In this document: positions 1 to 64,000 of the stretch, one piece after another
Layout: each line of letters opens with the position of its first letter
How positions within the stretch are numbered: the first letter of the stretch is position 1
Origin: Theionarchaea archaeon
GTDB taxonomy: Archaea > Methanobacteriota_B > Thermococci > Methanofastidiosales > SZ-28-30
Assembly (NCBI GenBank): GCA_018992685.1
Contig: JACVGT010000031.1
Coordinates: forward strand, 11,631-75,630
Direction of reading: 5' to 3'
DNA length: 64,000 nucleotides
Notes under the pieces: model-generated
What the model was told of the DNA's origin: nothing
Databases searched by the model: none
What the model saw: the letters and a program-made list of their open reading frames with translations, nothing else
Translations under genes and position numbers: made by a program

Positions 1-555
1 CACAGTGCCTCCTATTGCCAAAGGTATTCCGAATATGATTATAACCCAACCTAATACTTTGACACAAGAGTACACAAGATAGTCAAATGTCCAAGCTGCA
101 AAAGGGACATTCCAGTTTCCATCAAGGTAGATCTTGATGATGAACGCAATAAAGATCAAAAACGATATTCCTCCTCCTTCGTTTCTGCTGCGTGAGCGAG
201 TACCGGAGAAAAGATGTTCGCGCTTATATTCCTCCTTCTCCTCATGAGGGAATCTTTCCCACCATAGCCGCCAAACTGCTAGTGCCACTACCAGTACCGG
301 GACTCCGATGAAGAGAACTTCCCAGAAAATCACGCGTAATACAAACGCTACGAGATGTCCCATAGTCCAAAGGTCTAAAGTCGCTGGCACCAGACCAGTC
401 ACCTGAGCTTTTTCCACGAACCACAAATAGACAAGAATTGCACCTATAAATGCCAGAATAACTCCTACGACAAGGAAGACAATCGCTTTCCAATGCTTTT
501 TCAAGAACTTCTTCCAGATCTTCTCACTATTGTCTGACCCAGTTTCTATTGTCAT
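1..555 (-). CDS. Membrane protein of unknown function, C-terminus cut by the window edge
   Basis: The reading frame runs open from ATG 555 to base 1, so at least 185 residues are present and the C-terminus is missing. The start follows a TATA box (577-584) centred 26 nt upstream, as for leaderless archaeal mRNAs. The N-terminus is charged and basic (residues about 10-22), followed by a hydrophobic helix (about 23-47), a second membrane segment near residues 70-95, a charged Lys/Glu/Arg loop with GTRSRSRNEGGG, and at least one or two further hydrophobic helices before the edge. I do not recognise a named family; small multi-pass proteins of this look are common in archaea. The membrane location is clear, the function is not. 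Confidence 0.7.
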   Translation of the reverse strand, partial: MTIETGSDNSEKIWKKFLKKHWKAIVFLVVGVILAFIGAILVYLWFVEKAQVTGLVPATLDLWTMGHLVAFVLRVIFWEVLFIGVPVLVVALAVWRLWWERFPHEEKEEYKREHLFSGTRSRSRNEGGGISFLIFIAFIIKIYLDGNWNVPFAAWTFDYLVYSCVKVLGWVIIIFGIPLAIGGTV

Positions 556-897
556 ACATTTCTTCTTCCTTCTTTCTATAAAAGTCTTTCGGGTATTACA
601 TTATTTTTTGTACTGCATCGACAATACAGATAGAGATAAGAAGAGAGATAGACAAGGAGAGGGATAGATCCGTAGAGACGTGACAGGAACCTCAGCATAC
701 CTGGTGAGCGATTCTGGACTACCCCAAGAGAGCTCATCCTGGATAGAGAAGTTCTTGGTCATGGGGTCCCTTCCAACACTCATCAAGTAACGCTTATATA
801 GGAAGTCGTACAGTAAGCCATGAGGAATGATCATGAGTAGCCAAATGATGTGGATACATGACAGACAGGAAGCAGCAGGCAATCAGGTGGTGTAGCT
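556..897. other. Intergenic region between divergent genes
   Basis: No convincing gene. It holds the TATA box of the leftward membrane protein (577-584, read on the minus strand) and a possible TATA box for the rightward hydrolase (TTATATAG, 794-801), which would give a leader of about 70 nt. Confidence 0.5.
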
Positions 898-1827
898 GTG
901 TCTCCATTTCTGATTCTCGGGCTGCTGATTCTTCTAGTAGGGGTTGCGTATGGTGGAGTGTGTTTTCTCTTTTCCAGTCTCATCCTATACTCGCATCGTC
1001 AACCAATTGTTACCACACCACATGCATATGGAATGGACTACGAAGATGTTGCATTCAAGAGTACGGATGGTCTCACTTTGAAAGGATGGTTCATACCAGG
1101 AGAGTCTGGCAAAGCTATCATCATAACCCACCCGTTCCCCTTTAATCGCCATGGGTTTTTGACGAAAAACCAAGGGGTTTTAACCCGATTTAAGACAGAT
1201 GTTGATCTTTTGAAGACCGCCAAGGCGATGCATCAGGCGGGTTTCTCTGTTCTGATGTTTGATTTCAGAAATCACGGCGAAAGTGACAAGGGAATAACTG
1301 GAGTGGGATTGAATGAATACCAGGATGTAGTGGGTGCAGTTACATATGTTACAGGCAGACAGGACGTATCACCCAACATTGGATTTGTCAGCTTTTGCAT
1401 GGGAGCCGATTCCACCATCATTGCACTGAGTAAAGAAAAGGAGCAGTTGAAAAATGTAAAGTGCCTTGTCGCTGTACAGCCAATATCAGTGGCTGTATTT
1501 GTACGGAACTACATCAGGAGCGTGTTTACTCCCCTTGGGCTGATCCTGATCCCCATGGTTGACAGACTGTGTCAGTGGCGTGGTGGTTATGCTTTTGAGA
1601 AGATGTCCCCCCTGCCGTACTGCAAAGATATCTTTGCTCCCACCCTGTACATTCAGGCCAGGACAGATCCCTGGACTGAATTATCAGACATACAGGGGTT
1701 CTATGAAGCTACTCCAGAACCCAAAGAATTCTGGATGATAGAAGGTGCCATGAAAAGATTTGACACGTACAATTACGTGGGCGAACACCCGGAGAAGATA
1801 CTTGATTTTATCAGCCGCTACCTGTAG
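898..1827 (+). CDS. Membrane-anchored alpha/beta hydrolase with a cysteine at the nucleophile position
   Basis: A 309-residue protein starting at GTG with AGGTGGT upstream. Residues 1-25 form an N-terminal membrane helix, so the catalytic part is anchored to the membrane. The body is a COG1073-type alpha/beta hydrolase: a beta-strand leading to THPFPFNRHG (oxyanion region), then FDFRNHGESD, then the nucleophile elbow. The elbow reads S-F-C-M-G where the family normally has G-x-S-x-G, so the nucleophile would be cysteine, as in dienelactone hydrolase. A later Asp (RTDPWTE) and the C-terminal KRFD..NY.GEHPE segment match the acid and terminal region of the family. The substrate cannot be told from sequence. 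It stands alone, with no operon partner. Confidence 0.85.
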   Translation: MSPFLILGLLILLVGVAYGGVCFLFSSLILYSHRQPIVTTPHAYGMDYEDVAFKSTDGLTLKGWFIPGESGKAIIITHPFPFNRHGFLTKNQGVLTRFKTDVDLLKTAKAMHQAGFSVLMFDFRNHGESDKGITGVGLNEYQDVVGAVTYVTGRQDVSPNIGFVSFCMGADSTIIALSKEKEQLKNVKCLVAVQPISVAVFVRNYIRSVFTPLGLILIPMVDRLCQWRGGYAFEKMSPLPYCKDIFAPTLYIQARTDPWTELSDIQGFYEATPEPKEFWMIEGAMKRFDTYNYVGEHPEKILDFISRYL

Positions 1828-2256
1828 TATCTGGAGGGGAGGCAGAAGTGTGTATGCTTCAATTCACCTGAGCTAGTCCAGTCTTTGACGATTCTCATAA
1901 TACCGGGTATACTCAAGAATGTCTCAGAGAAAAGTGGGGAAAATATCATCTCCTCCTGAAAGGAGATGAGTGAGAATTTGACCCAGAAGATGAGATGAAA
2001 GGAGCCATCATCAGAAGAACCATTATACCAGAGCAACATAATCGAAAGTTCATGCAGTACTTACCGAGAAATACTGCAGTGAAGCCAAGAAACCGGGGAG
2101 GCCTGTTGCTGAAACCAGGATTTGACCCTTCTTTTCGTCCTGTGCTCTCAAGACGGGAGACTACTGAATGTCAAAAGTCAACCCCAGAGCACTTTCTCGT
2201 GCCTTTACATATGTTAATACCTATAACCTTTTAAATGGAATGTGAAACTGAATATC
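1828..2256. other. Intergenic region with a hairpin and the thiolase promoter
   Basis: No supported gene. A 9-bp inverted repeat (stem at 1946-1954 and 1961-1969, loop CCTGAA) could form a hairpin; no T-run follows it. A TATA-like element (TTTTAAATG, 2229-2237) lies 26 nt before the thiolase ATG. Confidence 0.45.
2229..2237 (+). promoter_or_regulatory. TATA box of the thiolase gene (leaderless)
   Basis: TTTTAAATG is centred about 25 nt before ATG 2257, the spacing expected if transcription starts at the start codon. Confidence 0.55.
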
Positions 2257-3426
2257 ATGACAGAGGTTGTTATTGTATCAGGCGTGAGGACTCCTATTGG
2301 ACGCTTTCGGGGTGGATTAAGCACCCTTTCTGCATGTCAGCTGGGCTCTATTGCTTTGAAAGAAGCTCTAAGAAGGGCAAGTATAGACACCGTTGACGAA
2401 GTGATTATGGGAAACGTAGTATCTGCTGGACTGGGACAGAACCCTGCCAGGCAGGCAGCCATCGGGGCAGGAATTCCAGTAGATGTCAGTTCATTTACTG
2501 TAAATAAGGTGTGTGGATCAGGGTTGAAGGCCGTGATGCTGGCAGCCCAGGCGATTAGGGCAGGGGATGCTGACATTATTGCAGCAGGCGGAATGGAGAG
2601 CATGACAAGGGCCCCATACATGCTTTTCAGTGCACGAGATGGCTATCGTCTGGGAGACGGGAAACTAGTTGACAGCATGGTCCATGATGGTCTCTGGGAC
2701 ATATATAACGATTTTCACATGGGAATAACAGGAGAGATTATTGCAGAGAAATTTGGCATAACAAGAGAAGATGCGGATAAATTATCCGCTGAAAGCCACC
2801 AGAAATCCATAAAGGCCCAGGAAGAAGGCAAATTCAAAGATGAAATTGTTCCCGTTACCTATGAGACCAAGAAAGGCACAGTGACTGTGGATACTGATGA
2901 AGGCCCCAGGAAAGATAGCTCTCTTGAAGCTCTCGCCAGGTTAAGACCCGTGTTCAAGACGGATGGCGTAGTGACAGCGGGGAATGCATCTCAGATCAGT
3001 GACGGAGCATCAGCCGTTGTGGTCATGTCAGAAGAGAAGGCCAAAGAACTGGGATTGGACCCCCTGGCGCGAATTGTGGATTCCTGTGCTGCAGGATTGG
3101 TCCCAGAACTGGTGATGGAAGCTCCCATTCCTTGTATACGGAAGCTGTTCCAGAAGACCGGGACATCCATGAAAGACATCGACCTCTTCGAGCATAATGA
3201 AGCCTTTGCCACTGCTTCCTGTGCTGTGATAAAGGAATTGCAGGTCCCACATGACATTTTCAACGTGCATGGAGGGGCAGTAGCTCTGGGCCACCCCATC
3301 GGGTGCAGCGGTACAAGGATTCTGGTAACCCTGATGTACGCCATGAAGGACAGGGGCGCACGCAGAGGCATTGCCACCTTGTGTCTTGGAGGAGGAAATG
3401 CTGTCGGCATGATGATCGAAACTTAG
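2257..3426 (+). CDS. Acetyl-CoA C-acetyltransferase (thiolase)
   Basis: A 389-residue thiolase that condenses or cleaves acetyl-CoA and acetoacetyl-CoA in the cytoplasm. Visible motifs are VNKVCGSGLK with the acyl-accepting Cys at about residue 86, NGAL-region equivalents, GGAVALGHPIGCSG with the catalytic His near 346, and the C-terminal CLGGGNAVG with the second Cys near 377. Start ATG 2257 matches the family N-terminus (TEVVIVSGVRTPIGRF); a GTG 15 nt upstream is in frame but would overrun the TATA spacing. The sequence is close to the bacterial AtoB/PhaA type. Unlike many archaeal thiolases it is not flanked by HMG-CoA synthase and a DUF35 protein, so a role in fatty-acid or butyrate-type metabolism is as likely as mevalonate synthesis. 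Confidence 0.93.
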   Translation: MTEVVIVSGVRTPIGRFRGGLSTLSACQLGSIALKEALRRASIDTVDEVIMGNVVSAGLGQNPARQAAIGAGIPVDVSSFTVNKVCGSGLKAVMLAAQAIRAGDADIIAAGGMESMTRAPYMLFSARDGYRLGDGKLVDSMVHDGLWDIYNDFHMGITGEIIAEKFGITREDADKLSAESHQKSIKAQEEGKFKDEIVPVTYETKKGTVTVDTDEGPRKDSSLEALARLRPVFKTDGVVTAGNASQISDGASAVVVMSEEKAKELGLDPLARIVDSCAAGLVPELVMEAPIPCIRKLFQKTGTSMKDIDLFEHNEAFATASCAVIKELQVPHDIFNVHGGAVALGHPIGCSGTRILVTLMYAMKDRGARRGIATLCLGGGNAVGMMIET

Positions 3427-3849
3427 TCCCTTTTTTTCTCATTTTCTATGTTTCAAGTTATTCTGAACTGCATAATTGACCATGGTTGACACGGAAGAAA
3501 CTTCCTCGAGTCACTGCTTCCTGGTTGGCCACAGGGCCAAAGCGAGGGTTCCCGGATTCTTCACGTGTCATTCTTGATCTCTGGTTCTCTATCTGGATTT
3601 CTGCCCTCTAAGGAAGACTTTTCGCTTCCTCATGTCTTCCTGTGCCCCAGTCTCAGGTGTTATCCCCCCTTCACTCATTGAAGAGGAATAACAGGCATGA
3701 GTGGCCCTATGCTATCGCCGGGATCAACGCAGGCTTGAACTCTTGTCAGCGTCTTGAAAAGATCCTTGAGCTTCATAGGGCTGACCCATGAGTGCCATGA
3801 AAAGTATTTAAGGAAGGAATAATCACCATGGTAATAGAAAGGGATAATA
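3427..3849. other. Intergenic region with terminator and NatA promoter
   Basis: No gene seen. A T-run at 3431-3437 lies directly after the thiolase stop. A TATA box (TATTTAAGG, 3805-3813) precedes natA and predicts a short leader carrying GGGATAAT just before ATG 3850. Confidence 0.5.
3431..3437 (+). terminator. Oligo-T terminator after thiolase
   Basis: Seven consecutive T five bases after the stop codon, the usual intrinsic terminator form in archaea. Confidence 0.5.
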
Positions 3850-4572
3850 ATGACTGCTATTGAAGTAGTAGACTTGGTAAAGAATTACGCGAACATTGAA
3901 GCACTGCGAGGAATATCATTCATGGTCAATAAAGGCGAGATATTTGGCCTTATCGGACCCAATGGGGCAGGGAAAACCACAACCCTGAGAATTGTAGCTA
4001 CCCTCTTAGAGATCTCATCTGGCATTGTGAGAGTGTTTGGGAACGATGTGAAGAAGGACCCCGAACGGGTGAGGGAAAAAATCAGCTACCTTCCAGAAGA
4101 AGCAGGAGCTTATAAGAACCTGTCTGGAATCGAATACCTAAATTTTATGGCTCAATTCTACACGAATGGGAGAGACATTGAAGAAATGGTAGCGACTGGG
4201 ACTTCTATTTCCGGTCTCGAGGACAGGATCAATGATAAGGTCAGCACCTACAGCAAGGGGATGACCCGGAAATTACTGGTGGCCAGGTCATTGATGATGA
4301 ATCCCCCTCTGGCCATTCTTGATGAACCCACTAGCGGGCTTGATGTTATTAACTCCCAGGAAGTGCGGGGCCTCATCAAGGATCATGCCAGGAAAGGATG
4401 TACGGTATTGCTATCCTCTCATAACATGCTGGAAATAGAATTTCTCTCCAGCAGAGTGGCCCTCATTGGTGAAGGCAGAATACTGGATTCAGGAACTCCT
4501 GGTGAGCTCAAGAACCGGTATAGTGCTCAGAATCTGGAGGAAGTATTCCTGGAGGCGGTCTCCCATGAGTAA
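3850..4572 (+). CDS. natA: ABC transporter ATP-binding protein, NatA type
   Basis: A 240-residue ATPase subunit of an ABC-2 type exporter. It has Walker A GPNGAGKTT at about 36-44, a Q-loop region, an ABC signature in the degenerate form YSKGM (about 137-141) where most ABC ATPases have LSGGQ, Walker B LAILDEPTSGLD, and an H-loop (SSHN). The degenerate signature is normal for the NatA subfamily. It overlaps the permease gene by 8 nt (ATGAGTAA), so the two are translationally coupled and surely form one exporter. NatAB was described as a sodium efflux pump, but relatives move many substrates, so the substrate remains open. Confidence 0.93.
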   Translation: MTAIEVVDLVKNYANIEALRGISFMVNKGEIFGLIGPNGAGKTTTLRIVATLLEISSGIVRVFGNDVKKDPERVREKISYLPEEAGAYKNLSGIEYLNFMAQFYTNGRDIEEMVATGTSISGLEDRINDKVSTYSKGMTRKLLVARSLMMNPPLAILDEPTSGLDVINSQEVRGLIKDHARKGCTVLLSSHNMLEIEFLSSRVALIGEGRILDSGTPGELKNRYSAQNLEEVFLEAVSHE

Positions 4573-5854
4573 ATTCACAGCGATCCTGATTAAAGAGATG
4601 AAAGACTTGCTGAGAGATCCCAAAATCGTCGTGGGGATGATCGTGGTACCCCTGGTGCTGTTTCCAGCCATGGGAGCCATGTTCCGCACAGGGATGAAAT
4701 CAGTAGAAAGTGAAATCCAGATTGGCGTCATGAACCAGGACACCGGCCACTTTTCACAGGAGTTGATCAGGATACTGGAAGACAATCCGGGTGTCAAGCT
4801 GTACCAGCCGCAATCGTCTTCACTGGAGGGAGCAATTCAGGAGGCCCAGACCAACGATGTCAAGGTGCTTCTGGTGATACCACCAGGGTTTTCTGCTGAT
4901 GTTGAGGACACCACAGGGGCAGAAATTGACATGTATGCTGTAGTTGAAGGGCTGGGAATGAGTGAAGTTATCTCCTCATCTCGAGTGGACATGATTATCC
5001 AGGGGATCAACACACAGCTCTCAAGGACCATTATTTCAGAGAAGGTGCCAGATACAGATCCAGGTAATATTCTTCAGCCCATAACTACCAGAGGATATAC
5101 TGTAGTACGAGGAAAGACAGTGAACGTTCCACCTGCAGTTATTGCTGGTCTCGTTTCTTCTCAGTCTTTCATTGTGCCTGTGGTGCTCATGGTGATGATA
5201 ATGTTTGTAGCCCAGATGGCAGCAACCTCCATGGCCACAGAAAAAGAGAACAAGACCCTGGAGACGTTGTTGACCCTGCCGGTGAGCCGTCTCTCTATCC
5301 TGGCAGGCAAAATGGGAGGAACCGCGGTGGTTTCTCTTATTTCTGCTGTGGCATACATCATCGGGTTCAGCACCTACATGTCTGCCTTTCAATTCGGAGA
5401 GGTGGAAAGTGCCCTGTCCCTGAAAGATGTTGGGTTAGCCATAACTCCCGTGGGATTCTTGATGCTTGGGATCAGCATATTCATGGCCGTTCTGGCAGCG
5501 CTGTCACTGTCCATGGTTCTGGCGGTGTTTACTCAGGATGTACGAAGCGCTCAGAGCCTGGTGTCTTTCACCATCATGCCGCTGGTGTTTCCTTCCATGA
5601 TCTTCATATTCGCCGACATGAATTCGCTACCAGTGGCATTGAGATATGTGCTGCTTGCACTGCCCTTTTCTCATCCCACCATTGCTGCCAGTGCTCTAGC
5701 CCTGAAGAATTATGCCATTGTTCTTGGCGGGATTGTCTACCTGGGTGTCTTCACCCTGGTGGTACTGCTCATAGCTGCTCACATGTTCAACACGGAGAGA
5801 GTTGTCACAGCAAAGATTACACTCGGGCGTAAGAAGAGCAAGAGCAAAGGATGA
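4565..5854 (+). CDS. natB: ABC-2 type permease, NatB type
   Basis: A 429-residue membrane subunit partnering the upstream ATPase. ATG 4565 overlaps the end of natA and begins SKFTAILIKEMKDLLRDPKI, the typical cytoplasmic N-terminus. One transmembrane helix follows (about 22-45), then a large extracytoplasmic domain (about 50-210), then five further helices up to about residue 415 and a basic tail. The segment ATEKENKTLETLLTLPVSR is the conserved coupling helix of ABC-2 permeases. Downstream is T-rich (T-run at 5896-5901), suitable for termination before the convergent phosphatase gene. Confidence 0.9.
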   Translation: MSKFTAILIKEMKDLLRDPKIVVGMIVVPLVLFPAMGAMFRTGMKSVESEIQIGVMNQDTGHFSQELIRILEDNPGVKLYQPQSSSLEGAIQEAQTNDVKVLLVIPPGFSADVEDTTGAEIDMYAVVEGLGMSEVISSSRVDMIIQGINTQLSRTIISEKVPDTDPGNILQPITTRGYTVVRGKTVNVPPAVIAGLVSSQSFIVPVVLMVMIMFVAQMAATSMATEKENKTLETLLTLPVSRLSILAGKMGGTAVVSLISAVAYIIGFSTYMSAFQFGEVESALSLKDVGLAITPVGFLMLGISIFMAVLAALSLSMVLAVFTQDVRSAQSLVSFTIMPLVFPSMIFIFADMNSLPVALRYVLLALPFSHPTIAASALALKNYAIVLGGIVYLGVFTLVVLLIAAHMFNTERVVTAKITLGRKKSKSKG

Positions 5855-5895
5855 ATGGCTGGTCTTTTTCCATCCAATTTTTCCTTCTTCTCCTT

Positions 5896-5901
5896 TTTTC
5901 C
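5896..5901 (+). terminator. Oligo-T terminator after natB
   Basis: A pyrimidine-rich stretch with several T-runs (5864-5905) separates natB from the convergent phosphatase gene. Confidence 0.4.
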
Positions 5902-5938
5902 TTTCAGTGCCTTTCTTCAATGAGAAGGAGTGGTCCAT

Positions 5939-6706
5939 TCACCAGGAATTCAAAGCTTCTATTATCTTTCTGTGCAGCACAGGATCAGCACACACCACAC
6001 ATTCTCCTCTGAAGTGTCCACGTTCATCGAAGAACCCATTTGCGAATAGGTGCTTCCCATGCTCATTAGTAAGTATTACGCCCCCTGCCCTGGCAATTAT
6101 GGCTGCTGCTGCAATATCAACAATCCGGGCTTTTTTCCGCAGATCTACCACAGCCTGCAATGTTCCTTCCACCACGTATGAGATTTCCAGAGCCAGAGAC
6201 CCAAGGCATCTCCATGCTTCAACCAGAGGAAGTACCTTCTCAAATTGTGTTCCAATGTACATTGAAGCAATGGATTCGGAGCGGCTCTGAGTGATGATCT
6301 TGCCATTTTTCAAAGGGGTACTGCCTGCAAAAGCTTCGTATATCTCGTGGGTGCACAAGTTCTTCACCAGGCCGTACTGCACGGTTCCAGACAGAGCTAC
6401 AGATACCGAATAGAACGGTATCCCCGTGAGTGCATTCATGGTTCCATCCAGTGGGTCCAGAATAATGACCACATCTCCTTCCCCCCGTATTCCAGATTCT
6501 TCTGTGATGAGGGTATACTCCAGGGATCCCCTCTCGAGATACTCAATGGCTGCATCCTCAGCTATTCTGTCAATCCTTCGGGTGAGCCCCCCTCCCGCAC
6601 TCTCTCCTGCCGGTTCCTGTGCTTCCCGAGTTCCCAGGAGAGGGGCGATTGCCTTTTCGATGAGGGTGGCAATATCCCGTGCAATCCCAGAATAATCATA
6701 TTCCAT
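5939..6706 (-). CDS. suhB: Inositol monophosphatase-family phosphatase (archaeal class IV FBPase/IMPase)
   Basis: A 255-residue Mg-dependent sugar phosphatase. Metal-binding motifs are E69-E70-S-G, D84-P-L-D87-G-T and a C-terminal VDIAAA with Asp at about 197; the more usual WDxAA tryptophan is replaced by Val. Archaeal members hydrolyse both inositol-1-phosphate and fructose-1,6-bisphosphate, so the gene may serve gluconeogenesis or inositol lipid/compatible solute synthesis. A TATA box at about 6728-6737 lies 26 nt before the ATG, so the mRNA is probably leaderless and separate from the upstream ATPase genes, whose 3' end is 70 nt away. An unrelated FBPase is encoded at 26946-28049. Confidence 0.88.
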   Translation of the reverse strand: MEYDYSGIARDIATLIEKAIAPLLGTREAQEPAGESAGGGLTRRIDRIAEDAAIEYLERGSLEYTLITEESGIRGEGDVVIILDPLDGTMNALTGIPFYSVSVALSGTVQYGLVKNLCTHEIYEAFAGSTPLKNGKIITQSRSESIASMYIGTQFEKVLPLVEAWRCLGSLALEISYVVEGTLQAVVDLRKKARIVDIAAAAIIARAGGVILTNEHGKHLFANGFFDERGHFRGECVVCADPVLHRKIIEALNSW

Positions 6707-6775
6707 GGAGGTTGTTGATCTTCAACCCATATATACATTAACATTTGATGAAAGAGGAAAGAGGGATGCCACAGA

Positions 6776-7633
6776 TCATTTCTGATCCAGATTCCGTATT
6801 CTCGTCCAGATGGTCTTGAGGATTTCCGCAAATTCACTGTCCAGTTCAGTCAAGGTCAATCCTTTGTCCATGGCCTGTGGTATCCTGGTATCGTAAGGTA
6901 GCCTGCCCACAATTGGGATTCTCTTCTGGTGACACCAGGTTTCAATTTCCTGCGCTAGTTCTGTACACAGGTCACACTTGTTAATGAGGACACAACAGGC
7001 AATTGAAAAATGCTTGAGGACCCCATAGATTCTCTCAAGATCATACATTCCGGATCGAGTGGGTTCACTGACAAGCACCGCCAGAGAGGTCCCCACAAGA
7101 GATGCAATGACAGGGCACCCGATCCCGGGAGAACCATCCACCAATATGAGGTCTTTCCCAGCCTCCTCAGCAACAGAAAAAGCCACCTCTCGAACCCTGG
7201 TTACCAGTTTGCCAGAGGCCTCCTCCCCTGTGAAGAGTTCAGCATGCACCAGAGGCCCGAATCGAGTGGTGGATACAAAGACCTCCCCAGTCATTCTCTC
7301 TTCCAGAGTGAGAGCGTTGACAGGGCACACCAGCGTGCAGGCTCCACACCCTTCACATTTCTCCTTGATAACTGCCATTGACCCGTCTATACTGTTAAAC
7401 CTGCAGACTTTCTGACATTCTCCACAGAATGTGCACAATTCCTCATGTTTTACGGCTAGTTTTGAACCAATGAATGATTCTTTCCTTTCCACGGTAGGAT
7501 CCAGCAAGAGGGGCAAATCAGAGGCGTCTACATCACAGTCTGCGAGCGCGGCATTACACAGGCTGGCAAAGGCAACTGTAAGTGTCGTCTTTCCTGTTCC
7601 CCCTTTCCCGGATATGACTGTTATCTCCTTCAT
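6776..7633 (-). CDS. MinD-superfamily P-loop ATPase with inserted 2x[4Fe-4S] ferredoxin domain (1)
   Basis: A 285-residue COG1149 protein. The deviant Walker A motif SGKGGTGKTT is at residues 8-17. A ferredoxin domain is inserted after the first strand-helix unit, with Cys 67, 70, 73, 77 and 93, 96, 99, 103, enough for two [4Fe-4S] clusters. The ATPase fold resumes with LILVDGSPGIGCPV (switch II) and INKCD. Such pairs are widespread next to NifX, DUF134 and DUF5320 genes in anaerobes; a role in Fe-S or metal cofactor assembly is inferred, not proven. It overlaps the upstream paralogue by 4 nt (ATGA), so the two are coupled and may heterodimerise. Confidence 0.9.
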   Translation of the reverse strand: MKEITVISGKGGTGKTTLTVAFASLCNAALADCDVDASDLPLLLDPTVERKESFIGSKLAVKHEELCTFCGECQKVCRFNSIDGSMAVIKEKCEGCGACTLVCPVNALTLEERMTGEVFVSTTRFGPLVHAELFTGEEASGKLVTRVREVAFSVAEEAGKDLILVDGSPGIGCPVIASLVGTSLAVLVSEPTRSGMYDLERIYGVLKHFSIACCVLINKCDLCTELAQEIETWCHQKRIPIVGRLPYDTRIPQAMDKGLTLTELDSEFAEILKTIWTRIRNLDQK

Positions 7634-8460
7634 ATAGCATCACCGATTTTCTGGTAGAGAGTCTGAAACTCCCTTTTCCAGGACGGTATTTCCTTGATGA
7701 AGGGTATGCCCTGAGCACACAGTTCTGCTATGGCTCTTTCATGGGGGATTTTCATGAGGACGGGGACGTGTTCCCGTGAACAGTATTCCTCAATAGGGGC
7801 ACACCCCATGCCCCACTTGTTGATAAGCACACCACAGGGAACATCCAGTACCCGTGTCAGGGTCACTGCCATCTTGAGATCATGCAGTCCAAAGGGAGTA
7901 GGCTCTGTCACCAGGAGGCAGAAATCACAGTCAGACACTGTTTCTATGACAGGACATCCGGTTCCAGGAGGAGCATCCAGGATTACTTTTCTGGAGGTGT
8001 CAATAATCTCGGTTACGGCCCGTATCACAGGTGTCGCCAGGGGTTCTCCTACGTTGAGGACACCTCTGACAAACTCCATGGAGGCAAAGGACCCCCGCTC
8101 TAGAGTTCCAATAGCCCTTTTCCGCTCTGAGATAGCATCTTTGGGGCAGACGAGAGTGCAGCCGCCACATCCGTGACAGAGCTGAGAAAACACTGCGCTC
8201 TTCTGAGGAAAGATAGCCAGAGCATTGAACTGGCAAAAGTCAGCGCACGCCCCACACAAAGTGCACTTCTCTATGGCTATATACGGTACAGGAATTGTCA
8301 CATCTCCCACGTGTTCAAGAGGGAGTCGCAGGTATACGTTGCAGTCAGGTTCCTCCACATCGCAGTCTACGAGCTGTACGTTCTCCAGGGACAGGGCCAG
8401 ATTCACAGACACAGTGGTTTTTCCCGTTCCTCCCTTCCCGGATGCCACGGCGATCTTCAT
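7630..8460 (-). CDS. MinD-superfamily P-loop ATPase with inserted 2x[4Fe-4S] ferredoxin domain (2)
   Basis: A 276-residue paralogue of the next gene. Walker A SGKGGTGKTT begins at residue 8; Cys 66, 69, 72, 76 and 95, 98, 101, 105 form the two ferredoxin cluster sites; LDAPPGTGCPV is the switch region. The ATG is preceded by AGGTGAT. It ends in an ATGA overlap with the first paralogue. The deviant Walker motif with two lysines means ATP-dependent dimerisation is expected, and placing Fe-S clusters in the same chain couples that to electron transfer or cluster carriage. Its exact client is unknown; the DUF134-Mrp-NifX genes upstream on the same strand are the best hint. Confidence 0.9.
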   Translation of the reverse strand: MKIAVASGKGGTGKTTVSVNLALSLENVQLVDCDVEEPDCNVYLRLPLEHVGDVTIPVPYIAIEKCTLCGACADFCQFNALAIFPQKSAVFSQLCHGCGGCTLVCPKDAISERKRAIGTLERGSFASMEFVRGVLNVGEPLATPVIRAVTEIIDTSRKVILDAPPGTGCPVIETVSDCDFCLLVTEPTPFGLHDLKMAVTLTRVLDVPCGVLINKWGMGCAPIEEYCSREHVPVLMKIPHERAIAELCAQGIPFIKEIPSWKREFQTLYQKIGDAI

Positions 8461-8665
8461 GAGGTATCACCTGTTACTGTGCCTCCTTGCAGCACAAATG
8501 TTGGTTTGCTTCCTGTGTGGAGTGCGTGCTCTCTGATGGACGATCCCGCATTCCCTGTAGGAATAATGGATGGAGCAATCTCTGCGATATCGAGACTCTT
8601 ACTGGCGCAGCTATGGCTGGAATTATCAGGGTCATAGTATCACACATAAGAGGAAAAAGTGGCCA

Positions 8666-9007
8666 TCACGGTTCTTGCTTGAGCTCTCTCATGCGAGCCT
8701 CGACTGCTTCCAGCTCTTTCTTGATGTTGGCAGCTACCTGTTCCAGATAGGCGATCTCTTCTGTTGGGTCAATCTGGGAAGATGCGTACATGGAAGCAGG
8801 ATAACTGGGAATATGGTAGGGAGGTACAACGTGGCGTGGCATGAAATCAGCTCTCCAAACCCTGCGACATCCTCTTCCTCCTCCCCAGAATCCGTGCCCA
8901 GGCCAGGCATTGGCAAATCCGGGGACACGATATCCGGCACAGTAACCTGCAGCTCTTCCTGTTCTGGGACCCTCTCCTGAGGGTCCAATTCCGTCTCCTC
9001 TTGGCAT
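8666..9007 (-). CDS. DUF5320-family protein, Gly-rich with C-terminal coiled coil
   Basis: A 113-residue protein beginning MPRGDGIGPSGEGPRTGRAAGYC, the hallmark of DUF5320. A Gly/Arg/aromatic-rich N-terminal half is followed by a Pro/Tyr segment and a C-terminal helix (EEIAYLEQVAANIKKELEAVEARM) of coiled-coil type. The start at 9007 is set by a near-perfect Shine-Dalgarno site, AAAGGAGGTGAT, three bases before ATG; a longer open frame upstream has no such signal. The function is unknown, but the family travels with Mrp, NifX and MinD-ferredoxin ATPases, as here. Only 4 nt separate it from the NifX-like gene. Confidence 0.85.
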   Translation of the reverse strand: MPRGDGIGPSGEGPRTGRAAGYCAGYRVPGFANAWPGHGFWGGGRGCRRVWRADFMPRHVVPPYHIPSYPASMYASSQIDPTEEIAYLEQVAANIKKELEAVEARMRELKQEP

Positions 9008-9011
9008 GACA

Positions 9012-9380
9012 TCACCTCCTTTCGTGTCTGTGCATTTTGCAGGCAGTCTCTTCTGTTGCTTCCTGGAGGATTCCTTCATTGAATAGATCAATGGCATCAT
9101 GGACTGTGCCTGTAGCCCCCGCAAAGACTCTGATCCCGTAGGACTCGAACATGCGAACTGCTCTGGGCCCCAGTCCGGAGCACAGCATGACGTCCACGTG
9201 ATTTCGAGCCAGTTCTTCGGGAGGCTTTCCAGACCCCCCCATGTGTTCACTGGTATTCTCTAAAACCTGCACGAGTTTTGTGGCTGTGTCATACACGGTG
9301 AAAGTGGGAGCTCTTCCGAAATGTGGGCTCACCTCTTCTGCCAGTCCCTTCTTTCCCATGGTAGGTACTCCAATTCTCAT
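9012..9380 (-). CDS. NifX/NifB-domain protein (dinitrogenase Fe-Mo cofactor family)
   Basis: A 122-residue single-domain protein of the NifX/NafY/ORP superfamily (PF02579). It shows the family pattern: MRIGVPT strand, HFGRAPTFTVYD, ARNHVDVMLCSGLGPRAVRMFESYGIRVF and GTVHDAI. Members bind Fe-Mo cofactor precursors or Mo-Cu clusters; no nitrogenase genes are in this window, so binding of another metal cluster is more likely. ATG 9380 follows GGTGAT-N3. It lies 4 nt downstream of the second, ORP-like copy, which has exactly the same length (122 residues). Confidence 0.87.
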   Translation of the reverse strand: MRIGVPTMGKKGLAEEVSPHFGRAPTFTVYDTATKLVQVLENTSEHMGGSGKPPEELARNHVDVMLCSGLGPRAVRMFESYGIRVFAGATGTVHDAIDLFNEGILQEATEETACKMHRHERR

Positions 9381-9384
9381 GGTA

Positions 9385-9753
9385 TCACCCACTGGACTGC
9401 CCGCTGCCCTTGGGCACATTAGATTCAGACAATTCCGGCAGTTCTGCGTTCTTGAATTGAGTTATGACATCTGAAATGACCCCGCTCCCGTTGTAGATTT
9501 TCATTCCAGCGTATTTCAGAGCACTAAATGCATTGGGGCCAAAGTTGTTCCCGATTACAGCATCCACTTCTTCATTGCTCACAATTTGAGAAGCCTGCAC
9601 ACCTGCACCTTTTCCAGCCCGTTCTCCCAGGTTGGGAACTGTATGAAAGTCCATGGTGTCAGTATCTACAATCAAGAAGTATCTGCATCGTCCAAAACGG
9701 GGATCAACTGCAGCTTCCAGAGTTTGATCAGTAGCGGAAATAGCTATTTTAAT
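9385..9753 (-). CDS. ORP/NifX-domain protein in frame with mrp, apparent ATT start
   Basis: Translation from 9753 gives a full NifX-family domain of 122 residues: IKIAISATDQTLEAAVDPRFGRC at the N-terminus, then VDAVIGNNFGPNAFSALKYAGMKIY. The conserved first strand and PRFGRC are encoded upstream of the first NTG codon (TTG 9675), so the usual start cannot be right. The codon before 9753 is TAG, the stop of mrp, in the same frame. GGTGAT lies exactly three bases before ATT 9753, the same spacing used by most ATG starts here, so initiation at ATT is favoured. Readthrough of TAG would give an Mrp-ORP fusion like the MrpORP protein of Desulfovibrio. Confidence 0.8.
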   Translation of the reverse strand: MKIAISATDQTLEAAVDPRFGRCRYFLIVDTDTMDFHTVPNLGERAGKGAGVQASQIVSNEEVDAVIGNNFGPNAFSALKYAGMKIYNGSGVISDVITQFKNAELPELSESNVPKGSGQSSG

Positions 9754-10584
9754 CTAATCACCTTCTTTTCTGGTGTTTTCTTCCACCTGTTTCTCAATGG
9801 TGCTCACAACATCACCAAAAGCCTGAGACAGAGAGGTGTTACAGAGCACGAAAGGTGTCCCTTCATCACCACTCTCTGCTATCGCGGTGTCAAGAGGTAT
9901 CTTTCCCAGGAAGGAGACATTCATGTCTGATGCAGCTCTTTCTCCTCCTCCTGATCCAAAGACGTCCACATCCTTTCCACAGTGCGGGCATTGGAAGCCG
10001 CTCATGTTTTCAACAATACCCAAGACAGGCATGTTCAGAATTCTGGCAAAGGTAATGGACTTTCTCACAGAGAGCAAAGCCACGTCCTGGGGAGTGGTAA
10101 CGATTATGACTCCATCAACGTCTGGAATCAACTGGGCAATACTCAGGGGCTCGTCCCCTGTTCCCGGGGGGAGGTCAATAATCAAGTAATCCAGTTCTCC
10201 CCACTGCACCTGCCCCAGAAAATCCTTTACTGCTTTCATCTTTGCAGGGCCCCTCCATATGACAGGCGAGTCTGTGCTGGGCAGCAAGAAGGCCATGGAC
10301 ATGACTTTTACCCGCGGAGGAACAAGAATGGGAATGATTCCTTCCTTGGATAGTTCAGGTGCAGCAGCTGTAATGCCCAGCAGTTTGGGGATGGAAGGCC
10401 CGTGAATGTCACAATCCAGCAATCCTACTGCCTTCCCTCTCACAGAAAGACACAATGCCAGATTGGCTGCTACTGTACTCTTCCCGACTCCGCCCTTTCC
10501 ACTCATTACCAGTATGACAAGCTGGACAGCTTTCAAGTTGTCCTCTATCTCTCTGTCAACAGGGAGGATCTTGCCTGTATTCAT
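9754..10584 (-). CDS. mrp: Mrp/NBP35-family Fe-S cluster carrier ATPase
   Basis: A 276-residue ATPase. The deviant Walker A SGKGGVGKST is at residues 28-37, DCDIHGPSIP follows, IIDLPPGTGDE is the Walker B/switch segment, and the CxxC that binds a bridging [4Fe-4S] cluster at the dimer interface is C199-P-H-C202. Known relatives (ApbC, NBP35) carry Fe-S clusters to target proteins. The ATG overlaps the end of the DUF134 gene by 4 nt (ATGA), and the stop codon TAG directly abuts the ORP-like domain in the same frame. This makes DUF134-mrp-ORP-NifX-DUF5320 one tight operon. Confidence 0.93.
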   Translation of the reverse strand: MNTGKILPVDREIEDNLKAVQLVILVMSGKGGVGKSTVAANLALCLSVRGKAVGLLDCDIHGPSIPKLLGITAAAPELSKEGIIPILVPPRVKVMSMAFLLPSTDSPVIWRGPAKMKAVKDFLGQVQWGELDYLIIDLPPGTGDEPLSIAQLIPDVDGVIIVTTPQDVALLSVRKSITFARILNMPVLGIVENMSGFQCPHCGKDVDVFGSGGGERAASDMNVSFLGKIPLDTAIAESGDEGTPFVLCNTSLSQAFGDVVSTIEKQVEENTRKEGD

Positions 10585-11066
10585 GGGGTATCACCTCCCT
10601 GGTGAGGCCCCCTCTGATTTCTGCATTTGGGACCTCCCGGCCCTCGTCTGCATCCTCTGTCTTCTGGAGCTCTGTGAAAATTCTCAGAGCCGCATTCAGG
10701 GCAGGCAGGTGGTCTTCCTGTTCCGTACGGGAGTTCCCATTCTTGACCGCAATCATAACATCTGAATTTTCTTTGTCTCAAAACATAATCACCTCCTCCT
10801 ATGCGGAGGGCTTTACCCAGGACCACGGCTTCTGCGATTTTCTTGTGTGCCTCTTTCAGCATTCTGTGGAGTGTAGGCTGCGAAATGCCCATGACTGCAG
10901 CAGCCTCTGTCTGCTCTTTCCCCTCCAGGTCCACCAGCCGAATGGCTTCCAGCTCATCTACCTGAAGTGCTATCTCTTCCAGAACCGTCAGTCCTACTCC
11001 TCGAGGTTTGAAGTAGGCACAGTGTGGGCCTGATTGGACTCTTCTACATCGCCGTGGTCTTGGCAT
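10581..11066 (-). CDS. DUF134 DNA-binding protein with C-terminal zinc ribbon, operon regulator
   Basis: A 161-residue protein starting MPRPRRCRRV, the DUF134 (COG1342) signature. A sigma-like helix-turn-helix spans about residues 50-75 (EAAAVMGISQPTLHRMLKEA). The C-terminal part has C103-x-x-C106 and C122-x-x-C125, a zinc ribbon, followed by an Arg/Gly-rich tail; many DUF134 proteins lack the ribbon. Being first in the metal-cluster operon, it is likely its regulator. Its own promoter (TATA at 11088-11096) contains a perfect 16-bp palindrome between the TATA box and the start codon, an obvious candidate autoregulatory operator. TATA spacing implies a leaderless mRNA. Confidence 0.9.
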   Translation of the reverse strand: MPRPRRCRRVQSGPHCAYFKPRGVGLTVLEEIALQVDELEAIRLVDLEGKEQTEAAAVMGISQPTLHRMLKEAHKKIAEAVVLGKALRIGGGDYVLRQRKFRCYDCGQEWELPYGTGRPPACPECGSENFHRAPEDRGCRRGPGGPKCRNQRGPHQGGDTP

Positions 11067-11069
11067 GTT

Positions 11070-11085
11070 ATGAATATATATTCAT
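11070..11085. promoter_or_regulatory. Perfect 16-bp palindrome, candidate operator for DUF134
   Basis: ATGAATATATATTCAT reads the same on both strands. It sits 4 nt before the DUF134 ATG (11066) and directly downstream of the TATA box, where a bound repressor would block transcription start. Confidence 0.6.
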
Positions 11086-11087
11086 TA

Positions 11088-11096
11088 CTTATAAAG
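11088..11096 (-). promoter_or_regulatory. TATA box of the DUF134-mrp operon
   Basis: On the minus strand CTTTATAAG is centred 26 nt before the DUF134 start codon, predicting a leaderless transcript. Confidence 0.65.
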
Positions 11097-11249
11097 GTGT
11101 CTGTCATCATCCACTCCATTTCATGAAGAGTCTACTGGAATATCTGGATGTGGCACCTTTACCCCCCTGACACATGGGTTCTCCCCATATTTGGGTAAGA
11201 CTCTGGGACGCTACGCAAACCATTATAAGCAGAGTGACTATTCTACACC

Positions 11250-11693
11250 ATGAATGTCGTGTGGGAACTTATCTTTATCTCAATGCTTCCCTGGATAGAG
11301 CTCAGGGGTGGCATTCCTGTTGGAATCAGCAAGGGTCTTGATCCTCTGGCTGTCTTTGCTGTCTGCACGGTGACAGATATTCTTATCATTCCGCTCATCC
11401 TGGTCTTCTTACGATATGCAGTCCCATTGGTCCTCAGGATAGAAAGGATAAATCGATTGTACCAATGGAACGTGGTGAGAACCTTGAAAAGATATGAGAA
11501 ATACAGGAAATGGGAGGAATTGGGATTGGCTTTATTTGTTGCCATACCGTTACCTTTTACAGGGGTATACTCAGGTACGTTAGTATCGTACATTCTGGAC
11601 TTCAAAAAGAGAGAAGCGGTTCTTTCCATATCGTGTGGCGCAATTTTGGCGGGAATTTTGGTAACCGCTTTGAGTGTTGGCATCCTAGGATAA
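11250..11693 (+). CDS. Small multidrug export-like membrane protein (COG2426)
   Basis: A 147-residue integral membrane protein of the sm_multi_ex family (PF06695). The N-terminal motif LPWIELRGGIPVGI is diagnostic, followed by hydrophobic segments at about 30-60, 90-112 and 123-147, with a basic cytoplasmic loop between. The name reflects an early proposal of drug export; no substrate is established for the family. A TATA box (TTATAAG, about 11223-11229) 26 nt before the ATG suggests a leaderless mRNA. It may be co-transcribed with the following eL13-like gene, 29 nt away. Confidence 0.82.
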   Translation: MNVVWELIFISMLPWIELRGGIPVGISKGLDPLAVFAVCTVTDILIIPLILVFLRYAVPLVLRIERINRLYQWNVVRTLKRYEKYRKWEELGLALFVAIPLPFTGVYSGTLVSYILDFKKREAVLSISCGAILAGILVTALSVGILG

Positions 11694-11722
11694 CTATATA
11701 AACTGGAAAAGGAGGTGGGTTT

Positions 11723-12265
11723 ATGCAAGCCCAAGTACACAAAGAAGATGATTCTAGTTATAGATCGGGAAAAGGATATTCCTTATCCGAAGTTGAAAAG
11801 AGCGGGATACGTGTCTCTCAAGTGAGAAAACTGGGGATATATGTAGACCCTCGCAGGCGGACTCTTCATGAATTCAATGTTCAGCAACTAATAGCATTAG
11901 TAGAAGAAAGGCAGAACCAGCTGAGAGAGGAAGCTGAGAAAGCACGCAGAGAAGAAGTAGAAATGAAAGAAGAAAAGGAATCCAGGAAGAAGGCCAAGAA
12001 AGAAGGAGAGAAAAAGAAGGAGAAAAGGGCAGAGAAGAAGAAGATCGAAAAGAAGGTAGAAGTCAAGAAAGAGAAAGCTCCTGAAGGTCCTCTTGATCTC
12101 ACTGAAATAAAAGGTGTCGGGAAAAAGAGGGCAGAAACATTTCTCAAAGCAGGAATTCAGACTGTAGAAGACCTGATTGCTGCTGACACTGGAGAACTGG
12201 CGGAAAAGACCCAGTTCACAGAGGATTACATCGAAACACTCAAAGAGAGGGCCAAGGAACTATGA
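11723..12265 (+). CDS. Ribosomal protein eL13-like domain fused to a Lys/Glu-rich helix and helix-hairpin-helix domain
   Basis: A 180-residue protein with three parts. Residues about 14-60 (RSGKGYSLSEVEKSGI, QVRKLGIYVDPRRRTLHEFNV) match the eL13 ribosomal protein core. Residues about 65-125 are almost entirely Lys, Glu and Arg, a long charged helix or coiled coil. Residues about 128-180 form a helix-hairpin-helix DNA/RNA-binding unit (IKGVGKKRAETFLKAGIQTVEDLI). The start follows a strong AAAGGAGGTG site. It overlaps the HD gene by 4 nt (ATGA). It could be a ribosomal protein with a nucleic-acid-binding extension or an eL13-derived protein with a repair-like role; I cannot decide. Confidence 0.78.
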   Translation: MQAQVHKEDDSSYRSGKGYSLSEVEKSGIRVSQVRKLGIYVDPRRRTLHEFNVQQLIALVEERQNQLREEAEKARREEVEMKEEKESRKKAKKEGEKKKEKRAEKKKIEKKVEVKKEKAPEGPLDLTEIKGVGKKRAETFLKAGIQTVEDLIAADTGELAEKTQFTEDYIETLKERAKEL

Positions 12266-12765
12266 GCCCAGAGGAAGCTCTCCTCCTCCTCAGAGATGTA
12301 GCGTGCCAGGATAACGTTGTGGAGCACTGTGTGGCTGTGGCTGCAACTGGGGTGGCTCTTGCCGAGAATGTGCAGCGTGACCACCCTGTTGACATCTCTC
12401 TGGTACAGACGGGAGGCCTCATCCACGATATTGGAAGAGCGCTCACCCATGGAATTGATCATGGCGTGGTGGGTGCCCAGCTCCTGAGAGAACGTGGCAT
12501 CAGTGGTCCACTCCAGCTGATCTGTGAGCGTCATGTATGCGCAGGAATTCCCAGTGAGGTGGCTGTGGAAATTGGGCTGCCTCCCAGAGACTTCATTCCT
12601 CGCACTCTGGAGGAAAAGATCGTGTGCCACGCAGATAACCTGACGAACCACACATTCGAAGATCTTCAACAGAGCTGGCGGAATTTCTTCGGAGAGAAAC
12701 ATGGCGAAGTCATAGTACGCTATCTGAACAATCTCCACAGTGAGCTCACCCCGTACCTTGTCTGA
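12262..12765 (+). CDS. HD-domain phosphohydrolase (TIGR00295 type)
   Basis: A 167-residue HD-superfamily protein. Metal ligands are visible: H22, H55-D56 in GGLIHDIGR, H63, H67 in the archaeal HDIG subfamily pattern, and D125 in CHADNLTNH. Members are predicted to cleave nucleotides or cyclic nucleotides; the substrate of this archaeal family is not established. It overlaps the preceding gene by ATGA and therefore belongs to the same operon. The next gene has its own TATA box. Confidence 0.87.
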   Translation: MSPEEALLLLRDVACQDNVVEHCVAVAATGVALAENVQRDHPVDISLVQTGGLIHDIGRALTHGIDHGVVGAQLLRERGISGPLQLICERHVCAGIPSEVAVEIGLPPRDFIPRTLEEKIVCHADNLTNHTFEDLQQSWRNFFGEKHGEVIVRYLNNLHSELTPYLV

Positions 12766-12846
12766 GACCTGAACTCGAATGCCAGGATATGTTGCAGCAC
12801 TGTAGTTTTACAAACCCTTAAATAGATTCTTTCCCTCTTGGGGAGT

Positions 12847-13068
12847 ATGGTCACTGCTTTTGTATTGTGTGGGGTCTCTCCAGGAACAGAACGTGCAGTC
12901 TTACAGAAACTGCAGAGAATCTCTCAAGAGGCCCACATCATCTACGGCCAGTACGACCTGATTGCCAAAATCTCTGTGGATCGATGCGAAGATCTAGAAG
13001 CTTTTATAAGCAAGCTGCGAGACATTAAAGAAATCCAGAATACCCATACCTGGATTACGATGGACTAG
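12847..13068 (+). CDS. Stand-alone Lrp/AsnC ligand-binding (RAM) domain protein
   Basis: A 73-residue protein consisting only of the alpha-beta effector domain of Lrp/AsnC regulators, without the DNA-binding helix-turn-helix. Features are GVSPGTERAVLQKL, YGQYDLIAKISV and the C-terminal THTWITMD edge strand. The start is ATG 12847, with CTTAAATAG (12818-12826) 26 nt upstream as TATA; the in-frame TTG 9 nt earlier is less likely. Stand-alone RAM proteins bind amino acids and can join full-length Lrp oligomers. The TFS-like gene follows 17 nt downstream and is probably in the same transcript. Confidence 0.85.
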   Translation: MVTAFVLCGVSPGTERAVLQKLQRISQEAHIIYGQYDLIAKISVDRCEDLEAFISKLRDIKEIQNTHTWITMD

Positions 13069-13085
13069 ATAGACTAGGTGATATT

Positions 13086-13400
13086 GTGGAGTTTTGTCCT
13101 GAATGCGGCGGCCTTCTCTTGCCCAGAGAGGGGTTGCTTCAATGTCGCTGCGGATACAGCAAAGAGATAGGAAAAGAGGAGAAGGAACGGTATGCTCTCA
13201 ATGAAGAGCCGAAAGAAGCCCGAGAAATACCGGTTATAGAAGAGGAATTTCAGCAGATGCCTATAGCACGGGCGCAGTGCAGAAAGTGCGGCAATACGGA
13301 GGCATACTACTGGATGCTTCAAACAAGATCGGCTGATGAGCCTGCAACCAAGTTTTATCGGTGCACAAAGTGCAAGTACACGTGGAGAGAGTACGACTAG
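13086..13400 (+). CDS. tfs: Transcription factor S (TFS), RNA polymerase cleavage factor
   Basis: A 104-residue archaeal TFIIS homologue. The N-terminal zinc ribbon uses C4, C7, C20 and C22; the C-terminal ribbon uses C65, C68, C93 and C96. The catalytic acidic pair D84-E85 within RSADEPATKFYRCTKC inserts into the RNA polymerase channel and stimulates cleavage of backtracked RNA. GTG start at 13086 follows AGGTGAT-N3, the genome's standard spacing. It is convergent with, and only abuts, the DUF835 gene. Confidence 0.93.
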   Translation: MEFCPECGGLLLPREGLLQCRCGYSKEIGKEEKERYALNEEPKEAREIPVIEEEFQQMPIARAQCRKCGNTEAYYWMLQTRSADEPATKFYRCTKCKYTWREYD

Positions 13401-14003
13401 CTACTCACCAAACAGGCGCAGTATACTCATGGAAAGCCGGTGAACTTCCATTTCTTTCTCCAGGAGGCTCAGCTGTTTCACGGAGAGAGATGAGGGATCA
13501 AGAGGGATGATGAGGGTTGCATTGTTCAAGATGATCAGATCGTTAAGAGCCTGGAGAAATCGCAGTGTTGTCTCAAATCCATTGTGCATGATCAGGTATT
13601 CCAGTCCGTCCAGAAAAACAACAGCACATTCTCTATCCCTGATGAAATCTCTGATGAGATGCGTTAGTTTGGCCAGGCTGTTGGGATCGATACTGTAGGG
13701 ACTTTCTTCTCTGGATAGCCACAGAATGTCTACATCCTCAGGCATCTCGTTCTTCTGCATTTTATCAGGAAATGTGCGCGTGATAACCATCCCGCAGCCT
13801 TTTCTGCCTTCGCTCAGCTTGTGGAACAAGGATAATCCTCTAACGTATCCTTTTTCCTTGACAAGATATGAAATTCCCAGTTCCCATTCGGTGGCTTTAA
13901 GGCTCTTTGAGTACCTGAAGACATTGTAGAGGAGGATTACTACCGTGATCGCTGTCCCTACTGCAAGAATAGCCAAAACTGTAACCGCACCTGTACTTAC
14001 CAT
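13401..14003 (-). CDS. DUF835 protein with N-terminal membrane helix
   Basis: A 200-residue protein. Residues about 6-28 form one transmembrane helix; the remainder is a DUF835 domain (PF05763), an archaeal ATPase-like fold related to the KaiC/RecA group, with GLSLFHKLSEGRKGCGMVITR (loop without a proper Walker A) and VVFLDGLEYLI matching a degenerate Walker B strand. DUF835 domains often act in archaeal signalling or regulation. Membrane anchoring suggests a sensor or scaffold on the cytoplasmic face. It is monocistronic; its stop abuts the TFS stop. Confidence 0.83.
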   Translation of the reverse strand: MVSTGAVTVLAILAVGTAITVVILLYNVFRYSKSLKATEWELGISYLVKEKGYVRGLSLFHKLSEGRKGCGMVITRTFPDKMQKNEMPEDVDILWLSREESPYSIDPNSLAKLTHLIRDFIRDRECAVVFLDGLEYLIMHNGFETTLRFLQALNDLIILNNATLIIPLDPSSLSVKQLSLLEKEMEVHRLSMSILRLFGE

Positions 14004-14189
14004 GGTTCCTACCCTTCATCGGGTTTTACTCTCCCGCTTAAAAAGCTTTTGTAGAGATTGGGTAATCATCTAGATGATTTGTAGATTTTCCAATCGTGAC
14101 ATGCCCTTGGTTAGGGGGGAGCTGCCCAGCGGGACAGACAATGCCAAAATTTATATGGTCTTTCAGGTTAATCCTTGAAAGGTGAGTTC

Positions 14190-15584
14190 ATGTCCCTGAA
14201 ACTATATAACACACTGACTAACCAGAAAGAGGAATTCAACCCCATTGAGAAGAATAAGGTGAGGATGTATGTATGTGGCCCCACGGTGTATGACAAGTGT
14301 CACATAGGTCATGCTAGGTGTTATATTGCGTTTGACGTCATTCGAAGGTACCTGGAGTACTGTGGGCATGATGTCACCTTCGTGGAAAATTTTACAGATG
14401 TTGATGACAAGTTAATTAGGAAATCCAATGAGACAGGGGAAGACCCTTTTGAGATTGCAGAGAGAAATATTGGGGATTACTTTCGGGACATGGATGCCCT
14501 GAATGTGAAGCGGGCAGACATGTACCCCAGGGCAACCCAGCATATACCTGACATGATCGCCTTCATTGAGCGGTTGCTGGAAAAGGGCGATGCGTATGTG
14601 GCTGATGGGGATGTCTACTTTTCTGTGGAGAAGGTGGCAGACTACGGGAGGCTTTCGGGGGTCAATGTCGAACAGATGAAGGCGGGAGCCAGAATTGCCG
14701 TTGATGAGAAAAAGAGGGACCCCTTGGACTTTGCACTGTGGAAAAAGGCCAAGGAAGGCGAACCCAAGTGGGAAAGCCCCTGGGGAGAAGGAAGACCGGG
14801 GTGGCACATTGAGTGTTCTGCCATGTCTCTGAAGCACCTGGGAGAGACACTGGACATTCATGGAGGAGGTCAGGACCTCATTTTTCCCCATCACGAGAAT
14901 GAGATGGCTCAGTCTGAGGCGTGTTCAGGTAAACAGTTCGTGCGTTACTGGCTGCACAACGGATTTGTCACCATTCGAGAAGAGAAAATGTCCAAATCTC
15001 TGGGAAATATTGTTTCTGTGGAGGACCTGCTTCAGGAGTATTCTCCTGAAACGCTGAGATATTTCCTGGTGGCATCTTACTACAGGAAACCCATTGATTT
15101 TGATGAAGATGCTCTTGAAGAAGCGAAGAAGGCAGTTGCAAGGCTGTTGAATACGGTGGACCTGGTGAAGGAAGCTAGGCAGGGGGACTTCACCGGTGAA
15201 TCCTTGTCAACAGACCACTACCGGCAGCAATTCCAGGAAGCAATGAACGATGATTTTAACACACCTGCTGCCCTGGCAGTGCTATTCGAACTGGCGAGAG
15301 ATGTTAACAGGCGGATTGAAGAGAAGAATGTTGACAAAGAGTCACTTGAGAATGTACTGAATACGTTCATGGAACTGGGTGGTGACGTTTTAGGCCTGTT
15401 TTTCGAGGTCAAACATGAGGAATTTTCAGAGGAACTGCTTGAGATACTCATTTCCGTCAGGGAACAGGTTAGAAAAAAGAACCTGTGGGACATTTCGGAT
15501 ACCATAAGGGATCGTCTGAGAGAGATCGGAATTGCCTTGGAAGATACCCCTGAAGGCACCCGGTGGAAATTCGTTCGAGACTAG
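14190..15584 (+). CDS. cysS: Cysteinyl-tRNA synthetase
   Basis: A 464-residue class I aminoacyl-tRNA synthetase that charges tRNA-Cys. The HIGH motif is at residues 38-41 and KMSKS at 266-270. Zinc ligands are C29 in YVCGPTVYD, the Cys in WHIECSAM and the His/His-Glu of FPHHENE. The C-terminal DALR-like domain completes the usual length. Start ATG 14190 follows GGTGAG-N3; an in-frame TTG 15 nt upstream is unneeded. It is followed 84 nt later by the gene for its own substrate, tRNA-Cys(GCA). Presence of CysRS indicates direct charging rather than, or besides, the methanogen SepRS/SepCysS route. Confidence 0.96.
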   Translation: MSLKLYNTLTNQKEEFNPIEKNKVRMYVCGPTVYDKCHIGHARCYIAFDVIRRYLEYCGHDVTFVENFTDVDDKLIRKSNETGEDPFEIAERNIGDYFRDMDALNVKRADMYPRATQHIPDMIAFIERLLEKGDAYVADGDVYFSVEKVADYGRLSGVNVEQMKAGARIAVDEKKRDPLDFALWKKAKEGEPKWESPWGEGRPGWHIECSAMSLKHLGETLDIHGGGQDLIFPHHENEMAQSEACSGKQFVRYWLHNGFVTIREEKMSKSLGNIVSVEDLLQEYSPETLRYFLVASYYRKPIDFDEDALEEAKKAVARLLNTVDLVKEARQGDFTGESLSTDHYRQQFQEAMNDDFNTPAALAVLFELARDVNRRIEEKNVDKESLENVLNTFMELGGDVLGLFFEVKHEEFSEELLEILISVREQVRKKNLWDISDTIRDRLREIGIALEDTPEGTRWKFVRD

Positions 15585-15635
15585 TTGGAAGGGCGTTCTC
15601 TTAAGGAGAGGAGCCACTGAGTGTACCGTGAGAAA

Positions 15636-15646
15636 GGCTTATAACG
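15636..15646 (+). promoter_or_regulatory. TATA box of tRNA-Cys
   Basis: GCTTATAACG lies about 26 nt before the mature 5' end of the tRNA. Confidence 0.5.
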
Positions 15647-15668
15647 CAATTAGTCATAGAAGACAGAG

Positions 15669-15740
15669 GCCGGGGTCGCCTAGAGGCTATGGCCGCGGAC
15701 TGCAGATCCGCTCACGTGAGTTCAAGTCTCACCCCCGGCT
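15669..15740 (+). tRNA. tRNA-Cys (anticodon GCA)
   Basis: A complete cloverleaf of 72 nt: acceptor GCCGGGG/CCCCGGC, D stem GCC/GGC, anticodon stem GCGGA/TCCGC with loop CTGCAGA (anticodon GCA), T stem GTGAG/CTCAC with loop TTCAAGT. The discriminator base is U73, the identity element for CysRS. CCA is not encoded and no intron is present. It lies directly downstream of cysS. Confidence 0.95.
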
Positions 15741-15931
15741 CTCATACGATGGCTTTTAAGCTCTCTTCACTTCTTAAGGATTTTAATGCAGTGGAGCTTT
15801 TGCAGGAAGCTTTGATCGTCTATAGAAAGCTTCACATGCCAGAAAATACTGTAATATATGACGTTATCAATTGGTTCTTGTGGGGACTTAGAGGATGGTG
15901 CGTTGACTACTCTTTGCCCGGACTCCTCATG

Positions 15932-17659
15932 TTATCTGTGAAGAAAATCGCCTGGTCCTCGATCAACTCTCTTTCCCAGCAGGAGGACTAGAGGCAGCAA
16001 AGATGGGACAAACATGAGAAATCCTATGGATTGATTTCGTTTCTCCTCTGCAATCTCTTGAAGTTTCCTATCAAGTTCCTTCGAACAAGTGGTGCAATAG
16101 TCCCAGTGATTTGAAGACATGATACATTTTCCTTCATGGTCATCAAGCCCAAGGATATGGCCTATTTCGTGCGCTACAGTGAAAGACTTTCCAGTACTGC
16201 AGTATGCAACATTTGAACGTGGAAGCCGGAAGCCCAAACCATTGCCGCAGCACTCTTTCTCGTTGATTAGGACCACATACACATCTCCTTCGGGCACCTG
16301 CTCTCTGGACCTAAACCTAAGAAATTTCAGATGGTACCAGGTCTCCCAAATGAACGGCGGGCAGCCAAGTGGACCCATGTCTGCTTCATCCCAGAATACT
16401 ACATCTGGGTTCAGGAAGTTTTCAATATGGGAATACTCAAAAAAATGATCATATTGAGTTCTTGCCTCATTCTCGTAGCTTTCATGATTCCCATCCCAGC
16501 CACCAGGAACAAATACGATCCTGAATCTAGTTCTCTCGCTTACTCTACATCGCATATTGAGATAGATGGTTGTGTCTTCTTCACAACTGAGAAAGACAGT
16601 TTCTTCGACAGTTTCACAGCCATATTTCTTTAATTGGATTGTATGCTTTCCAGCGGGTAATGGAACTCCACAAATTCCATCAGAAGTAGTCGAACTTGCT
16701 CGATCTGCAGGTCCTCCACTTTCTGTAAGTCTATATTCGCCGTCAACATACAAGTCATATTCATATATATTGCAATGAATCCACAGAAGCGTGTTTTCGC
16801 ATTCTTTTTTGCTACAGTCACAATCTGAATCATCACAATCAATCTTGCCATCACCATCATCATCTCTTCCATTGTTGCAGTCCTCGTTTGGAACGACATC
16901 AGGACATCCATCACCATCTTGATAACCATCGTAATTTTCCTTTTCATGAGGGCAGTCGTCGTAGCAATCTTTTATTCCATCGGAGTCAGAGTCTCTCCTG
17001 CAAGGATCGCAATCTGAGTGCTGCCTACAATCTGAATCATCACAATCAATCTTGCCATCACCATCATCATCTCTTCCATTGTTGCAGTCTTCATAACAAT
17101 CCATTGTCACATGAATCGTTGTTGAATGTCCACATTCTATTCTAGCAGTCTTTGTTATGGTATCGCACCCGTCCTTCTTCAGTTTCACCGAATATGTTCC
17201 TGCCTCCAGTTTTATCCCACATTCTCCGTCACCATCTTCAGTGAGTTCATAGTTGCCATCTATGTAGAGTTCATAACCTGCGATATTGCATTTGACAATG
17301 AGCCACTCTTCGCATTCTTCTGGAGAACCACACTCAGCGCATGAGCTGATATAATATGCTTCTTTGGCATCCCACATAACTCGTACTTCACCTCCAGATT
17401 CGCATCGTACAGACATCCACTTTGGATTTATGAATTTCATGTAATAACCCAGGTAGCTCTCCGGGGGATCATCCAGGTAGACAATCCCTCCCTCACATAA
17501 CTCCATGGGAACGAATTGGCAACCCTCTACATTGTCCCAATAACTATATACAAAACCACAGAGAGTTTCTTCTCCGAGCGAAACATTACTTGTCATTCCA
17601 GAAAGAAGACTAAGGGCAAAGATGCCCATCACTACCACATATCTTTTCATCATAACCAT
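15932..17659 (-). CDS. Secreted, C-terminally anchored matrixin-like metalloprotease with PEGA and calcium-motif repeats
   Basis: A 575-residue exported protein. A signal peptide covers about residues 1-28. Two PEGA-like beta domains (each YELYIDGNYELTE / YDLYVDGEYRLTE, about 150-205 and 290-360) flank an acidic, Cys-rich block in which the unit DCNNGRDDDGDGKIDCDDSDC occurs twice around a thrombospondin-type-3 stretch; these DxDxDG motifs bind calcium. The C-terminal catalytic domain has HEIGHILGLDDH from residue 497 (HExxHxxGxxH, metzincin) and CIMSS as the Met-turn. A final hydrophobic helix (about 545-562) and a basic end anchor it outside the cell. Substrate unknown. Confidence 0.82.
   Translation of the reverse strand: MVMMKRYVVVMGIFALSLLSGMTSNVSLGEETLCGFVYSYWDNVEGCQFVPMELCEGGIVYLDDPPESYLGYYMKFINPKWMSVRCESGGEVRVMWDAKEAYYISSCAECGSPEECEEWLIVKCNIAGYELYIDGNYELTEDGDGECGIKLEAGTYSVKLKKDGCDTITKTARIECGHSTTIHVTMDCYEDCNNGRDDDGDGKIDCDDSDCRQHSDCDPCRRDSDSDGIKDCYDDCPHEKENYDGYQDGDGCPDVVPNEDCNNGRDDDGDGKIDCDDSDCDCSKKECENTLLWIHCNIYEYDLYVDGEYRLTESGGPADRASSTTSDGICGVPLPAGKHTIQLKKYGCETVEETVFLSCEEDTTIYLNMRCRVSERTRFRIVFVPGGWDGNHESYENEARTQYDHFFEYSHIENFLNPDVVFWDEADMGPLGCPPFIWETWYHLKFLRFRSREQVPEGDVYVVLINEKECCGNGLGFRLPRSNVAYCSTGKSFTVAHEIGHILGLDDHEGKCIMSSNHWDYCTTCSKELDRKLQEIAEEKRNQSIGFLMFVPSLLPLVLLLGKRVDRGPGDFLHR
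16820..16882. repeat. 63-bp perfect direct repeat, copy A (inside the metalloprotease gene)
   Basis: Identical to 17027-17089, 207 bp apart, coding for the DCNNGRDDDGDGKIDCDDSDC calcium-motif unit. Identity at synonymous positions points to recent duplication or conversion. Confidence 0.9.
17027..17089. repeat. 63-bp perfect direct repeat, copy B
   Basis: Second copy of the repeat at 16820-16882, in the same reading frame of the same gene. Confidence 0.9.
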
Positions 17660-18139
17660 CTCATTCAGGTCTCCTTATCATCCTTAATAAGTTTTTCGTG
17701 GATTCAGAGCAGCAAATCAAGACAACATTCTCCATTTGCTCACTGTCAATTCTTGAGTCAATCCCCATCATGGGTCATTGCGGACTCAGATACTGACTGA
17801 AATAGACGAAAAGCTCAATCATTCAATTGGAAAAGAGAAGATCACTGATACCTGTGTAATATCAAGGAAGAAGAAGTGATTCAACACAGAAAACTTCCTT
17901 ATGAAGACAGAGTCTTCTTGGATTCTCTTTGTTTCCATGGTTTTTTGATCTTCGTATCTACTCTCTCTCAGAAAGTGCAGGAACCTTGGTCCTTGAGCTG
18001 CTTCTACCGTTTATTGTTCATTTAATGATTGAAATCCAGTCGGCAAGCGTTTCAATGAGTGGGAAAAGAACCCTACCAGGAAAGAGTGGCCTGGATAAGA
18101 AGAGTTACTTTTTTATTGTTACGTGTATTTACTCGGTCG
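17660..18139. other. Intergenic region, divergent promoters
   Basis: No supported gene. The metalloprotease promoter (minus-strand TTATTAAGG, near 17680) and a T-rich TATA-like element for marker 8 (TTTTTTATTG, 18109-18118) are at the two ends. The middle shows no clear coding signal. Confidence 0.4.
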
Positions 18140-19051
18140 ATGAAACTCCGTATCGAAGACGTGGTGGAACGGTGTAATCGCACATTTGTCCACATCGGTG
18201 GAGACTTCGTGCTCATAGAGGATTCTCCCATTCAGTGTCCATTCCTGCGAATTGGGTCCTGGCAGGGGGCATGGGTTGCTCTCTATTTGAGGAAATTACA
18301 GTTTGGACAGTTCACTGATGACAGACAGGTCAGAGACAGACAAAAGTACGTTCCATTCGGAGCCACTGAAATTATAACGGAGGCCCTGAGAGCAGGAATC
18401 CTGGATGCTTGTGTGCTGGTGTGTGATGGAGCAGGAACTGTCATTACTACAGACCCTGAGATCGTACAGGGAATAGGGGGCCGGATGAGCGGCCTCGTGT
18501 ATACCACCCCTCGGCAGAGCGTGATCCGAAGACTCCATGATGAAGGTGCCATTGTGGTGGATCCGGTGAAAGCCAGCATAAATCCAGTGCAGGGAGCAAA
18601 AAGGGCATCCGAGATCTACAGGAGAATCGCAGTGACCACCACTGCAAACTCTTCTATCGAAGAACTGGAAAACCTCCCAGGCGTTGTGACCTTTGTGGTT
18701 CACACCACAGGCATCACCCCGGAACAGGCTTCATATGCAAAAAAATCGGACATCGTCTGGGGATGTGCCTCCAAGTATGTCCGCAAAGTGGTGGGAAGGA
18801 ATGCTGTGCTCCAGCTGGGGGTAGGAATACCCGTTTTCGTGCTTTCTGAGAAAGGGTTATCCGTGATCCAGCCTCAAATAACTACTTTATCCCATGAAAC
18901 AGGTACACTATTAGATCAGAACAGGGAAGCCATTCTCTTGGGCTCCCCTCATGTTATTTACCACAGAAGGACGTTCCAAGGGACATCACTGACAATAGAA
19001 AAGGCAGTATTGCCTGTTTTGCGCCATGCAGGTCCTCATCCCCTGCTCTAG
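18140..19051 (+). CDS. mmp8: Methanogenesis marker 8 protein (DUF2099)
   Basis: A 303-residue protein of COG4022. Characteristic stretches are FGATEIITEALRAGILDACVLVCDGAGTVITTDPEIVQGIGGRMSGLV near residues 75-125 and VVFTHTTGI-like FVVHTTGITPEQA near 195. The family is a phylogenetic marker of methanogens with no proven reaction; it also occurs in some non-methanogenic relatives. ATG 18140 starts the conserved MKLRIEDVVERCNRTFVHIG; a longer frame upstream is not conserved-looking. No methyl-coenzyme M reductase or methyltransferase genes lie in this window. It stands alone. Confidence 0.85.
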   Translation: MKLRIEDVVERCNRTFVHIGGDFVLIEDSPIQCPFLRIGSWQGAWVALYLRKLQFGQFTDDRQVRDRQKYVPFGATEIITEALRAGILDACVLVCDGAGTVITTDPEIVQGIGGRMSGLVYTTPRQSVIRRLHDEGAIVVDPVKASINPVQGAKRASEIYRRIAVTTTANSSIEELENLPGVVTFVVHTTGITPEQASYAKKSDIVWGCASKYVRKVVGRNAVLQLGVGIPVFVLSEKGLSVIQPQITTLSHETGTLLDQNREAILLGSPHVIYHRRTFQGTSLTIEKAVLPVLRHAGPHPLL

Positions 19052-19139
19052 GGTAACCACATCACAATAATATCCATGGAGGATGAAGGTGGGGCTGTGA
19101 TTGAGCAATCTTTTTATACACAGGCCCCTTCACCATAAT

Positions 19140-20018
19140 ATGGAACCTGAAAAAAAGAAACGAATTATTGACACAGGAGGAATTCTCTTTGCATTGTTTA
19201 TCCTGCTCCTGGGAGTCTTCTCAATGTTGCTTGATGTATCACCTTTTGCTGGGATTTTCTATCTGCTGAAGTTTTGGCCGGTGTTGTTGATAGGTCTCGG
19301 GATATGGCTTGTCTTCAAACATGCACAACATGAGGGCATAGGTGCTGTGGTTCTGGCAGTGCTCCTTGTGGTGGCAGTGTACAGTGCTTTCTCTCAGGTG
19401 GAGGTGCAGTCATTCCATAGCGAGGAGAAAGAGCTTTCCTCTGGCTTGACAGACCTTGAAGCATCGCTGGATTTGCTGTTCGGTGTGTTCTCTGTGGACG
19501 CCGCCTCAGATAACCTCTACATCCTTAAGGGATATGAATCCATGGACTCCAGTTTCTACACTGCTGGAAGCACGGGCTACCTTGATCTTTCGTTGACAGC
19601 TGAATCATTTATCCCTCTGGCTGGATCACACGAGGCGGAAATTCTCCTCACAGACACCCTGCCCCTAGTAGTTCATGCAGATGCAGCCTTTTCGACGGTG
19701 AAATTCGATGCCTCCCGTCTCAACATACAGGAACTTGTTATTACTGGGGGACTGTCCAGCTTTGAGCTGGTGTTGGGGGAAACGAATACTGACATCTCTC
19801 TTTCCATGGGCATGTCATCAGTCACGATTTATGTTCCCCAGACTGTGGGGGTTAGGATCGTTTCCACTGGGCTGACATCTTTGTCTGTGCCTACTGGCTG
19901 GATAAAAATCGATGATGGATACATGAGTCCCAACTATGATACAGCACTCTACAGGATTGAAGTAGACTCAAGCACAGGATTGGGAACAATCGTTGTAAAG
20001 TACGTGGACTTGTTCTGA
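19140..20018 (+). CDS. Membrane protein with LiaF-like cell-wall-active domain organisation
   Basis: A 292-residue protein. Charged N-terminus MEPEKKKR is followed by three or four hydrophobic helices (about 13-35, 38-62, 68-90), typical of the LiaI-LiaF-like TM region. The C-terminal half (about 100-292) is an all-beta domain with repeated strand pairs (GGLSSFELVLGETNTDISLSMGMSSVTIYVP, GVRIVSTGLTSLSVP), as in the LiaF C-terminal (DUF2154) fold. LiaF proteins act in envelope-stress signalling in bacteria; in an archaeon that role is only a guess. ATG 19140 is 26 nt after a TTTTTATAC TATA box, and the in-frame upstream TTG would span it. Confidence 0.75.
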   Translation: MEPEKKKRIIDTGGILFALFILLLGVFSMLLDVSPFAGIFYLLKFWPVLLIGLGIWLVFKHAQHEGIGAVVLAVLLVVAVYSAFSQVEVQSFHSEEKELSSGLTDLEASLDLLFGVFSVDAASDNLYILKGYESMDSSFYTAGSTGYLDLSLTAESFIPLAGSHEAEILLTDTLPLVVHADAAFSTVKFDASRLNIQELVITGGLSSFELVLGETNTDISLSMGMSSVTIYVPQTVGVRIVSTGLTSLSVPTGWIKIDDGYMSPNYDTALYRIEVDSSTGLGTIVVKYVDLF

Positions 20019-20549
20019 GCCAGAGCCTGTGTCTTCACAAGCTCCAACACTCATGACCTGTTGGATTCACGGACCATGTCAGAAGACCTGAAGAATTCGT
20101 CCACATGAAGGGAGCTCCTCAATCAGAACAGTCTTTTCCTGTTGAAAGGAAATATACCCGTTGTACTACCGCCTTACCTGAAGGTACTATCACAGTCCTT
20201 CCCAAATTAGAGAGTAGTGGCATGATGGAATGGATGGGAGAGAGTATCCAGTGCCAACACGAGAACAGGTTGCAGGCCTATTTCCTCACAAGAGCAAGCG
20301 TGTAGCACAAGAGTCCCACAGGGGATTGACCATTTAGAATTAGCACTCAAGTATCATAAAATACACAAAACCATTCTGAACCAGAGTGCATCAGCTCTCA
20401 TAAGCTCTATCACCGGTCAATTATTGGATTCATTCATCATCTGCACTACGTGTATCTCTTTCCTTTTTGAATTCTTCATATTCAGTGGGATTCACTACGC
20501 ACAGGGGAATCTTCCGCGCTGTCTCTCGAGATCCAATCCACGCATGTAC
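20019..20549. other. Intergenic region, no clear gene
   Basis: About 530 bases without a supported gene. A minus-strand open stretch of 34 codons (20119-20223) ends in Cys-x-x-TGA but lacks a ribosome-binding site and TATA box, so it is not called. Confidence 0.4.
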
Positions 20550-20681
20550 TCAGTCTTGGGCCAGACTCTCCACAAGGTTTAACCGCTCTCCTTCCTCGAG
20601 GATCATCAGATTGCCACAGTGTGAGCACCTGAGGGCTTTCCTCTTCTTTCCGTCTATCATTACTTCTTCTACTTTCGCCAT
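20550..20681 (-). CDS. Small zinc-ribbon-like protein (43 residues)
   Basis: A short gene supported by a very strong ribosome-binding site (CCAGGAGGT, 5 nt before ATG 20681) and an upstream minus-strand TATA run (TATATATATA, about 20732-20745). The peptide starts MAKVEEVMIDGKKRKALRC and contains one CSHC knuckle (C19-S-H-C22) followed by an acidic helix. A single CxxC implies zinc or Fe-S binding as a dimer, or redox use. No function can be assigned; it is monocistronic. Confidence 0.6.
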   Translation of the reverse strand: MAKVEEVMIDGKKRKALRCSHCGNLMILEEGERLNLVESLAQD

Positions 20682-20892
20682 TAAATACCTCCTGGAAACT
20701 TGAACTCTGAACGTTCTTATCTTTCAGTTGGCTATATATATATTTCGGTCTACTTGGAATATTTCCAAACAAGAAGTGGTAGATTTGCTTACATGAGGGA
20801 GAAAGGGGAAGATTAGCCTCCATTTCTCCAGAGGTTCTCTCTCTTCTTCAGGTGAGGGGAACGTATTTATGGCAACCCTGTAAGAGATACCC

Positions 20893-21444
20893 ATGAAAAC
20901 AGTTCGACCTCCCGAAATTGTGTTGTACCCCAGCAGCGTTGTTCTCGTTACCTCATCTTACCAGGGTAAAGACAATATTATCACACTTGCATGGATTTCT
21001 ACAGCGTGTTTTGACCCTCCTCTGGTGGCCTGTGCCATCAGAGACACCCGATATTCTCACGGACTGATCAAGAACAGCAAGGAATTCGTTCTCAATATAC
21101 CGTCTGAGAACCTGGTTCGAGAAACGGATTACTGCGGACAAGTATCAGGAAGAACGGTGGACAAATTTGCCGCGTGCAAGTTCACCCGGCTTCCAGGATC
21201 CAAGGTCAAAGCCCCGCTCATACAGGAATGCCCTGTCAACATTGAGTGCACGGTGACTCAAATTGTTCATCTAGGCACGCATGACCTGTTCATTGGGGAA
21301 GTGGTAGCTGTGGATGCTGACGAAGATGTGGTAGAAGAGAATAGCATATCCTTTGAGAAGCTGAGGCCCCTTGCTTACACTAGTGGTGACTACTGGACCC
21401 TGGGGAATTCTGTGGGGAAGTACGGGTTCTCAAAGAAGTCCTGA
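20893..21444 (+). CDS. Flavin reductase-like domain protein (flavoredoxin type)
   Basis: A 183-residue FMN-binding split-barrel protein. Family features are the N-terminal PPEIVLYPSSVVLVTSSYQGKDNIITLAWISTACFDPPLVA, RDTRYSHGLIKNSKEFVLNIP and the C-terminal PLAYTSGDYWTLG. Relatives in anaerobes bind FMN and shuttle electrons between ferredoxin or NAD(P)H and acceptors. A TATA box (GTATTTATGG, about 20862-20871) lies 26 nt before the ATG. Its 3' end overlaps the convergent isomerase gene by 65 nt, unusually long, so one of the two stop positions may be affected by recent drift. Confidence 0.87.
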   Translation: MKTVRPPEIVLYPSSVVLVTSSYQGKDNIITLAWISTACFDPPLVACAIRDTRYSHGLIKNSKEFVLNIPSENLVRETDYCGQVSGRTVDKFAACKFTRLPGSKVKAPLIQECPVNIECTVTQIVHLGTHDLFIGEVVAVDADEDVVEENSISFEKLRPLAYTSGDYWTLGNSVGKYGFSKKS

Positions 21445-22168
21445 GCCATTGCAGGGAAGCATTGATCTCCTCTGGCGTGTCGTGGGGAGCTTCCAGGGTG
21501 TAAGCACCTTCATATCCGGATTTGGAAATGGTAGAGAAAATGGGTGGGAAATCGAGGGTTCCGTCCAGGGGCTTGAGGTACCTCCTCTTCCCGTCAAGAA
21601 TCCACTGACCATCATAATCTCTCACATGAACATTGTTGATACGGGATGAAAAGGTCAAGACCTCGTCCAGACAGTTGTACTTGCTGGTGTATTCCAGGTC
21701 AATGGTGAAGAAAGGACTTTCCAGATTTCTGTGAAGAAAAGAGGCCGCATAGGGAATTTCAATTGCTATGTGAGGGATCAGTTCAATGCTGAGTGTGAGA
21801 GAGCACCCTTCAGCGTAATACTCAAGAGAATTCAGAAGGGACACCAGGCGTCTCAGGTCTAAAGACTCATTCAAGGAGTTATATGCATGAAGGACGAGTG
21901 TAGTAGCTCCCACCCTGTGAGCTATGTCAATATCCTGAATGACCAGATCCTTTCCTTTGTCGGGGTCCTCTTCCAGGATGATACATGAGTGCTTTGATCC
22001 ATGTACAGAAAAAAAAGGGTAGCCATTGAATATGGTTGAAACCTCCTTCTTATTCCATGCATTGAAGAGGAATAACTCGAAATGGTCAGTATCCAGGTGA
22101 GATAGAAAAGGCTCTACTGTTTCAGGCTCGCGCCGTGGTATGCAGCAGGTGGAACAGCTAACTATCAT
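21380..22168 (-). CDS. Sugar phosphate isomerase/epimerase (AP endonuclease 2-like TIM barrel)
   Basis: A 262-residue TIM-barrel protein of the xylose isomerase-like family. Typical metal-site segments are LVLHAYNS (about 92-99), LSIELIPHI with Glu (about 126), FTIDLEYTSKYN (Asp), INNVHVRDYDG (His/Asp) and AYTLEAP (Glu). The substrate is unknown. A second, divergent member lies at 32681-33508. TATA TTATATC at about 22190-22197 is 26 nt before ATG 22168. Its last 65 nt overlap the convergent flavin reductase gene. Confidence 0.82.
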   Translation of the reverse strand: MIVSCSTCCIPRREPETVEPFLSHLDTDHFELFLFNAWNKKEVSTIFNGYPFFSVHGSKHSCIILEEDPDKGKDLVIQDIDIAHRVGATTLVLHAYNSLNESLDLRRLVSLLNSLEYYAEGCSLTLSIELIPHIAIEIPYAASFLHRNLESPFFTIDLEYTSKYNCLDEVLTFSSRINNVHVRDYDGQWILDGKRRYLKPLDGTLDFPPIFSTISKSGYEGAYTLEAPHDTPEEINASLQWLRTSLRTRTSPQNSPGSSSHH

Positions 22169-22332
22169 GCTGCCAGAAAGACATAGAGATATAAGAACCT
22201 TTCACGAAATGTGAGATCTGCTGCTGCAGGGGATGGACGGTACACCGTGGTACAGTTCACTTGATCGCTCTGTGTCCTCAACATCCGTTCTGTAACCAAG
22301 GCTTTTTTAACCAGTATACCATTAGGTCATCC

Positions 22333-24588
22333 ATGAAAGGGCTGATAATTCATCCAACATACAGAACTCACGGTGGAAAATCCTTTGTCCATTTGTATGG
22401 CAGATTGGAAAATGGGGAATCGTTCCTGGCTATCAATGAATTTCGCCCTTATTTCTACATTAAGAGATCAGATTTGAATACAGCCCTCAATGTAGAGCCA
22501 CTTGAATTCAAGGAGACGGATATGAAGACATTTTCAGGAGACCCTGTGGTAAAAATCTTCACACAGTACCCCAAAGAGGTTGCTGATCTCAGGAGAATCC
22601 TGGAGAAGAGAGATATTGAATGTTATGAGGCTGATATCCGCTTTGCATACAGATTTCTCATTGATTGTGACATTAGAGGGTTCTGTGAAGTTGAAGGAGA
22701 ATACCGGCCAGGAGAGCGAGTGGATCGCATTTATGAGAACCCGCAGGTTTCTCCCGTTGAGCCCTGCGATATCCCGGTCACCACCCTTTCTCTTGACATT
22801 GAGGTAGATGAATCGACGGGGGAAATCGTTTGCGCCACACTGTATGATGGTGAATACTCCACGTTCTTGTTGAAACAGCACTGCGAACACGCAGTGACCT
22901 GCACCTCTGAAATAGAACTCCTGGGAAAGGTGAAAGAAGCATTACTGGCACGTGATCCTGATGTTATCACCGGGTGGAATGTGGTGGACTTTGACCTGAG
23001 GTACATACAGGACCGTTTCAGGCATTACAAGCTCACCTTTGATGCAGGAAGATCAGAAGCCTCCACCAGGTTCAGGGTTGAATCGTCATTTATCAGGGCA
23101 TCGAGGGCCACGATTGATGGAAGGATGGTCCTGGACGCCATGCATCTATTGAGGGATTTCTTCATAAAACTGGAAGACTACAAATTGGATACTGCAGGAA
23201 AGGCGATCCTGGGTGAGGGAAAAGTGGATATTGAAAAGGATATAGCCAAGGTGTGGAGAGAAACGCCTTCCCTTCTTGTGGAATACAACCAAAAGGACAC
23301 CAGACTTGTATATGACATTATTACTGAGAAACATCTCATTGAATTGACCACGAGAATGACAGGCATTACCGGGTTGCAGTTGGACAGGGTGAAAGCTGCC
23401 ATTGCTTCCCTGGACTCATTATACCTGAGAGAGTCTCAGAAGAGGGGAATCGTGTGCCCTTCAGTATCAGGAGGGAGCAGGAAGCGAGTAACTGGTGGGC
23501 TGGTACAGGAACCCAGGTATGGCATATACGAGTATGTGCTCCTCTTTGATTTCAAGAGTCTGTACCCCTCTATCATGGCCACCTTCAACATCGATCCCCT
23601 GACTTATACGGAAAAGGAAACGGCCATCAAAGCGCCCAATGGGGCATTCTTCCTGGAAGAGCCAGGCATTCTCCCGGAGATCATTTTAACTCTGCTAAGA
23701 AGGAGAGGCCAGGCCGTAATCTATGAGGAACAGTACGCTATCAAAATCATCATGAATTCTCTGTTCGGTGTCCTGGGGAACCCCAATTGCAGGTTTTACA
23801 ATTCCAGAATTGCCAACGCTATCACATCTTTCGGGCGGTATTTTCTGGAAGAAACCACAGAAAAAGTCGAAGCCATGAATTATGAGGTCATTTACGGGGA
23901 TACTGATTCTGTATTTGTTGTCTCCAGGGCAGAATCCATGGAGGAGGCAACAACAATGGGACAGACCATTGAAAGGACTATCAATGAATTCTACGATGGA
24001 TACGTCGAGGAGAACTACGGCAGGACGAACTATCTCGAACTGGAGCTGGAGCAGGCCTATCAGAAATTCTTGCTGCCCAGACAGCGTCACGTCAAGAAAG
24101 GGGCAAAAAAACGGTATGCAGGGTATCACAATGGGGACATTGACATTGTGGGATTGGAGTACGTGAGGAGGGACTGGACAGAACTGGCAAAAGAGTTCCA
24201 GTATGCTCTGTTGAGAAAAGTGTTTACGGGTGAGAATTTCGAAGAATACATCAGAAAAACAGTTAAAGACCTGAAAGCTGGAAGGTTGGACCATCTTCTC
24301 ATCTACAAGAAAGGTGTGAGGAAGGGTCTGGGTGAATATACCAAGACCACGCCTCCCCACGTTAAGGCAGCCCGCAAGATGGATGGGTTCTCAGAAAGGA
24401 TCATCTCATACGTGATGACCAAACGAGGTCCTGAACCAGTGGAGAATAATCCTAGCCGTATTGACTATGATCATTATGTGGAAAAACAGCTCAAACCCAT
24501 AGCTAACAGCATTCTGCACTTTTATGATAGGAGTTTTTCCGATGTGGTCACGGGGCAACGGCAAACAAGTCTTGAACACTTCATGTGA
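22333..24588 (+). CDS. polB: Family B DNA polymerase, bacterial Pol II type
   Basis: A 751-residue replicative-fold polymerase. Exonuclease motifs are D155-I-E157, NVVDFDLRY and YNQKDTRLVYD, so 3'-5' proofreading should be active. Polymerase motifs are DFKSLYPSIM (from D406), KIIMNSLFGVLG and YGDTDS (from Y521). The C-terminus (RRDWTELAKEFQ, PPHVKAARKMDG, RIDYDHYVEKQLKPIANSIL) follows E. coli Pol II closely, rather than the archaeal PolB1/B3 groups, suggesting transfer from bacteria or an old Pol II-type lineage. No inteins. Start ATG 22333 is 26 nt after TTTTTTAACC. In bacteria Pol II serves repair and lesion bypass. Confidence 0.92.
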   Translation: MKGLIIHPTYRTHGGKSFVHLYGRLENGESFLAINEFRPYFYIKRSDLNTALNVEPLEFKETDMKTFSGDPVVKIFTQYPKEVADLRRILEKRDIECYEADIRFAYRFLIDCDIRGFCEVEGEYRPGERVDRIYENPQVSPVEPCDIPVTTLSLDIEVDESTGEIVCATLYDGEYSTFLLKQHCEHAVTCTSEIELLGKVKEALLARDPDVITGWNVVDFDLRYIQDRFRHYKLTFDAGRSEASTRFRVESSFIRASRATIDGRMVLDAMHLLRDFFIKLEDYKLDTAGKAILGEGKVDIEKDIAKVWRETPSLLVEYNQKDTRLVYDIITEKHLIELTTRMTGITGLQLDRVKAAIASLDSLYLRESQKRGIVCPSVSGGSRKRVTGGLVQEPRYGIYEYVLLFDFKSLYPSIMATFNIDPLTYTEKETAIKAPNGAFFLEEPGILPEIILTLLRRRGQAVIYEEQYAIKIIMNSLFGVLGNPNCRFYNSRIANAITSFGRYFLEETTEKVEAMNYEVIYGDTDSVFVVSRAESMEEATTMGQTIERTINEFYDGYVEENYGRTNYLELELEQAYQKFLLPRQRHVKKGAKKRYAGYHNGDIDIVGLEYVRRDWTELAKEFQYALLRKVFTGENFEEYIRKTVKDLKAGRLDHLLIYKKGVRKGLGEYTKTTPPHVKAARKMDGFSERIISYVMTKRGPEPVENNPSRIDYDHYVEKQLKPIANSILHFYDRSFSDVVTGQRQTSLEHFM

Positions 24589-24765
24589 TGATAAGAGGAT
24601 GTCCTCCTTGCAGACGCTGTGCTTCCTGCACCTGCCTGTAGGTTGCTGGAGCAAATGCACATTATGGGCTCATTTCTCATCAACAGCATTGAAAAGCACC
24701 TGATTTCCGTTTTGGACAAGTGTCCCCGGAAACCTTTATAAGTCATAGACTCCGCCTTCTCACTT

Positions 24766-26646
24766 ATGAAACGAACCTACATTGTGTGTTTCATCCTACT
24801 ATTCTCTTTATGGACGCCACTGCATGCTGAGGACCAGCATCAGGCCACCATTACGGCGCCTGCTGTGGAACGGACAGCTGATGGGTTGCGGGGAGTCCTC
24901 TCTTACATGACTGTGGTCACCCAGCAAGGATCAGGACACATCTATATCGATACCTGGCCCTTGGCTGAAGTGGATATTCAAGGCTCAGCGCGGCTGGCGG
25001 TGCAGGTCGCCTGTGATGTTGTCCACAAGAACTGGGAGCATTATGACTTCTTCATCACGGTACGCAGTGATTCACCCATCATTGGAGGCCCTTCAGCAGG
25101 AGGAGCCATGACAGTCGCAATCATTGCTTCCTTACAAGGATGGGAACTCAGCAGTGACGTTGTGATGTCTGGCACTATTAACCCTGATGAAACAGTCGGG
25201 CCTGTAGGGGGATTGTACCAGAAAGCTCAGGCCGCCTCTGAGATCGCTCATACCTTCCTGGTCCCTGATGGTCAAACCACTATTGTGGTGGAAGAACAGA
25301 CAACAAGAACGCAGGGTCCATTCACCTATATTACCACCAGTCAGAAGCAACTGGATCTCGTGGAGGAAGGAAAGGCCATGGGGCTCCAGGTGAAAGAGGT
25401 GTATGATATCAGAGAAGCAGTCTACTATTTCACGGGGCAAGAGATTGAAACTTCCCAGGTGGAAGCTGAACCCATTAAAGCTGATTTTATGAAACCCTAT
25501 GCACAGCAACAGGTGGATGGAATAGAAAATGAGTATGAATCAGTAACCGACAGTGTTCAGGAATACACTGGGCCTTATAAGAGTGACCTCCAGCGGGTGC
25601 TGGAGTCTGCACAGGAACAGATTACGTATGCACACACAGCCTACGACTCTGGTAGCTATTACACCTCCGTGAGTGCCTGTTATGTGGCAGGACTGTACAT
25701 CACGTACGCACAGAATCTGTTGCTGTACTTTGAAAATCAATCAGTGGAGGAAATTTTCTCAGACCTCACCCGTGAGATCGATATTGTGTACACCAAGACG
25801 ACTGAAGCACGTCCGCGCGGGATGACTGCTCTCCAGTGTATTGCCACTGCACAGAACCGCATCTTCGAAGCACGAGAGTATGTGAAAAGAGCCCAGGCGC
25901 AACAATCAACCTCTGGCCAGATTGAATATGCTTCATACGCCGAAAGACGAAAGGAAAGTGCTGAATTCTGGCTCGAACTTGCCAGTGAATACCAGGAAGG
26001 GAGCGAGATAAGCCAGGATGCGTTGCGTAATGCTGCGTCTTCCATGTTGAATACGGCAGAGCTTTCTCTGGTGTATGCCTCATCAATCCTATCAGCAGGT
26101 GACCTTCTGAGTGAGGCCCAGTCCAGGCTGCAGACTTCGCAGGAGCAGTTCGTGGAAGAAGTGTATGCCGCTTCCCTGTTTTCGGCTGTGGAAAGCAGAG
26201 TCTACTGTGAAGTAGCTTTGATCTCATATTCTGCTCAGAAGGAAGCTCTCGTCCAGAAAGTGGAGAGAGCTCGAGAACGTGCCACTAAGGCCATTGAAAC
26301 GTCCCGACAGCAGGGTACTGAACCTGTACTAGCAGTGAGTTACTATGAACTTACACAATCCCTTGATGAAGCGACGCAGTCTTTGATCTATCTCGGGTAT
26401 GCTGAGGAGGTTGCCTCAATGGCTGAGTACATTGACACACAGCCCTCCGTTCCAATGGTCACAGGAGAACCTGCACGAGAACCCCTCACTCCAGGGTCTG
26501 GTACAGAATCATCAACTCCAGAACCGTCAGAACATGAGGCTGCACAGCAGAATGGCGGTCTTGTGGAAGCTCTTGGGATCCTGGGAGCAGGAATAGTAAT
26601 TGGAATACTTGGTTCCTGGCTGGTGACAAAGTCAGTTCACAGGTAA
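24766..26646 (+). CDS. Membrane-anchored extracytoplasmic Lon-like (S16) serine protease
   Basis: A 626-residue protein. Residues 1-21 are a signal peptide; the S16 protease domain covers about 25-230 with catalytic Ser110 in GGPSAGGAM and Lys153 in GLYQKAQAA, the 43-residue spacing of Lon's dyad. There is no AAA+ domain. A long helical region (about 245-540) follows, then a Pro/Glu/Ser/Thr-rich linker and a C-terminal membrane helix (about 600-622). This matches archaeal COG1750 proteases facing the cell exterior; the substrate is unknown. TATA TTTATAAG (24736-24743) 26 nt before ATG implies a leaderless mRNA. Confidence 0.88.
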   Translation: MKRTYIVCFILLFSLWTPLHAEDQHQATITAPAVERTADGLRGVLSYMTVVTQQGSGHIYIDTWPLAEVDIQGSARLAVQVACDVVHKNWEHYDFFITVRSDSPIIGGPSAGGAMTVAIIASLQGWELSSDVVMSGTINPDETVGPVGGLYQKAQAASEIAHTFLVPDGQTTIVVEEQTTRTQGPFTYITTSQKQLDLVEEGKAMGLQVKEVYDIREAVYYFTGQEIETSQVEAEPIKADFMKPYAQQQVDGIENEYESVTDSVQEYTGPYKSDLQRVLESAQEQITYAHTAYDSGSYYTSVSACYVAGLYITYAQNLLLYFENQSVEEIFSDLTREIDIVYTKTTEARPRGMTALQCIATAQNRIFEAREYVKRAQAQQSTSGQIEYASYAERRKESAEFWLELASEYQEGSEISQDALRNAASSMLNTAELSLVYASSILSAGDLLSEAQSRLQTSQEQFVEEVYAASLFSAVESRVYCEVALISYSAQKEALVQKVERARERATKAIETSRQQGTEPVLAVSYYELTQSLDEATQSLIYLGYAEEVASMAEYIDTQPSVPMVTGEPAREPLTPGSGTESSTPEPSEHEAAQQNGGLVEALGILGAGIVIGILGSWLVTKSVHR

Positions 26647-26685
26647 TGGTTGCCGTGCACTGTGAATTACCACTTCAGATTCTCC

Positions 26686-26700
26686 TTTTTTCTGTTTTGT
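26686..26700 (+). terminator. T-rich terminator after the Lon-like protease
   Basis: Six T followed by TTTT-containing sequence, 40-55 nt after the stop codon; no other feature is seen in 26647-26945. Confidence 0.4.
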
Positions 26701-26945
26701 TTCAGCACTAGGATTTCAGGGGTTGACGTTTTCCTCACGAGAGTGGGGGTTGGGTTTACACTAAATGCTGCACACCAAATGATTAAATCATAGAATGTTC
26801 CAAGAGAGACGGAAGTGAGATTGAAGCCCGATCTCGAGGTTGAACGGGGGCAATAGTTCGAGTTCTTGGGGATGGCTCTCCCTCACTTCCCTCGACCAAA
26901 AATCTGGCGTGTGGCTCAATGAACTGATCAAAGAAATGGAGAGGA

Positions 26946-28049
26946 TTACTCCATAGATTCAAACCTGTTCTTGAGTTTCTCCAGCACTTTGGGGAGAGTA
27001 GTATACTCCATATCTTCCTGCGGCAGCCTGTGTGGCTCAAACGGACCGTGCCTGCGCATGTACTCTGCAATCTTCTGGGCTTTTTTCCTTGTCATGTCAA
27101 AGGCAGGATCGTCAAATAGGTCAACTGGCCCGATGAGGTTGCCGTTAGAACACTGGAATCCCAGGGCAACTACCCGAGGAGGTCCATCGAACCGGGTGCA
27201 GCGAGCATCTTTCTGCGCAACAGGCATGATGGGTCCATTGTGGCTTCCCCGCATCCATCCGGACACCAAGTGGGGGAAGGCAAAGGGTTCCAAGACTTCA
27301 CCCAATGCAGGCAATCCAGACTGAGACCTCACAATGGCTACAGGATCGTCCTTGCCCACGTACTCCCCTGCTATGAATGACAGCTTTTCTGTACTGATAC
27401 AGGCAACTGGTTCATCAGCAGGAAGTTTTCCCCCCTCTTTCGGGTACACTTTCTTTATCACGTATCGGGACTTTGCTCCGACCAAAGCCAGCATGTCGTA
27501 CAGTTCCTCAGGACAGGACATCATGACCTTCTTATGTTCTTTGATATCCCATATTTCAAATCTGAACCCCTGATGGAAAGAAGGATCAATGATCAACCCC
27601 GCAGTGTTAAAGGGATCTGCGAACATTCGAAATATGGGAAGGTTGAATGCTCCCGGTTCGGTTTTGTCCATCATGAACGTTACCACCGGTTCTGCTTTTC
27701 TTTCTGTAAACTCTATCTCTGCAATTCCAGGACCCATTCCCCGGATATTGCCTGAGAACGCATCTTTCAACAGATCCTGTCCTGCTCCATATAATTTAAG
27801 TTCTTTCGCCTTGTTGGCAGCTCTTTCAAACGTGTCCCAAGCCAGCTGATGAATCTTGTCCGAGTCCACCCCATGGTTGTGAGTCATGATCAACTCCAGG
27901 TCGTCGCCACAGTTGGTGACCACATAGTCTATGAGAAGGCTGGTTTCTTTCAATGCCTTTTCAGCTGTCTCAATCAGATCTGGATGAACAACAGCGTGTC
28001 CTGGACACGAGCCAACATCAGCCTTAATGAGAGATATGGTCGTTTTCAT
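26946..28049 (-). CDS. fbp: Bifunctional fructose-1,6-bisphosphate aldolase/phosphatase
   Basis: A 367-residue archaeal/early-branching class V FBPase that condenses dihydroxyacetone phosphate with glyceraldehyde 3-phosphate and dephosphorylates the product, driving gluconeogenesis one way. Recognisable blocks are the N-terminal TTISLIKADVGSCPGHAVVH metal-binding segment, CGDDLELIMTHNHG, GAGQDLL, FRMFADPFNTAGLIIDPS, the Tyr/Lys Schiff-base region, VSGWMRGSHNGP and DDPAFD. Start ATG 28049 has TTTATATT (28071-28078) 26 nt upstream; the longer upstream frame is not part of the family. The mRNA is probably leaderless. Confidence 0.95.
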   Translation of the reverse strand: MKTTISLIKADVGSCPGHAVVHPDLIETAEKALKETSLLIDYVVTNCGDDLELIMTHNHGVDSDKIHQLAWDTFERAANKAKELKLYGAGQDLLKDAFSGNIRGMGPGIAEIEFTERKAEPVVTFMMDKTEPGAFNLPIFRMFADPFNTAGLIIDPSFHQGFRFEIWDIKEHKKVMMSCPEELYDMLALVGAKSRYVIKKVYPKEGGKLPADEPVACISTEKLSFIAGEYVGKDDPVAIVRSQSGLPALGEVLEPFAFPHLVSGWMRGSHNGPIMPVAQKDARCTRFDGPPRVVALGFQCSNGNLIGPVDLFDDPAFDMTRKKAQKIAEYMRRHGPFEPHRLPQEDMEYTTLPKVLEKLKNRFESME

Positions 28050-28361
28050 ATGTGCCTTACCTAGACTGGTAATATAAACCTTATGCATTGACATTGACAT
28101 AGGCATTGAGGACAGCAAGGTCAGTGGGATTATGGGAAGGCCTTCAGCTGCTCACGGGTGGCGTCATTGACGTTTGCAGTGGCGGACAGATTGTGCCCCT
28201 GAGTACTTGTGTATGTACCATGCTCTGATTTCACGTGCCTCGAGCATACTCTGCATTGAGAAACAGAATTGATACCGGTTCTTTCATCACGGTTCCATCT
28301 TTTACTCTGGAGAGAATGACCTGGAACGAGGCAGAAGCGGAGGAAGGGAAAAGAAGATAGA

Positions 28362-28820
28362 CTATCCCTGCATGATCTCAAGAATCTCAGAGATATCGGG
28401 GAGCTGAGACAGAGGATAGACCTTTACCGTGAGTACCTTCTGATCCTCGTCAAGTACTACATTTGCCCGTTCAGAAACCCCATCTTTCTCCCTGAATAGC
28501 CCATACTTTGCTGAGACTCCACCGTGGGGCCAGAAATCAGATAGAATCTGTATGTTCTTGATCCCAAGATGATCTGCCCAGGCCTTCTTACAGGGAACAC
28601 TATCCACACTGAGCCCACATGCCACTGCATGTATTCTCTCAAATTCTTGTGAGTTCTCTTCCAGAGACTTCATCTGTTCTGCACACACTTTTGTCCAGGC
28701 CAGAGGATGGAAGGACAAGAGAACCTTCTTCCCTCTGTAATCAGACAATCGTATCTCTTTCCCGTTCTGGTCATTCAACACAAAATCAGGCGCTTGATCG
28801 CCTGGGTTAACTAATGTCAT
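28362..28820 (-). CDS. Peroxiredoxin (AhpC/TSA family)
   Basis: A 152-residue thioredoxin-fold peroxidase. The peroxidatic Cys lies in FHPLAWTKVCAEQM at about residue 46, in place of the usual PxxxTxxC; further Cys residues at about 69 and 77 could resolve the disulfide. The N-terminal GDQAPDFVLNDQNGKEIRLSDYRGKKVLL is typical. GGTGAT-N3 precedes the ATG, and only 4 nt separate it from korB, so it is co-expressed with the oxygen-sensitive ferredoxin oxidoreductase, probably to protect it from peroxide. Confidence 0.9.
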   Translation of the reverse strand: MTLVNPGDQAPDFVLNDQNGKEIRLSDYRGKKVLLSFHPLAWTKVCAEQMKSLEENSQEFERIHAVACGLSVDSVPCKKAWADHLGIKNIQILSDFWPHGGVSAKYGLFREKDGVSERANVVLDEDQKVLTVKVYPLSQLPDISEILEIMQG

Positions 28821-28824
28821 GACA

Positions 28825-29664
28825 TCACCTCACAGACAGCAAATTGCGTATTCTCCTCACCCTCTCCTCCCTGCTGAGAGAATCTTTTGCTGGATTCCTC
28901 TCTCCATACAATTCTCTGTGGTATACTGGCTTTTTCACTTCATAGAACACTCCGATGTACAAGGGGTCCTGGATCCGGGCTGTATCAATGGCCTCTCCCA
29001 GTTTGTCTGGTGTCTCCTCCAGCAGTTTCACCTTTTCATTATACAGCCTGTATGTATCATTATACGTCACACATGGCTGAAGCACCTCTACCAGGGAGAA
29101 TCCTTCATGTTCCACTGCCCTGACCAGCGTATCTGCCACATGGGGAATCTTTCCCGAATAGGTCCGCGCGACAAAGGTGCCCCCTGCCTCCAGGAGGAGA
29201 GCCAGAGGATTCAAGGGGTCTTCGACACTTCCTTCAGGTGTGGACCCTCCTTTGAATCCCTTTGTGCTGGTGGGCGTAAACTGGCCCGTTGTTAACCCGT
29301 ATACCTTGTTGTCATGAACGACCACAGTGATGTCTGCATTCCGCTTGGCAGCAAAGAGCACATGGGCCAAGCCTTCACCATATGCATCTCCATCACCTAC
29401 AAAGGTAATAACCTTTAGATCAGGATTGGCGAACTTCATGCCCTCCACAGTGGCCATGGATCTCCCGTGGATAGAATATAACCCACTGATCCTTAGGTAG
29501 TCAAAGATCTTCCCATGACATCCAATCCCAGCAGACATCATCAGTCTCTCTGTTCCAATCCCTTTCTCAGAGAGCATTTCCGCTGCCCTCTTCACTCCAT
29601 TTAATATTCCGAAGTTACCACACCCCGGGCACCAGGTGTTCTCCGCATATGTTCTGAGTTCCAC
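28825..29664 (-). CDS. korB: 2-oxoacid:ferredoxin oxidoreductase, beta subunit
   Basis: A 279-residue thiamine pyrophosphate subunit. The N-terminal WCPGCGNFG (C12, C15) with a later Cys binds the [4Fe-4S] cluster, and GDGDAYGEGLAHVLFAAKRN followed by NKVYGLTTGQ is the TPP-Mg site. GTG start overlaps the alpha-subunit stop (TAGTG), giving tight coupling. The enzyme oxidatively decarboxylates a 2-oxoacid to the acyl-CoA and reduces ferredoxin; 2-oxoglutarate, pyruvate or a branched oxoacid cannot be separated from sequence alone, though the short beta subunit suits the Kor/Vor-like group. Confidence 0.92.
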   Translation of the reverse strand: MELRTYAENTWCPGCGNFGILNGVKRAAEMLSEKGIGTERLMMSAGIGCHGKIFDYLRISGLYSIHGRSMATVEGMKFANPDLKVITFVGDGDAYGEGLAHVLFAAKRNADITVVVHDNKVYGLTTGQFTPTSTKGFKGGSTPEGSVEDPLNPLALLLEAGGTFVARTYSGKIPHVADTLVRAVEHEGFSLVEVLQPCVTYNDTYRLYNEKVKLLEETPDKLGEAIDTARIQDPLYIGVFYEVKKPVYHRELYGERNPAKDSLSREERVRRIRNLLSVR

Positions 29665-31319
29665 TATACCGCCTCCTTGATGGCCAGTGCCAGGTTCTGT
29701 GGATCGAAGGGTCTCCCATCATACTTCGCAATAACCAGGGAATCAACCTGGGCTTTCTCTTTCAGTAGCGTGGCAAACTGCCCTGTTGAACTCTGTTCCA
29801 CCACCACGGCCCTATCATATCCTGTGAATTCCCACACAGGAAACGGTCTCAAGTACACGGGCTGCACCACGGTTGCATCAATGTCCCCTGCCCTGAGCGC
29901 TTCCAGGACACTCATGGTAGTACTCCCATAGGTCATGATAACAGGATGTCCTGGATTATACACATTGACCGTCTTAATAGTCTTCAAATACTCGTGTAAC
30001 TTTGAAAGCTTCTTCTTTCTCTTGTCGTGCATGGCCACAATCTTCTCTGCTTTGTCCGAGGTTATGCCGAATTCGTCATGTTCATAGCTGTTCCATTTTA
30101 TCAGTTCAGATGACGGTGGGAACAACAACGGAGAGATCCCCGTTTCCGTAACTTCGTACCTCCTGTACTCACCCGAGTCGTGGGAGATAAAATCTGCCCA
30201 CACTGCCTTTTCTGGGTCAATATTGACAGTATGGCTGCTCTCTGAAAGGTGTCTGTCCAGAACCAGCGTCCCAGGAGTCTGAAATCTCCAGACCAACAGT
30301 AGGAGTTCTGCTGCTTTGTAGTAAGCTTCTTCAACACTCCCCGGTGCTACCACGATCCTGGGAAATTCCCCATGACCCTGGTTCACGGCAAACTCTAAGT
30401 CTCCCTGGTCAGTATAGGTAGGAACTCCTGTGGAAGGGCCGCTCCTGGAGGAGAGAACGAATACCACAGGTGCTTCAACCATTCCAGCCAAGGAGTACGT
30501 CTCTTCCATGAGGGCAAGCCCTCCTCCACTTGATCCCACCATGGTTTTTGCTCCAGCGAATGCAGCTCCCACTGCCATGTTGGCCACAGCTATCTCATTT
30601 TCGGGATGAATGGCCACAACCTGCAAATCACTCATGTGGGCTGCCAGAAAGTGAAGGATAGATGTGGAAGGAGTCATGGGATAGGCAAAGTACATGTCCA
30701 GTCCTGCACTGTATGCACCCAGTGCTGCTGCCTGATTGCCTGTCAGGGCGGATGACTGGTGTGTTCCTTTTTCCAGATGAAATTTCCCCAGAACCTCTGA
30801 GGGAATCAACTCGTAGATCGCCCTGGCATAGTCAGCATTCTTCTCTCTATCTCGAGGATACTCTTTCTTGATGATTTCTTCCGCCTGGTTCACAGGCATG
30901 CCAATGGCAGCGGCCAGCACTGTCACAGAACCCACACCCATTCTCAGTTCTGGATTGGGGGGATATTTTTTGGCTTCTGATTTCATAGGGATCCCTATCC
31001 CTCTGGCACCTTCTCCCACCTCGTCAGAATTATACACCACGACCCCTGTTGGCTTCACATGGGATTGATGTTCCAGATAACTCCTCTCGTCGTGAAGCAC
31101 CATGAGATCTGCTTCCATGTAGTGGCTGGTGATTGTATCTGCAGCTGTGCTCACCACTGAAAAATTGTGACCTCCCCTGATGAGACTCGGGTAATCATCC
31201 ATCTCAAAAGAAGCTCTGCCCATCCTAGTAAATATGCTCATGGCCACAGTTCCCGCTTTCTTGACACCTTCGCCTGCTCTACCGCCCACTAGATAGGTAA
31301 ATACTTCATTCTTCTTCAT
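29664..31319 (-). CDS. korA: 2-oxoacid:ferredoxin oxidoreductase, fused gamma-alpha subunit
   Basis: A 551-residue fusion. Residues about 1-190 are the gamma domain (VGGRAGEGVKKAG...DDYPSLIRGGHNF), followed by the alpha (pyrimidine-binding) domain with GNQAAALGAYSAGLDMYFAYPMTPSTSIL and the C-terminal swivel region. GGTGAT-N3 precedes ATG 31319; the in-frame ATG-like upstream start is not needed. Together with korB and the peroxiredoxin it forms a three-gene operon. Products feed reduced ferredoxin to partners such as the Hdr complex encoded at 37-41 kb (inference). Confidence 0.93.
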   Translation of the reverse strand: MKKNEVFTYLVGGRAGEGVKKAGTVAMSIFTRMGRASFEMDDYPSLIRGGHNFSVVSTAADTITSHYMEADLMVLHDERSYLEHQSHVKPTGVVVYNSDEVGEGARGIGIPMKSEAKKYPPNPELRMGVGSVTVLAAAIGMPVNQAEEIIKKEYPRDREKNADYARAIYELIPSEVLGKFHLEKGTHQSSALTGNQAAALGAYSAGLDMYFAYPMTPSTSILHFLAAHMSDLQVVAIHPENEIAVANMAVGAAFAGAKTMVGSSGGGLALMEETYSLAGMVEAPVVFVLSSRSGPSTGVPTYTDQGDLEFAVNQGHGEFPRIVVAPGSVEEAYYKAAELLLLVWRFQTPGTLVLDRHLSESSHTVNIDPEKAVWADFISHDSGEYRRYEVTETGISPLLFPPSSELIKWNSYEHDEFGITSDKAEKIVAMHDKRKKKLSKLHEYLKTIKTVNVYNPGHPVIMTYGSTTMSVLEALRAGDIDATVVQPVYLRPFPVWEFTGYDRAVVVEQSSTGQFATLLKEKAQVDSLVIAKYDGRPFDPQNLALAIKEAV

Positions 31320-31364
31320 GGTATCACCATTCAAAAGGAAAGAAGTGTAGATGGAAGTTTTATG

Positions 31365-32201
31365 CTATATCAAGCCGGCCTGAAATGCTCCTGATGCCAG
31401 GGTAATGATGAGCAGTACAATTGCTGTTCTACTGAGCCAAATGTGCGCCCTGCGAATACCGGGGCTGGGAGGTTTCCGCCCTAGTGAGACAATTCCCACT
31501 GCGGGTGTCAGCAACGTGACGACAAGAGTTGCTATCCCCACGTATGCATGGGACACTCTGAAATGAGGTCCTCCGCTTGCAGATACCATGTGTAATGCCA
31601 GAGAGAGACCCAGTATTACGAGAATGACTCCCAGGGTTCCTACGATCTTGTGTACTTGCAGCCAGGAGGTCTTGGGAGTTCTGTTCACTGCATTGGTTGC
31701 CGCCACAAGTGCCAGTATGAGCCCAGAAACCATCAACCCTGCATGGAATGGCCATAATTCAGGGACAGTAGTTGGAGTAATCGGCCCTCCAACAGTCAGT
31801 GACCCAGAAATAGATCCTCCTCGATTGCAGTCAGCGGTCACATCTACAGTACCTCCAGAGTCTGCAGGCAGAACAAACTGGTAGGTAAATCGGGAATCTG
31901 TGGGCTGGCTCTCGTATTCATACGTTGTCACTTCACCATTCAGGCTGATTTGGATTCGATTTACAAAGTGGGCTGCAGGATCAGAGACCGAATGGACAAG
32001 AGTGACCTGAAGCGTTTGAGAATCCACGTCGTAATCAAGCAGAATGTCAGAAGGGGGGTGAGCGCACACAGGCTGGAGCACAGCCAGAGAGCCGAGGAAC
32101 AGAACGCCCAGCATGAGCACGAGACCACGAGAATGCCTCCAAGAGCTGCCCTGCTTTTGAGTTGCAGGTGATTTCCTGAGAGATAAAGGATTTCGATTCA
32201 T
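31365..32201 (-). CDS. Exported/membrane protein with cytochrome b561-like His-containing helices
   Basis: A 278-residue protein. A signal/anchor helix lies at about 20-45; a beta-rich extracytoplasmic domain (about 48-145, with LNGEVTTYEYESQPTDSRF) is followed by five or six membrane helices. Histidines lie at helix ends in FHAGLMVSG, VHKIVGTLG, ALHMVSA, RVSHAYVG and RRAHIWLSR, the pattern of a diheme b561-type electron-transfer module. The start is fixed by GAGGAGGT before ATG 32201. It lies 13 nt downstream of the ferritin-like gene, so iron or electron handling is a reasonable shared theme, but that is inference. Confidence 0.72.
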   Translation of the reverse strand: MNRNPLSLRKSPATQKQGSSWRHSRGLVLMLGVLFLGSLAVLQPVCAHPPSDILLDYDVDSQTLQVTLVHSVSDPAAHFVNRIQISLNGEVTTYEYESQPTDSRFTYQFVLPADSGGTVDVTADCNRGGSISGSLTVGGPITPTTVPELWPFHAGLMVSGLILALVAATNAVNRTPKTSWLQVHKIVGTLGVILVILGLSLALHMVSASGGPHFRVSHAYVGIATLVVTLLTPAVGIVSLGRKPPSPGIRRAHIWLSRTAIVLLIITLASGAFQAGLI

Positions 32202-32214
32202 GTCAACCTCCTCG

Positions 32215-32502
32215 TCACTTTTTTTCAGTGAGTTCTTCCACTTCTTGCCTGCCTTCTTCCAGCTCTCGCACCTGTTCTTCATCTATTCTCAACAGCATGG
32301 TCTGAAACTCCCCAACGTGAGTCTTCTCTTCGCCTGCAATGTCCAGAAGAACCTTCTTGATGTCTTCATCCCTGGCCACGGCTGCCATTTGCTCGTACAG
32401 GTTAATTGCGTCCAGTTCTGCAATCACTGCTGCCCTCAGAATTTCTTTATCCAGATCTTCCTTTTTTACTTTGTCCAAATTTATTGGTATTGTGGATAAC
32501 AT
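32215..32502 (-). CDS. Encapsulin-type ferritin-like protein (EncFtn-like)
   Basis: A 95-residue two-helix ferritin-like protein. It closely recalls the N-terminal ferritin-like domain that is fused to the encapsulin shell protein of Pyrococcus furiosus (LRLAIIAELDAINLYEQM...EEKAHVGEF). Ferroxidase ligands E29, E59 and H62 match the E/E/H spacing of encapsulated ferritins. Such proteins assemble as decamers and oxidise iron but need a capsid to store it. No encapsulin gene occurs within this window. A TAAGGAGGA site precedes the ATG. It is co-transcribed with the b561-like membrane protein. Confidence 0.85.
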   Translation of the reverse strand: MLSTIPINLDKVKKEDLDKEILRAAVIAELDAINLYEQMAAVARDEDIKKVLLDIAGEEKTHVGEFQTMLLRIDEEQVRELEEGRQEVEELTEKK

Positions 32503-32680
32503 GTTTCTTCCTCCTTACACCTATGGTCAGCCATTGTTTTAAAGTTTCTCATAATTTCCACCGAGAAAGCGACCTTTCTGGAACCGGTGGCTCCATTTCA
32601 ACGTGTCCACAGGAGATTGAGCAGGACTAGAAACTCTCTGACCGGGTTCATTTCAGCGCCTCCCGCTGCCACCGGCTTCC

Positions 32681-33508
32681 CTACTTGAGGCCCTTCCTGA
32701 TAGATGCCATGGCTGCTACCAGATCTCTCCACTCCCCAGACGAGAGTCCCCCCTCAGGTTCAAGAGTTACCAGTCCAGAGTATCCCCAGCTCTTGATAGT
32801 TCTCACTGCTTCCCAAAATCCAAATGGCGAATTATTTAATACCCAGGTAGCATTTTCCAGCGTTCCCCGAAGGTGTACATTAATAATGCGGTCTTTCACT
32901 GATTCGAACCGTTCGAGCTCGTTGTACAGAGCTGCCCATCTGATATCCAGTGTTATCCACTCAACCTGTTCCATCAACATAAAAGGAGTAGTACGCTCCG
33001 TGTGGGTGGGAACATTCTCTACACTCGCTTTGACAGTATAGGAGGGCGTGATGTCGCCTAGCCATCCACCCAGAGCGGTCACATCAACGTGTTGCTTCCA
33101 TGTATCCCATAGGTGGAAAACGCAGACACCCGCTTGAAGGGACTCTGCCAGGAAGAGGGATTGTCCAATCATGTCTTTCCCTTTCTCTATATCCTGGCTG
33201 CTGCCACACAGGTAAATTCCCACATCTCTGTTGGCATGAACAGACAAGACAGGTAGCTCCCTAAAATGAGTTATCAGGTCCTCTGTAGTGTATTTGGAGC
33301 TCTTCTCCCAGGCATTGTGTCTGTCTCCTGTGACATCGTCTCTCGGTGTGTGCTCACTGTTCCACTCTGCCAGATACTGCACTTCGAATCCATCCACTGC
33401 TGATTCCTTCAAGAGACTTTTCATCACAGTGATGGTGCCTGAGAGATCGTAATACGGCTTTCTCAGGATCGCAGTAGCAGGAGCTGAGGAAATCGCCAGG
33501 TCATGCAT
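32681..33508 (-). CDS. Sugar phosphate isomerase/epimerase-like TIM-barrel protein
   Basis: A 275-residue xylose isomerase-like TIM barrel, distantly related to the protein at 21380-22168. Visible segments are VQYLAEWNSEH (about 44-54), VCVFHLWDTW (metal His), ASVENVPTHT (Glu/Asn), ITLDIRWA (Asp), INVHLRGT (His) and GLVTLEPEGG (Glu). ATG 33508 is preceded by GGGGAT-N3 and by TATAATA 26 nt upstream. Substrate unknown. It is monocistronic. Confidence 0.78.
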   Translation of the reverse strand: MHDLAISSAPATAILRKPYYDLSGTITVMKSLLKESAVDGFEVQYLAEWNSEHTPRDDVTGDRHNAWEKSSKYTTEDLITHFRELPVLSVHANRDVGIYLCGSSQDIEKGKDMIGQSLFLAESLQAGVCVFHLWDTWKQHVDVTALGGWLGDITPSYTVKASVENVPTHTERTTPFMLMEQVEWITLDIRWAALYNELERFESVKDRIINVHLRGTLENATWVLNNSPFGFWEAVRTIKSWGYSGLVTLEPEGGLSSGEWRDLVAAMASIRKGLK

Positions 33509-33840
33509 GGTATCCCCATGGTACCAGTTATTATACCCTTTCCCTGCAGCTAGCTAAAGGATCGGCATCTTCCTTCCTCTTCCACTACATTTATATACCC
33601 CATATACATACGTAATGCTGACCGGGAGGGTATATCCCCGAGAGGCTCGACAAACTATTGCCCCCATAAATCTTTTTTTCAAACACAATAGCCTCTAGAG
33701 GAGAGCCCATATCCCGGTTTTTCACCCGCGTTTGACAGTATGGAATGAAGAGGAAAACCAGAATAAGGGATACTCTCCAGTAATTATTCTCCGAATCTCA
33801 AACAGTCCATCAAGATCTCACGTAGCACTATTTCCCGCGA
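33509..33840. other. Intergenic region with strong promoter and possible small RNA
   Basis: No protein gene. It contains the isomerase TATA box (minus), and on the plus strand a TATA box with a downstream hairpin-forming stretch ending in seven T (see the ncRNA entry). The rest shows nothing clear. Confidence 0.45.
33620..33679 (+). ncRNA. Candidate small non-coding RNA of about 60 nt
   Basis: A consensus TATA box (TTTATATAC, 33590-33598) predicts a start near 33620. The transcript would contain two short hairpins, GGG/CCC around 33626-33639 and CGAG-AGG-CTCG at 33639-33649, and ends in TTTTTTT (33673-33679). No open reading frame fills it. The family is not recognised, and the call rests only on promoter, structure and terminator. 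Confidence 0.3.
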
Positions 33841-34239
33841 TTATTCTTCTTTCTCTAAGGATTCATATACATATCTTCCTTTTTTGTTCCTGCTTTCTCG
33901 TTTTGTCAGTTTGCCCTTTCGTATCAGCCCTTCCAGGATTCTCTCCACACGCTCTTTGTCATTGACCTTGTACTTGTTGTTGAGAGCTGCAATAGAGAGT
34001 GATTCCTTCTTCAATCTGCTGAGGAAGTAACTAGCCAACTGTTCATCATCACGTTCATCTTCCTCGGCCTTCGGTGCCTTTTCAGGTTCAGAACCCGGTT
34101 TTGGAGGCTGAGGCTCGCTTATGGTACGTTCTCTTTCGATAATTGAAAAAATCACATCCCTGGGAGTCATCTCCAACAGTTCTGATACTTCATCCAGTGT
34201 CTTATTTCCATGATTAAGAATATCCTTTGTCTTCGGCAT
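33841..34239 (-). CDS. Hypothetical protein with predicted winged-helix C-terminus
   Basis: A 132-residue soluble protein. The N-terminus (KTKDILNHGNKTLDEVSELLEMTPRDVIFSIIE) is helical, with a possible small helix-turn-helix. A Pro/Glu-rich linker (about 40-65) separates it from a C-terminal unit SLSIAALNNKYKVNDKERVERILEGLIRKGKLTKRESRNKKGRYVY, which has the shape of a winged helix (three helices then a basic wing). A DNA-binding role is therefore likely but not proven. ATG 34239 follows GGTGGT-N3; the longer frame starting 36 nt upstream lacks a signal. Confidence 0.65.
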   Translation of the reverse strand: MPKTKDILNHGNKTLDEVSELLEMTPRDVIFSIIERERTISEPQPPKPGSEPEKAPKAEEDERDDEQLASYFLSRLKKESLSIAALNNKYKVNDKERVERILEGLIRKGKLTKRESRNKKGRYVYESLEKEE

Positions 34240-34432
34240 GATACCACCTATTTTTCTTCTGAAACGTGTCCCCATGACGGGGGGCAGTGATGCATCCGAG
34301 CTGTATCAGGTAAAGATCAGGCATAGCTGCACTCTTCTCTTCTCCTAGGTTTAAAAGCATTATGGATCATTTGATTTTCCTCCTCCAGGAGTGAACGCCA
34401 ACATTTATAAATCACAGAACAAAAAACCCGCA

Positions 34433-34852
34433 ATGAATAAACTGGTATATCTCTTTGTAATCATCATTGCACTGGGAGCTGTCTATTTGCTGTTTCCGCA
34501 GGAACAATCGTTGTCTACACAGGCCACTACTCTGGAAGAGGCCGTTCTGATGGCCAGAGAACAGGACAAACTTGTATTCCTCTACATCAATTCCCAGAAC
34601 TGTCCCTACTGTCGTATTCTGGAAGAGGAGTTTGCAGAATCCGAGGAATTTCAAACAGTGGTTCATGAAGATTACATCTGGATAACCCTGGATTTCACCC
34701 AGAACCTCAACCTGGCCAGACGGTTCGGTCTGCAGGGCCCACCTGCTATGATAATTCTGGATCAGAATGGTACTGCCATCACAGGCATACCAGGGTATCC
34801 TCCAGAGGGTGTCCGGGATGTTATTTCCATGTTGAAAGAGGTCGCGAAATGA
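34433..34852 (+). CDS. Membrane-anchored thioredoxin-like protein
   Basis: A 139-residue protein. Residues 3-22 are an uncleaved or signal-type hydrophobic helix; the rest is a thioredoxin fold with the redox motif C-P-Y-C (about 60-63, in NSQNCPYCRILEEEF) and the cis-Pro in LQGPPAMIIL. It should act outside the membrane as a disulfide oxidoreductase. ATG 34433 lies 26 nt after ATTTATAAA, so earlier in-frame codons are excluded if the mRNA is leaderless. Its stop overlaps the NFACT gene by 4 nt (ATGA), an unexpected pairing. Confidence 0.87.
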   Translation: MNKLVYLFVIIIALGAVYLLFPQEQSLSTQATTLEEAVLMAREQDKLVFLYINSQNCPYCRILEEEFAESEEFQTVVHEDYIWITLDFTQNLNLARRFGLQGPPAMIILDQNGTAITGIPGYPPEGVRDVISMLKEVAK

Positions 34853-36624
34853 GTTTTTCGAGTTTTGATGTGCGAGAAATGTCACAAGAACTCCAAGAAA
34901 TCGTGGGCATGCGGTGTAATACTGTCTACCAGATTGACCATCTGGTGAGGATCAAGCTCTTCGGAAGGGGGAGAAAAGACCTGGTCATCTCAAAAGAGGC
35001 GTTCTATGTTACGAGGTATCCACGTCGAGCTCCTCAGAAAGCCACCAACTTTGCCATGTTGCTGAGAAAATACCTGAAGGGTTGCTGGCTGTACGGGATT
35101 ACCCAAGTGAATTTTGACAGGATTGTGGAATTTCATTTTGGCTATGACCAGGAACCTCGCTTTGTTCTGGTGGCAGAGCTCTTCGGGAAAGGAAATATCA
35201 TCCTGCATTCAGAGGATGAGATCATTGGAGTACTGCGCAAGGAAAAATGGAAGGATCGCATACTCTATCCTCATAAAAAGTATTCATATCCTCCCACCAG
35301 GCTATCAATTGACATTCCTTTTGCAGACTTTGAAAAACTGAAAATCCAGACAGAAAAAGATCTGGCAGTGAGCTTCAATTTTGGGAACCTGTATGCCAGA
35401 GAAATCTTTCTCAGAGCAGAGAGTTCATCTGCAGAGGACCTGTATGAAGCAATGCACTCTTTTGAAAGGAAGCCAAATATCCCTGGGGAAAACGATGTAG
35501 TCCCCTTTGAACTCTTGGTGTACCAGGATTCTGAAAAGGAATTCTTTCCAAGCTTCACTGAAGCAGTGGATGAATTCTACAGAAGAAAAGAAGATGTCCT
35601 TGCAGGAGAGGAATTCGAATCAGAAGAAGAGAAAATCTTAAGATCACAGGAGGATGCTGTCAAAGACTTTGAGGCAAAAAGGGATTTCTACAAGACGTGT
35701 GGAGATCTCATTTACCAGAACTATGCCCTGGTGGAAGATGTGTTGAAAACTCTCATGGAAGTCAGAAAGACCCATTCCTGGGAGGAAATCATTTCCATAA
35801 TACAGGAAAGTGACAACGAAACTGCATCAAAAATCACGGATGTTGACTACCGTAACGGAAAAGTCACTGTTGCCCTGGAAGAACCCGTCACGCTTGATCT
35901 AACCTTGAATATTAATGAAAATGCGGCAGACTTCTACGAGAAGGCCAAGAAGATGGAAAGAAAAATCGTGGGTGCCAGGAAAGCCATGAAGAAACCAAGG
36001 AAGCAGAAGAAGCCATCCCTCCCAAAACGGACAATCCTGCGAAAGAGAGAATGGTACGAGACATTTCACTGGTGCCTCTCTTCTGAAGGCCATCTCATGC
36101 TCGGAGGGAGGGACACCAGGACCAATGAGCTCCTGGTTAAAAAATACATGGAGCCCAGTGATGTGTACGTTCATGCTGACATACAGGGTGCTCCTTCAGT
36201 CGTTGTGAAGAATGGGCAAAACGCATCTTCCGACACCATACTGGAGGCTGCCCAATTTGCAGCTTCCTACTCCAGAGCGTGGAATCACTTTGGGTCTCTG
36301 GAGTGCTACTGGGTATATCCTGAGCAAGTGACCAAGAGTCCCCCTTCAGGCGAGTATTTGACTCCGGGGGCGTTCTTCATTGCAGGGTCCAAGAATTTCC
36401 TCAATGTGGACCTGGGCATTGCCCTGGGGCTGCATAAAGAGAAGATCATGGGCGGCCCTGAATCCGCAGTGAAGACTCATGCTTCAGCCTATGTAGTGGT
36501 GGGATTTGGGGACGAAAAGAAGGAAAAACTGGCCAAGCAGATTGGGAAGATACTGGACTACCCGGATATTGATGAGATCATACGGGCCCTCCCTGGAAAA
36601 GGCAGGGTTCTCAGCAGGAAGTAG
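34849..36624 (+). CDS. rqcH: NFACT/Rqc2-family ribosome quality control protein
   Basis: A 591-residue protein. The NFACT-N domain begins SSFDVREMSQELQEIVGMRCNTVYQI and contains the N-F-D-R-I motif whose Asp-Arg pair is needed for C-terminal tailing in RqcH. A helix-hairpin-helix segment and a long coiled coil (about 250-400, Lys/Glu-rich) follow, then NFACT-R with KYMEPSDVYVHADIQGAPSVVVKN. Homologues bind 60S/50S subunits carrying stalled peptidyl-tRNA and add Ala tails. The gene overlaps the thioredoxin-like gene by ATGA. Confidence 0.92.
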   Translation: MSFSSFDVREMSQELQEIVGMRCNTVYQIDHLVRIKLFGRGRKDLVISKEAFYVTRYPRRAPQKATNFAMLLRKYLKGCWLYGITQVNFDRIVEFHFGYDQEPRFVLVAELFGKGNIILHSEDEIIGVLRKEKWKDRILYPHKKYSYPPTRLSIDIPFADFEKLKIQTEKDLAVSFNFGNLYAREIFLRAESSSAEDLYEAMHSFERKPNIPGENDVVPFELLVYQDSEKEFFPSFTEAVDEFYRRKEDVLAGEEFESEEEKILRSQEDAVKDFEAKRDFYKTCGDLIYQNYALVEDVLKTLMEVRKTHSWEEIISIIQESDNETASKITDVDYRNGKVTVALEEPVTLDLTLNINENAADFYEKAKKMERKIVGARKAMKKPRKQKKPSLPKRTILRKREWYETFHWCLSSEGHLMLGGRDTRTNELLVKKYMEPSDVYVHADIQGAPSVVVKNGQNASSDTILEAAQFAASYSRAWNHFGSLECYWVYPEQVTKSPPSGEYLTPGAFFIAGSKNFLNVDLGIALGLHKEKIMGGPESAVKTHASAYVVVGFGDEKKEKLAKQIGKILDYPDIDEIIRALPGKGRVLSRK

Positions 36625-37005
36625 CGGCTTTTGCTCGACGAGCTTATTTTCTTCATTTGAAACTCGGTGGATAATTAGAGATCGAGGTCATGACTGCACC
36701 TGGGTTGAGGGGTTGCGATCTGGGTTCTGAGAGAATAGCACCCATCATATCTGGGGTTCGAGGTAGCTACCAAGGCGGGGTACCATGAGGTCTGTGTCAT
36801 CAGACAGAGTGATGAATGTTGTCTATGAGTCTTTCCTGGCACGAATCCGTGACCTCAAAAATCCTGGAGAAAAGGGTGAGACATTGGGTGTCTATTACAT
36901 GAGATCCACCAATCAGTAGCCTGAAAGAAAGCCACAGAGGTTACCGGCGATTTCTGCTATTACATTTATATCAACTCACACGAATAGAAGTGAGTTTGTG
37001 ATACC
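36625..37005. other. Intergenic region before the hdr operon
   Basis: Apart from a possible 44-codon gene (36785-36919) and the hdr TATA box (TTTATATC, about 36965-36972), nothing is seen. Confidence 0.45.
36785..36919 (+). CDS. Possible small protein of 44 residues
   Basis: ATG 36785 follows GGCGGGGT-N3, resembling the GGTGAT-N3-ATG arrangement used elsewhere here. The peptide begins MRSVSSDRVMNVVYESFLARI and is helical, with mixed charge and no Cys. No family is recognised. It lies just upstream of the hdr promoter. Support rests only on the ribosome-binding site and an unbroken frame. Confidence 0.3.
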   Translation: MRSVSSDRVMNVVYESFLARIRDLKNPGEKGETLGVYYMRSTNQ

Positions 37006-37470
37006 ATGAGAGAGATCAACTTTCGTGATGCAGACAACGCCCTGAGAGATACTGTAAAGGAATTCGATGATACTATTACATACTGTTTTCAATGTGGCAC
37101 CTGTACAGCCTCATGTCCAGTTTTTGAGGTCTATCCGGATTATAATCCACGAAAGATTATTCGAATGCTTTTACTGGGAATGAAAGAGGTCCTATCAGAA
37201 GACTTTGTGTGGTTATGCAGTTCCTGTTATGCCTGTCAGGAGAGATGTCCCCAGGGTGTTCTCATACCTCACCTGATGAGGGCACTGACAAACATGGCTT
37301 TTTCTGAGGGGTATGTGCCCCGAGGTGTCTTGGACCAATATCAGAAAGTCAGGAAAGAAGGAGTTTTGTACAGGGCGTCTTCGTATGACAACAGAAAGAG
37401 AAAGAACCTCGGTCTGGAAAAACGTACTGAAGAATATGATGTCTCAAAGATTTTCGAGGGACAACCATGA
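37006..37470 (+). CDS. hdrC: Heterodisulfide reductase subunit C
   Basis: A 154-residue ferredoxin-like subunit with two [4Fe-4S] sites: C27-x2-C30-x2-C33-x3-C37 and C71-x2-C74-x2-C77-x3-C81, separated by the conserved NPRKIIRMLLLGMKEVL helix. HdrC passes electrons from HdrA to HdrB. TGTGAT-N3 precedes the ATG, and TTTATATC about 40 nt upstream serves as TATA. It overlaps hdrB by ATGA. Here the subunit order is hdrC-hdrB-hdrA-mvhD, all with 4-nt overlaps, so one complex is expected. Confidence 0.95.
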   Translation: MREINFRDADNALRDTVKEFDDTITYCFQCGTCTASCPVFEVYPDYNPRKIIRMLLLGMKEVLSEDFVWLCSSCYACQERCPQGVLIPHLMRALTNMAFSEGYVPRGVLDQYQKVRKEGVLYRASSYDNRKRKNLGLEKRTEEYDVSKIFEGQP

Positions 37471-38297
37471 CATATGCTCTCTATACTGGTTGTACAACCC
37501 CTGTCGTTGCCCCAAATTATGAAGTATCTGCCAGAAGAGTGTGTGAATCCCTCGATATTGACCTTGAACTATTGCATGCACCCTGTTGTGGCAACCCCAT
37601 AAAGCCGATACGTGAGACGGAAGCAGTGGCCATGGCCCTCCACGTCCTGGGCCTGGCAGGTGACACCAACTTGATGACCCTGTGCAGCGCGTGCAGGTCT
37701 TCTCTGCTGGAAGCCAGGGAAAAGGCCTCTCCGGAATTTCTGGATAGATTACATCTTGATGAAGAAACCATTCAGATGCTGCAGATCAACCATTTCATAC
37801 AGGTTCTGTACGAGGATATTGGACTGAATCGTCTGAGAAAAAAAATAGAAAGACCATTGGACGTCAGAGTGGCTGTGCATTATGGGTGCCACTTGTACCG
37901 TCCTGCTTCTCTCTACAGAGAGGACCCTGAATACCCTCATTCACTGGATGATCTGGTGGAAATCTGTGGAGCACATTCAGTTTCGTACAGGAGGAAATCC
38001 ATGTGCTGTGGCTCTCCTGTCATGGGAGTGAATTTTGATGTATCAATGGAAATGACTGCCAGGAAACTGCAGGATATTAAGGAGAAGGCAGATATCATGA
38101 TTATCACCTGTTCTGGATGCGGATTCATGTTTGATAGGAAGCAGAAAAGTGCAGAGTCCTTTGCAGGAGAGTTGAATATTCCTGTCCTGTACTATTCTCA
38201 GTTTCTTGGGTTGGCCCTGGGGATTCCTCCCGAGACCCTGGGATTTGAAATTAACAGAGTGCCAGTGAAATCATTCCTGGAGAAGGTGCTGCCGTGA
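37467..38297 (+). CDS. hdrB: Heterodisulfide reductase subunit B
   Basis: A 276-residue protein with two CCG domains that hold the non-cubane [4Fe-4S] clusters reducing a disulfide. First domain: C9, C40-C41-G, C73-x2-C76; second domain: YGCHLYRP, SMCCGSPVMG and CSGCGFMF. Both CCG modules look intact, so the catalytic disulfide site should be functional. In methanogens the substrate is CoM-S-S-CoB; in a non-methanogen it would be another disulfide or thiol cofactor. It overlaps both neighbours by 4 nt (GTGA with hdrA). Confidence 0.95.
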   Translation: MTYALYTGCTTPVVAPNYEVSARRVCESLDIDLELLHAPCCGNPIKPIRETEAVAMALHVLGLAGDTNLMTLCSACRSSLLEAREKASPEFLDRLHLDEETIQMLQINHFIQVLYEDIGLNRLRKKIERPLDVRVAVHYGCHLYRPASLYREDPEYPHSLDDLVEICGAHSVSYRRKSMCCGSPVMGVNFDVSMEMTARKLQDIKEKADIMIITCSGCGFMFDRKQKSAESFAGELNIPVLYYSQFLGLALGIPPETLGFEINRVPVKSFLEKVLP

Positions 38298-40984
38298 GAT
38301 CAGCTATCATTGGAGCGGGTACTGCGGGTGTCAGGGCTGCTGTGGAACTGGACAACAGGAATTCCAGCGTTCTGCTCATTGAGAAGAATTTCTATATTGG
38401 TGGGAAGCTGACAGAATTGTCCAGGCTCTATCCTGTGTGCGAATTGTATTATGCTCATCGGTTTTTCTCTCAATTGAATGACTCTGTCAATGTTGACATC
38501 ATGACAGGTTCAGATGTTGTGAATATTGAAAAATCTGAGGGAAATACATACGCCCTGACAATTCGGAAAACCCCCCGGTACGTCACGGGGAACTGCACTC
38601 TCTGTCTAGAATGTGTGGAGGTCTGCACACCTCAGGCTGTTCGCAAGCCTCCGTTCCAGTCCATTCCTCAGACAGTCTACATTGATAGAGAAACCTGTGG
38701 AGCATGCAGAAAATGTGAGAAGATCTGCCCGGAAAATGCCATCACCCTTGATGAAAAGGAAGAGCTGGTGAAGAGAGAGGTAGAGGACGTCATATTCTGC
38801 ACAGGGTCGGAGTTAGTTGATCCAGAAAAGTATAGCGAGTTTGGATATGGACGATTCCCTGATGTTATAACCTCCATGGAACTGGAGAAAATGCTTCACC
38901 CTTCTTTTGAGTCGAAATTTGTCAGGCTTTCGGATGGAAAAAGACCAGAGAGAATTGCATTTCTGCAGTGTGTGGGTTCAAGAGATGCTGTCAGAGGAGA
39001 ACCGTATTGTTCCAGGGTCTGTTGCATGCAGGCATTGAATGAAGCCAGGGTTATCAAGGAGAGATATCCAGATACTGAACCGTACATATTCTTTACCGAC
39101 CTGCAGTGTTCAGGAAAGAGGTGGGAGCACTTCTGTGAGACTGCCAGGGGCATGGGTGTTACCTGCATCAGGTGTCGAATTCCAGCAGTCTATGAAGAGC
39201 AGGGAAGTGTCTCAATAACCTACGCAGAGGATGAATTAGTGACCATGACTGTGGACATGATAGTACTGTCCACGGGCATCGTGCCCCCTGCAAATAAGTA
39301 CGGCCTGCCTGAGAACGAGTATGGATTCCCTAGAGAGAAGTCATGTGGACTGTTCTTCCACCCTGCAGATATCACTGAGTCTGTTCAGGAGGCTCTGGCA
39401 GCTCTTTCCAGTGTTCCCGGGAGCTACTCCAGTGGATCTGCATGGACAGGTGAGCCCGGTCTTGACATTGTCCTATGCAGGTGCGGAACCGAGTCACACC
39501 TTGCTGATTTGATGAGGAACAGGGGGTATAGAGTTCGCGAGTTAGATGACGTGTGTAGAACCGCACAACATTCTCTCCTGAAACAGGAAAAAACCGTTGT
39601 GGGCGCCTGTGCTCTCCACGAACAGCTGTTCCTGAGGCTGGCCCAGGAACGTAATTCTTTTGTAGAAGTCGTTCCTTTGCGAGAAATGAGCTGGATTTCT
39701 GAAGATGGTGACTCAAGAGAGAGGTCATTGCAGATGGCAGTGGCCAAACTGGAGCGCCTGGACACATCCAGAATCACGTGGTCACAGACAGAGGTGTTCC
39801 CTGCAGTTGTGATCGTTGGAGGCGGGGTGGCAGGGCTGGCAGCGGCTCTTGATCTCGCAGATACGTACAAAGTGGTTATCATAGAGAAGAGCCCCCACCT
39901 GGGAGGAAGAGCCCTCAACATCCAGTATTCTCTGGACTACAGTCCCCGGGAGGTTGCACAGGACCTGATACAGAGGGCTGAAATCCATTCGAATATTGAA
40001 ATCCTGACTGGAACGGAGATCACCACCTTGACAGGAGACCCTGGAAATTTCACTGTGGGGACCACCAGGCAAGACATTACCTGTGGGGCTATCATAGTAG
40101 CAGCAGGAGCAGATGAATTCCAGCACCAGTATGACCACCCCTTGGTTATTACACAGACGCAGCTCGAAGACAGAATACGGAACAACGATATTCCCCATGT
40201 GGTGGTCATGGTCCAGTGCATGGGTTCCAGAAATCAGGAACATCACTGGTGTTCTGCTGTATGCTGTTCAAAAGCCATTTCCAACAGCCTCACGATCCTG
40301 GAGAAGACCAATGCTCAGGTTCTCATCCTGTACAGGGATATGCGGACTTACGGATTTCAGGACAGTTACTACAGGAAGGCTCGTGAAGCAGGCGTCATTT
40401 TTCTTCAAAATGATGAAATGCCCGAAATTCGAGTGGACGAATCTGTTTCTGTGGTGTATGAAGACCCCATCCTGCATGCAAGAATACTGATCGAGCCCGA
40501 TTTGCTTGTTTTGAGTACTGGCATTATCCCGAAGAAAGAATCGAGAGAACTGGCAAAGATTCTGGGAATTTCTCTTGATCAGGATGGATTTTTCAGGGAA
40601 TCACATCCAGAATTCTATCCCACAGATTCTACAAAGGATGGCATCTTCATATGTGGGCTCTGTCACTCTCCTCAGAATGTCAAGGAGAGTGTGATACAGG
40701 CACGGGCTGCTGCTTCCAGGGCGAGAACATTCCTTTCTTCCGCCTATAAGACGTGTACTGCCATCACAGTTAAGCAGGAGCTGTGTACTGGTTGCTCAAT
40801 TTGTGTGGACGTGTGCCCGTTCAAAGCCATTTCTCTTGAATCAGACGAGCTGACCGTTGACATGAGCCTCTGCAAGGACTGCGGACTCTGCGTGGGAAGC
40901 TGCCCCACGAGTGCTTTGACCCAGACTACCCTCTCTGATGACCAAATCCGTGGCATGGTGAGGGTCATGGAGGGAATCGAATGA
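38294..40984 (+). CDS. hdrA: Tandem (double) HdrA, FAD-dependent electron-bifurcating subunit
   Basis: An 896-residue protein made of two HdrA-like halves. The first half has an FAD Rossmann motif at the very start (GAGTAGV), IGGKLTEL, a ferredoxin pair (CTLCLECVEVC near 97 and CGACRKCEKIC near 133) and ending with STGIVPP. The second starts near residue 505 with IVGGGVAGLAAALDL, repeats HLGGRA, QCMGSR and STGIIPK, and ends with two [4Fe-4S] motifs (CTGCSICVDVC near 830, CKDCGLCVGSC near 858). Such long HdrA forms may hold two flavins. GTG start overlaps hdrB. This is the site of flavin-based electron bifurcation. Confidence 0.92.
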   Translation: MRSAIIGAGTAGVRAAVELDNRNSSVLLIEKNFYIGGKLTELSRLYPVCELYYAHRFFSQLNDSVNVDIMTGSDVVNIEKSEGNTYALTIRKTPRYVTGNCTLCLECVEVCTPQAVRKPPFQSIPQTVYIDRETCGACRKCEKICPENAITLDEKEELVKREVEDVIFCTGSELVDPEKYSEFGYGRFPDVITSMELEKMLHPSFESKFVRLSDGKRPERIAFLQCVGSRDAVRGEPYCSRVCCMQALNEARVIKERYPDTEPYIFFTDLQCSGKRWEHFCETARGMGVTCIRCRIPAVYEEQGSVSITYAEDELVTMTVDMIVLSTGIVPPANKYGLPENEYGFPREKSCGLFFHPADITESVQEALAALSSVPGSYSSGSAWTGEPGLDIVLCRCGTESHLADLMRNRGYRVRELDDVCRTAQHSLLKQEKTVVGACALHEQLFLRLAQERNSFVEVVPLREMSWISEDGDSRERSLQMAVAKLERLDTSRITWSQTEVFPAVVIVGGGVAGLAAALDLADTYKVVIIEKSPHLGGRALNIQYSLDYSPREVAQDLIQRAEIHSNIEILTGTEITTLTGDPGNFTVGTTRQDITCGAIIVAAGADEFQHQYDHPLVITQTQLEDRIRNNDIPHVVVMVQCMGSRNQEHHWCSAVCCSKAISNSLTILEKTNAQVLILYRDMRTYGFQDSYYRKAREAGVIFLQNDEMPEIRVDESVSVVYEDPILHARILIEPDLLVLSTGIIPKKESRELAKILGISLDQDGFFRESHPEFYPTDSTKDGIFICGLCHSPQNVKESVIQARAAASRARTFLSSAYKTCTAITVKQELCTGCSICVDVCPFKAISLESDELTVDMSLCKDCGLCVGSCPTSALTQTTLSDDQIRGMVRVMEGIE

Positions 40985-41355
40985 GAATCGTAGCATTTGT
41001 CTGCAACTGGTGTGCCAGGGCTGGCGTGGAATTGGCAGCTTATGAACGCATTGGGTATCCCGACGTGGGACTCATCTATGTCAATTGTACAGGGAGAATT
41101 GATGTTCAGTTGATTCTGCAAACGCTAGAGAAGGTAGACGGCGTGGTGATCTGCGCGTGTCATCTGGGAGATGATCACTACGGGTCAGGCAACTACAAGA
41201 CATTGAAGAAAGTGTTGTTGACCAAAAAGATACTGGCACAACTGGGCATCAACCCTGAAAGGGTCTGCCTGGAATGGATCTCCTCTACAGAGGCAGAGAA
41301 ACTTGGTGAAGCAGTCAAGAAAATGAAAGAGACTCTTGAAGAAATGACCTCTTGA
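40981..41355 (+). CDS. mvhD: MvhD/FlpD-like delta subunit with an altered cluster ligand
   Basis: A 124-residue homologue of the F420-non-reducing hydrogenase delta subunit, which links HdrA to a hydrogenase or formate dehydrogenase. Conserved features: CNWC (C8, C11), VNCTGRID (C36), CACHLGDDHY (C60) and LEWISSTEAEKLGE. In the usual family the second motif is CHxGDCHY; here the Cys is Asp65, so one normal [2Fe-2S] ligand is missing, while an extra Cys58 lies two residues before C60. No hydrogenase or dehydrogenase subunit follows, so the electron donor is encoded elsewhere. It overlaps hdrA by ATGA. Confidence 0.9.
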   Translation: MRIVAFVCNWCARAGVELAAYERIGYPDVGLIYVNCTGRIDVQLILQTLEKVDGVVICACHLGDDHYGSGNYKTLKKVLLTKKILAQLGINPERVCLEWISSTEAEKLGEAVKKMKETLEEMTS

Positions 41356-41472
41356 ACCAGTAAGAATACCCTGATTCTTCAGGGCTCTACTTTTCGTTGA
41401 CTGCCAGAAGACATAGAGGGCTGTATTGAGGGAAATATGTTCTGATACGTTCCCCGTGCCTGGAGGTCAAAG

Positions 41473-41904
41473 TCAGCTTTCGCTTCGGTCTCTCTTACTC
41501 AGATATACAATATCTTCGCCTATGAGATATCCCATCCTCTGGAACAGGTTGATAGAAGGCACATTGTCATCGTATATCAGGATTCCGATAACTTCAGCAC
41601 CCCTCTTTTTGAGAGCATCCTCAGCACCCGTAATAAGCACCTGGGCAATACCCTGCCTTCGATACCCGGGGAGAACGGCCAACCTGTTGATCCAGCCCTT
41701 TCTCCCATCAAAGGTGGCAATAATACAGCCCACCAATTCACCTTCCAGGAAGGCCCCCAGGAAGAAATCAGGATTCTCTTCCATTTGTCTGCTGATTTCT
41801 TCTCTACTGTCCCTCCCTCCAGGTCTGTAGGGCAGCCCTGCCTTTTCCCACAGGGACACGAGGTGATCATAATACTCCGGAGAGAGCACTCTTATCTCAA
41901 TCAT
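41473..41904 (-). CDS. GNAT-family N-acetyltransferase
   Basis: A 143-residue acetyltransferase. The acetyl-CoA-binding motif A reads INRLAVLPGYRRQGIAQVLI (R/Q-x-x-G-x-G/A pattern) and motif B NVPSINLFQRMGYL. Members acetylate amino groups of proteins, antibiotics or metabolites, and the target is not evident. ATG 41904 is 26 nt after TTTTTAAAGG (about 41927-41936, minus strand), so the in-frame GTG 9 nt upstream is less likely. It is divergent from nif3. Confidence 0.85.
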   Translation of the reverse strand: MIEIRVLSPEYYDHLVSLWEKAGLPYRPGGRDSREEISRQMEENPDFFLGAFLEGELVGCIIATFDGRKGWINRLAVLPGYRRQGIAQVLITGAEDALKKRGAEVIGILIYDDNVPSINLFQRMGYLIGEDIVYLSKRDRSES

Positions 41905-41979
41905 CCTGTCCACTGTCAGGTATACCTTTAAAAATATTCACATGCATGATGAGAAAACGAGCTCCTAGCAGGTGATCTC

Positions 41980-42723
41980 ATGGATGTTGAGAGGATTGTT
42001 GGATTTCTGGATGAGTATTTGAAGACAAAGGAAATCGAAGACGACTGCAACAATGGACTGCAGGTAGAATGTGATGCTGAAATCAAAAAGGTTGGATTCT
42101 CTGTAGACGCTTCAATGGAATTATTCAAGCGGGGGAAGAAAGAAGGTTGTCAATTGCTCATTGTCCACCACGGGTTGATATGGGGAGGGATATCCTATAT
42201 AAGGGGGGTTCAGTACAGGAGAATTAGAGAATTGATTGAGAATACCATGGGACTCTATGCAGCTCATCTCCCCCTGGATGTACACCCAGAAGTGGGCAAT
42301 ACTGCTGTCCTTGCACGGTTACTGGGATTGGAGATCGTGGGGGACTTTTTCAGGTATAAGAACGTGAACCTTGGATTGCTCTGTAAGACCTGCATCAGCA
42401 GAGAAGAACTGACCATGAAGATTAACCAGGAGGTAGGAGACTGTCAGGTGCTGGAATTCGGGCCTGACCTGGTTGAGCATGTGGGTATGGTGACTGGATC
42501 TGGAACTCAAGCTCTTGATTCAGCAGTTCAAGCAGGATGTGACACGTTCATAACGGGTGAGCCAAAGCACGTGTCGTACCATCAGGCAAAGGAATCAAAG
42601 ATCAATGTCATGTATGCAGGCCACTACCAGACAGAGACGTCGGGAGTCAAAGCGCTCATGGACAAAGTGAGTGCATCATGTGAAGTGGAAACAGTATTCT
42701 GTGATATTCCCACAGGGTTCTAG
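41980..42723 (+). CDS. Nif3-like dinuclear metal centre protein (DUF34)
   Basis: A 247-residue member of the Nif3/YbgI family. Metal ligands appear in VHHGLIWGG (two His), HLPLDVHPEVGN (His/Asp), and the C-terminal GHYQTETSGV (His, Glu). The family has been linked to GTP cyclohydrolase-like folds and metal insertion, but its reaction is still uncertain. The start is set by GGTGAT-N3. It has no insertion domain, so it is the short form. It has no co-directional close neighbour. Confidence 0.9.
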   Translation: MDVERIVGFLDEYLKTKEIEDDCNNGLQVECDAEIKKVGFSVDASMELFKRGKKEGCQLLIVHHGLIWGGISYIRGVQYRRIRELIENTMGLYAAHLPLDVHPEVGNTAVLARLLGLEIVGDFFRYKNVNLGLLCKTCISREELTMKINQEVGDCQVLEFGPDLVEHVGMVTGSGTQALDSAVQAGCDTFITGEPKHVSYHQAKESKINVMYAGHYQTETSGVKALMDKVSASCEVETVFCDIPTGF

Positions 42724-42783
42724 AGGACTGCTTTCAGGGGAAAAAGGGAAAAACAGATATTAAGAAACTCTTTTCACAAATGT

Positions 42784-43236
42784 CTATGGGCGGTATTTTT
42801 CCTTCAAGATCTGTAACCATCGTGCTATGCCCTCTTTTTCTATCTGTTTGTTAGTGTCTATGATGGACTTTCTGGCTTCAGGCAGAGTTCCTTTCTGGAG
42901 GTTCCTGCAGGGAAACTGATCACATTCAAAGCAAAAGTCCACTCCTTTTCGTATGCAGCAATTCCGGGCCGGGCAGTCTGGCCACCAGGACCATCCTCCC
43001 CCGAAGCGGCATCCCTTACACGGTTCAGTTTTCGAAGCAAGCCACTCTAGCCCTTTCGTAAATTCTTCATAGTCACATGCCTCTTGTGCTTCAGCTATGA
43101 GTTTCAGTGATCCAATTCTCTCAACAAATGTCAGGAGCCTTTTTGCTGCCTCCACCACCGTCCCTTTATGATACTGACAAAGGGCACAATAGTATCTTCC
43201 ACAGTATGACACATACTGTTGTTCACCTTCCACCAT
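42784..43236 (-). CDS. Cysteine-rich DUF3795 protein
   Basis: A 150-residue soluble protein with about a dozen Cys: YCGRYYCALCQYHKG at the N-terminus, CKGCRFGGG..CPARNCCIRKG in the middle and CFECDQFPC near the end. This is the DUF3795 pattern, presumed to bind zinc or Fe-S clusters. Function unknown. The likely start is ATG 43236 with AGGTGA upstream; GTG 43245 is an alternative. It is common in anaerobic archaea and bacteria. Confidence 0.78.
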   Translation of the reverse strand: MVEGEQQYVSYCGRYYCALCQYHKGTVVEAAKRLLTFVERIGSLKLIAEAQEACDYEEFTKGLEWLASKTEPCKGCRFGGGWSWWPDCPARNCCIRKGVDFCFECDQFPCRNLQKGTLPEARKSIIDTNKQIEKEGIARWLQILKEKYRP

Positions 43237-43292
43237 TTTTTTCACCTGTCCTCACTGCAAGACAGTGCTTAAGAATGTATCCAGTTGCAGAC

Positions 43293-43895
43293 TCACCTGA
43301 TGAACCGAGCGAAGAGGCTCACCAGGAAAGGAACCAGCAGTGTAATAATAACCCCACTAATGACAGCTAACACACCCACCGTCTTAGAGGTGCACTGAAT
43401 GATGACCGGCAATGTCGTATCCATGGAAGTCGCCCCACCAGATGCCACAGGTGCCAACCGACTGATCCTGGCCAAGCCGGGACTGGTGACAACAGTCAGA
43501 ATCTCCCTGAAGATGTTGGACAGGAACGCAAGTGTCCCCAGAGCAGTGCCCACTGCCTGAGTCAGTATAATACTCGAGAGAGTGTAGTAGCCCATTCCAG
43601 AAGCAACAGCCAGTGACTCATAGATGGACATTCCCAACAGAACACTGAGTACCACCCCCCCCAGTAAACTCCCCGCAGTGATCGCCAGAGGTAATGCAAG
43701 GATTCTAACTCCCATTCTCTTCAGGTCTATCAATACTTCTTTGTTTGCTCCCACATCTATTCCCACCAGAAACAGCAAGGCAATCAACAGTAATTGCGAG
43801 ACAGAGGTCACACCTCCCAGAGCAGTCTCAGGGACGATGTTGAAGAACCCGACAAGAACTCCTATCACCAGGGCACTCACAATCATGGCTATCAT
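43293..43895 (-). CDS. LysO-family exporter, C-terminal half (separate gene)
   Basis: A 200-residue membrane protein with six predicted helices matching the C-terminal part of LysO/YbjE (DUF340), the lysine exporter. Features are LLIALLFLVGIDVGANKEVLIDLKRMGVRILALPLAI and the conserved SGMGYYTLSSIILTQAVG and ASGGATSMDTTLPVI, which line the substrate path. It overlaps the N-terminal-half gene by 4 nt (ATGA). In E. coli both halves are one 299-residue chain; total length here is 289, so the transporter is simply divided in two. Confidence 0.85.
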   Translation of the reverse strand: MIAMIVSALVIGVLVGFFNIVPETALGGVTSVSQLLLIALLFLVGIDVGANKEVLIDLKRMGVRILALPLAITAGSLLGGVVLSVLLGMSIYESLAVASGMGYYTLSSIILTQAVGTALGTLAFLSNIFREILTVVTSPGLARISRLAPVASGGATSMDTTLPVIIQCTSKTVGVLAVISGVIITLLVPFLVSLFARFIR

Positions 43896-44161
43896 GACAT
43901 CACCCGTGCTCTCTCAATGGCCATCACCGCCAGAACACTTCCTGAAATTGTGACTACTGCAAAAAGAGCTGCATGAACGCCAATTGTGGACAGATTCTCA
44001 ATAATTGATTTGTTCATCCCAATTTGCAGTCCCATAAACAGGATCAACAGGAAGATCACTGCGGTATATCCCTTTTGAATGAGAGTCTTGTGGGATTCCT
44101 TGAGAGGGAGGATTCTCCCGATAATGATACCGCAGACTAATGAAAGAATAATGTCTATCAT
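43892..44161 (-). CDS. LysO-family exporter, N-terminal half (separate gene)
   Basis: An 89-residue protein with three hydrophobic helices, starting MIDIILSLVCGIIIGRILP, matching the N-terminal DUF340 unit of LysO. FMGLQIGMNKSIIENL repeats the pattern VGIDVGANKEVLIDL of the partner half, showing the internal symmetry of the transporter. TATA CTTAAAAATA (44185-44194) 26 nt before the ATG suggests a leaderless mRNA for the pair. The cargo may be lysine or a related amino acid (inference from the family). Confidence 0.83.
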   Translation of the reverse strand: MIDIILSLVCGIIIGRILPLKESHKTLIQKGYTAVIFLLILFMGLQIGMNKSIIENLSTIGVHAALFAVVTISGSVLAVMAIERARVMS

Positions 44162-44259
44162 AGTTATTTCTCCCTACCAGTATTTTTAAGGGTTCATATG
44201 ACGTGGTAAGGAGTGAAGCCCCTGCAAAGGTTTATCTTCTCAGTGGAAACAGTGCCCCC

Positions 44260-45461
44260 ATGATAGGTCACTTCAGAAAGACCCATTCCAGATCTGAGAA
44301 ATTCCATCGCAGGGCAGCCAGGGTCATGCCTGGTGGAGATACTAGGTCAGTCACCTACTTCGACCCCTACCCGTGTTTCATGGAGAGTGGCTCCGGATGT
44401 CGAATGTATGATGTGGATGGAAAAGAGTACCTGGATTTTCTCAATAATTATACGTCCCTCATATTGGGTCACGCTCACCCCAGAGTCGTTGCCCGAGTGT
44501 GTCATCAGATCGAGAAAGGGGCCGTCTACCCGGCGCCCACTGAGGCCCAGACGGTGCTGGCAGAGGTCCTCATCAGGAGAATTCCGTCCCTGAAGAAGAT
44601 CAGGTTTTGTAATTCAGGCACTGAAGCCAATATTCAGGCTATCAGAGCTGCAAGAGCATTTACTAAAAGGAAAAGAGTGATAAAGGTGTACCGGGGATAC
44701 CATGGCAGTTTTGACTTTGATAATTCTATTGATATTACTTTTAACGATCTGGAGAAGGCGGAGAACCTCATTAGAGAAAACAGAGATGAAGCTGCCTGCG
44801 TCATCATTGAACCTGTTTTGGGGAAGGGGATGATACCTGCCTCAAAGGATTTTCTTTCGGGGCTGAGAGAGATCACAGCTCGCTATGACATCGTGTTTAT
44901 CTTGGATGAGGTAGTGACTTTCAGACTGGCCCCTGGGGGCGTTCAGAGCCTGTACAAGATTGAACCAGATATCACTGTACTGGGGAAAATAATTGGAGGA
45001 GGGTTTCCGGTTGGAGCCTTTGGAGAAGAGAGGACCTGATGATGCAGTTCTCTCCTCAGATGGAGGCATTCGTCCCCCACTCAGGAACCTTCAATGGAAA
45101 CCCCGTCACCATGGTGGCGGGAATGGAGACAATGAAGATGCTGGATGGCCAGGCAATCAAGAAACTGAACGACATGGGAGATAGCCTGAAACGGGCTCTC
45201 ACTGATCTGCTGGACGGAAAGGCGTGCATATCCGGAATGGGGTCTCTCCTGCACTTCCAGGCTGCTGAGACACCTGCTTCGAATGCAGAGGAATTTGAAA
45301 CCCAGGACAAGGACTTTTTCAGAAGGCTGCACATTCTCATGCTGCTAAATGGGATATACATGGCGCCCAGGGGGTTATTCAACTTGTCGTTGCCCATGGG
45401 AGATGAGGAACTGGATCAATTTGTCAGATGCACCGAAAAAATCATTGATGATACTCTCTGA
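44260..45461 (+). pseudogene. Class III aminotransferase, glutamate-1-semialdehyde aminomutase-like, frameshifted
   Basis: Two overlapping frames together make one PLP enzyme of about 400 residues. The first (from ATG 44260, TTTATC 26 nt upstream) covers SEKFHRRAARVMPGG through NSGTEANIQAIRAAR, ILDEVVTF and the PLP lysine in VLGKIIGGGFPVGAFG, then stops at 45037-45039. The second, starting in the -1-shifted frame near 45025 (REDLMMQFSPQMEAFVPHSGTFNGNPVTM), completes the family to 45461. One base appears to be missing in the purine run GGAGAAGAGAGG (45022-45033). Either a real mutation, making a pseudogene, or a sequencing error. No heme genes are adjacent. Confidence 0.85.
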
Positions 45462-46023
45462 GCGGAATTTAGATCTGGAATGCATATGGCTAGAGAACGA
45501 ATCAGACGTCTCACAGAACATCATGCTGCAAGCAAGAACCATATTTGCTGCGGGAATACTGATGAGATCTGGGATTTTTCTTAAACAATGTCGAAATTCA
45601 ACCTGTTACTGAGATGATTCTTTCTAAATGTGATTAAAAAGGCAGATAGTTATGATTCTGGTATTTTGAAAAAAAATTGACTATTCTTTCTGGCAAATTA
45701 TATAAGTCAAAAGCATCATCAATAATCAGGATACTCGTGATCGCATTTCTAGTCCATGAACACATAGAGGATTGTTGGAGAACTGGGTCCCGTGTGGCAA
45801 ATGAAGGAGCTTTCAACGTGTCTTTCTATAATAAGGAGATGGCTCATGATCTCCTTAACATGGACGAGGTCCTTTCAGCTCATTCCTCTGGACATATTGA
45901 GCATGGTTATGGACTTGAGCTCCCATCTATCATGTGTATTGACTTGAAATGGATGTTCATTCAAGGGAACGAGACGAGTACCATTTTTCCCACGAAAAGG
46001 AGGAATAAAAAGGAGGAATAAAT
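45462..46023. other. Intergenic region upstream of the aldo/keto reductase
   Basis: No supported gene. A TATATAAG element at about 45697-45705 has no start codon at the expected distance. Just before the reductase ATG are two tandem 13-bp copies of a Shine-Dalgarno sequence. Confidence 0.4.
45995..46020 (+). repeat. Tandemly duplicated Shine-Dalgarno unit
   Basis: AAAAGGAGGAATA occurs twice head-to-tail (45995-46007, 46008-46020), ending three bases before ATG 46024. Both copies carry a full GGAGG. Confidence 0.85.
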
Positions 46024-47013
46024 ATGGAGTATTCAATACTTGGAAAAACGGGAATAAGAGTGTCACGGATCTGTTTAGGAGCAATGTCTTTTGGCTGGCT
46101 GCTTACTGAAGAAGAATCCAGACCAATCATTGAAAAGGCACTGGATCTGGGAATAACCTTCTTTGACACGGCCAATGTTTACGGCAGAGGACGATCAGAG
46201 GAGATTCTTGGCTCTGTCCTGAAAGACCATCGAGAGGATGTGATCATTGCCACCAAAGTGTTCTGGTCATTCCGTCAGCCAACGGCTGCTGGACTGTCTC
46301 GACCATTCGTATTCAAGGAAGTAGCAGACTCCCTCCATAGATTACAGACAGACTACATAGATGTGTTATATGCACATAGATTCGATCCGAATACTTCTTG
46401 CGATGATATCCTCAGAACACTGAATATCTTGATAACCAAGGGAATTGTGCAGCACATTGGAGTTTCGACTTTGTTCGCATGGGAACTCGCAAAATCGTTG
46501 TGGAAAGCTGACACATTGGGACTCGAACCCTTCCAGGTGGTTCAGCCCCACTACAACCTTCTGTACCGGGAAGAGGAACGGGAGATACTCCCTCTGTGCA
46601 GAGACCAGAAGATAGCTGTCACAACCTGGGGATCTTTGGCCCGAGGCGTGCTGGCAGGTGGGTATTCACGAGCGGGGAAGCCAGCCACAGTCAGAGCACA
46701 CAAGGATGCTGAATTGATAGACCACTGGTTTACCAGGGACCAGGATTTTCAAATTGTGGATCGAGTCAAGGAATTGGCCAAAGAAAAAGACTGTTCTCCA
46801 GCCCAGATTGCTCTGGCTTGGATTCTTTCTAAACGCGAGATAACTGCCCCCATTGTTGGGATCACCAAGGTAGAGCATCTTGAAGAGGCAGTTTCCTCTC
46901 TAGATATTAGACTGTCACCGGAGAATATGGCGTATCTTGAGGAATTGTACAGGCCGCGAGAATTGACAGGACATTATAGTGGTGCTGCGATGCCCGGAGA
47001 TCCTCGGGAATAG
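46024..47013 (+). CDS. Aldo/keto reductase
   Basis: A 329-residue TIM-barrel NAD(P)H-dependent oxidoreductase. The catalytic tetrad is visible as D in FFDTANVYG (with Tyr in the same motif), K in IATKV and H in LYAHRFD; the C-terminal GITKVEHLEEAVSSLDIRLS binds the cofactor phosphate. It is the general YajO/ion-channel-beta type, with a GHYSGAAMPGDPRE tail. The substrate cannot be told. A duplicated ribosome-binding site suggests strong translation. It stands alone. Confidence 0.92.
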   Translation: MEYSILGKTGIRVSRICLGAMSFGWLLTEEESRPIIEKALDLGITFFDTANVYGRGRSEEILGSVLKDHREDVIIATKVFWSFRQPTAAGLSRPFVFKEVADSLHRLQTDYIDVLYAHRFDPNTSCDDILRTLNILITKGIVQHIGVSTLFAWELAKSLWKADTLGLEPFQVVQPHYNLLYREEEREILPLCRDQKIAVTTWGSLARGVLAGGYSRAGKPATVRAHKDAELIDHWFTRDQDFQIVDRVKELAKEKDCSPAQIALAWILSKREITAPIVGITKVEHLEEAVSSLDIRLSPENMAYLEELYRPRELTGHYSGAAMPGDPRE

Positions 47014-48018
47014 GGAATTGGTCTTGGGAATGTTGTGAGGCAGGCGATCGATGTAGACCCACGACTCTCAAAAAGGAAGCAAAGACGAGTATTCCTGCGC
47101 TCGCTTAAGAAACCCTAATGATGCAGCGGAGACGAGAGTCTTTGGTCTGGCAGACCACATTTCTCCTGGAGGTGTCACGAAATCGAATCTTAAAAAAAAG
47201 TGCTCTCTTTATCTGAGAAACACATATGAACACTTGCAACTAATATCAAAGGAGACTTTGACCCTCTTTTGAGGAGTCGGAAACCTGTCTGCATCTTGAG
47301 ATGAACAATCCTCTCCCACATTTCGACTCCTCACTCGTTTTTTGGCCCTGCTCGAAGGGCGAATCAGGTTTGCAACATAGAGTGAGAAATAGGCATTCTA
47401 TGGGCCACAGAGAGAATTTTTCGAAAAAAAGAAAAAGGATGGATCCCCTGGTTCTCTTACTCTGACAGCCGTCGTGTGGACACTGGAGTCCTTCGAGCTG
47501 AGGCTGTCTGAAGACTTCCCTGCTGTCCATTGTTTTTGGCTGGAGAGGAGAGTGCGGTTAATGCCCGTGAAGATTCGCCACCAAAGGTACCAGTGACGAC
47601 AACGCCTCATTTGCCACCAGTTAAGGTCTCCTTTTCCTCCAGGGCCTGTGAGTTCTTACCATTTGAAGACGATTTCCTGATCCTACTCCAGACTCAGCCA
47701 GTTGTCTCTTTGGATCCAAGAAAGAAACAACTATCTTCAGGCGGCCCCGAGTATTCTTAAGACTTTCTGATCTTCAGCTTGTAGATTTTTTTAAGTTTTA
47801 TAATTAATAGCAGAGAAAGGGTTTCCCAAGATATTATGGCTCAAAATTTTACATTCATTCAGGATTTTCCTCTCTTAGGGGGATTGCGGGCCGATATATC
47901 TTTGCCCTAAAGTCAGTGTAGTCTCATCCGAAAGATTTATAAGGAGTTGATAAGAATATTACTAATATGTGAGAATGATCTCACAAAATGGAACAATATG
48001 AAAAGGGAGTGAGTATTG
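47014..48018. other. Long intergenic region, about 1 kb
   Basis: No reading frame here has a ribosome-binding site, TATA spacing or recognisable family. The only clear signal is the TATA box TTTATAAGG (47936-47944) before the next regulator gene. It may hold decayed sequence. Confidence 0.4.
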
Positions 48019-48984
48019 ATGTCCATAACTGAGAGAGACAGGAGGAGACATTACCGCGCGATCTACGAGCTTTTCTGGTCAGAGAATTCTCGAATCCACT
48101 TGAAAGACATTGCAACAAGGATCAGAGTCAATCCCCGCACTGCGCGTCGAAGAATGGAGGAGGCTCTTGGCCAAGGATATGTTGCAAGGCCCCAGCTTAG
48201 AAAGCGTTCATACAAGAATATGAAAGAATATGTTTGCTTCTTCAATTGTGAAAATCCCACAGAGGCATTCCTGGATCTTGATCAAGACGGAGCTATTATT
48301 TACCGTGCACGAATGGCAGGATTTGCAAGTTTGTGGATCAATTCAACACGGAGTATTACTGTTGATGGCACTCCTGTGATTAAGGGGTTCCGTTCGGATT
48401 ATCACGTATCATATGCACCAAACAGATCTTGGGAGAAGGCAGTAGAAATCATCCGGAAAAAGATTGAGTCTTTTCAGCCAGAACTTTACGAACCTGCCTC
48501 GTACATTAGTACCCGCTGGGACAGGGCTATCCGGTGGGACAAGGAAGATGAGCAGCTATTCAGGTATTTCGAGAATGACCTGAGGAAAATCTTTCTGCCT
48601 GTCATGAAGAAACACCTAATCAGTACAGGGAAAATATATCAATTCCTGGGGAGACTTCCTCAAAGCTGCACTGTGGTGAACAGTTACTTTCCAGAGGGAA
48701 TCTCAGCATACGATCCCTACCTTTTCGTTTTTGGGACTGAATACGAAGATTTCGTTGTTGACCTGTTTTCTCAGCTCCCTACCTCAGTCTTCTTTTTCAA
48801 GGTCTCAGATATGCTGTTTTTCCTTGCACGCGTACGAAAGAATATGATGAGAGGCGAAGACCTTGGTACTTCCAGCACGCGTCAGTTGCCCATCCCGAGA
48901 TTGATCAGTGAACTTCTCAGGAAGGGGATTATCGAAAGTGAGGAACATGCTGTGGTTGAGTATCACTGGACAAAGGATCTATAG
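48019..48984 (+). CDS. Helix-turn-helix transcriptional regulator with unknown C-terminal domain
   Basis: A 321-residue protein. The N-terminal unit RAIYELFWSENSRIHLKDIATRIRVNPRTARRRMEEALGQGYV (about 13-57) is a winged helix-turn-helix. The remaining 250 residues are not a family I can name; they contain FFNCENPTEAFLDLDQDGAIIYRARMAGFASLWI and recall the repeated strand-helix layout of Lrp-like effector domains. ATG 48019 has GGGAGTGAG upstream; the TTG just before it is in frame but unneeded. A leader of about 54 nt follows the TATA box. It is probably an archaeal regulator responding to a small molecule. Confidence 0.7.
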   Translation: MSITERDRRRHYRAIYELFWSENSRIHLKDIATRIRVNPRTARRRMEEALGQGYVARPQLRKRSYKNMKEYVCFFNCENPTEAFLDLDQDGAIIYRARMAGFASLWINSTRSITVDGTPVIKGFRSDYHVSYAPNRSWEKAVEIIRKKIESFQPELYEPASYISTRWDRAIRWDKEDEQLFRYFENDLRKIFLPVMKKHLISTGKIYQFLGRLPQSCTVVNSYFPEGISAYDPYLFVFGTEYEDFVVDLFSQLPTSVFFFKVSDMLFFLARVRKNMMRGEDLGTSSTRQLPIPRLISELLRKGIIESEEHAVVEYHWTKDL

Positions 48985-49140
48985 AGGTCGGAATTCACTA
49001 GTCGTCGTGGCACGTGTACTACAGACTAGTTCAGGCACATGGATGTGGGCTGCAGCTGAACAGGGGATAGCATCATTATGTGAATATTTATAAATATCAC
49101 TCATGAAATGCTGAAAACCGCAGGATTGGTGGAAAAACCC

Positions 49141-49740
49141 ATGACAGAACAGACGATAGTAAGAGTTCTAGAGGATCCGAGGCAAATAGAACTGTTTGAC
49201 GATCCTCCCTATGCCCGTATTCTGGTCATCTTACGGAATGGAGAACTCAATATAAAGGAGATACACAGACGCTTCAACAGGAATTATGAGGACAAGAAGG
49301 CCCTCTCTTCTATCTATAGATATATCGAAAAGCTGACTGAACTAGACCTGGTCTATGTGAGCAAAGAGGTGAGAAAAAGGAGACATCTCACCGAGAGTTA
49401 CTACTCGAGAACTGGAAAATTCTTCGTCTTTAGCGACAAGGATATTCTCAAGGCAACGGCTGGTCTGTTCTCACAGGTGTATGATCTGGACGAAGAGAAG
49501 GAGCAGGAGCTTGAAAAACTCCTTCTTGAATATGACAAGAAGAGGTTACGGCTTGATGGGGACTTTTACAGGGACTATTCGCAGATGTTGCTTGAGACGG
49601 AGAAGGAATATGGATTCAAAATACTTGCAGAGGCAATCTGTATCATGCGTCAGATCCTCTATCCCAGAAAATATCCCGAATTAGGAAAGAATATATTTGA
49701 ATTCCTTGAGAATGCAAAGGGTCCCTCAGTGGTGAAGTAG
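49141..49740 (+). CDS. Winged-helix regulator
   Basis: A 199-residue protein. A winged helix-turn-helix spans about residues 20-85 (YARILVILRNGELNIKEIHRRFN...SSIYRYIEKLTELDLVYVSKEVRKRR..ESYYSRTGKFF), similar to PadR/ArsR-type domains. The C-terminal half is helical, acidic and probably dimerising. ATG 49141 follows GGTGG and would give a leader of 25 nt from the TATA box (ATTTATAAAT, 49086-49095); ATG 49108 is an alternative, adding 11 residues. It may act with the upstream regulator, being the next gene on the same strand, but has its own promoter. Confidence 0.72.
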   Translation: MTEQTIVRVLEDPRQIELFDDPPYARILVILRNGELNIKEIHRRFNRNYEDKKALSSIYRYIEKLTELDLVYVSKEVRKRRHLTESYYSRTGKFFVFSDKDILKATAGLFSQVYDLDEEKEQELEKLLLEYDKKRLRLDGDFYRDYSQMLLETEKEYGFKILAEAICIMRQILYPRKYPELGKNIFEFLENAKGPSVVK

Positions 49741-49990
49741 TCTCATCTCTGAGTGGTAGTCCGGATTGCTCGTGTGGCTCAGGTTTGTGAGGGCTGCTAG
49801 CCCCCTCAGTCAAAGGCTTTCATTCTCTTCTCTAATCGAATTCACAGTGGGACTCTTATGCACTCTACCTTCGTCAGTTCAGAGGAATTCGAGCTGTACA
49901 CCAAGGACTATACTGGAATTGCGTCCATCAGATGACACAGTCTGATATCCTGGTTTTAGTATTTTGAAACCAAGGAATTGCCGCTGAAAT

Positions 49991-50869
49991 TCACGAAATC
50001 CAGCTCATGATCTCGCCCTGAATTGACCACTCACCGTCTTTCTTGACCAGGAGAACATAGAACCCTGCACCGAATAACCAATCACATTGGCCCCCCAAGT
50101 ACACGAGAGCTTTGCTCATATCTGCATTGAACCCAACACGAGATAAGGTGAGAATGCCCTGCGCATCAGGATATCGTGAATAGAACTCACTCCAGCCACT
50201 GGAGTCCTTGAAAATCTCTCTGGATTCGTCTGGTTCTAGGAGGAGAACCTTCTTGCGGATATCGAAGCTATCTTCAAGGGGGTAAGATTTCCCATTCTTG
50301 TCAATGAAGTCATCGATCATTTCCTGTGTCACAGAAGGCATTTCGTCTCTCACCCATTCGAGAGCCTCTGACAAGTCACCGTAACCGAACACGCCTGTGG
50401 AGGTGTACTTTTCGATGACGATCACTTCTATTTGGTCATAGTCCCGGAAACAGGAGACAATCAGATCGAATCCTTTCTCGATCAGTGCACTGTTTACTCT
50501 GTACTCTTCAGCCAATACTTTGTCAGAGGGAGGAGGCGTAGAGGAAGGAGGAGGGCTATACCCACACGATTCAGAATTCTCCTCAATGAGATGATCAGAT
50601 ACACACTCCCCATTGAGGCAGGTCATTTTCCACAGTTCAGTTGAAATGCACGCATTGTCACATACTACGTCCCGACAGGGGTCATATCCACACATGGGTG
50701 AATTCTCTTCTACAACCCGGGCGTCAACACACTCTCCATTGATGCAAGTCTGTTTCCAAAGCGCTTCTCCCCTGCACACGTTACCGCAGGTGACATCCTC
50801 ACAGGGATTCTGCCCAATGCATGAGAGCATCAACACGATCGAGATGATGAGCCCATAGACGATTCTCAT
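49991..50869 (-). CDS. Lipoprotein with two tandem Cys-rich repeats
   Basis: A 292-residue exported protein. The hydrophobic signal ends in a lipobox-like LMLSC (Cys at about residue 18), indicating lipid anchoring. Two about 45-residue repeats follow (CEDVTCGNVCRGEALWKQTC and CRDVVCDNACISTELWKMTC), each with NGECV and EENS..CGY, probably disulfide-bonded. A Pro/Ser linker leads to an unrecognised C-terminal domain of about 190 residues ending in YVLLVKKDGEWSIQGEIMSWIS, which resembles small alpha+beta (NTF2-like or DUF4878-like) domains. ATG 50869 is 26 nt after TTATATGA. Function unknown. Confidence 0.72.
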   Translation of the reverse strand: MRIVYGLIISIVLMLSCIGQNPCEDVTCGNVCRGEALWKQTCINGECVDARVVEENSPMCGYDPCRDVVCDNACISTELWKMTCLNGECVSDHLIEENSESCGYSPPPSSTPPPSDKVLAEEYRVNSALIEKGFDLIVSCFRDYDQIEVIVIEKYTSTGVFGYGDLSEALEWVRDEMPSVTQEMIDDFIDKNGKSYPLEDSFDIRKKVLLLEPDESREIFKDSSGWSEFYSRYPDAQGILTLSRVGFNADMSKALVYLGGQCDWLFGAGFYVLLVKKDGEWSIQGEIMSWIS

Positions 50870-50923
50870 GGTAACAATTTGACTCGAAATCATATAAGAG
50901 TTATGGCAAAGAGAGAAGGAAGT

Positions 50924-51676
50924 TTATCTTGCTCCCCAGACACAGTATACGCTGCTGTATTCAGATTTACCATACAGTCTTGCGTCTTTTTCCAGCTGCA
51001 ATATCTTTTTCTTGAAAGCATTTCTCAATCCATCATCTTTGATGTTGGAAATGTACATCAACATGTTTTCGATGTACTCTCCAAAGGATTCTGACAATTT
51101 CCTCTCAGAGATTTTCTCATGGGATATATCCTTAAATCCAATGTCGTGCAATGTCTCACAGATCCATTCTGGAGGCAGCTCTTCATGATGATGATCTCCA
51201 ACCAGTTCAGCCACCGCTTTGTAGACCCTCCAGGCATCCTGGGCAATTTCATCAGCTTTATTCTTCACAGCAGCTGATTCCAGAGGGTAGTAATCAATGA
51301 TCAGAAGAATGCCATCTGGTTTTAGAACTCTGAAAAACTCCTTGAAAACCTGCAGTACTTTGAATGGAGTCTCTGCGGGTATGGAGCTCACGGTAGAGTG
51401 GGAGACAATAGCATCTATTGAGGCGTCCTGCAGGAAATCCATCCTGGCAAGGTTCCCTTTAACAAACTCCACCTTTGACGACAGGTTGGCATCTTCAATT
51501 CTCTCAACTGCACTGTCAGCTGTATCCATGTCAACACTGATGACCTTCCCCTTGATTCGCTGTGCAAGTTCCAGAGTAGTATTCCCTGCGCCCGTTGCAG
51601 CATCAAGGATGTTCAAATCCTCGTTTTCAAGTTTTTGAAAGAGCTGCTCCAGCACACTGACTACTTTTTCTTTCAT
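50924..51676 (-). CDS. Class I SAM-dependent methyltransferase
   Basis: A 250-residue methyltransferase. Motif I is ILDAATGAGNTTLELAQ (about 23-39), with acidic motif II VISVDMD, motif III GNLARMDFLQDASIDAIVSH and post-motif FRVLKPDGILLIIDYYP. The C-terminal 100 residues are helical and may confer substrate specificity. GGTGAG-N3 precedes the ATG. The methyl acceptor cannot be told. It lies 111 nt downstream of the CoxG-like gene on the same strand. Confidence 0.85.
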   Translation of the reverse strand: MKEKVVSVLEQLFQKLENEDLNILDAATGAGNTTLELAQRIKGKVISVDMDTADSAVERIEDANLSSKVEFVKGNLARMDFLQDASIDAIVSHSTVSSIPAETPFKVLQVFKEFFRVLKPDGILLIIDYYPLESAAVKNKADEIAQDAWRVYKAVAELVGDHHHEELPPEWICETLHDIGFKDISHEKISERKLSESFGEYIENMLMYISNIKDDGLRNAFKKKILQLEKDARLYGKSEYSSVYCVWGAR

Positions 51677-51787
51677 CTTCTCACCACCTGTATTCCGGTT
51701 TCACATGAGGAGTGTTTCCTTGTGAGAACGCTCCACAGACTCCACTGGAACAGTTCTGGATTCACTTCTATACGGCTACATTCATGT

Positions 51788-52204
51788 TCATTCAAGTAAC
51801 TCTTTCATTCTTTTGAGACTGGTTTCCATATTCTTTTCCATTTCCTTGGAGATTTTGATCTTGTCGAAAATCTTTCCCAGGACACCAGGGATGTCGTAGT
51901 CCATTACCATCTCAACTTCGGTTCCCTGGACAGAAGGGACGAGGTTCCAGGAGCCTGAAGCAACGAAGTCTCCCATTGATTTCCATACGATTTTCTCGTT
52001 TTCGATGTTTTCAACCATTTCTGTGTCAAACTCCATGGCTCTCCCTGCCATTTCCAATGTCCAATGAGCTGTTGTGTCCCCCGTCATCTTGATGTTTTTG
52101 GCACCTTCCATGAACTTCGTGTAGCCTTCAATGTCAGAGCAAAGAGCATAGACTTTCTCAATTGACGCCCTGATTTCTGATTTTTTCTCAATTCTGGCCA
52201 ACAT
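51788..52204 (-). CDS. SRPBCC-fold CoxG-like protein
   Basis: A 138-residue START/Bet v1-like protein, close to CoxG (COG3427) or polyketide cyclase/aromatase-like members. The N-terminal IRASIEKVYALCSDIEGYTKFMEGAKNI is the family opening helix and TEVEMVMDYDIPGVLGKIFDKI the C-terminal helix-lining cavity. Such folds bind hydrophobic ligands or recruit proteins to the membrane. ATG 52204 is preceded by GGAGGTGGT; only two spare bases separate it, but the longer upstream frame is not family-like. Likely co-transcribed with the methyltransferase. Confidence 0.78.
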   Translation of the reverse strand: MLARIEKKSEIRASIEKVYALCSDIEGYTKFMEGAKNIKMTGDTTAHWTLEMAGRAMEFDTEMVENIENEKIVWKSMGDFVASGSWNLVPSVQGTEVEMVMDYDIPGVLGKIFDKIKISKEMEKNMETSLKRMKELLE

Positions 52205-52457
52205 ACCACCTCCTCTTCTGTAGATTCTCACCTTCTGTTAAAAAAAGGTTACTGCGAGCTTCTCCATCTGTCTCGCAGGGACACGGGATTCAACAGAATG
52301 TCACTTTTCAATTGACTAGAGATGTCACAATCATGCCACATAATAACATACTCATGAGATTGTAGCAGGGTATTACAACGATTGGACGGCTGCGGCCTCC
52401 GAACTACTCTGCATTCACTGTATGAAAGGCAGACAGAGATCTCTTTCTTCTGCATAA

Positions 52458-53210
52458 GTGGCAGTTACTTATAAGTTTTTGGTTTTTCTTTTAGAAGTTC
52501 TCAGCTTGCTGAATGAGAACCTTTCTACGCTAAATCATCAGATTGGATCGATCACGTCGTTCTTGACATTGATCCTGGCATTGATGAGAGAGATCAGCCA
52601 TATTTCTAGAGATATCAATCCCAAATCGGCATTCTCAACAGGTTTCAGTTCCTACACTTCGAGTTTTCTAATGCATATTTCACCGCCACAGACTTCTCCA
52701 ACTGTTTATTCAACACCTGAAGGTGAATATGACTATGTGGCGTCTTCACCTTATTATAGAGCTTCTTTCAAGGGGGCCCAGGTCAGGATCAGTGTTTCTG
52801 GAGGGTGGGTTGAATTCAATCTCAGAGAGAAAAGGTTGAAAGTTGGAGAAGAGGCAAATTCTGACATTTCGATGAGCAACAAGGAAAGAACGTCTTTTGG
52901 CAAGAACCTCATATCCGTGAGCAAAAACAAGTTGTTTGTTTCAAATATATTCGAGGGTAACGATTTGTCCTACATTGCAGAAACTTCCATACTTCAAGAG
53001 ACTCTGGTCCTCAGTCAATACGAACCCTTGGAACGGATAGTTTCAGAGATTTCGTGGGACGGATTGACACCTGAATTCCAGGAGGATGGATCAATACTCT
53101 TTTCAGGGGGAAAACCAGTCCTCAGAATCTTTCCACCCACGATGACTGATGCTCTTGGGAATATCTGTAATAGTCTTCACTACGAACAGGATACGAATTG
53201 CACAAGGTGA
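52458..53210 (+). pseudogene. Decayed RHS leader module (paralogue of 57433-58167)
   Basis: A 250-codon frame similar along its length (YDYVASSPYYRASFKGAQVRI, EFNLREKRLK, SEISWDGLTPEFQEDGSILFSGG) to the RHS leader protein at 57433-58167. It lacks a proper signal peptide: the N-terminus is irregular, the TATA box (ACTTATAAG, 52465-52473) falls inside the frame, and no good start codon follows it. Its end carries a 144-bp stretch identical to the other copy, then a 18-nt in-frame insertion, then AGG-TGA overlapped by GTGATA exactly as in the intact copy, after which the RHS body is missing. It looks like the remnant of a second RHS locus. Confidence 0.7.
53041..53184 (+). repeat. 144-bp perfect repeat, copy 1
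   Basis: Identical to 58016-58159, 5 kb away and in the same frame of the paralogous leader gene, while flanking coding sequence has diverged. Confidence 0.95.
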
Positions 53211-53506
53211 TAGGAGGCACAAGGTGATACGAGATGTCGTATGCCATCAACTACATGATTAGATGCTTTATCAACCTTGTTCTTCTCAAAAAGGAGATTA
53301 ACAATCCCAGGATAACCAAGGTCTCTAATGAGTTCTTCTCCCCTGTCCTGCAGTTCTCTTCTTGAATAGATAGTCCTTTCTTTCTTTACTATGTCCCCTA
53401 CGAGCTTTCCAAAACTCAAATATTTGTATCCTCTTTCAATAAGGATAGTGCACAATGTGGTTTTACCTGCTCCAATGGGCCCTGAGACACCTATGAATTT
53501 CCACAT
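53180..53506 (-). pseudogene. P-loop nucleotide/dephospho-CoA kinase-like gene, 3' end lost
   Basis: A 108-residue frame. The first 91 residues form the start of an adenylate-kinase-like or dephospho-CoA-kinase-like protein: Walker A GPIGAGKTT (about 10-18), YKYLSFGKLVGDIV, RRELQDRGEELIRDLG and VVDGIRH. Authentic sequence then ends; the last 17 residues are read from the antisense of the decayed RHS leader. Relatives are roughly 180-200 residues, so half the protein including the lid is missing. Its 5' end overlaps the TylF-type gene by 16 nt. The gene was most likely truncated when the junction at about 53200-53235 formed. Confidence 0.75.
53200..53229 (+). repeat. Two 13-bp direct repeats at the junction
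   Basis: GCACAAGGTGATA at 53200-53212 and 53217-53229 (17-bp period). A related CGCAAGGTGATA is at 58158-58169, at the leader/body boundary of the intact RHS locus. Confidence 0.8.
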
Positions 53507-54482
53507 TTTTCTTCACACTTCATGAATATACCTGTACCCTGTAAATGAAACACGTTCTTGTCCCCGAGGACCTCTCTCGCAGCCATCCTTTCTCCTACAG
53601 TCTTGATCCAGTTCTCAGAATAATAGTGGTCAAAGGCCAGTATCCCTCCCCTTGGGATATTCTCATAGACGAGCTCAAGGGCAGCCTTCGTTGGACTATA
53701 GTTATCGGTGTCAAAGAAGGAGAATGCGAAACTTTTTCCCTCTAAGACATGAATGTTATCCACTATATCTCCTCTAACAAGTTCAATATCATAGTTCTTG
53801 CAGTAGGTTTGAACAAAGTCAACATCTTTGAATTCACACGTTGTTTCGCTGAACAGATCCAGAGTACTTCTTCTCGGAGGATATCCAGCAAATGTGTCAA
53901 AAGTATAGATTTTCTTATTGTTTCCAAGCATCTCAAGGACTTTTGCCATGAAAACTGTTGTCCCGCCCTGGAACGTTCCAAATTCAGCCACATCGCCTGG
54001 GACAGCGTTGTCAGTAATGTAGAGAAGCGACTGATAAATGTGAGTTAGCATAAGAGGGTAGCCATGTGCTTTAGGTTTAACAGGAAGCGATTCAAGGATT
54101 CCTTGGAAACATGGGTCATCAAATTCATAGTTCCTAGTTCCATAAAGGATAATCTGTGGCATCCTTCCATCAATGGCGGAGAATGCCTTAAGGACTTCTT
54201 CCTTTTCCATATCATAAAGAATAACCAATGTATCGAATTCCATGTGTTGCACTTCTTTGGGGGATTTACCTCAAGATCAAAGATTCTCAACCCATGCTTT
54301 GAAGAGTCGTGATCTACAATCCCCGCTATGTAATGCGACAATCCCACGACATGAAGATGGGAGACCAACTGAATGCATTCAAGAGTGAATCCCCAAAAAA
54401 GTATCTTGCTGTCTTCTTGGATGCACCTGAGAATTTCATTCTGCACCCTGCAGTACTCCATGTCATTCTTGTCACTTATCAC
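53491..54482 (-). pseudogene. TylF-type sugar/macrolide O-methyltransferase-like gene with N-terminal extension, frameshifted
   Basis: Two frames together give about 330 residues. The first, from GTG 54482 (GGGAGGAGGAT upstream), encodes ILRCIQEDSKILFWGFTLECIQLV and GIVDHDSSKHGLRIFDLEVNPP, a Rossmann-like opening domain. A one-base loss in the G5 run (54259-54263 on the plus strand) shifts the frame; reading then continues in frame as KEVQHMEFDTLVILYD and the TylF domain: VPGDVAEFGTFQGGTTVFMAKVLE, TFDTFAGYPP, FFDTDNYSPTKAALE and AFDHYYSENW (Asp metal ligands). Mutation and sequencing error are both possible. It sits in an operon-like row with ASCH and kinase genes. Confidence 0.75.
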
Positions 54483-55455
54483 GTGATCCTCCTCCCTCAT
54501 TCAATCTGGCCCTGATATATGCTGTAACAAGAAGGGTGAGATAGTCGATCTCTTCATCTCTAAGATCTCTTCCTTCAGGAATTCCATGCCAGTACTGGAT
54601 GCACTTCCTACAACACGTTCCTGTTGCATGCTGGGCATAGTAAATGATATTGCCCTGGTATGGTGTTTGATACCCATCACGGTAGGGCTGCAACCTGCCT
54701 TTCAAATCATAGACAGTCCCAACGGATTTCTGTATTCTCTTTCTCGAAAGGACCTGAAGGTCTGTCTTCCTGGAAATAGCATGGTCCAGAGCTTTCTGAT
54801 CAATCTCTACATTCCACCAGTGAGTTCTCCACCATTCTTTCTTGAGCTCCTGGATAGTGGCAGCAATATCATCACTATCTCTGCGGTGAAGCCTTTTCCA
54901 GTCTACAACATCAGCGCCGCAATTCCTGCAGCAGGGGTATCCCTCTTTGTTTCGAATAGAAGACTTGAAAAAAGAATGCAGCCCGCTCTCACAATCAGAG
55001 AAGTAAGGATTCATGTCACTTTTTTTCGGTGGTCCATCAAGCGTCTCCTGGACATATTTCTGATTCTCCTGGCTCCATACAACCCAGCCTCTTCTGTCAG
55101 TCTTTCTAACGTAGTAGGGGATTACTTCACTGACATTATCTAGGAAAACCAGAGTTGCATACCTACTATTCTTTATCTCACGCAGGAAATCGTTCTTAAT
55201 CTGGAGACCATCATTGAAAGAATTGACAAGTTCCTGAATCCTCTCTGAAGTCAGTCCTTCGAAGTACTTTGTATCTTTAACAATTGCCTCCCCCCTCACA
55301 GGGCCCCTACTCTCTTTTAGGAGAATCTTGTCACCTTTACTAACCTTTCTGAAAGGAGGAGCCTTCACTTTCGAGAATCTTGCCTCTATTGTCTTTTTTC
55401 CTTCCAGAATCAGGTCAAGATACTCTTTATATAGAACTGCCAGGTGGATCTTCAT
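54472..55455 (-). CDS. ASCH domain fused to a DUF4186-like domain
   Basis: A 327-residue protein. The N-terminal ASCH (PUA-like) domain begins MKIHLAVLYKEYLDLILEGKKTIEARF and continues to GPVRGEAIVKD (about residues 1-65), an RNA-binding or nucleotide-handling fold. The middle has a zinc-finger-like CCRNCGADVVDWKRLHRRD. The C-terminal part, QHATGTCCRKCIQYWHGIPEGRDLRDEEIDYL, is DUF4186-like, an uncharacterised Cys/His module often seen in phage and island genes. GGTGGT precedes ATG 55455. It overlaps the upstream 81-residue gene by 4 nt and the TylF-type gene by 11 nt. Confidence 0.82.
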   Translation of the reverse strand: MKIHLAVLYKEYLDLILEGKKTIEARFSKVKAPPFRKVSKGDKILLKESRGPVRGEAIVKDTKYFEGLTSERIQELVNSFNDGLQIKNDFLREIKNSRYATLVFLDNVSEVIPYYVRKTDRRGWVVWSQENQKYVQETLDGPPKKSDMNPYFSDCESGLHSFFKSSIRNKEGYPCCRNCGADVVDWKRLHRRDSDDIAATIQELKKEWWRTHWWNVEIDQKALDHAISRKTDLQVLSRKRIQKSVGTVYDLKGRLQPYRDGYQTPYQGNIIYYAQHATGTCCRKCIQYWHGIPEGRDLRDEEIDYLTLLVTAYIRARLNEGGGSRDK

Positions 55456-55697
55456 GTAGACCACCTTTCTTTCCTGCACGAGCAAAATACAGTCTCCAGG
55501 ATTTTCCTGTATTCGCCCACATATGGCTGACAAGTAGATATCTGCATGTCATTGTGGTACAGGATATTGTGAATCTCAAGGAGCTTCTTCAACCTATACT
55601 GCAAGGGAGGGTAGAAATCATCCATATACTTGTCTGTGAGGTTCTGCGTCATTTTCTTGAACTCCTCAGGAAATCGTCTGATCAATGAACGTTTCAT
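55452..55697 (-). CDS. Small hypothetical protein (81 residues) in the ASCH operon
   Basis: A basic, helical protein (RSLIRRFPEEFKKMTQNLTDKYMDDFYPPLQYRLKKLLEIHNILYHNDMQI) with two Cys near the C-terminus. It is kept as a gene because its stop overlaps the ASCH gene start in an ATGA arrangement and its frame is unbroken. No family recognised. It starts 59 nt after the histidine kinase gene ends on the same strand. Confidence 0.6.
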   Translation of the reverse strand: MKRSLIRRFPEEFKKMTQNLTDKYMDDFYPPLQYRLKKLLEIHNILYHNDMQISTCQPYVGEYRKILETVFCSCRKERWST

Positions 55698-55756
55698 TCT
55701 TTCATCACTTCTGAGAAATCCAACACATACATTGTCGACTTCTGCTCCTGCAAAAG

Positions 55757-56530
55757 CTACAATGGAACCCCTCTCTCTTCTAGAAGTGCAGGCAAATATA
55801 TGTGAAAAGTTGTGCCCAAGCCTACTTCAGACTCCACATCGATGTACCCATCATGGTCTTTGATGATAGCATGACTGATAGCCAGCCCTAATCCATTTCC
55901 TTGCTTCTTTGTTGTAAAATAAGGATCAAATATCTTTCTCAGATTTTCCTTCATTATCCCCATTCCTCTATCTTGCACAGATATCTTCACGTATTTCCCT
56001 CTCTTCATAGGAAATATATCACTCCTTTCAACGATGACATTTTCAGCACCTACTTTGATAGTTCCGCTTGCATCCATTGCTTCAGCTGCATTGGTAATGA
56101 GATTCCTGATTACTGCACAAATTTCCGTTTCGTTGATACTTACTAGCCACAAATCATCCTGTATTGCACATTCACACTTGGAATTCAATCCATTAAGGGT
56201 AGACTCCCTTGTATCTTTCAGTAGCTTTGATAGGGAAACTATTTCTTTTTCTGCTTTTTTTAGTGCTCCCTGCGAAGATACAATAAGGAATTGCTGAACC
56301 ACATCTCTTCCTCTCAAAGCTGCTTTCTCTATTTGTGTCAAAATTCTAGAGATATCCTCTTCTTGATTGGCATGGGCTCTAGCTAGAAAAACATTCAGTT
56401 GAATTGAAGTAAGAATATTCTTGAAGTCATGAGCAATTCTACTTACGGCTGCATCAGGTTCATCCGGCGAATGGATGAAAGATCCACTCCCCAATTGAGG
56501 CAGTGCTTTACTCAGCTTTGTACTCATCAT
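55757..56530 (-). CDS. Orphan histidine kinase (HisKA-HATPase only)
   Basis: A 257-residue soluble kinase with no sensor domain and no membrane segment. The H-box is RIAHDFKNILTSI with the phosphorylated His at residue 34; the N-box is NLITNAAEAM, G1 is DRGMGIM, the F-box IFDPYFTTK and G2 GNGLGLAI. It resembles the NtrB-like kinases found in archaea. No response regulator is encoded in the window. Start is one of two adjacent ATGs (56530 or 56527). It leads the minus-strand row 56.5-53.2 kb. Confidence 0.87.
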   Translation of the reverse strand: MMSTKLSKALPQLGSGSFIHSPDEPDAAVSRIAHDFKNILTSIQLNVFLARAHANQEEDISRILTQIEKAALRGRDVVQQFLIVSSQGALKKAEKEIVSLSKLLKDTRESTLNGLNSKCECAIQDDLWLVSINETEICAVIRNLITNAAEAMDASGTIKVGAENVIVERSDIFPMKRGKYVKISVQDRGMGIMKENLRKIFDPYFTTKKQGNGLGLAISHAIIKDHDGYIDVESEVGLGTTFHIYLPALLEERGVPL

Positions 56531-57432
56531 ATCGTCTTCCCATGTATTCTTTTCTTTCCTGAGCTATCCCTTCTCAGCCGTGTATTGTCTCTCTTATACC
56601 CGCCTTCATATATTGATTAACAGACGAGAAAGGTAATGTTATAAATATACCGCTGAAAAGAGTGAAAAATTCCTCTACGAATAGGAGAACACAATCTGCA
56701 AGACTTCCTCTATATGGCATGAAAATTGCAGAAAGTAGGTATTTGCCTGATAGCTGGTTGACTACTAAAAGAGAGCAGGCTGAGCAAAATGAGGCAGGAT
56801 ACCCCAGACTTCTCCAGCTTCTTCTTCCACCAATGGGAATCCATCCCTCAAAATGCTCAACGTGCTGTTCTGAAGCAGTGAGGATAATGGTTTGATCATG
56901 TGAAGAGGAAAAGAAGAATTCAGCCTATCAAATCTACAGTCACAGGTATGACGAGCCTTGAGTACCTGATTGTGGGATTGCAGCAGTATTGGATTATTCT
57001 ATTGTTGCAGTACACAGATATGTGAATAAGGCCTTGAAAGAGTAAGCAATCATGACACAGAAATCGGATTAGAACCTGGTCCGAAGAGAAGGGCAGCATT
57101 ATTCATGTTTGAGGACAAGTACAAAGCATTTGGGGAGCTCAAGAGATTATCTAACGTAATATTCATCATTATTTATCAACTCTCTGATCATTATGGTATC
57201 TTACGATAACCGGGTAAAATCCATGAGGATTTCTGGATACAAGAATATGATGAAAAAGCAGAAGTTGCAGAAGTTGTTATAGAGGAGACAAAGAAATCTA
57301 AGTTTACCAGAGTATCTCTAGAATTACTTCTCAATGCTCGGTTTTGCGAGAATGGAGAGTTTTCTCACTTTTCCGATCAATAGTTATATATAAGTTTTCT
57401 TGATGCAAGAATAAAAGAAATGAGGTGACAAA
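56531..57432. other. Intergenic/decayed region before the RHS locus
   Basis: About 900 bases without a supported gene. It has a TATA-like palindrome TATAAATATA near 56640 and the RHS promoter TATA (TTATATATAAG, 57384-57394). Short frames lack start signals; it may hold remnants of deleted genes. Confidence 0.4.
57384..57394 (+). promoter_or_regulatory. TATA box of the RHS operon
   Basis: TTATATATAAG predicts a start near 57415 and a leader of about 18 nt containing GAGGTGA before ATG 57433. Confidence 0.6.
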
Positions 57433-58167
57433 ATGAAAAAGATACAAGCAGGAATCTTGATAACCATTCTCATTATGGCAAATATTGCCAGTATTCAAGC
57501 TTTAGAAATTACTCCTTCAGATGAAGGAGCACCAAAACAGGAAGTGAGCATACATATGAATCCATTGCAGCATCTGTATCAGATTTTAAAGAATCTCTTC
57601 AGCACGATTTTAGAGAATCTCTTCAGCACTGTAGGACTTCTGTTTCAACCTGCTCCAAAGCACAGTACACCACTACCGACCTCTCCAATAATTCATTCAG
57701 CCGCAGATAGTAACTTCGACTATGTAGCATCCTCGCCCTACTACAAAGCTTCTTTCAAAGGTGTAAAGACGAGAATCAATGTCCCTGAAGGATGGATTGA
57801 GTTCAACCTCAAAGAGAACAGGGTGAAAGCAGGAGAAATGGCTGAACTCGAGAGTAATAAGGAGAGAGTGTCACTCACCAACTCATCAACTGTCAGCGAA
57901 AACAAATTGTTTGTTTCTGACGTGTTTGAAGCTACCGATCTGGACTATGTAGCAGAAACTTCTGTACTCCATGAGATTTTGGTTCTCAAACAATACAAGT
58001 CCTTCGACCGAATTATTTCAGAGATTTCGTGGGACGGATTGACACCTGAATTCCAGGAGGATGGATCAATACTCTTTTCAGGGGGAAAACCAGTCCTCAG
58101 AATCTTTCCACCCACGATGACTGATGCTCTTGGGAATATCTGTAATAGTCTTCACTACGCAAGGTGA
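57433..58167 (+). CDS. RHS leader protein with signal peptide
   Basis: A 244-residue exported protein. Residues 1-23 are a signal peptide (MKKIQAGILITILIMANIAS). A short microduplication (KNLFSTI-LENLFSTV) follows, then a beta-rich domain with DYVASSPYYKASFKGVKTRINVPEGWIEFNL and SEISWDGLTPEFQEDGSILFSGG. Elsewhere such sequence is the N-terminal part of large RHS chains. The start has GGTGAC-N3. The last bases AGG-TGA overlap the GTG of the RHS body by 4 nt, so either re-initiation yields two proteins or a -1 frameshift joins them into one of about 1950 residues. The same layout in the decayed copy argues that the split is real. Confidence 0.85.
   Translation: MKKIQAGILITILIMANIASIQALEITPSDEGAPKQEVSIHMNPLQHLYQILKNLFSTILENLFSTVGLLFQPAPKHSTPLPTSPIIHSAADSNFDYVASSPYYKASFKGVKTRINVPEGWIEFNLKENRVKAGEMAELESNKERVSLTNSSTVSENKLFVSDVFEATDLDYVAETSVLHEILVLKQYKSFDRIISEISWDGLTPEFQEDGSILFSGGKPVLRIFPPTMTDALGNICNSLHYAR
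58016..58159 (+). repeat. 144-bp perfect repeat, copy 2
   Basis: Identical to 53041-53184. It encodes the C-terminal part of the leader module up to LHY. Confidence 0.95.
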
Positions 58168-61100
58168 TAGATGAGGAAGGATTGGAATGGCTACGGCAGG
58201 CTCAGTACCCAGTAACAATAGATCCTACAATGGAAACATTTGAAGATGCTTGGGAAACTTCTGGATTCCAGCCCTATGGACAGTATTTTCAGGATATTGG
58301 AGGAACGGTTGGCATTCTCAATGGTCATTTGAATGTAACACAGACAGATCTTGCAGTGCCGGGTAGAGGCCTGGATCTGGTAATCACTAGAACGTATGAA
58401 ACTCCAGCGGTATTTCACATGGCAGAACCCTATGGTTATACACCATGCCCCATAGATATTGGCAAGGGGTGGAGGCTAGACTTCCCGTACGTTGGCGATG
58501 ATTACATCTATTTGATGGGAGGTGGTGCATACAAGATAGACTGGGTCAATAGCGCCTTCGAGAACCATATCGGCAGTCACTTTATTCTTGTCAAGAATCC
58601 TGACAACACCTATGCCCTGACAGTGGCAGATGGTACTATCTGTAGATTCAGTACTGATGGCAAACCCACCCAGATTATTGACAAAGATCAGAACGCGATA
58701 ACCTTCAATTACGATGGCGGGACACTCGTTTCGCTTACTGATACTATCGGACGCACAGTTGCTTTCAGCTATTCTGACGGTCGTCTGAAGAAGATTCTGT
58801 ACAATGGCGCAGAGATAGAGTATGGCTACAACAGCAATGGAAATCTCATTTGGGTGGATGATTTTCTTGATCGAAGGACAAGCTACTACTATGATTCGGA
58901 CTGGTGGGAATGGGCTGATGGAGTGACTTTCTACCAGAAAGAGAATGTCTATCTGCTCTCCAAAGTCGTCTATTCCACTGGTGGCTATACCGTATATGAT
59001 TATGGCAGGTTCTCCTACGAAGAAGTCTATGGTGATGATGGCACTTGCCTGGATTACTTCAAGTACTACGTTGAAGATGAGCGAGCATATGAGACAAATC
59101 AAGTTAGACACACTGTATTCTCATACTCCGGCAGTTTTCATGCAATTATAGGTTGTGTGATGGCCATAAAAGACGAGGCAGATGTTGTTCAAGGATACTA
59201 TGATTATAGTATAGACATGAATACCGGCCTCGTTACACAAGGTGTTACAAGTGATGCATCGGGTGTTGCGTTTCGGAAACTCAAATACTCCTACAACTCC
59301 AGGAAGGAAGTTATCAAAGTGGAGGTATATAACGATGGTACAAATCTCTCATATACAGAATATTATGCCTATGATAACTGGGGAAACCTAGTCTATGCGA
59401 GGCAACCAGAAGGTCATGAGCAGTTCTTTTCCTATGCGAATACATCTACATCAGGATTCTTCATAGACGATACCGGTACAGTGATGTGTAATTTCACTAA
59501 TGCTGTCTCGAATTGCCCAGTGCCAAGTTCTGTGCATACCGCCCTGCTAGGCCAGGCTGAAAAGCAAGATGAAGTTCATGTGAAAGAAGTCTATTTGACA
59601 TACGATTCTGAGGCTCACCCCGTTCAACAAGAATCTCTTTTTGGAAATTACACAACCTGGATCACTTTTTCAGGAACCTTCAATGAAGAAACAAATTCAA
59701 CGAGTTTCCCCATTGGCCTGACAGATCATACGGTAGTTGGAAACGCTGTATTGGAGATAACTGGGCTACCCTCTGATGACATTTATTCAGAGAGTCTCTC
59801 AGTCACTTGTCCTCTCCCACCTTGCCAATGGTGTTCTGGATACTGGTCAGGCAAATACTACAGTGCTCGCTGGATAAACTGTTATCCTGTTTTCCCGCCG
59901 GATTGTGATGAGGGAAATGTATCCATCGGTCCCTTCGCACACCATCCTGGAACTCTGGGGTATCAGAGTTATACCACGGATCCCATCATGAGCAGCAATC
60001 AGTGTTCTCAGAAAACCAGCAGCCTTACTGTGACCACCAACTGGAGAGCATATCCAGTACAGGTACTGAGCAATCTGGATGGAGCTGCATGGAAGCAAGT
60101 GACTACAAATCTGATGAACGGCACGTCAAGAATTACTGTTCCAATAGAAGATGGTTCACATACTCTGAATTTCTCTGAATCTTCTTCGCAGAAAACCAAG
60201 TTCTCATGGACTTTACATGTCCCAGTAGACAATTTCCCTGAAACACATGCAATGACTCTAGGATTTGACACCTACGGCAACATCGTATCAGCGACCGGTC
60301 CTGATGAAACCACAGTCTCAATGTCCTACTCACCGGAGTATGGACATGCATATCGTACAGAAGTGTCTGCAATGGCCGGTGATCAATTCATTGTTCATAG
60401 AGCAACATATGACTACTATATGGGCTGGATGACTTCACACACGAATCCTGACGGTACTGACTATCAATATGCTTTCGACATATTGGGAAGAATCATAAAA
60501 AGAGAATATCCATTGTTGGAAGGGCAATCAGAAAGATCTTATGAAGAAGCTATATATGACGATGCTGAGAGAACAACTACTATCATCGATCCTCTCAGAC
60601 ACTACGTCGTTACCTACTACGACAGGCTCGGAAGAAGAGTACTTGTAAATGCATTTGAAGGTTCCTACGGATCGGGTACCACACACGCATCAACAACATT
60701 TGCGTATAGATATGATGGCAGGTTGGTGTCTATGACAGACTCGGACAGCAACACATTTTACTACTCCTATGATTTTCTTGGTCGATGTACTCAAAAGATT
60801 GCTCCAGATTCAACGCAAGTCTCTTACTACTATGATGATACCAACAATGAGGTTACCTTCGTTGATGCAAATGGCTTTGGTAGAAGAGCATGGTATGATT
60901 GGCTAGGAAGATTGAAGAAACTAGAGGAAGAATACAGTGCTGATGCTTTTGCCGTCACAACCATTCAATATAACAAAATCGGTCAGATAACATCCCTCAC
61001 AGATGCAGAAAATCATGTGATTAGCTGCTTCTATGAATCCTTGTTTGGACCAACGAGACAAACATTCTCTGATGGCACCTCTCAAGAATATGTATATGAT

Positions 61101-63293
61101 AGTTCAGGGTCGTTGATATCCACTAAAGACAGAGGAGGTAATCAAGTACAGTTCAATTACGATGCCATAGGGAGACTAGCTCAATTGCAGTACCATGACG
61201 GATCTATCGTTTCCTTCTTCTACGACTTGAATTCCAATGTTGTGAAAGTCGTAGACAATTGTCCCAACCCTGGAGATCATACAGAATATAAGTATGATGC
61301 TTGGAACAGAGTTGTTGAGGAAACAAGGCACATCTCATCACAAGAATACACAATAATGGCCGAGTATAGTGTGATCTCCCAGCTCGAGAAACTCACCTAT
61401 CCTGATGGAATGCAAATTCTCTACTCCTATGATGACCTTGGAGAATTGACTGAAATCAGAAGGTATGTGGACGGAATAAATGATGAAGTGTTGATTCACA
61501 ACGCTCTTTACAATTCGAAGGGATTCTTGACTCAATTCCAGTATGGGAATGGATTGTTGGCAAGTTTCTCTTACGATGTGAGAGATAGGCTCAAGACTGT
61601 GGATCTTTGGAATGAGACAACTCCATATCTGGAACTGGACTATACATACGACGGCAACAGCAATGTTGTTCAAGTAGAAGATCGATATAGGAGCACAAGT
61701 GGTTCTTACTTGCCAATTGATATCAGATGCTATAGTTATGATGGATTGAATCGGCTGGTTTCTGAGACGCGTAGTGGCATTGCATCTCATACCTACTCTT
61801 ATGACAGAGTCGGGAACATGATGTCGAGAGATGGCATTGTCTACACAGTTAATTCCATGAGCGAAGTGACCTCGTTGAGTGACGGAACTGCCTTTACTTT
61901 CAACGCAACAGGATCTGTGACAGGGAAAACCAAGGGATCTGATTCATGGACATACGTTTATGACGAAGCAAATCGGTTAACTAGATTAGAGAAGAATGGA
62001 GAAACACTGGGAGAGTACGTGTACGATGCGATTGGAAGAAGAATTCAAGTCACCGAAGATGGAGAAACCTCGACCCATGTATACTTTGGCAGAGGACTCT
62101 TGTTTGAAGAGAGTATGTCAGGGAAGAGAGCGTATATTTATGGGCCAGGCGGAAAGCTTGCAGAGAGAAAAACAGAAAACGGAGTGTCCAGCACCTTTTA
62201 CTATCATCTAGACCATCTTGGTTCTACGAGGCTGGTAACAGATGAGAGCGCGAATATTGTAACGACGGTCACCTATCACCCGTTTGGTGAAATTGATGTT
62301 CAGGAAGGCTCGGAAGACTACTTGTTTTCTGGAAAGAGAAAGGATGCATCAGATCTATACTACTTTGGAGCACGGTATTATGATGCCGAGCTGGGAAGAT
62401 TCCTTACAGTTGACCCAGTGCCAGGCTCTGTTGCGAGTTCTCAATCCATGAATCGTTATAGCTACTGTGCTAATAATCCCGTATCTTACATAGATCCTTG
62501 GGGAGAACGGACGGACATTCCTGCCGACGTACGTGAAGCATATTATGAATATAGAAAGCAAAAAGAAGCTGAAGAAACACCAATTACTCGCAAGATTGGT
62601 ATGTCAGTTGATCGTCTGAGAAACAAGTGTGCCTTCTACACTGTTCCTGGAGTCACAGTATATCCAGGCTTTGAGCCTGGTGACAGAATCACTGTGGATG
62701 GCACTGAGTACATACTGGATTCACCGATTTTTGTGAATGGGAATATAGGGGTTGCAGTTGCTTCTTACATTGCAGGAACACAGTCTGAAATCTTCTGTGA
62801 ATATACAGGGGACACCCATCCGATATACACCTACGAAAGCGGACTCTTGATCTTCTTCTTTGATGAAGATGGTGAAATAATGAAAATCACTTTCGTCCCC
62901 TTAAAGGATCTTCCAGGTAGACTTGATTCGACAATGTCCTGGTTGATGGCACAGACACTGAATGATGTGATAGAGCATTGTGGGGGGGACCTCACACTTC
63001 TGCAGGATTTGTGTTATGCTCTCCAAGGATGGTGTGAGTTGATGTCAGATAGAGTTGCGGAGGCGGAGAAGATATGGAAGGATCTCAAAATGACTAAAGA
63101 GGTAACGGAGTGGCTGCTCCGATTCGCCGGTAAATCAATCCCCGGTGGGTTTATCCTTAGTTTAGTTTTCAAGCCTGTTGACGCACTACACGCAGCACAA
63201 CTACGATTCTGGGAGAGCTGGTTCCACGCTTTGAACTGGACGCAGTTCTACTGCAGTCACCCTGAACTAATCCCAACATTGGATGGAAGATGA
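58164..63293 (+). CDS. RHS/YD-repeat protein with unknown C-terminal domain
   Basis: A 1709-residue protein. The first residues (VIDEEGLEWLRQAQYPVTIDPTM) continue the leader module; then an opening domain (about 20-130), dozens of YD repeats (about 150-1390, e.g. YSYDFLGRCTQ), and the RHS core end GARYYDAELGRFLTVDP near residue 1400 followed by NRYSYCANNPVSYIDPWGE. The remaining about 260 residues are the variable tip, where toxins usually sit; it contains CEYTGDTHPIYTYESG and TEWLLRFAGKSIPGGFILSLVF but matches no toxin I know. No immunity gene is obvious downstream. There is no signal peptide of its own. It belongs outside the cell only if joined to, or carried by, the leader. Confidence 0.9.
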   Translation: MIDEEGLEWLRQAQYPVTIDPTMETFEDAWETSGFQPYGQYFQDIGGTVGILNGHLNVTQTDLAVPGRGLDLVITRTYETPAVFHMAEPYGYTPCPIDIGKGWRLDFPYVGDDYIYLMGGGAYKIDWVNSAFENHIGSHFILVKNPDNTYALTVADGTICRFSTDGKPTQIIDKDQNAITFNYDGGTLVSLTDTIGRTVAFSYSDGRLKKILYNGAEIEYGYNSNGNLIWVDDFLDRRTSYYYDSDWWEWADGVTFYQKENVYLLSKVVYSTGGYTVYDYGRFSYEEVYGDDGTCLDYFKYYVEDERAYETNQVRHTVFSYSGSFHAIIGCVMAIKDEADVVQGYYDYSIDMNTGLVTQGVTSDASGVAFRKLKYSYNSRKEVIKVEVYNDGTNLSYTEYYAYDNWGNLVYARQPEGHEQFFSYANTSTSGFFIDDTGTVMCNFTNAVSNCPVPSSVHTALLGQAEKQDEVHVKEVYLTYDSEAHPVQQESLFGNYTTWITFSGTFNEETNSTSFPIGLTDHTVVGNAVLEITGLPSDDIYSESLSVTCPLPPCQWCSGYWSGKYYSARWINCYPVFPPDCDEGNVSIGPFAHHPGTLGYQSYTTDPIMSSNQCSQKTSSLTVTTNWRAYPVQVLSNLDGAAWKQVTTNLMNGTSRITVPIEDGSHTLNFSESSSQKTKFSWTLHVPVDNFPETHAMTLGFDTYGNIVSATGPDETTVSMSYSPEYGHAYRTEVSAMAGDQFIVHRATYDYYMGWMTSHTNPDGTDYQYAFDILGRIIKREYPLLEGQSERSYEEAIYDDAERTTTIIDPLRHYVVTYYDRLGRRVLVNAFEGSYGSGTTHASTTFAYRYDGRLVSMTDSDSNTFYYSYDFLGRCTQKIAPDSTQVSYYYDDTNNEVTFVDANGFGRRAWYDWLGRLKKLEEEYSADAFAVTTIQYNKIGQITSLTDAENHVISCFYESLFGPTRQTFSDGTSQEYVYDSSGSLISTKDRGGNQVQFNYDAIGRLAQLQYHDGSIVSFFYDLNSNVVKVVDNCPNPGDHTEYKYDAWNRVVEETRHISSQEYTIMAEYSVISQLEKLTYPDGMQILYSYDDLGELTEIRRYVDGINDEVLIHNALYNSKGFLTQFQYGNGLLASFSYDVRDRLKTVDLWNETTPYLELDYTYDGNSNVVQVEDRYRSTSGSYLPIDIRCYSYDGLNRLVSETRSGIASHTYSYDRVGNMMSRDGIVYTVNSMSEVTSLSDGTAFTFNATGSVTGKTKGSDSWTYVYDEANRLTRLEKNGETLGEYVYDAIGRRIQVTEDGETSTHVYFGRGLLFEESMSGKRAYIYGPGGKLAERKTENGVSSTFYYHLDHLGSTRLVTDESANIVTTVTYHPFGEIDVQEGSEDYLFSGKRKDASDLYYFGARYYDAELGRFLTVDPVPGSVASSQSMNRYSYCANNPVSYIDPWGERTDIPADVREAYYEYRKQKEAEETPITRKIGMSVDRLRNKCAFYTVPGVTVYPGFEPGDRITVDGTEYILDSPIFVNGNIGVAVASYIAGTQSEIFCEYTGDTHPIYTYESGLLIFFFDEDGEIMKITFVPLKDLPGRLDSTMSWLMAQTLNDVIEHCGGDLTLLQDLCYALQGWCELMSDRVAEAEKIWKDLKMTKEVTEWLLRFAGKSIPGGFILSLVFKPVDALHAAQLRFWESWFHALNWTQFYCSHPELIPTLDGR

Positions 63294-63676
63294 GGAAGAG
63301 AATGAAACACTTCTTCCATTCTTTATTCTTTTTATTCATTACTATTGGTGAGATTAGAATTGAATTCGGAGTCGAGGATTCAGTCTGGATAATGAAGACT
63401 GCGGCGAAGTTGGAACGGTGAATATGGCTGTGCAGAGCTTTCCGCGGATGCAGTCCACAGTCTTCCCTTCAGGGCCAGGAATCTTCACAGAATTGATATG
63501 TTTGTCACAAAAGGCCGGAATACTCCAAGTCCGCTTCAATGAACAGGAAGATGAATAGTCCCATTACAGTCCCCTAGTTCAGTGAAAACCCCGCACTTGT
63601 CTTTGAATTGGAATAGGATTACATTTTTACTCTAAATGAAGTATAGCCTTATCTGAGATCTTGAAACTGTAATAAG
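63294..63676. other. Region between the RHS gene and the transposase remnant
   Basis: T-rich sequence (63318-63345) after the RHS stop could terminate transcription. A 61-codon minus-strand frame (63354-63539) has no start signal and no known family. No immunity-type gene is recognised. Confidence 0.4.
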
Positions 63677-63717
63677 GAGGGACATGGGCAACAAAAGCAA
63701 AGAGGGACATGGGTAAC
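63677..63717 (+). repeat. Two copies of a 16-bp repeat at the transposon left edge
   Basis: GAGGGACATGGGCAAC (63677-63692) and GAGGGACATGGGTAAC (63702-63717) differ at one base and lie just before the transposase. They may be the insertion-sequence terminal repeat plus a duplicate. Confidence 0.65.
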
Positions 63718-63745
63718 ACTGTGGCAGAAGGTCATCCCGTTGGAC

Positions 63746-64000
63746 GTGGTAACAGAACGATGGAGATTACTCCAACTGCTGGAGGGAGGAACATCTCACA
63801 ATGACAGAAGCGTGCCATTGGCGTAGTGTCTCTTGGAAGACCTACTGCAGGTTGAAGAACCGGTTTAGAGAAGAAGGAATTGATGGATTAAAGAATCGAT
63901 CCCGTAGACCTGGATCATCACCTAGAAAGACCGATGTTGAAATTGAATCTGAAATTGTCAAAATCAAGGCCGAATTCCCTCGATGGGGAGCATACAGGAT
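63746..64000 (+). pseudogene. IS481-like transposase, 5' part, frameshifted and cut by the window edge
   Basis: The first frame reads VVTERWRLLQLLEGGTSH, the usual start of IS481/IS3-like transposases. One extra base near 63798-63802 shifts the frame; the protein then continues from ATG 63801 as MTEACHWRSVSWKTYCRLKNRF and GIDGLKNRSRRPGSSPRKT, a helix-turn-helix with the typical R-S-R-R-P-x-x-S-P-x-K-T linker, then KIKAEFPRWGAYR to the edge. The DDE catalytic domain lies beyond the window. The frameshift suggests an inactive element, though programmed frameshifting cannot be excluded. Confidence 0.7.

Follow-up and report, generated by a model that had tools for sequence, protein, structure and literature searches.

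The window analyzed here is a 64,000-nucleotide stretch of contig JACVGT010000031.1 from a Theionarchaea archaeon (assembly GCA_018992685.1), and the genes described in it are on the minus strand. mrp (10584-9754) encodes an Fe-S cluster carrier of 276 amino acids, a P-loop ATPase of the Mrp/NBP35 type (PF10609, 330.7 bits), that starts with ATG and ends with TAG. The 3' end of mrp reads ...AAA GAA GGT GAT TAG and the next codon is ATT. By the reading-frame check, the stop codon is the TAG at 9756-9754. The sequence GGTGAT (9762-9757), within the last mrp codons (..GGT GAT TAG), was assigned as a Shine-Dalgarno sequence based on the spacing preference described below and on the GAGGTGATATAA-ATG found there in relatives. 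Beginning with the ATT at 9753-9751, and in the same frame as mrp, are 122 codons (IKIAISATDQTLEAAVDPRFGRC... onward) that end with TGA at 9387-9385. This frame (9753-9385) encodes a protein of 122 amino acids of the ORP/NifX type (dinitrogenase iron-molybdenum cofactor domain). Read from ATT, the N-terminus would be (M)KIAISATDQTLEAAVDPR. There is no ATG, GTG or TTG in the ORP frame between the TAG and the TTG at 9675-9673 (codon 27), the earliest canonical codon in this frame. Because the Shine-Dalgarno sequence is inside the mrp tail, the stop and the start are side by side. The mrp-orp junction is an ordinary operon junction.

Both proteins were readily recognized. The ORP frame covers the whole PF02579 domain (75.6 bits; cut-off 26.3), in agreement with a preliminary description of this DNA that placed a complete NifX domain directly after the mrp TAG, in the same frame. 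It aligns from residue 2 with the solved ORP 2wfb (52 bits) and, also from residue 2, with MTH1175 1eo1 (57 bits). The frame is intact, it contains VDPRFGRCRYF, and all of the motifs are retained. Mrp carries a deviant Walker A motif (SGKGGVGKST) and a CXXC motif (CPHC), as do proteins of the Mrp/NBP35 type. The C-terminus of Mrp at the TAG falls within a few residues of the natural stop in relatives and, judged from this comparison, the Mrp tail is complete there. An ORP binds a Mo-Cu cluster; this trait of ORPs in the strict sense is putative for the domain described here. The preliminary description also attributed a Mo-Cu cluster to the fused protein MrpORP, but the ORP-like domain of MrpORP has been reported to bind a [3Fe-4S] cluster (PMC6345978).

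The genes around this junction form an orp-type operon in which ORP is a separate gene. Upstream of mrp is a gene for a DUF134 protein with a zinc ribbon (11066-10581; PF02001, 95.5 bits). Downstream of ORP is a second NifX-type gene (9380-9012; PF02579, 77.1 bits) with an ordinary ATG; the sequence GGTGAT-ACC-ATG at 9389-9378 gives this ATG the same spacing as the ORP ATT. It is followed by a DUF5320 gene (9013-8666; PF17253, 87 bits), read from about 9013 with an approximate start, and by genes for two ATPases of the MinD/ParA type that resemble Orp3/Orp4, the first (8460-7630) with an inserted 2x[4Fe-4S] ferredoxin and the second (7633-6776) also with an inserted ferredoxin. The orp operon of Desulfovibrio vulgaris Hildenborough (Orp3/Orp4/Orp5/Orp8/Orp9, MrpORP) similarly has an Mrp-type ATPase, NifX/ORP domains and two MinD-type ATPases with [4Fe-4S] in one cluster (PMC6345978). 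In contrast to that operon, the archaeal operon has Mrp and the ORP domain as separate proteins and contains the DUF134 and DUF5320 genes.

The frame shared by mrp and ORP is not significant when compared with that at other loci. Elsewhere, about one third of neighboring mrp and NifX genes are in the same frame, as chance gives. In an order-level relative (genus g2), mrp ends with KKEVI-stop and GAGGTGATATAA is followed by the ATG of the next gene, which is also in frame. A Bathyarchaeota record reads mrp-TGA-ATG-nifX (L119), and a further record reads TAG-ATG (L098). Comparison of homologous loci, suggested in the preliminary description as a check, thus gave ATG at the codon occupied by ATT, forms with the stop abutting the start (g2, L119 and L098), and one fused form. 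This true Mrp-NifX fusion (L115, with a linker of 23) was the only one among 80 Mrp loci; unfused operons of mrp and NifX, with the genes abutting or overlapping, are the usual state. The locus had also been proposed to be a split version of the MrpORP fusion. This was not supported: TAG separates the domains, unfused operons are usual, and the joined Mrp-X-ORP reading scored 397.9 bits against NF041136 (MrpORP), short of the curated cut-off of 450. In addition, the archaeal ORP domain, unlike the fused type, lacks the CXHFGHCE and CDH motifs, which mark the Di-Nase domain of fused MrpORP (PMC6345978).

Two features point to ATT as the start of the ORP gene: it is at the position of the Met of homologs and it is preceded by a correctly spaced Shine-Dalgarno sequence. 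ATG is found at the codon occupied by ATT in all readable order-level and class-level ORP orthologs. In a wider set, by our count, ATG is used in 26/26 of the NifX genes next to mrp whose start could be clearly read. In 464 kb of the genome, ATG peaks exactly three bases past GGTGAT (38 vs about 7 at other offsets), bearing out the earlier remark that the distance from GGTGAT to ATT is the usual one for ATG. The pattern GGTGATNNNATT occurs 45 times genome-wide and its reversed control 12 times. We do not take this as a general enrichment of ATT: the reversed control is depleted and has TAG in it, and the background is equal when the pattern is counted at other offsets. Since the count for GGTGATNNNATT is about background, ATT starts are rare. 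An early scan of the genome contigs with the ORP protein as query found nothing. The mrp-orp locus is absent from the sister species G001, so the assignment of ATT 9753 rests on analogy and register, not on direct conservation.

We found other candidate near-cognate starts in the same genome (G000) in a screen of 1.26 Mb, with rates taken from about 42% of the genome. Three were confirmed by profiles: pyrE, GAGGTGATTGT-ATC (C14:21886, L295; L296 in G001); biotin carboxylase, GGAGGTGATCAA-ATT, with residues ILEKVLIANRGEIA in place of MFKKVLIANRGEIA; and aIF2-gamma, GGGGTGATCCAG-ATA (C1:237150, L328; L329 in G001 and L332 in G012). The profile register puts the near-cognate codon at residue 1 (alignment 2 to 2 for the carboxylase and 5 to 5 for aIF2-gamma). 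A DUF460-like gene on the minus strand (C1:15434, L368; L369 in G001) has AGGTGATTGA-ATA. At this junction TGA is followed directly by ATA in the same frame, the same type of junction as mrp-orp. A roadblock-like protein appears to start with ATA (three paralogs have ATG), a secreted peptidase-like protein with ACG (a paralog has ATG), and a PrpD-like protein with ACG; the DUF460, roadblock, peptidase and PrpD names are from our own reading of the sequences and not from tools. ATT, ATA, ATC or ACG was found at 10 of 43 strict non-canonical Shine-Dalgarno sites vs 2.9 expected, a rough comparison with partly overlapping rows. By our reading of the list, about 10 of 460 starts led by a Shine-Dalgarno sequence were near-cognate (0/260 in the control; Fisher P 0.017). 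That is, near-cognate codons look like about 2% of such starts. The control was 400 kb of presumed Thermococcus-like DNA, in which none of the 260 Shine-Dalgarno starts was a genuine near-cognate start. Four weak candidates were rejected: C3(+)195551 ATA, C1(-)267819 ATT, C15(+)114165 ATT, and an ATT in L205.

Three side observations concern this genome. The apparent ACG starts at C6:67955 and C5:19618 have strong Shine-Dalgarno sequences, and one of these two genes encodes a signal peptide and has a paralog that starts with ATG. The roadblock-like protein (124 amino acids) has at least 7 close paralogs in the 42% of the genome that was sampled (L172, L161, L163, L240, L238 and L274). In addition, GGTGATCCCATT recurs about 70-80 bases from the ends of contigs C2, C3, C6, C23 and C27, in an identical context (GCAGAAGGTGATCCCATTGGA) at the ends read (C2, C3 and C6). 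The recurrence of this sequence and its context at contig ends suggests that the assembly is interrupted by a repeated element.

The unusual codons were conserved in the sister species. We compared four orthologs (82-96% protein identity) between this genome and the separate assembly of G001. All four had the same non-canonical codon in both species (pyrE ATC, carboxylase ATT, aIF2-gamma ATA and DUF460-like TGA-ATA), and the codons near these starts differed. In this genome, these four codons have the Shine-Dalgarno sequence and the spacing seen at the ORP ATT. Neither species has a canonical in-frame start upstream of pyrE or of the DUF460-like gene. For the carboxylase, the ATG at -18, the GTG at -24 and an internal TTG in this genome are all missing from G001; a distant TTG at -28 is present in both. 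For aIF2-gamma, both species have a GTG three codons upstream, inside the Shine-Dalgarno sequence, which makes this case weaker when taken alone. aIF2-gamma has ATA again in G012, which belongs to another family of the order; there it is behind AAGGGTGATAAT, with 42 open codons upstream and no canonical start among them. In a small sample of 124 ortholog start pairs, which were mainly ATG/ATG, there was no near-cognate pair beyond those chosen. Because the unusual codons were kept and the alternative canonical starts were not, independent sequencing errors are very unlikely. Based on conservation in an independent assembly, we infer that near-cognate starts are real in this genus, in what looks like low-frequency initiation at such codons. 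It is possible, although doubtful, that start-codon selection is relaxed throughout this archaeal order, with AUA, AUU, AUC and ACG as regular minor starts and aIF2-gamma, the carrier of the initiator tRNA, itself made from a conserved AUA, in which case stringency could feed back on the supply of aIF2.

Three other explanations of the mrp-orp junction were considered. The preliminary description had offered readthrough of the TAG, by pyrrolysine or another suppressor, to make an Mrp-ORP fusion protein. The two genes are in one frame, a fused MrpORP is known elsewhere (NF041136; PMC6345978), and L115 has a fused reading. However, relatives of this Mrp stop naturally at the same point, the joined reading was below the MrpORP cut-off, and TAG ends 334 of 1074 sampled genes (31%), an ordinary stop as the preliminary description had also noted. 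The genome search for pyl genes that it had proposed did not find the pyrrolysine set (PylS, PylB and a tRNA with a CUA anticodon) in this genome, which is about 91% complete: there were weak matches under the cut-off to PylS (30/178 bits) and PylB (25.5/348 bits), and no tRNA with a CTA anticodon was among the part of the tRNAs that was read. A 'tcta' tRNA reported by ARAGORN, which might have been taken for a suppressor, is actually an intron-bearing tRNA-Arg(TCT). We consider readthrough highly improbable.

If the TAG is a stop, translation might instead begin at TTG 9675, the earliest canonical codon in the ORP frame, and yield a shortened ORP. This is about equally improbable. With such a start, 26 conserved residues are missing, among them the FGRC motif and the first strand (as had been pointed out before), the family score is 67 bits instead of 112, and there is no GGAGGTGAT-like sequence at start spacing before this TTG. 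The other explanation is that the T of ATT is an error of sequencing or assembly, or a recent start-loss mutation, so that an ordinary ATG is, or once was, the start of the gene. ATT and ATG differ by a single base, all relatives have ATG at the start of ORP, and the sequence is from a draft assembly with no sister copy of the locus. On the other hand, the ORP frame is intact with its motifs, and other near-cognate starts of this genome were kept in an independent assembly. An error or mutation seems unlikely, but less so than readthrough or the TTG start. Of the interpretation offered in the preliminary description, initiation at ATT is favored by the ATG of relatives, the ideal spacing and the cases found across the genus, and the parts concerning readthrough and a split fusion were not supported. 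Based on sequence comparisons, we infer that ORP is a separate gene that very probably starts at AUU 9753 with initiator Met-tRNA, helped by the Shine-Dalgarno sequence and probably by reinitiation, and that this is a near-cognate start of the kind that the genus has conserved in other genes.

Initiation at this AUU could work as follows. Ribosomes that finish mrp would halt at the UAG while GGUGAU is still close to the anti-Shine-Dalgarno sequence. GGUGAU, in the mrp tail, would help initiation at the AUU directly downstream of the UAG. Shine-Dalgarno pairing positions the 30S subunit, and aIF1 normally protects against initiation at codons other than AUG (PMC6237735). Termination-reinitiation at the abutting UAG probably contributes, in which case ORP synthesis would be coupled to that of mrp; archaea are known to re-initiate at abutting genes, with a strong dependence on the distance (PMC10666635). 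The ORP start would then belong to a small set of near-cognate codons (AUU, AUC, AUA and perhaps ACG) that the genus uses and conserves. We speculate that the weak codon may set a low ratio of ORP to Mrp.

Common gene finders take only ATG, GTG and TTG, so genes with near-cognate starts are truncated or lost; in the case of ORP, the annotation would begin at TTG 9675 or the gene would be overlooked. In our full-text search of the literature, which was limited and largely without subscription journals, no description of a set of AUN starts conserved within an archaeal genus came up. Conserved archaeal AUU, AUC and AUA starts, including that of an initiation-factor gene, would allow cheap tests of start-codon strictness.

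The starts described here resemble several known cases. In Escherichia coli, infC (encoding IF3) and pcnB have AUU start codons. As in those genes, an AUN near-cognate start is behind a Shine-Dalgarno sequence; here, in contrast, the host is an archaeon, several genes would be involved, and AUA and AUC would be used as well. If aIF2-gamma does start at AUA, it would be an archaeal parallel to the AUU-started infC. The mrp-orp junction is similar to gene pairs of Haloferax and E. coli that overlap or abut and undergo termination-reinitiation, in which the downstream start coincides with the upstream stop or is no more than a few bases away. It differs in its near-cognate start; the study of those pairs names ATT only as a possible rare start (PMC10666635). 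An archaeal likeness is the Asgard tubulin AtubA, for which a conserved first strand and a ribosome-binding site likewise point to ATT (PMC13394414). AtubA is a single gene, whereas the codons described here are in several genes and are conserved across two species.
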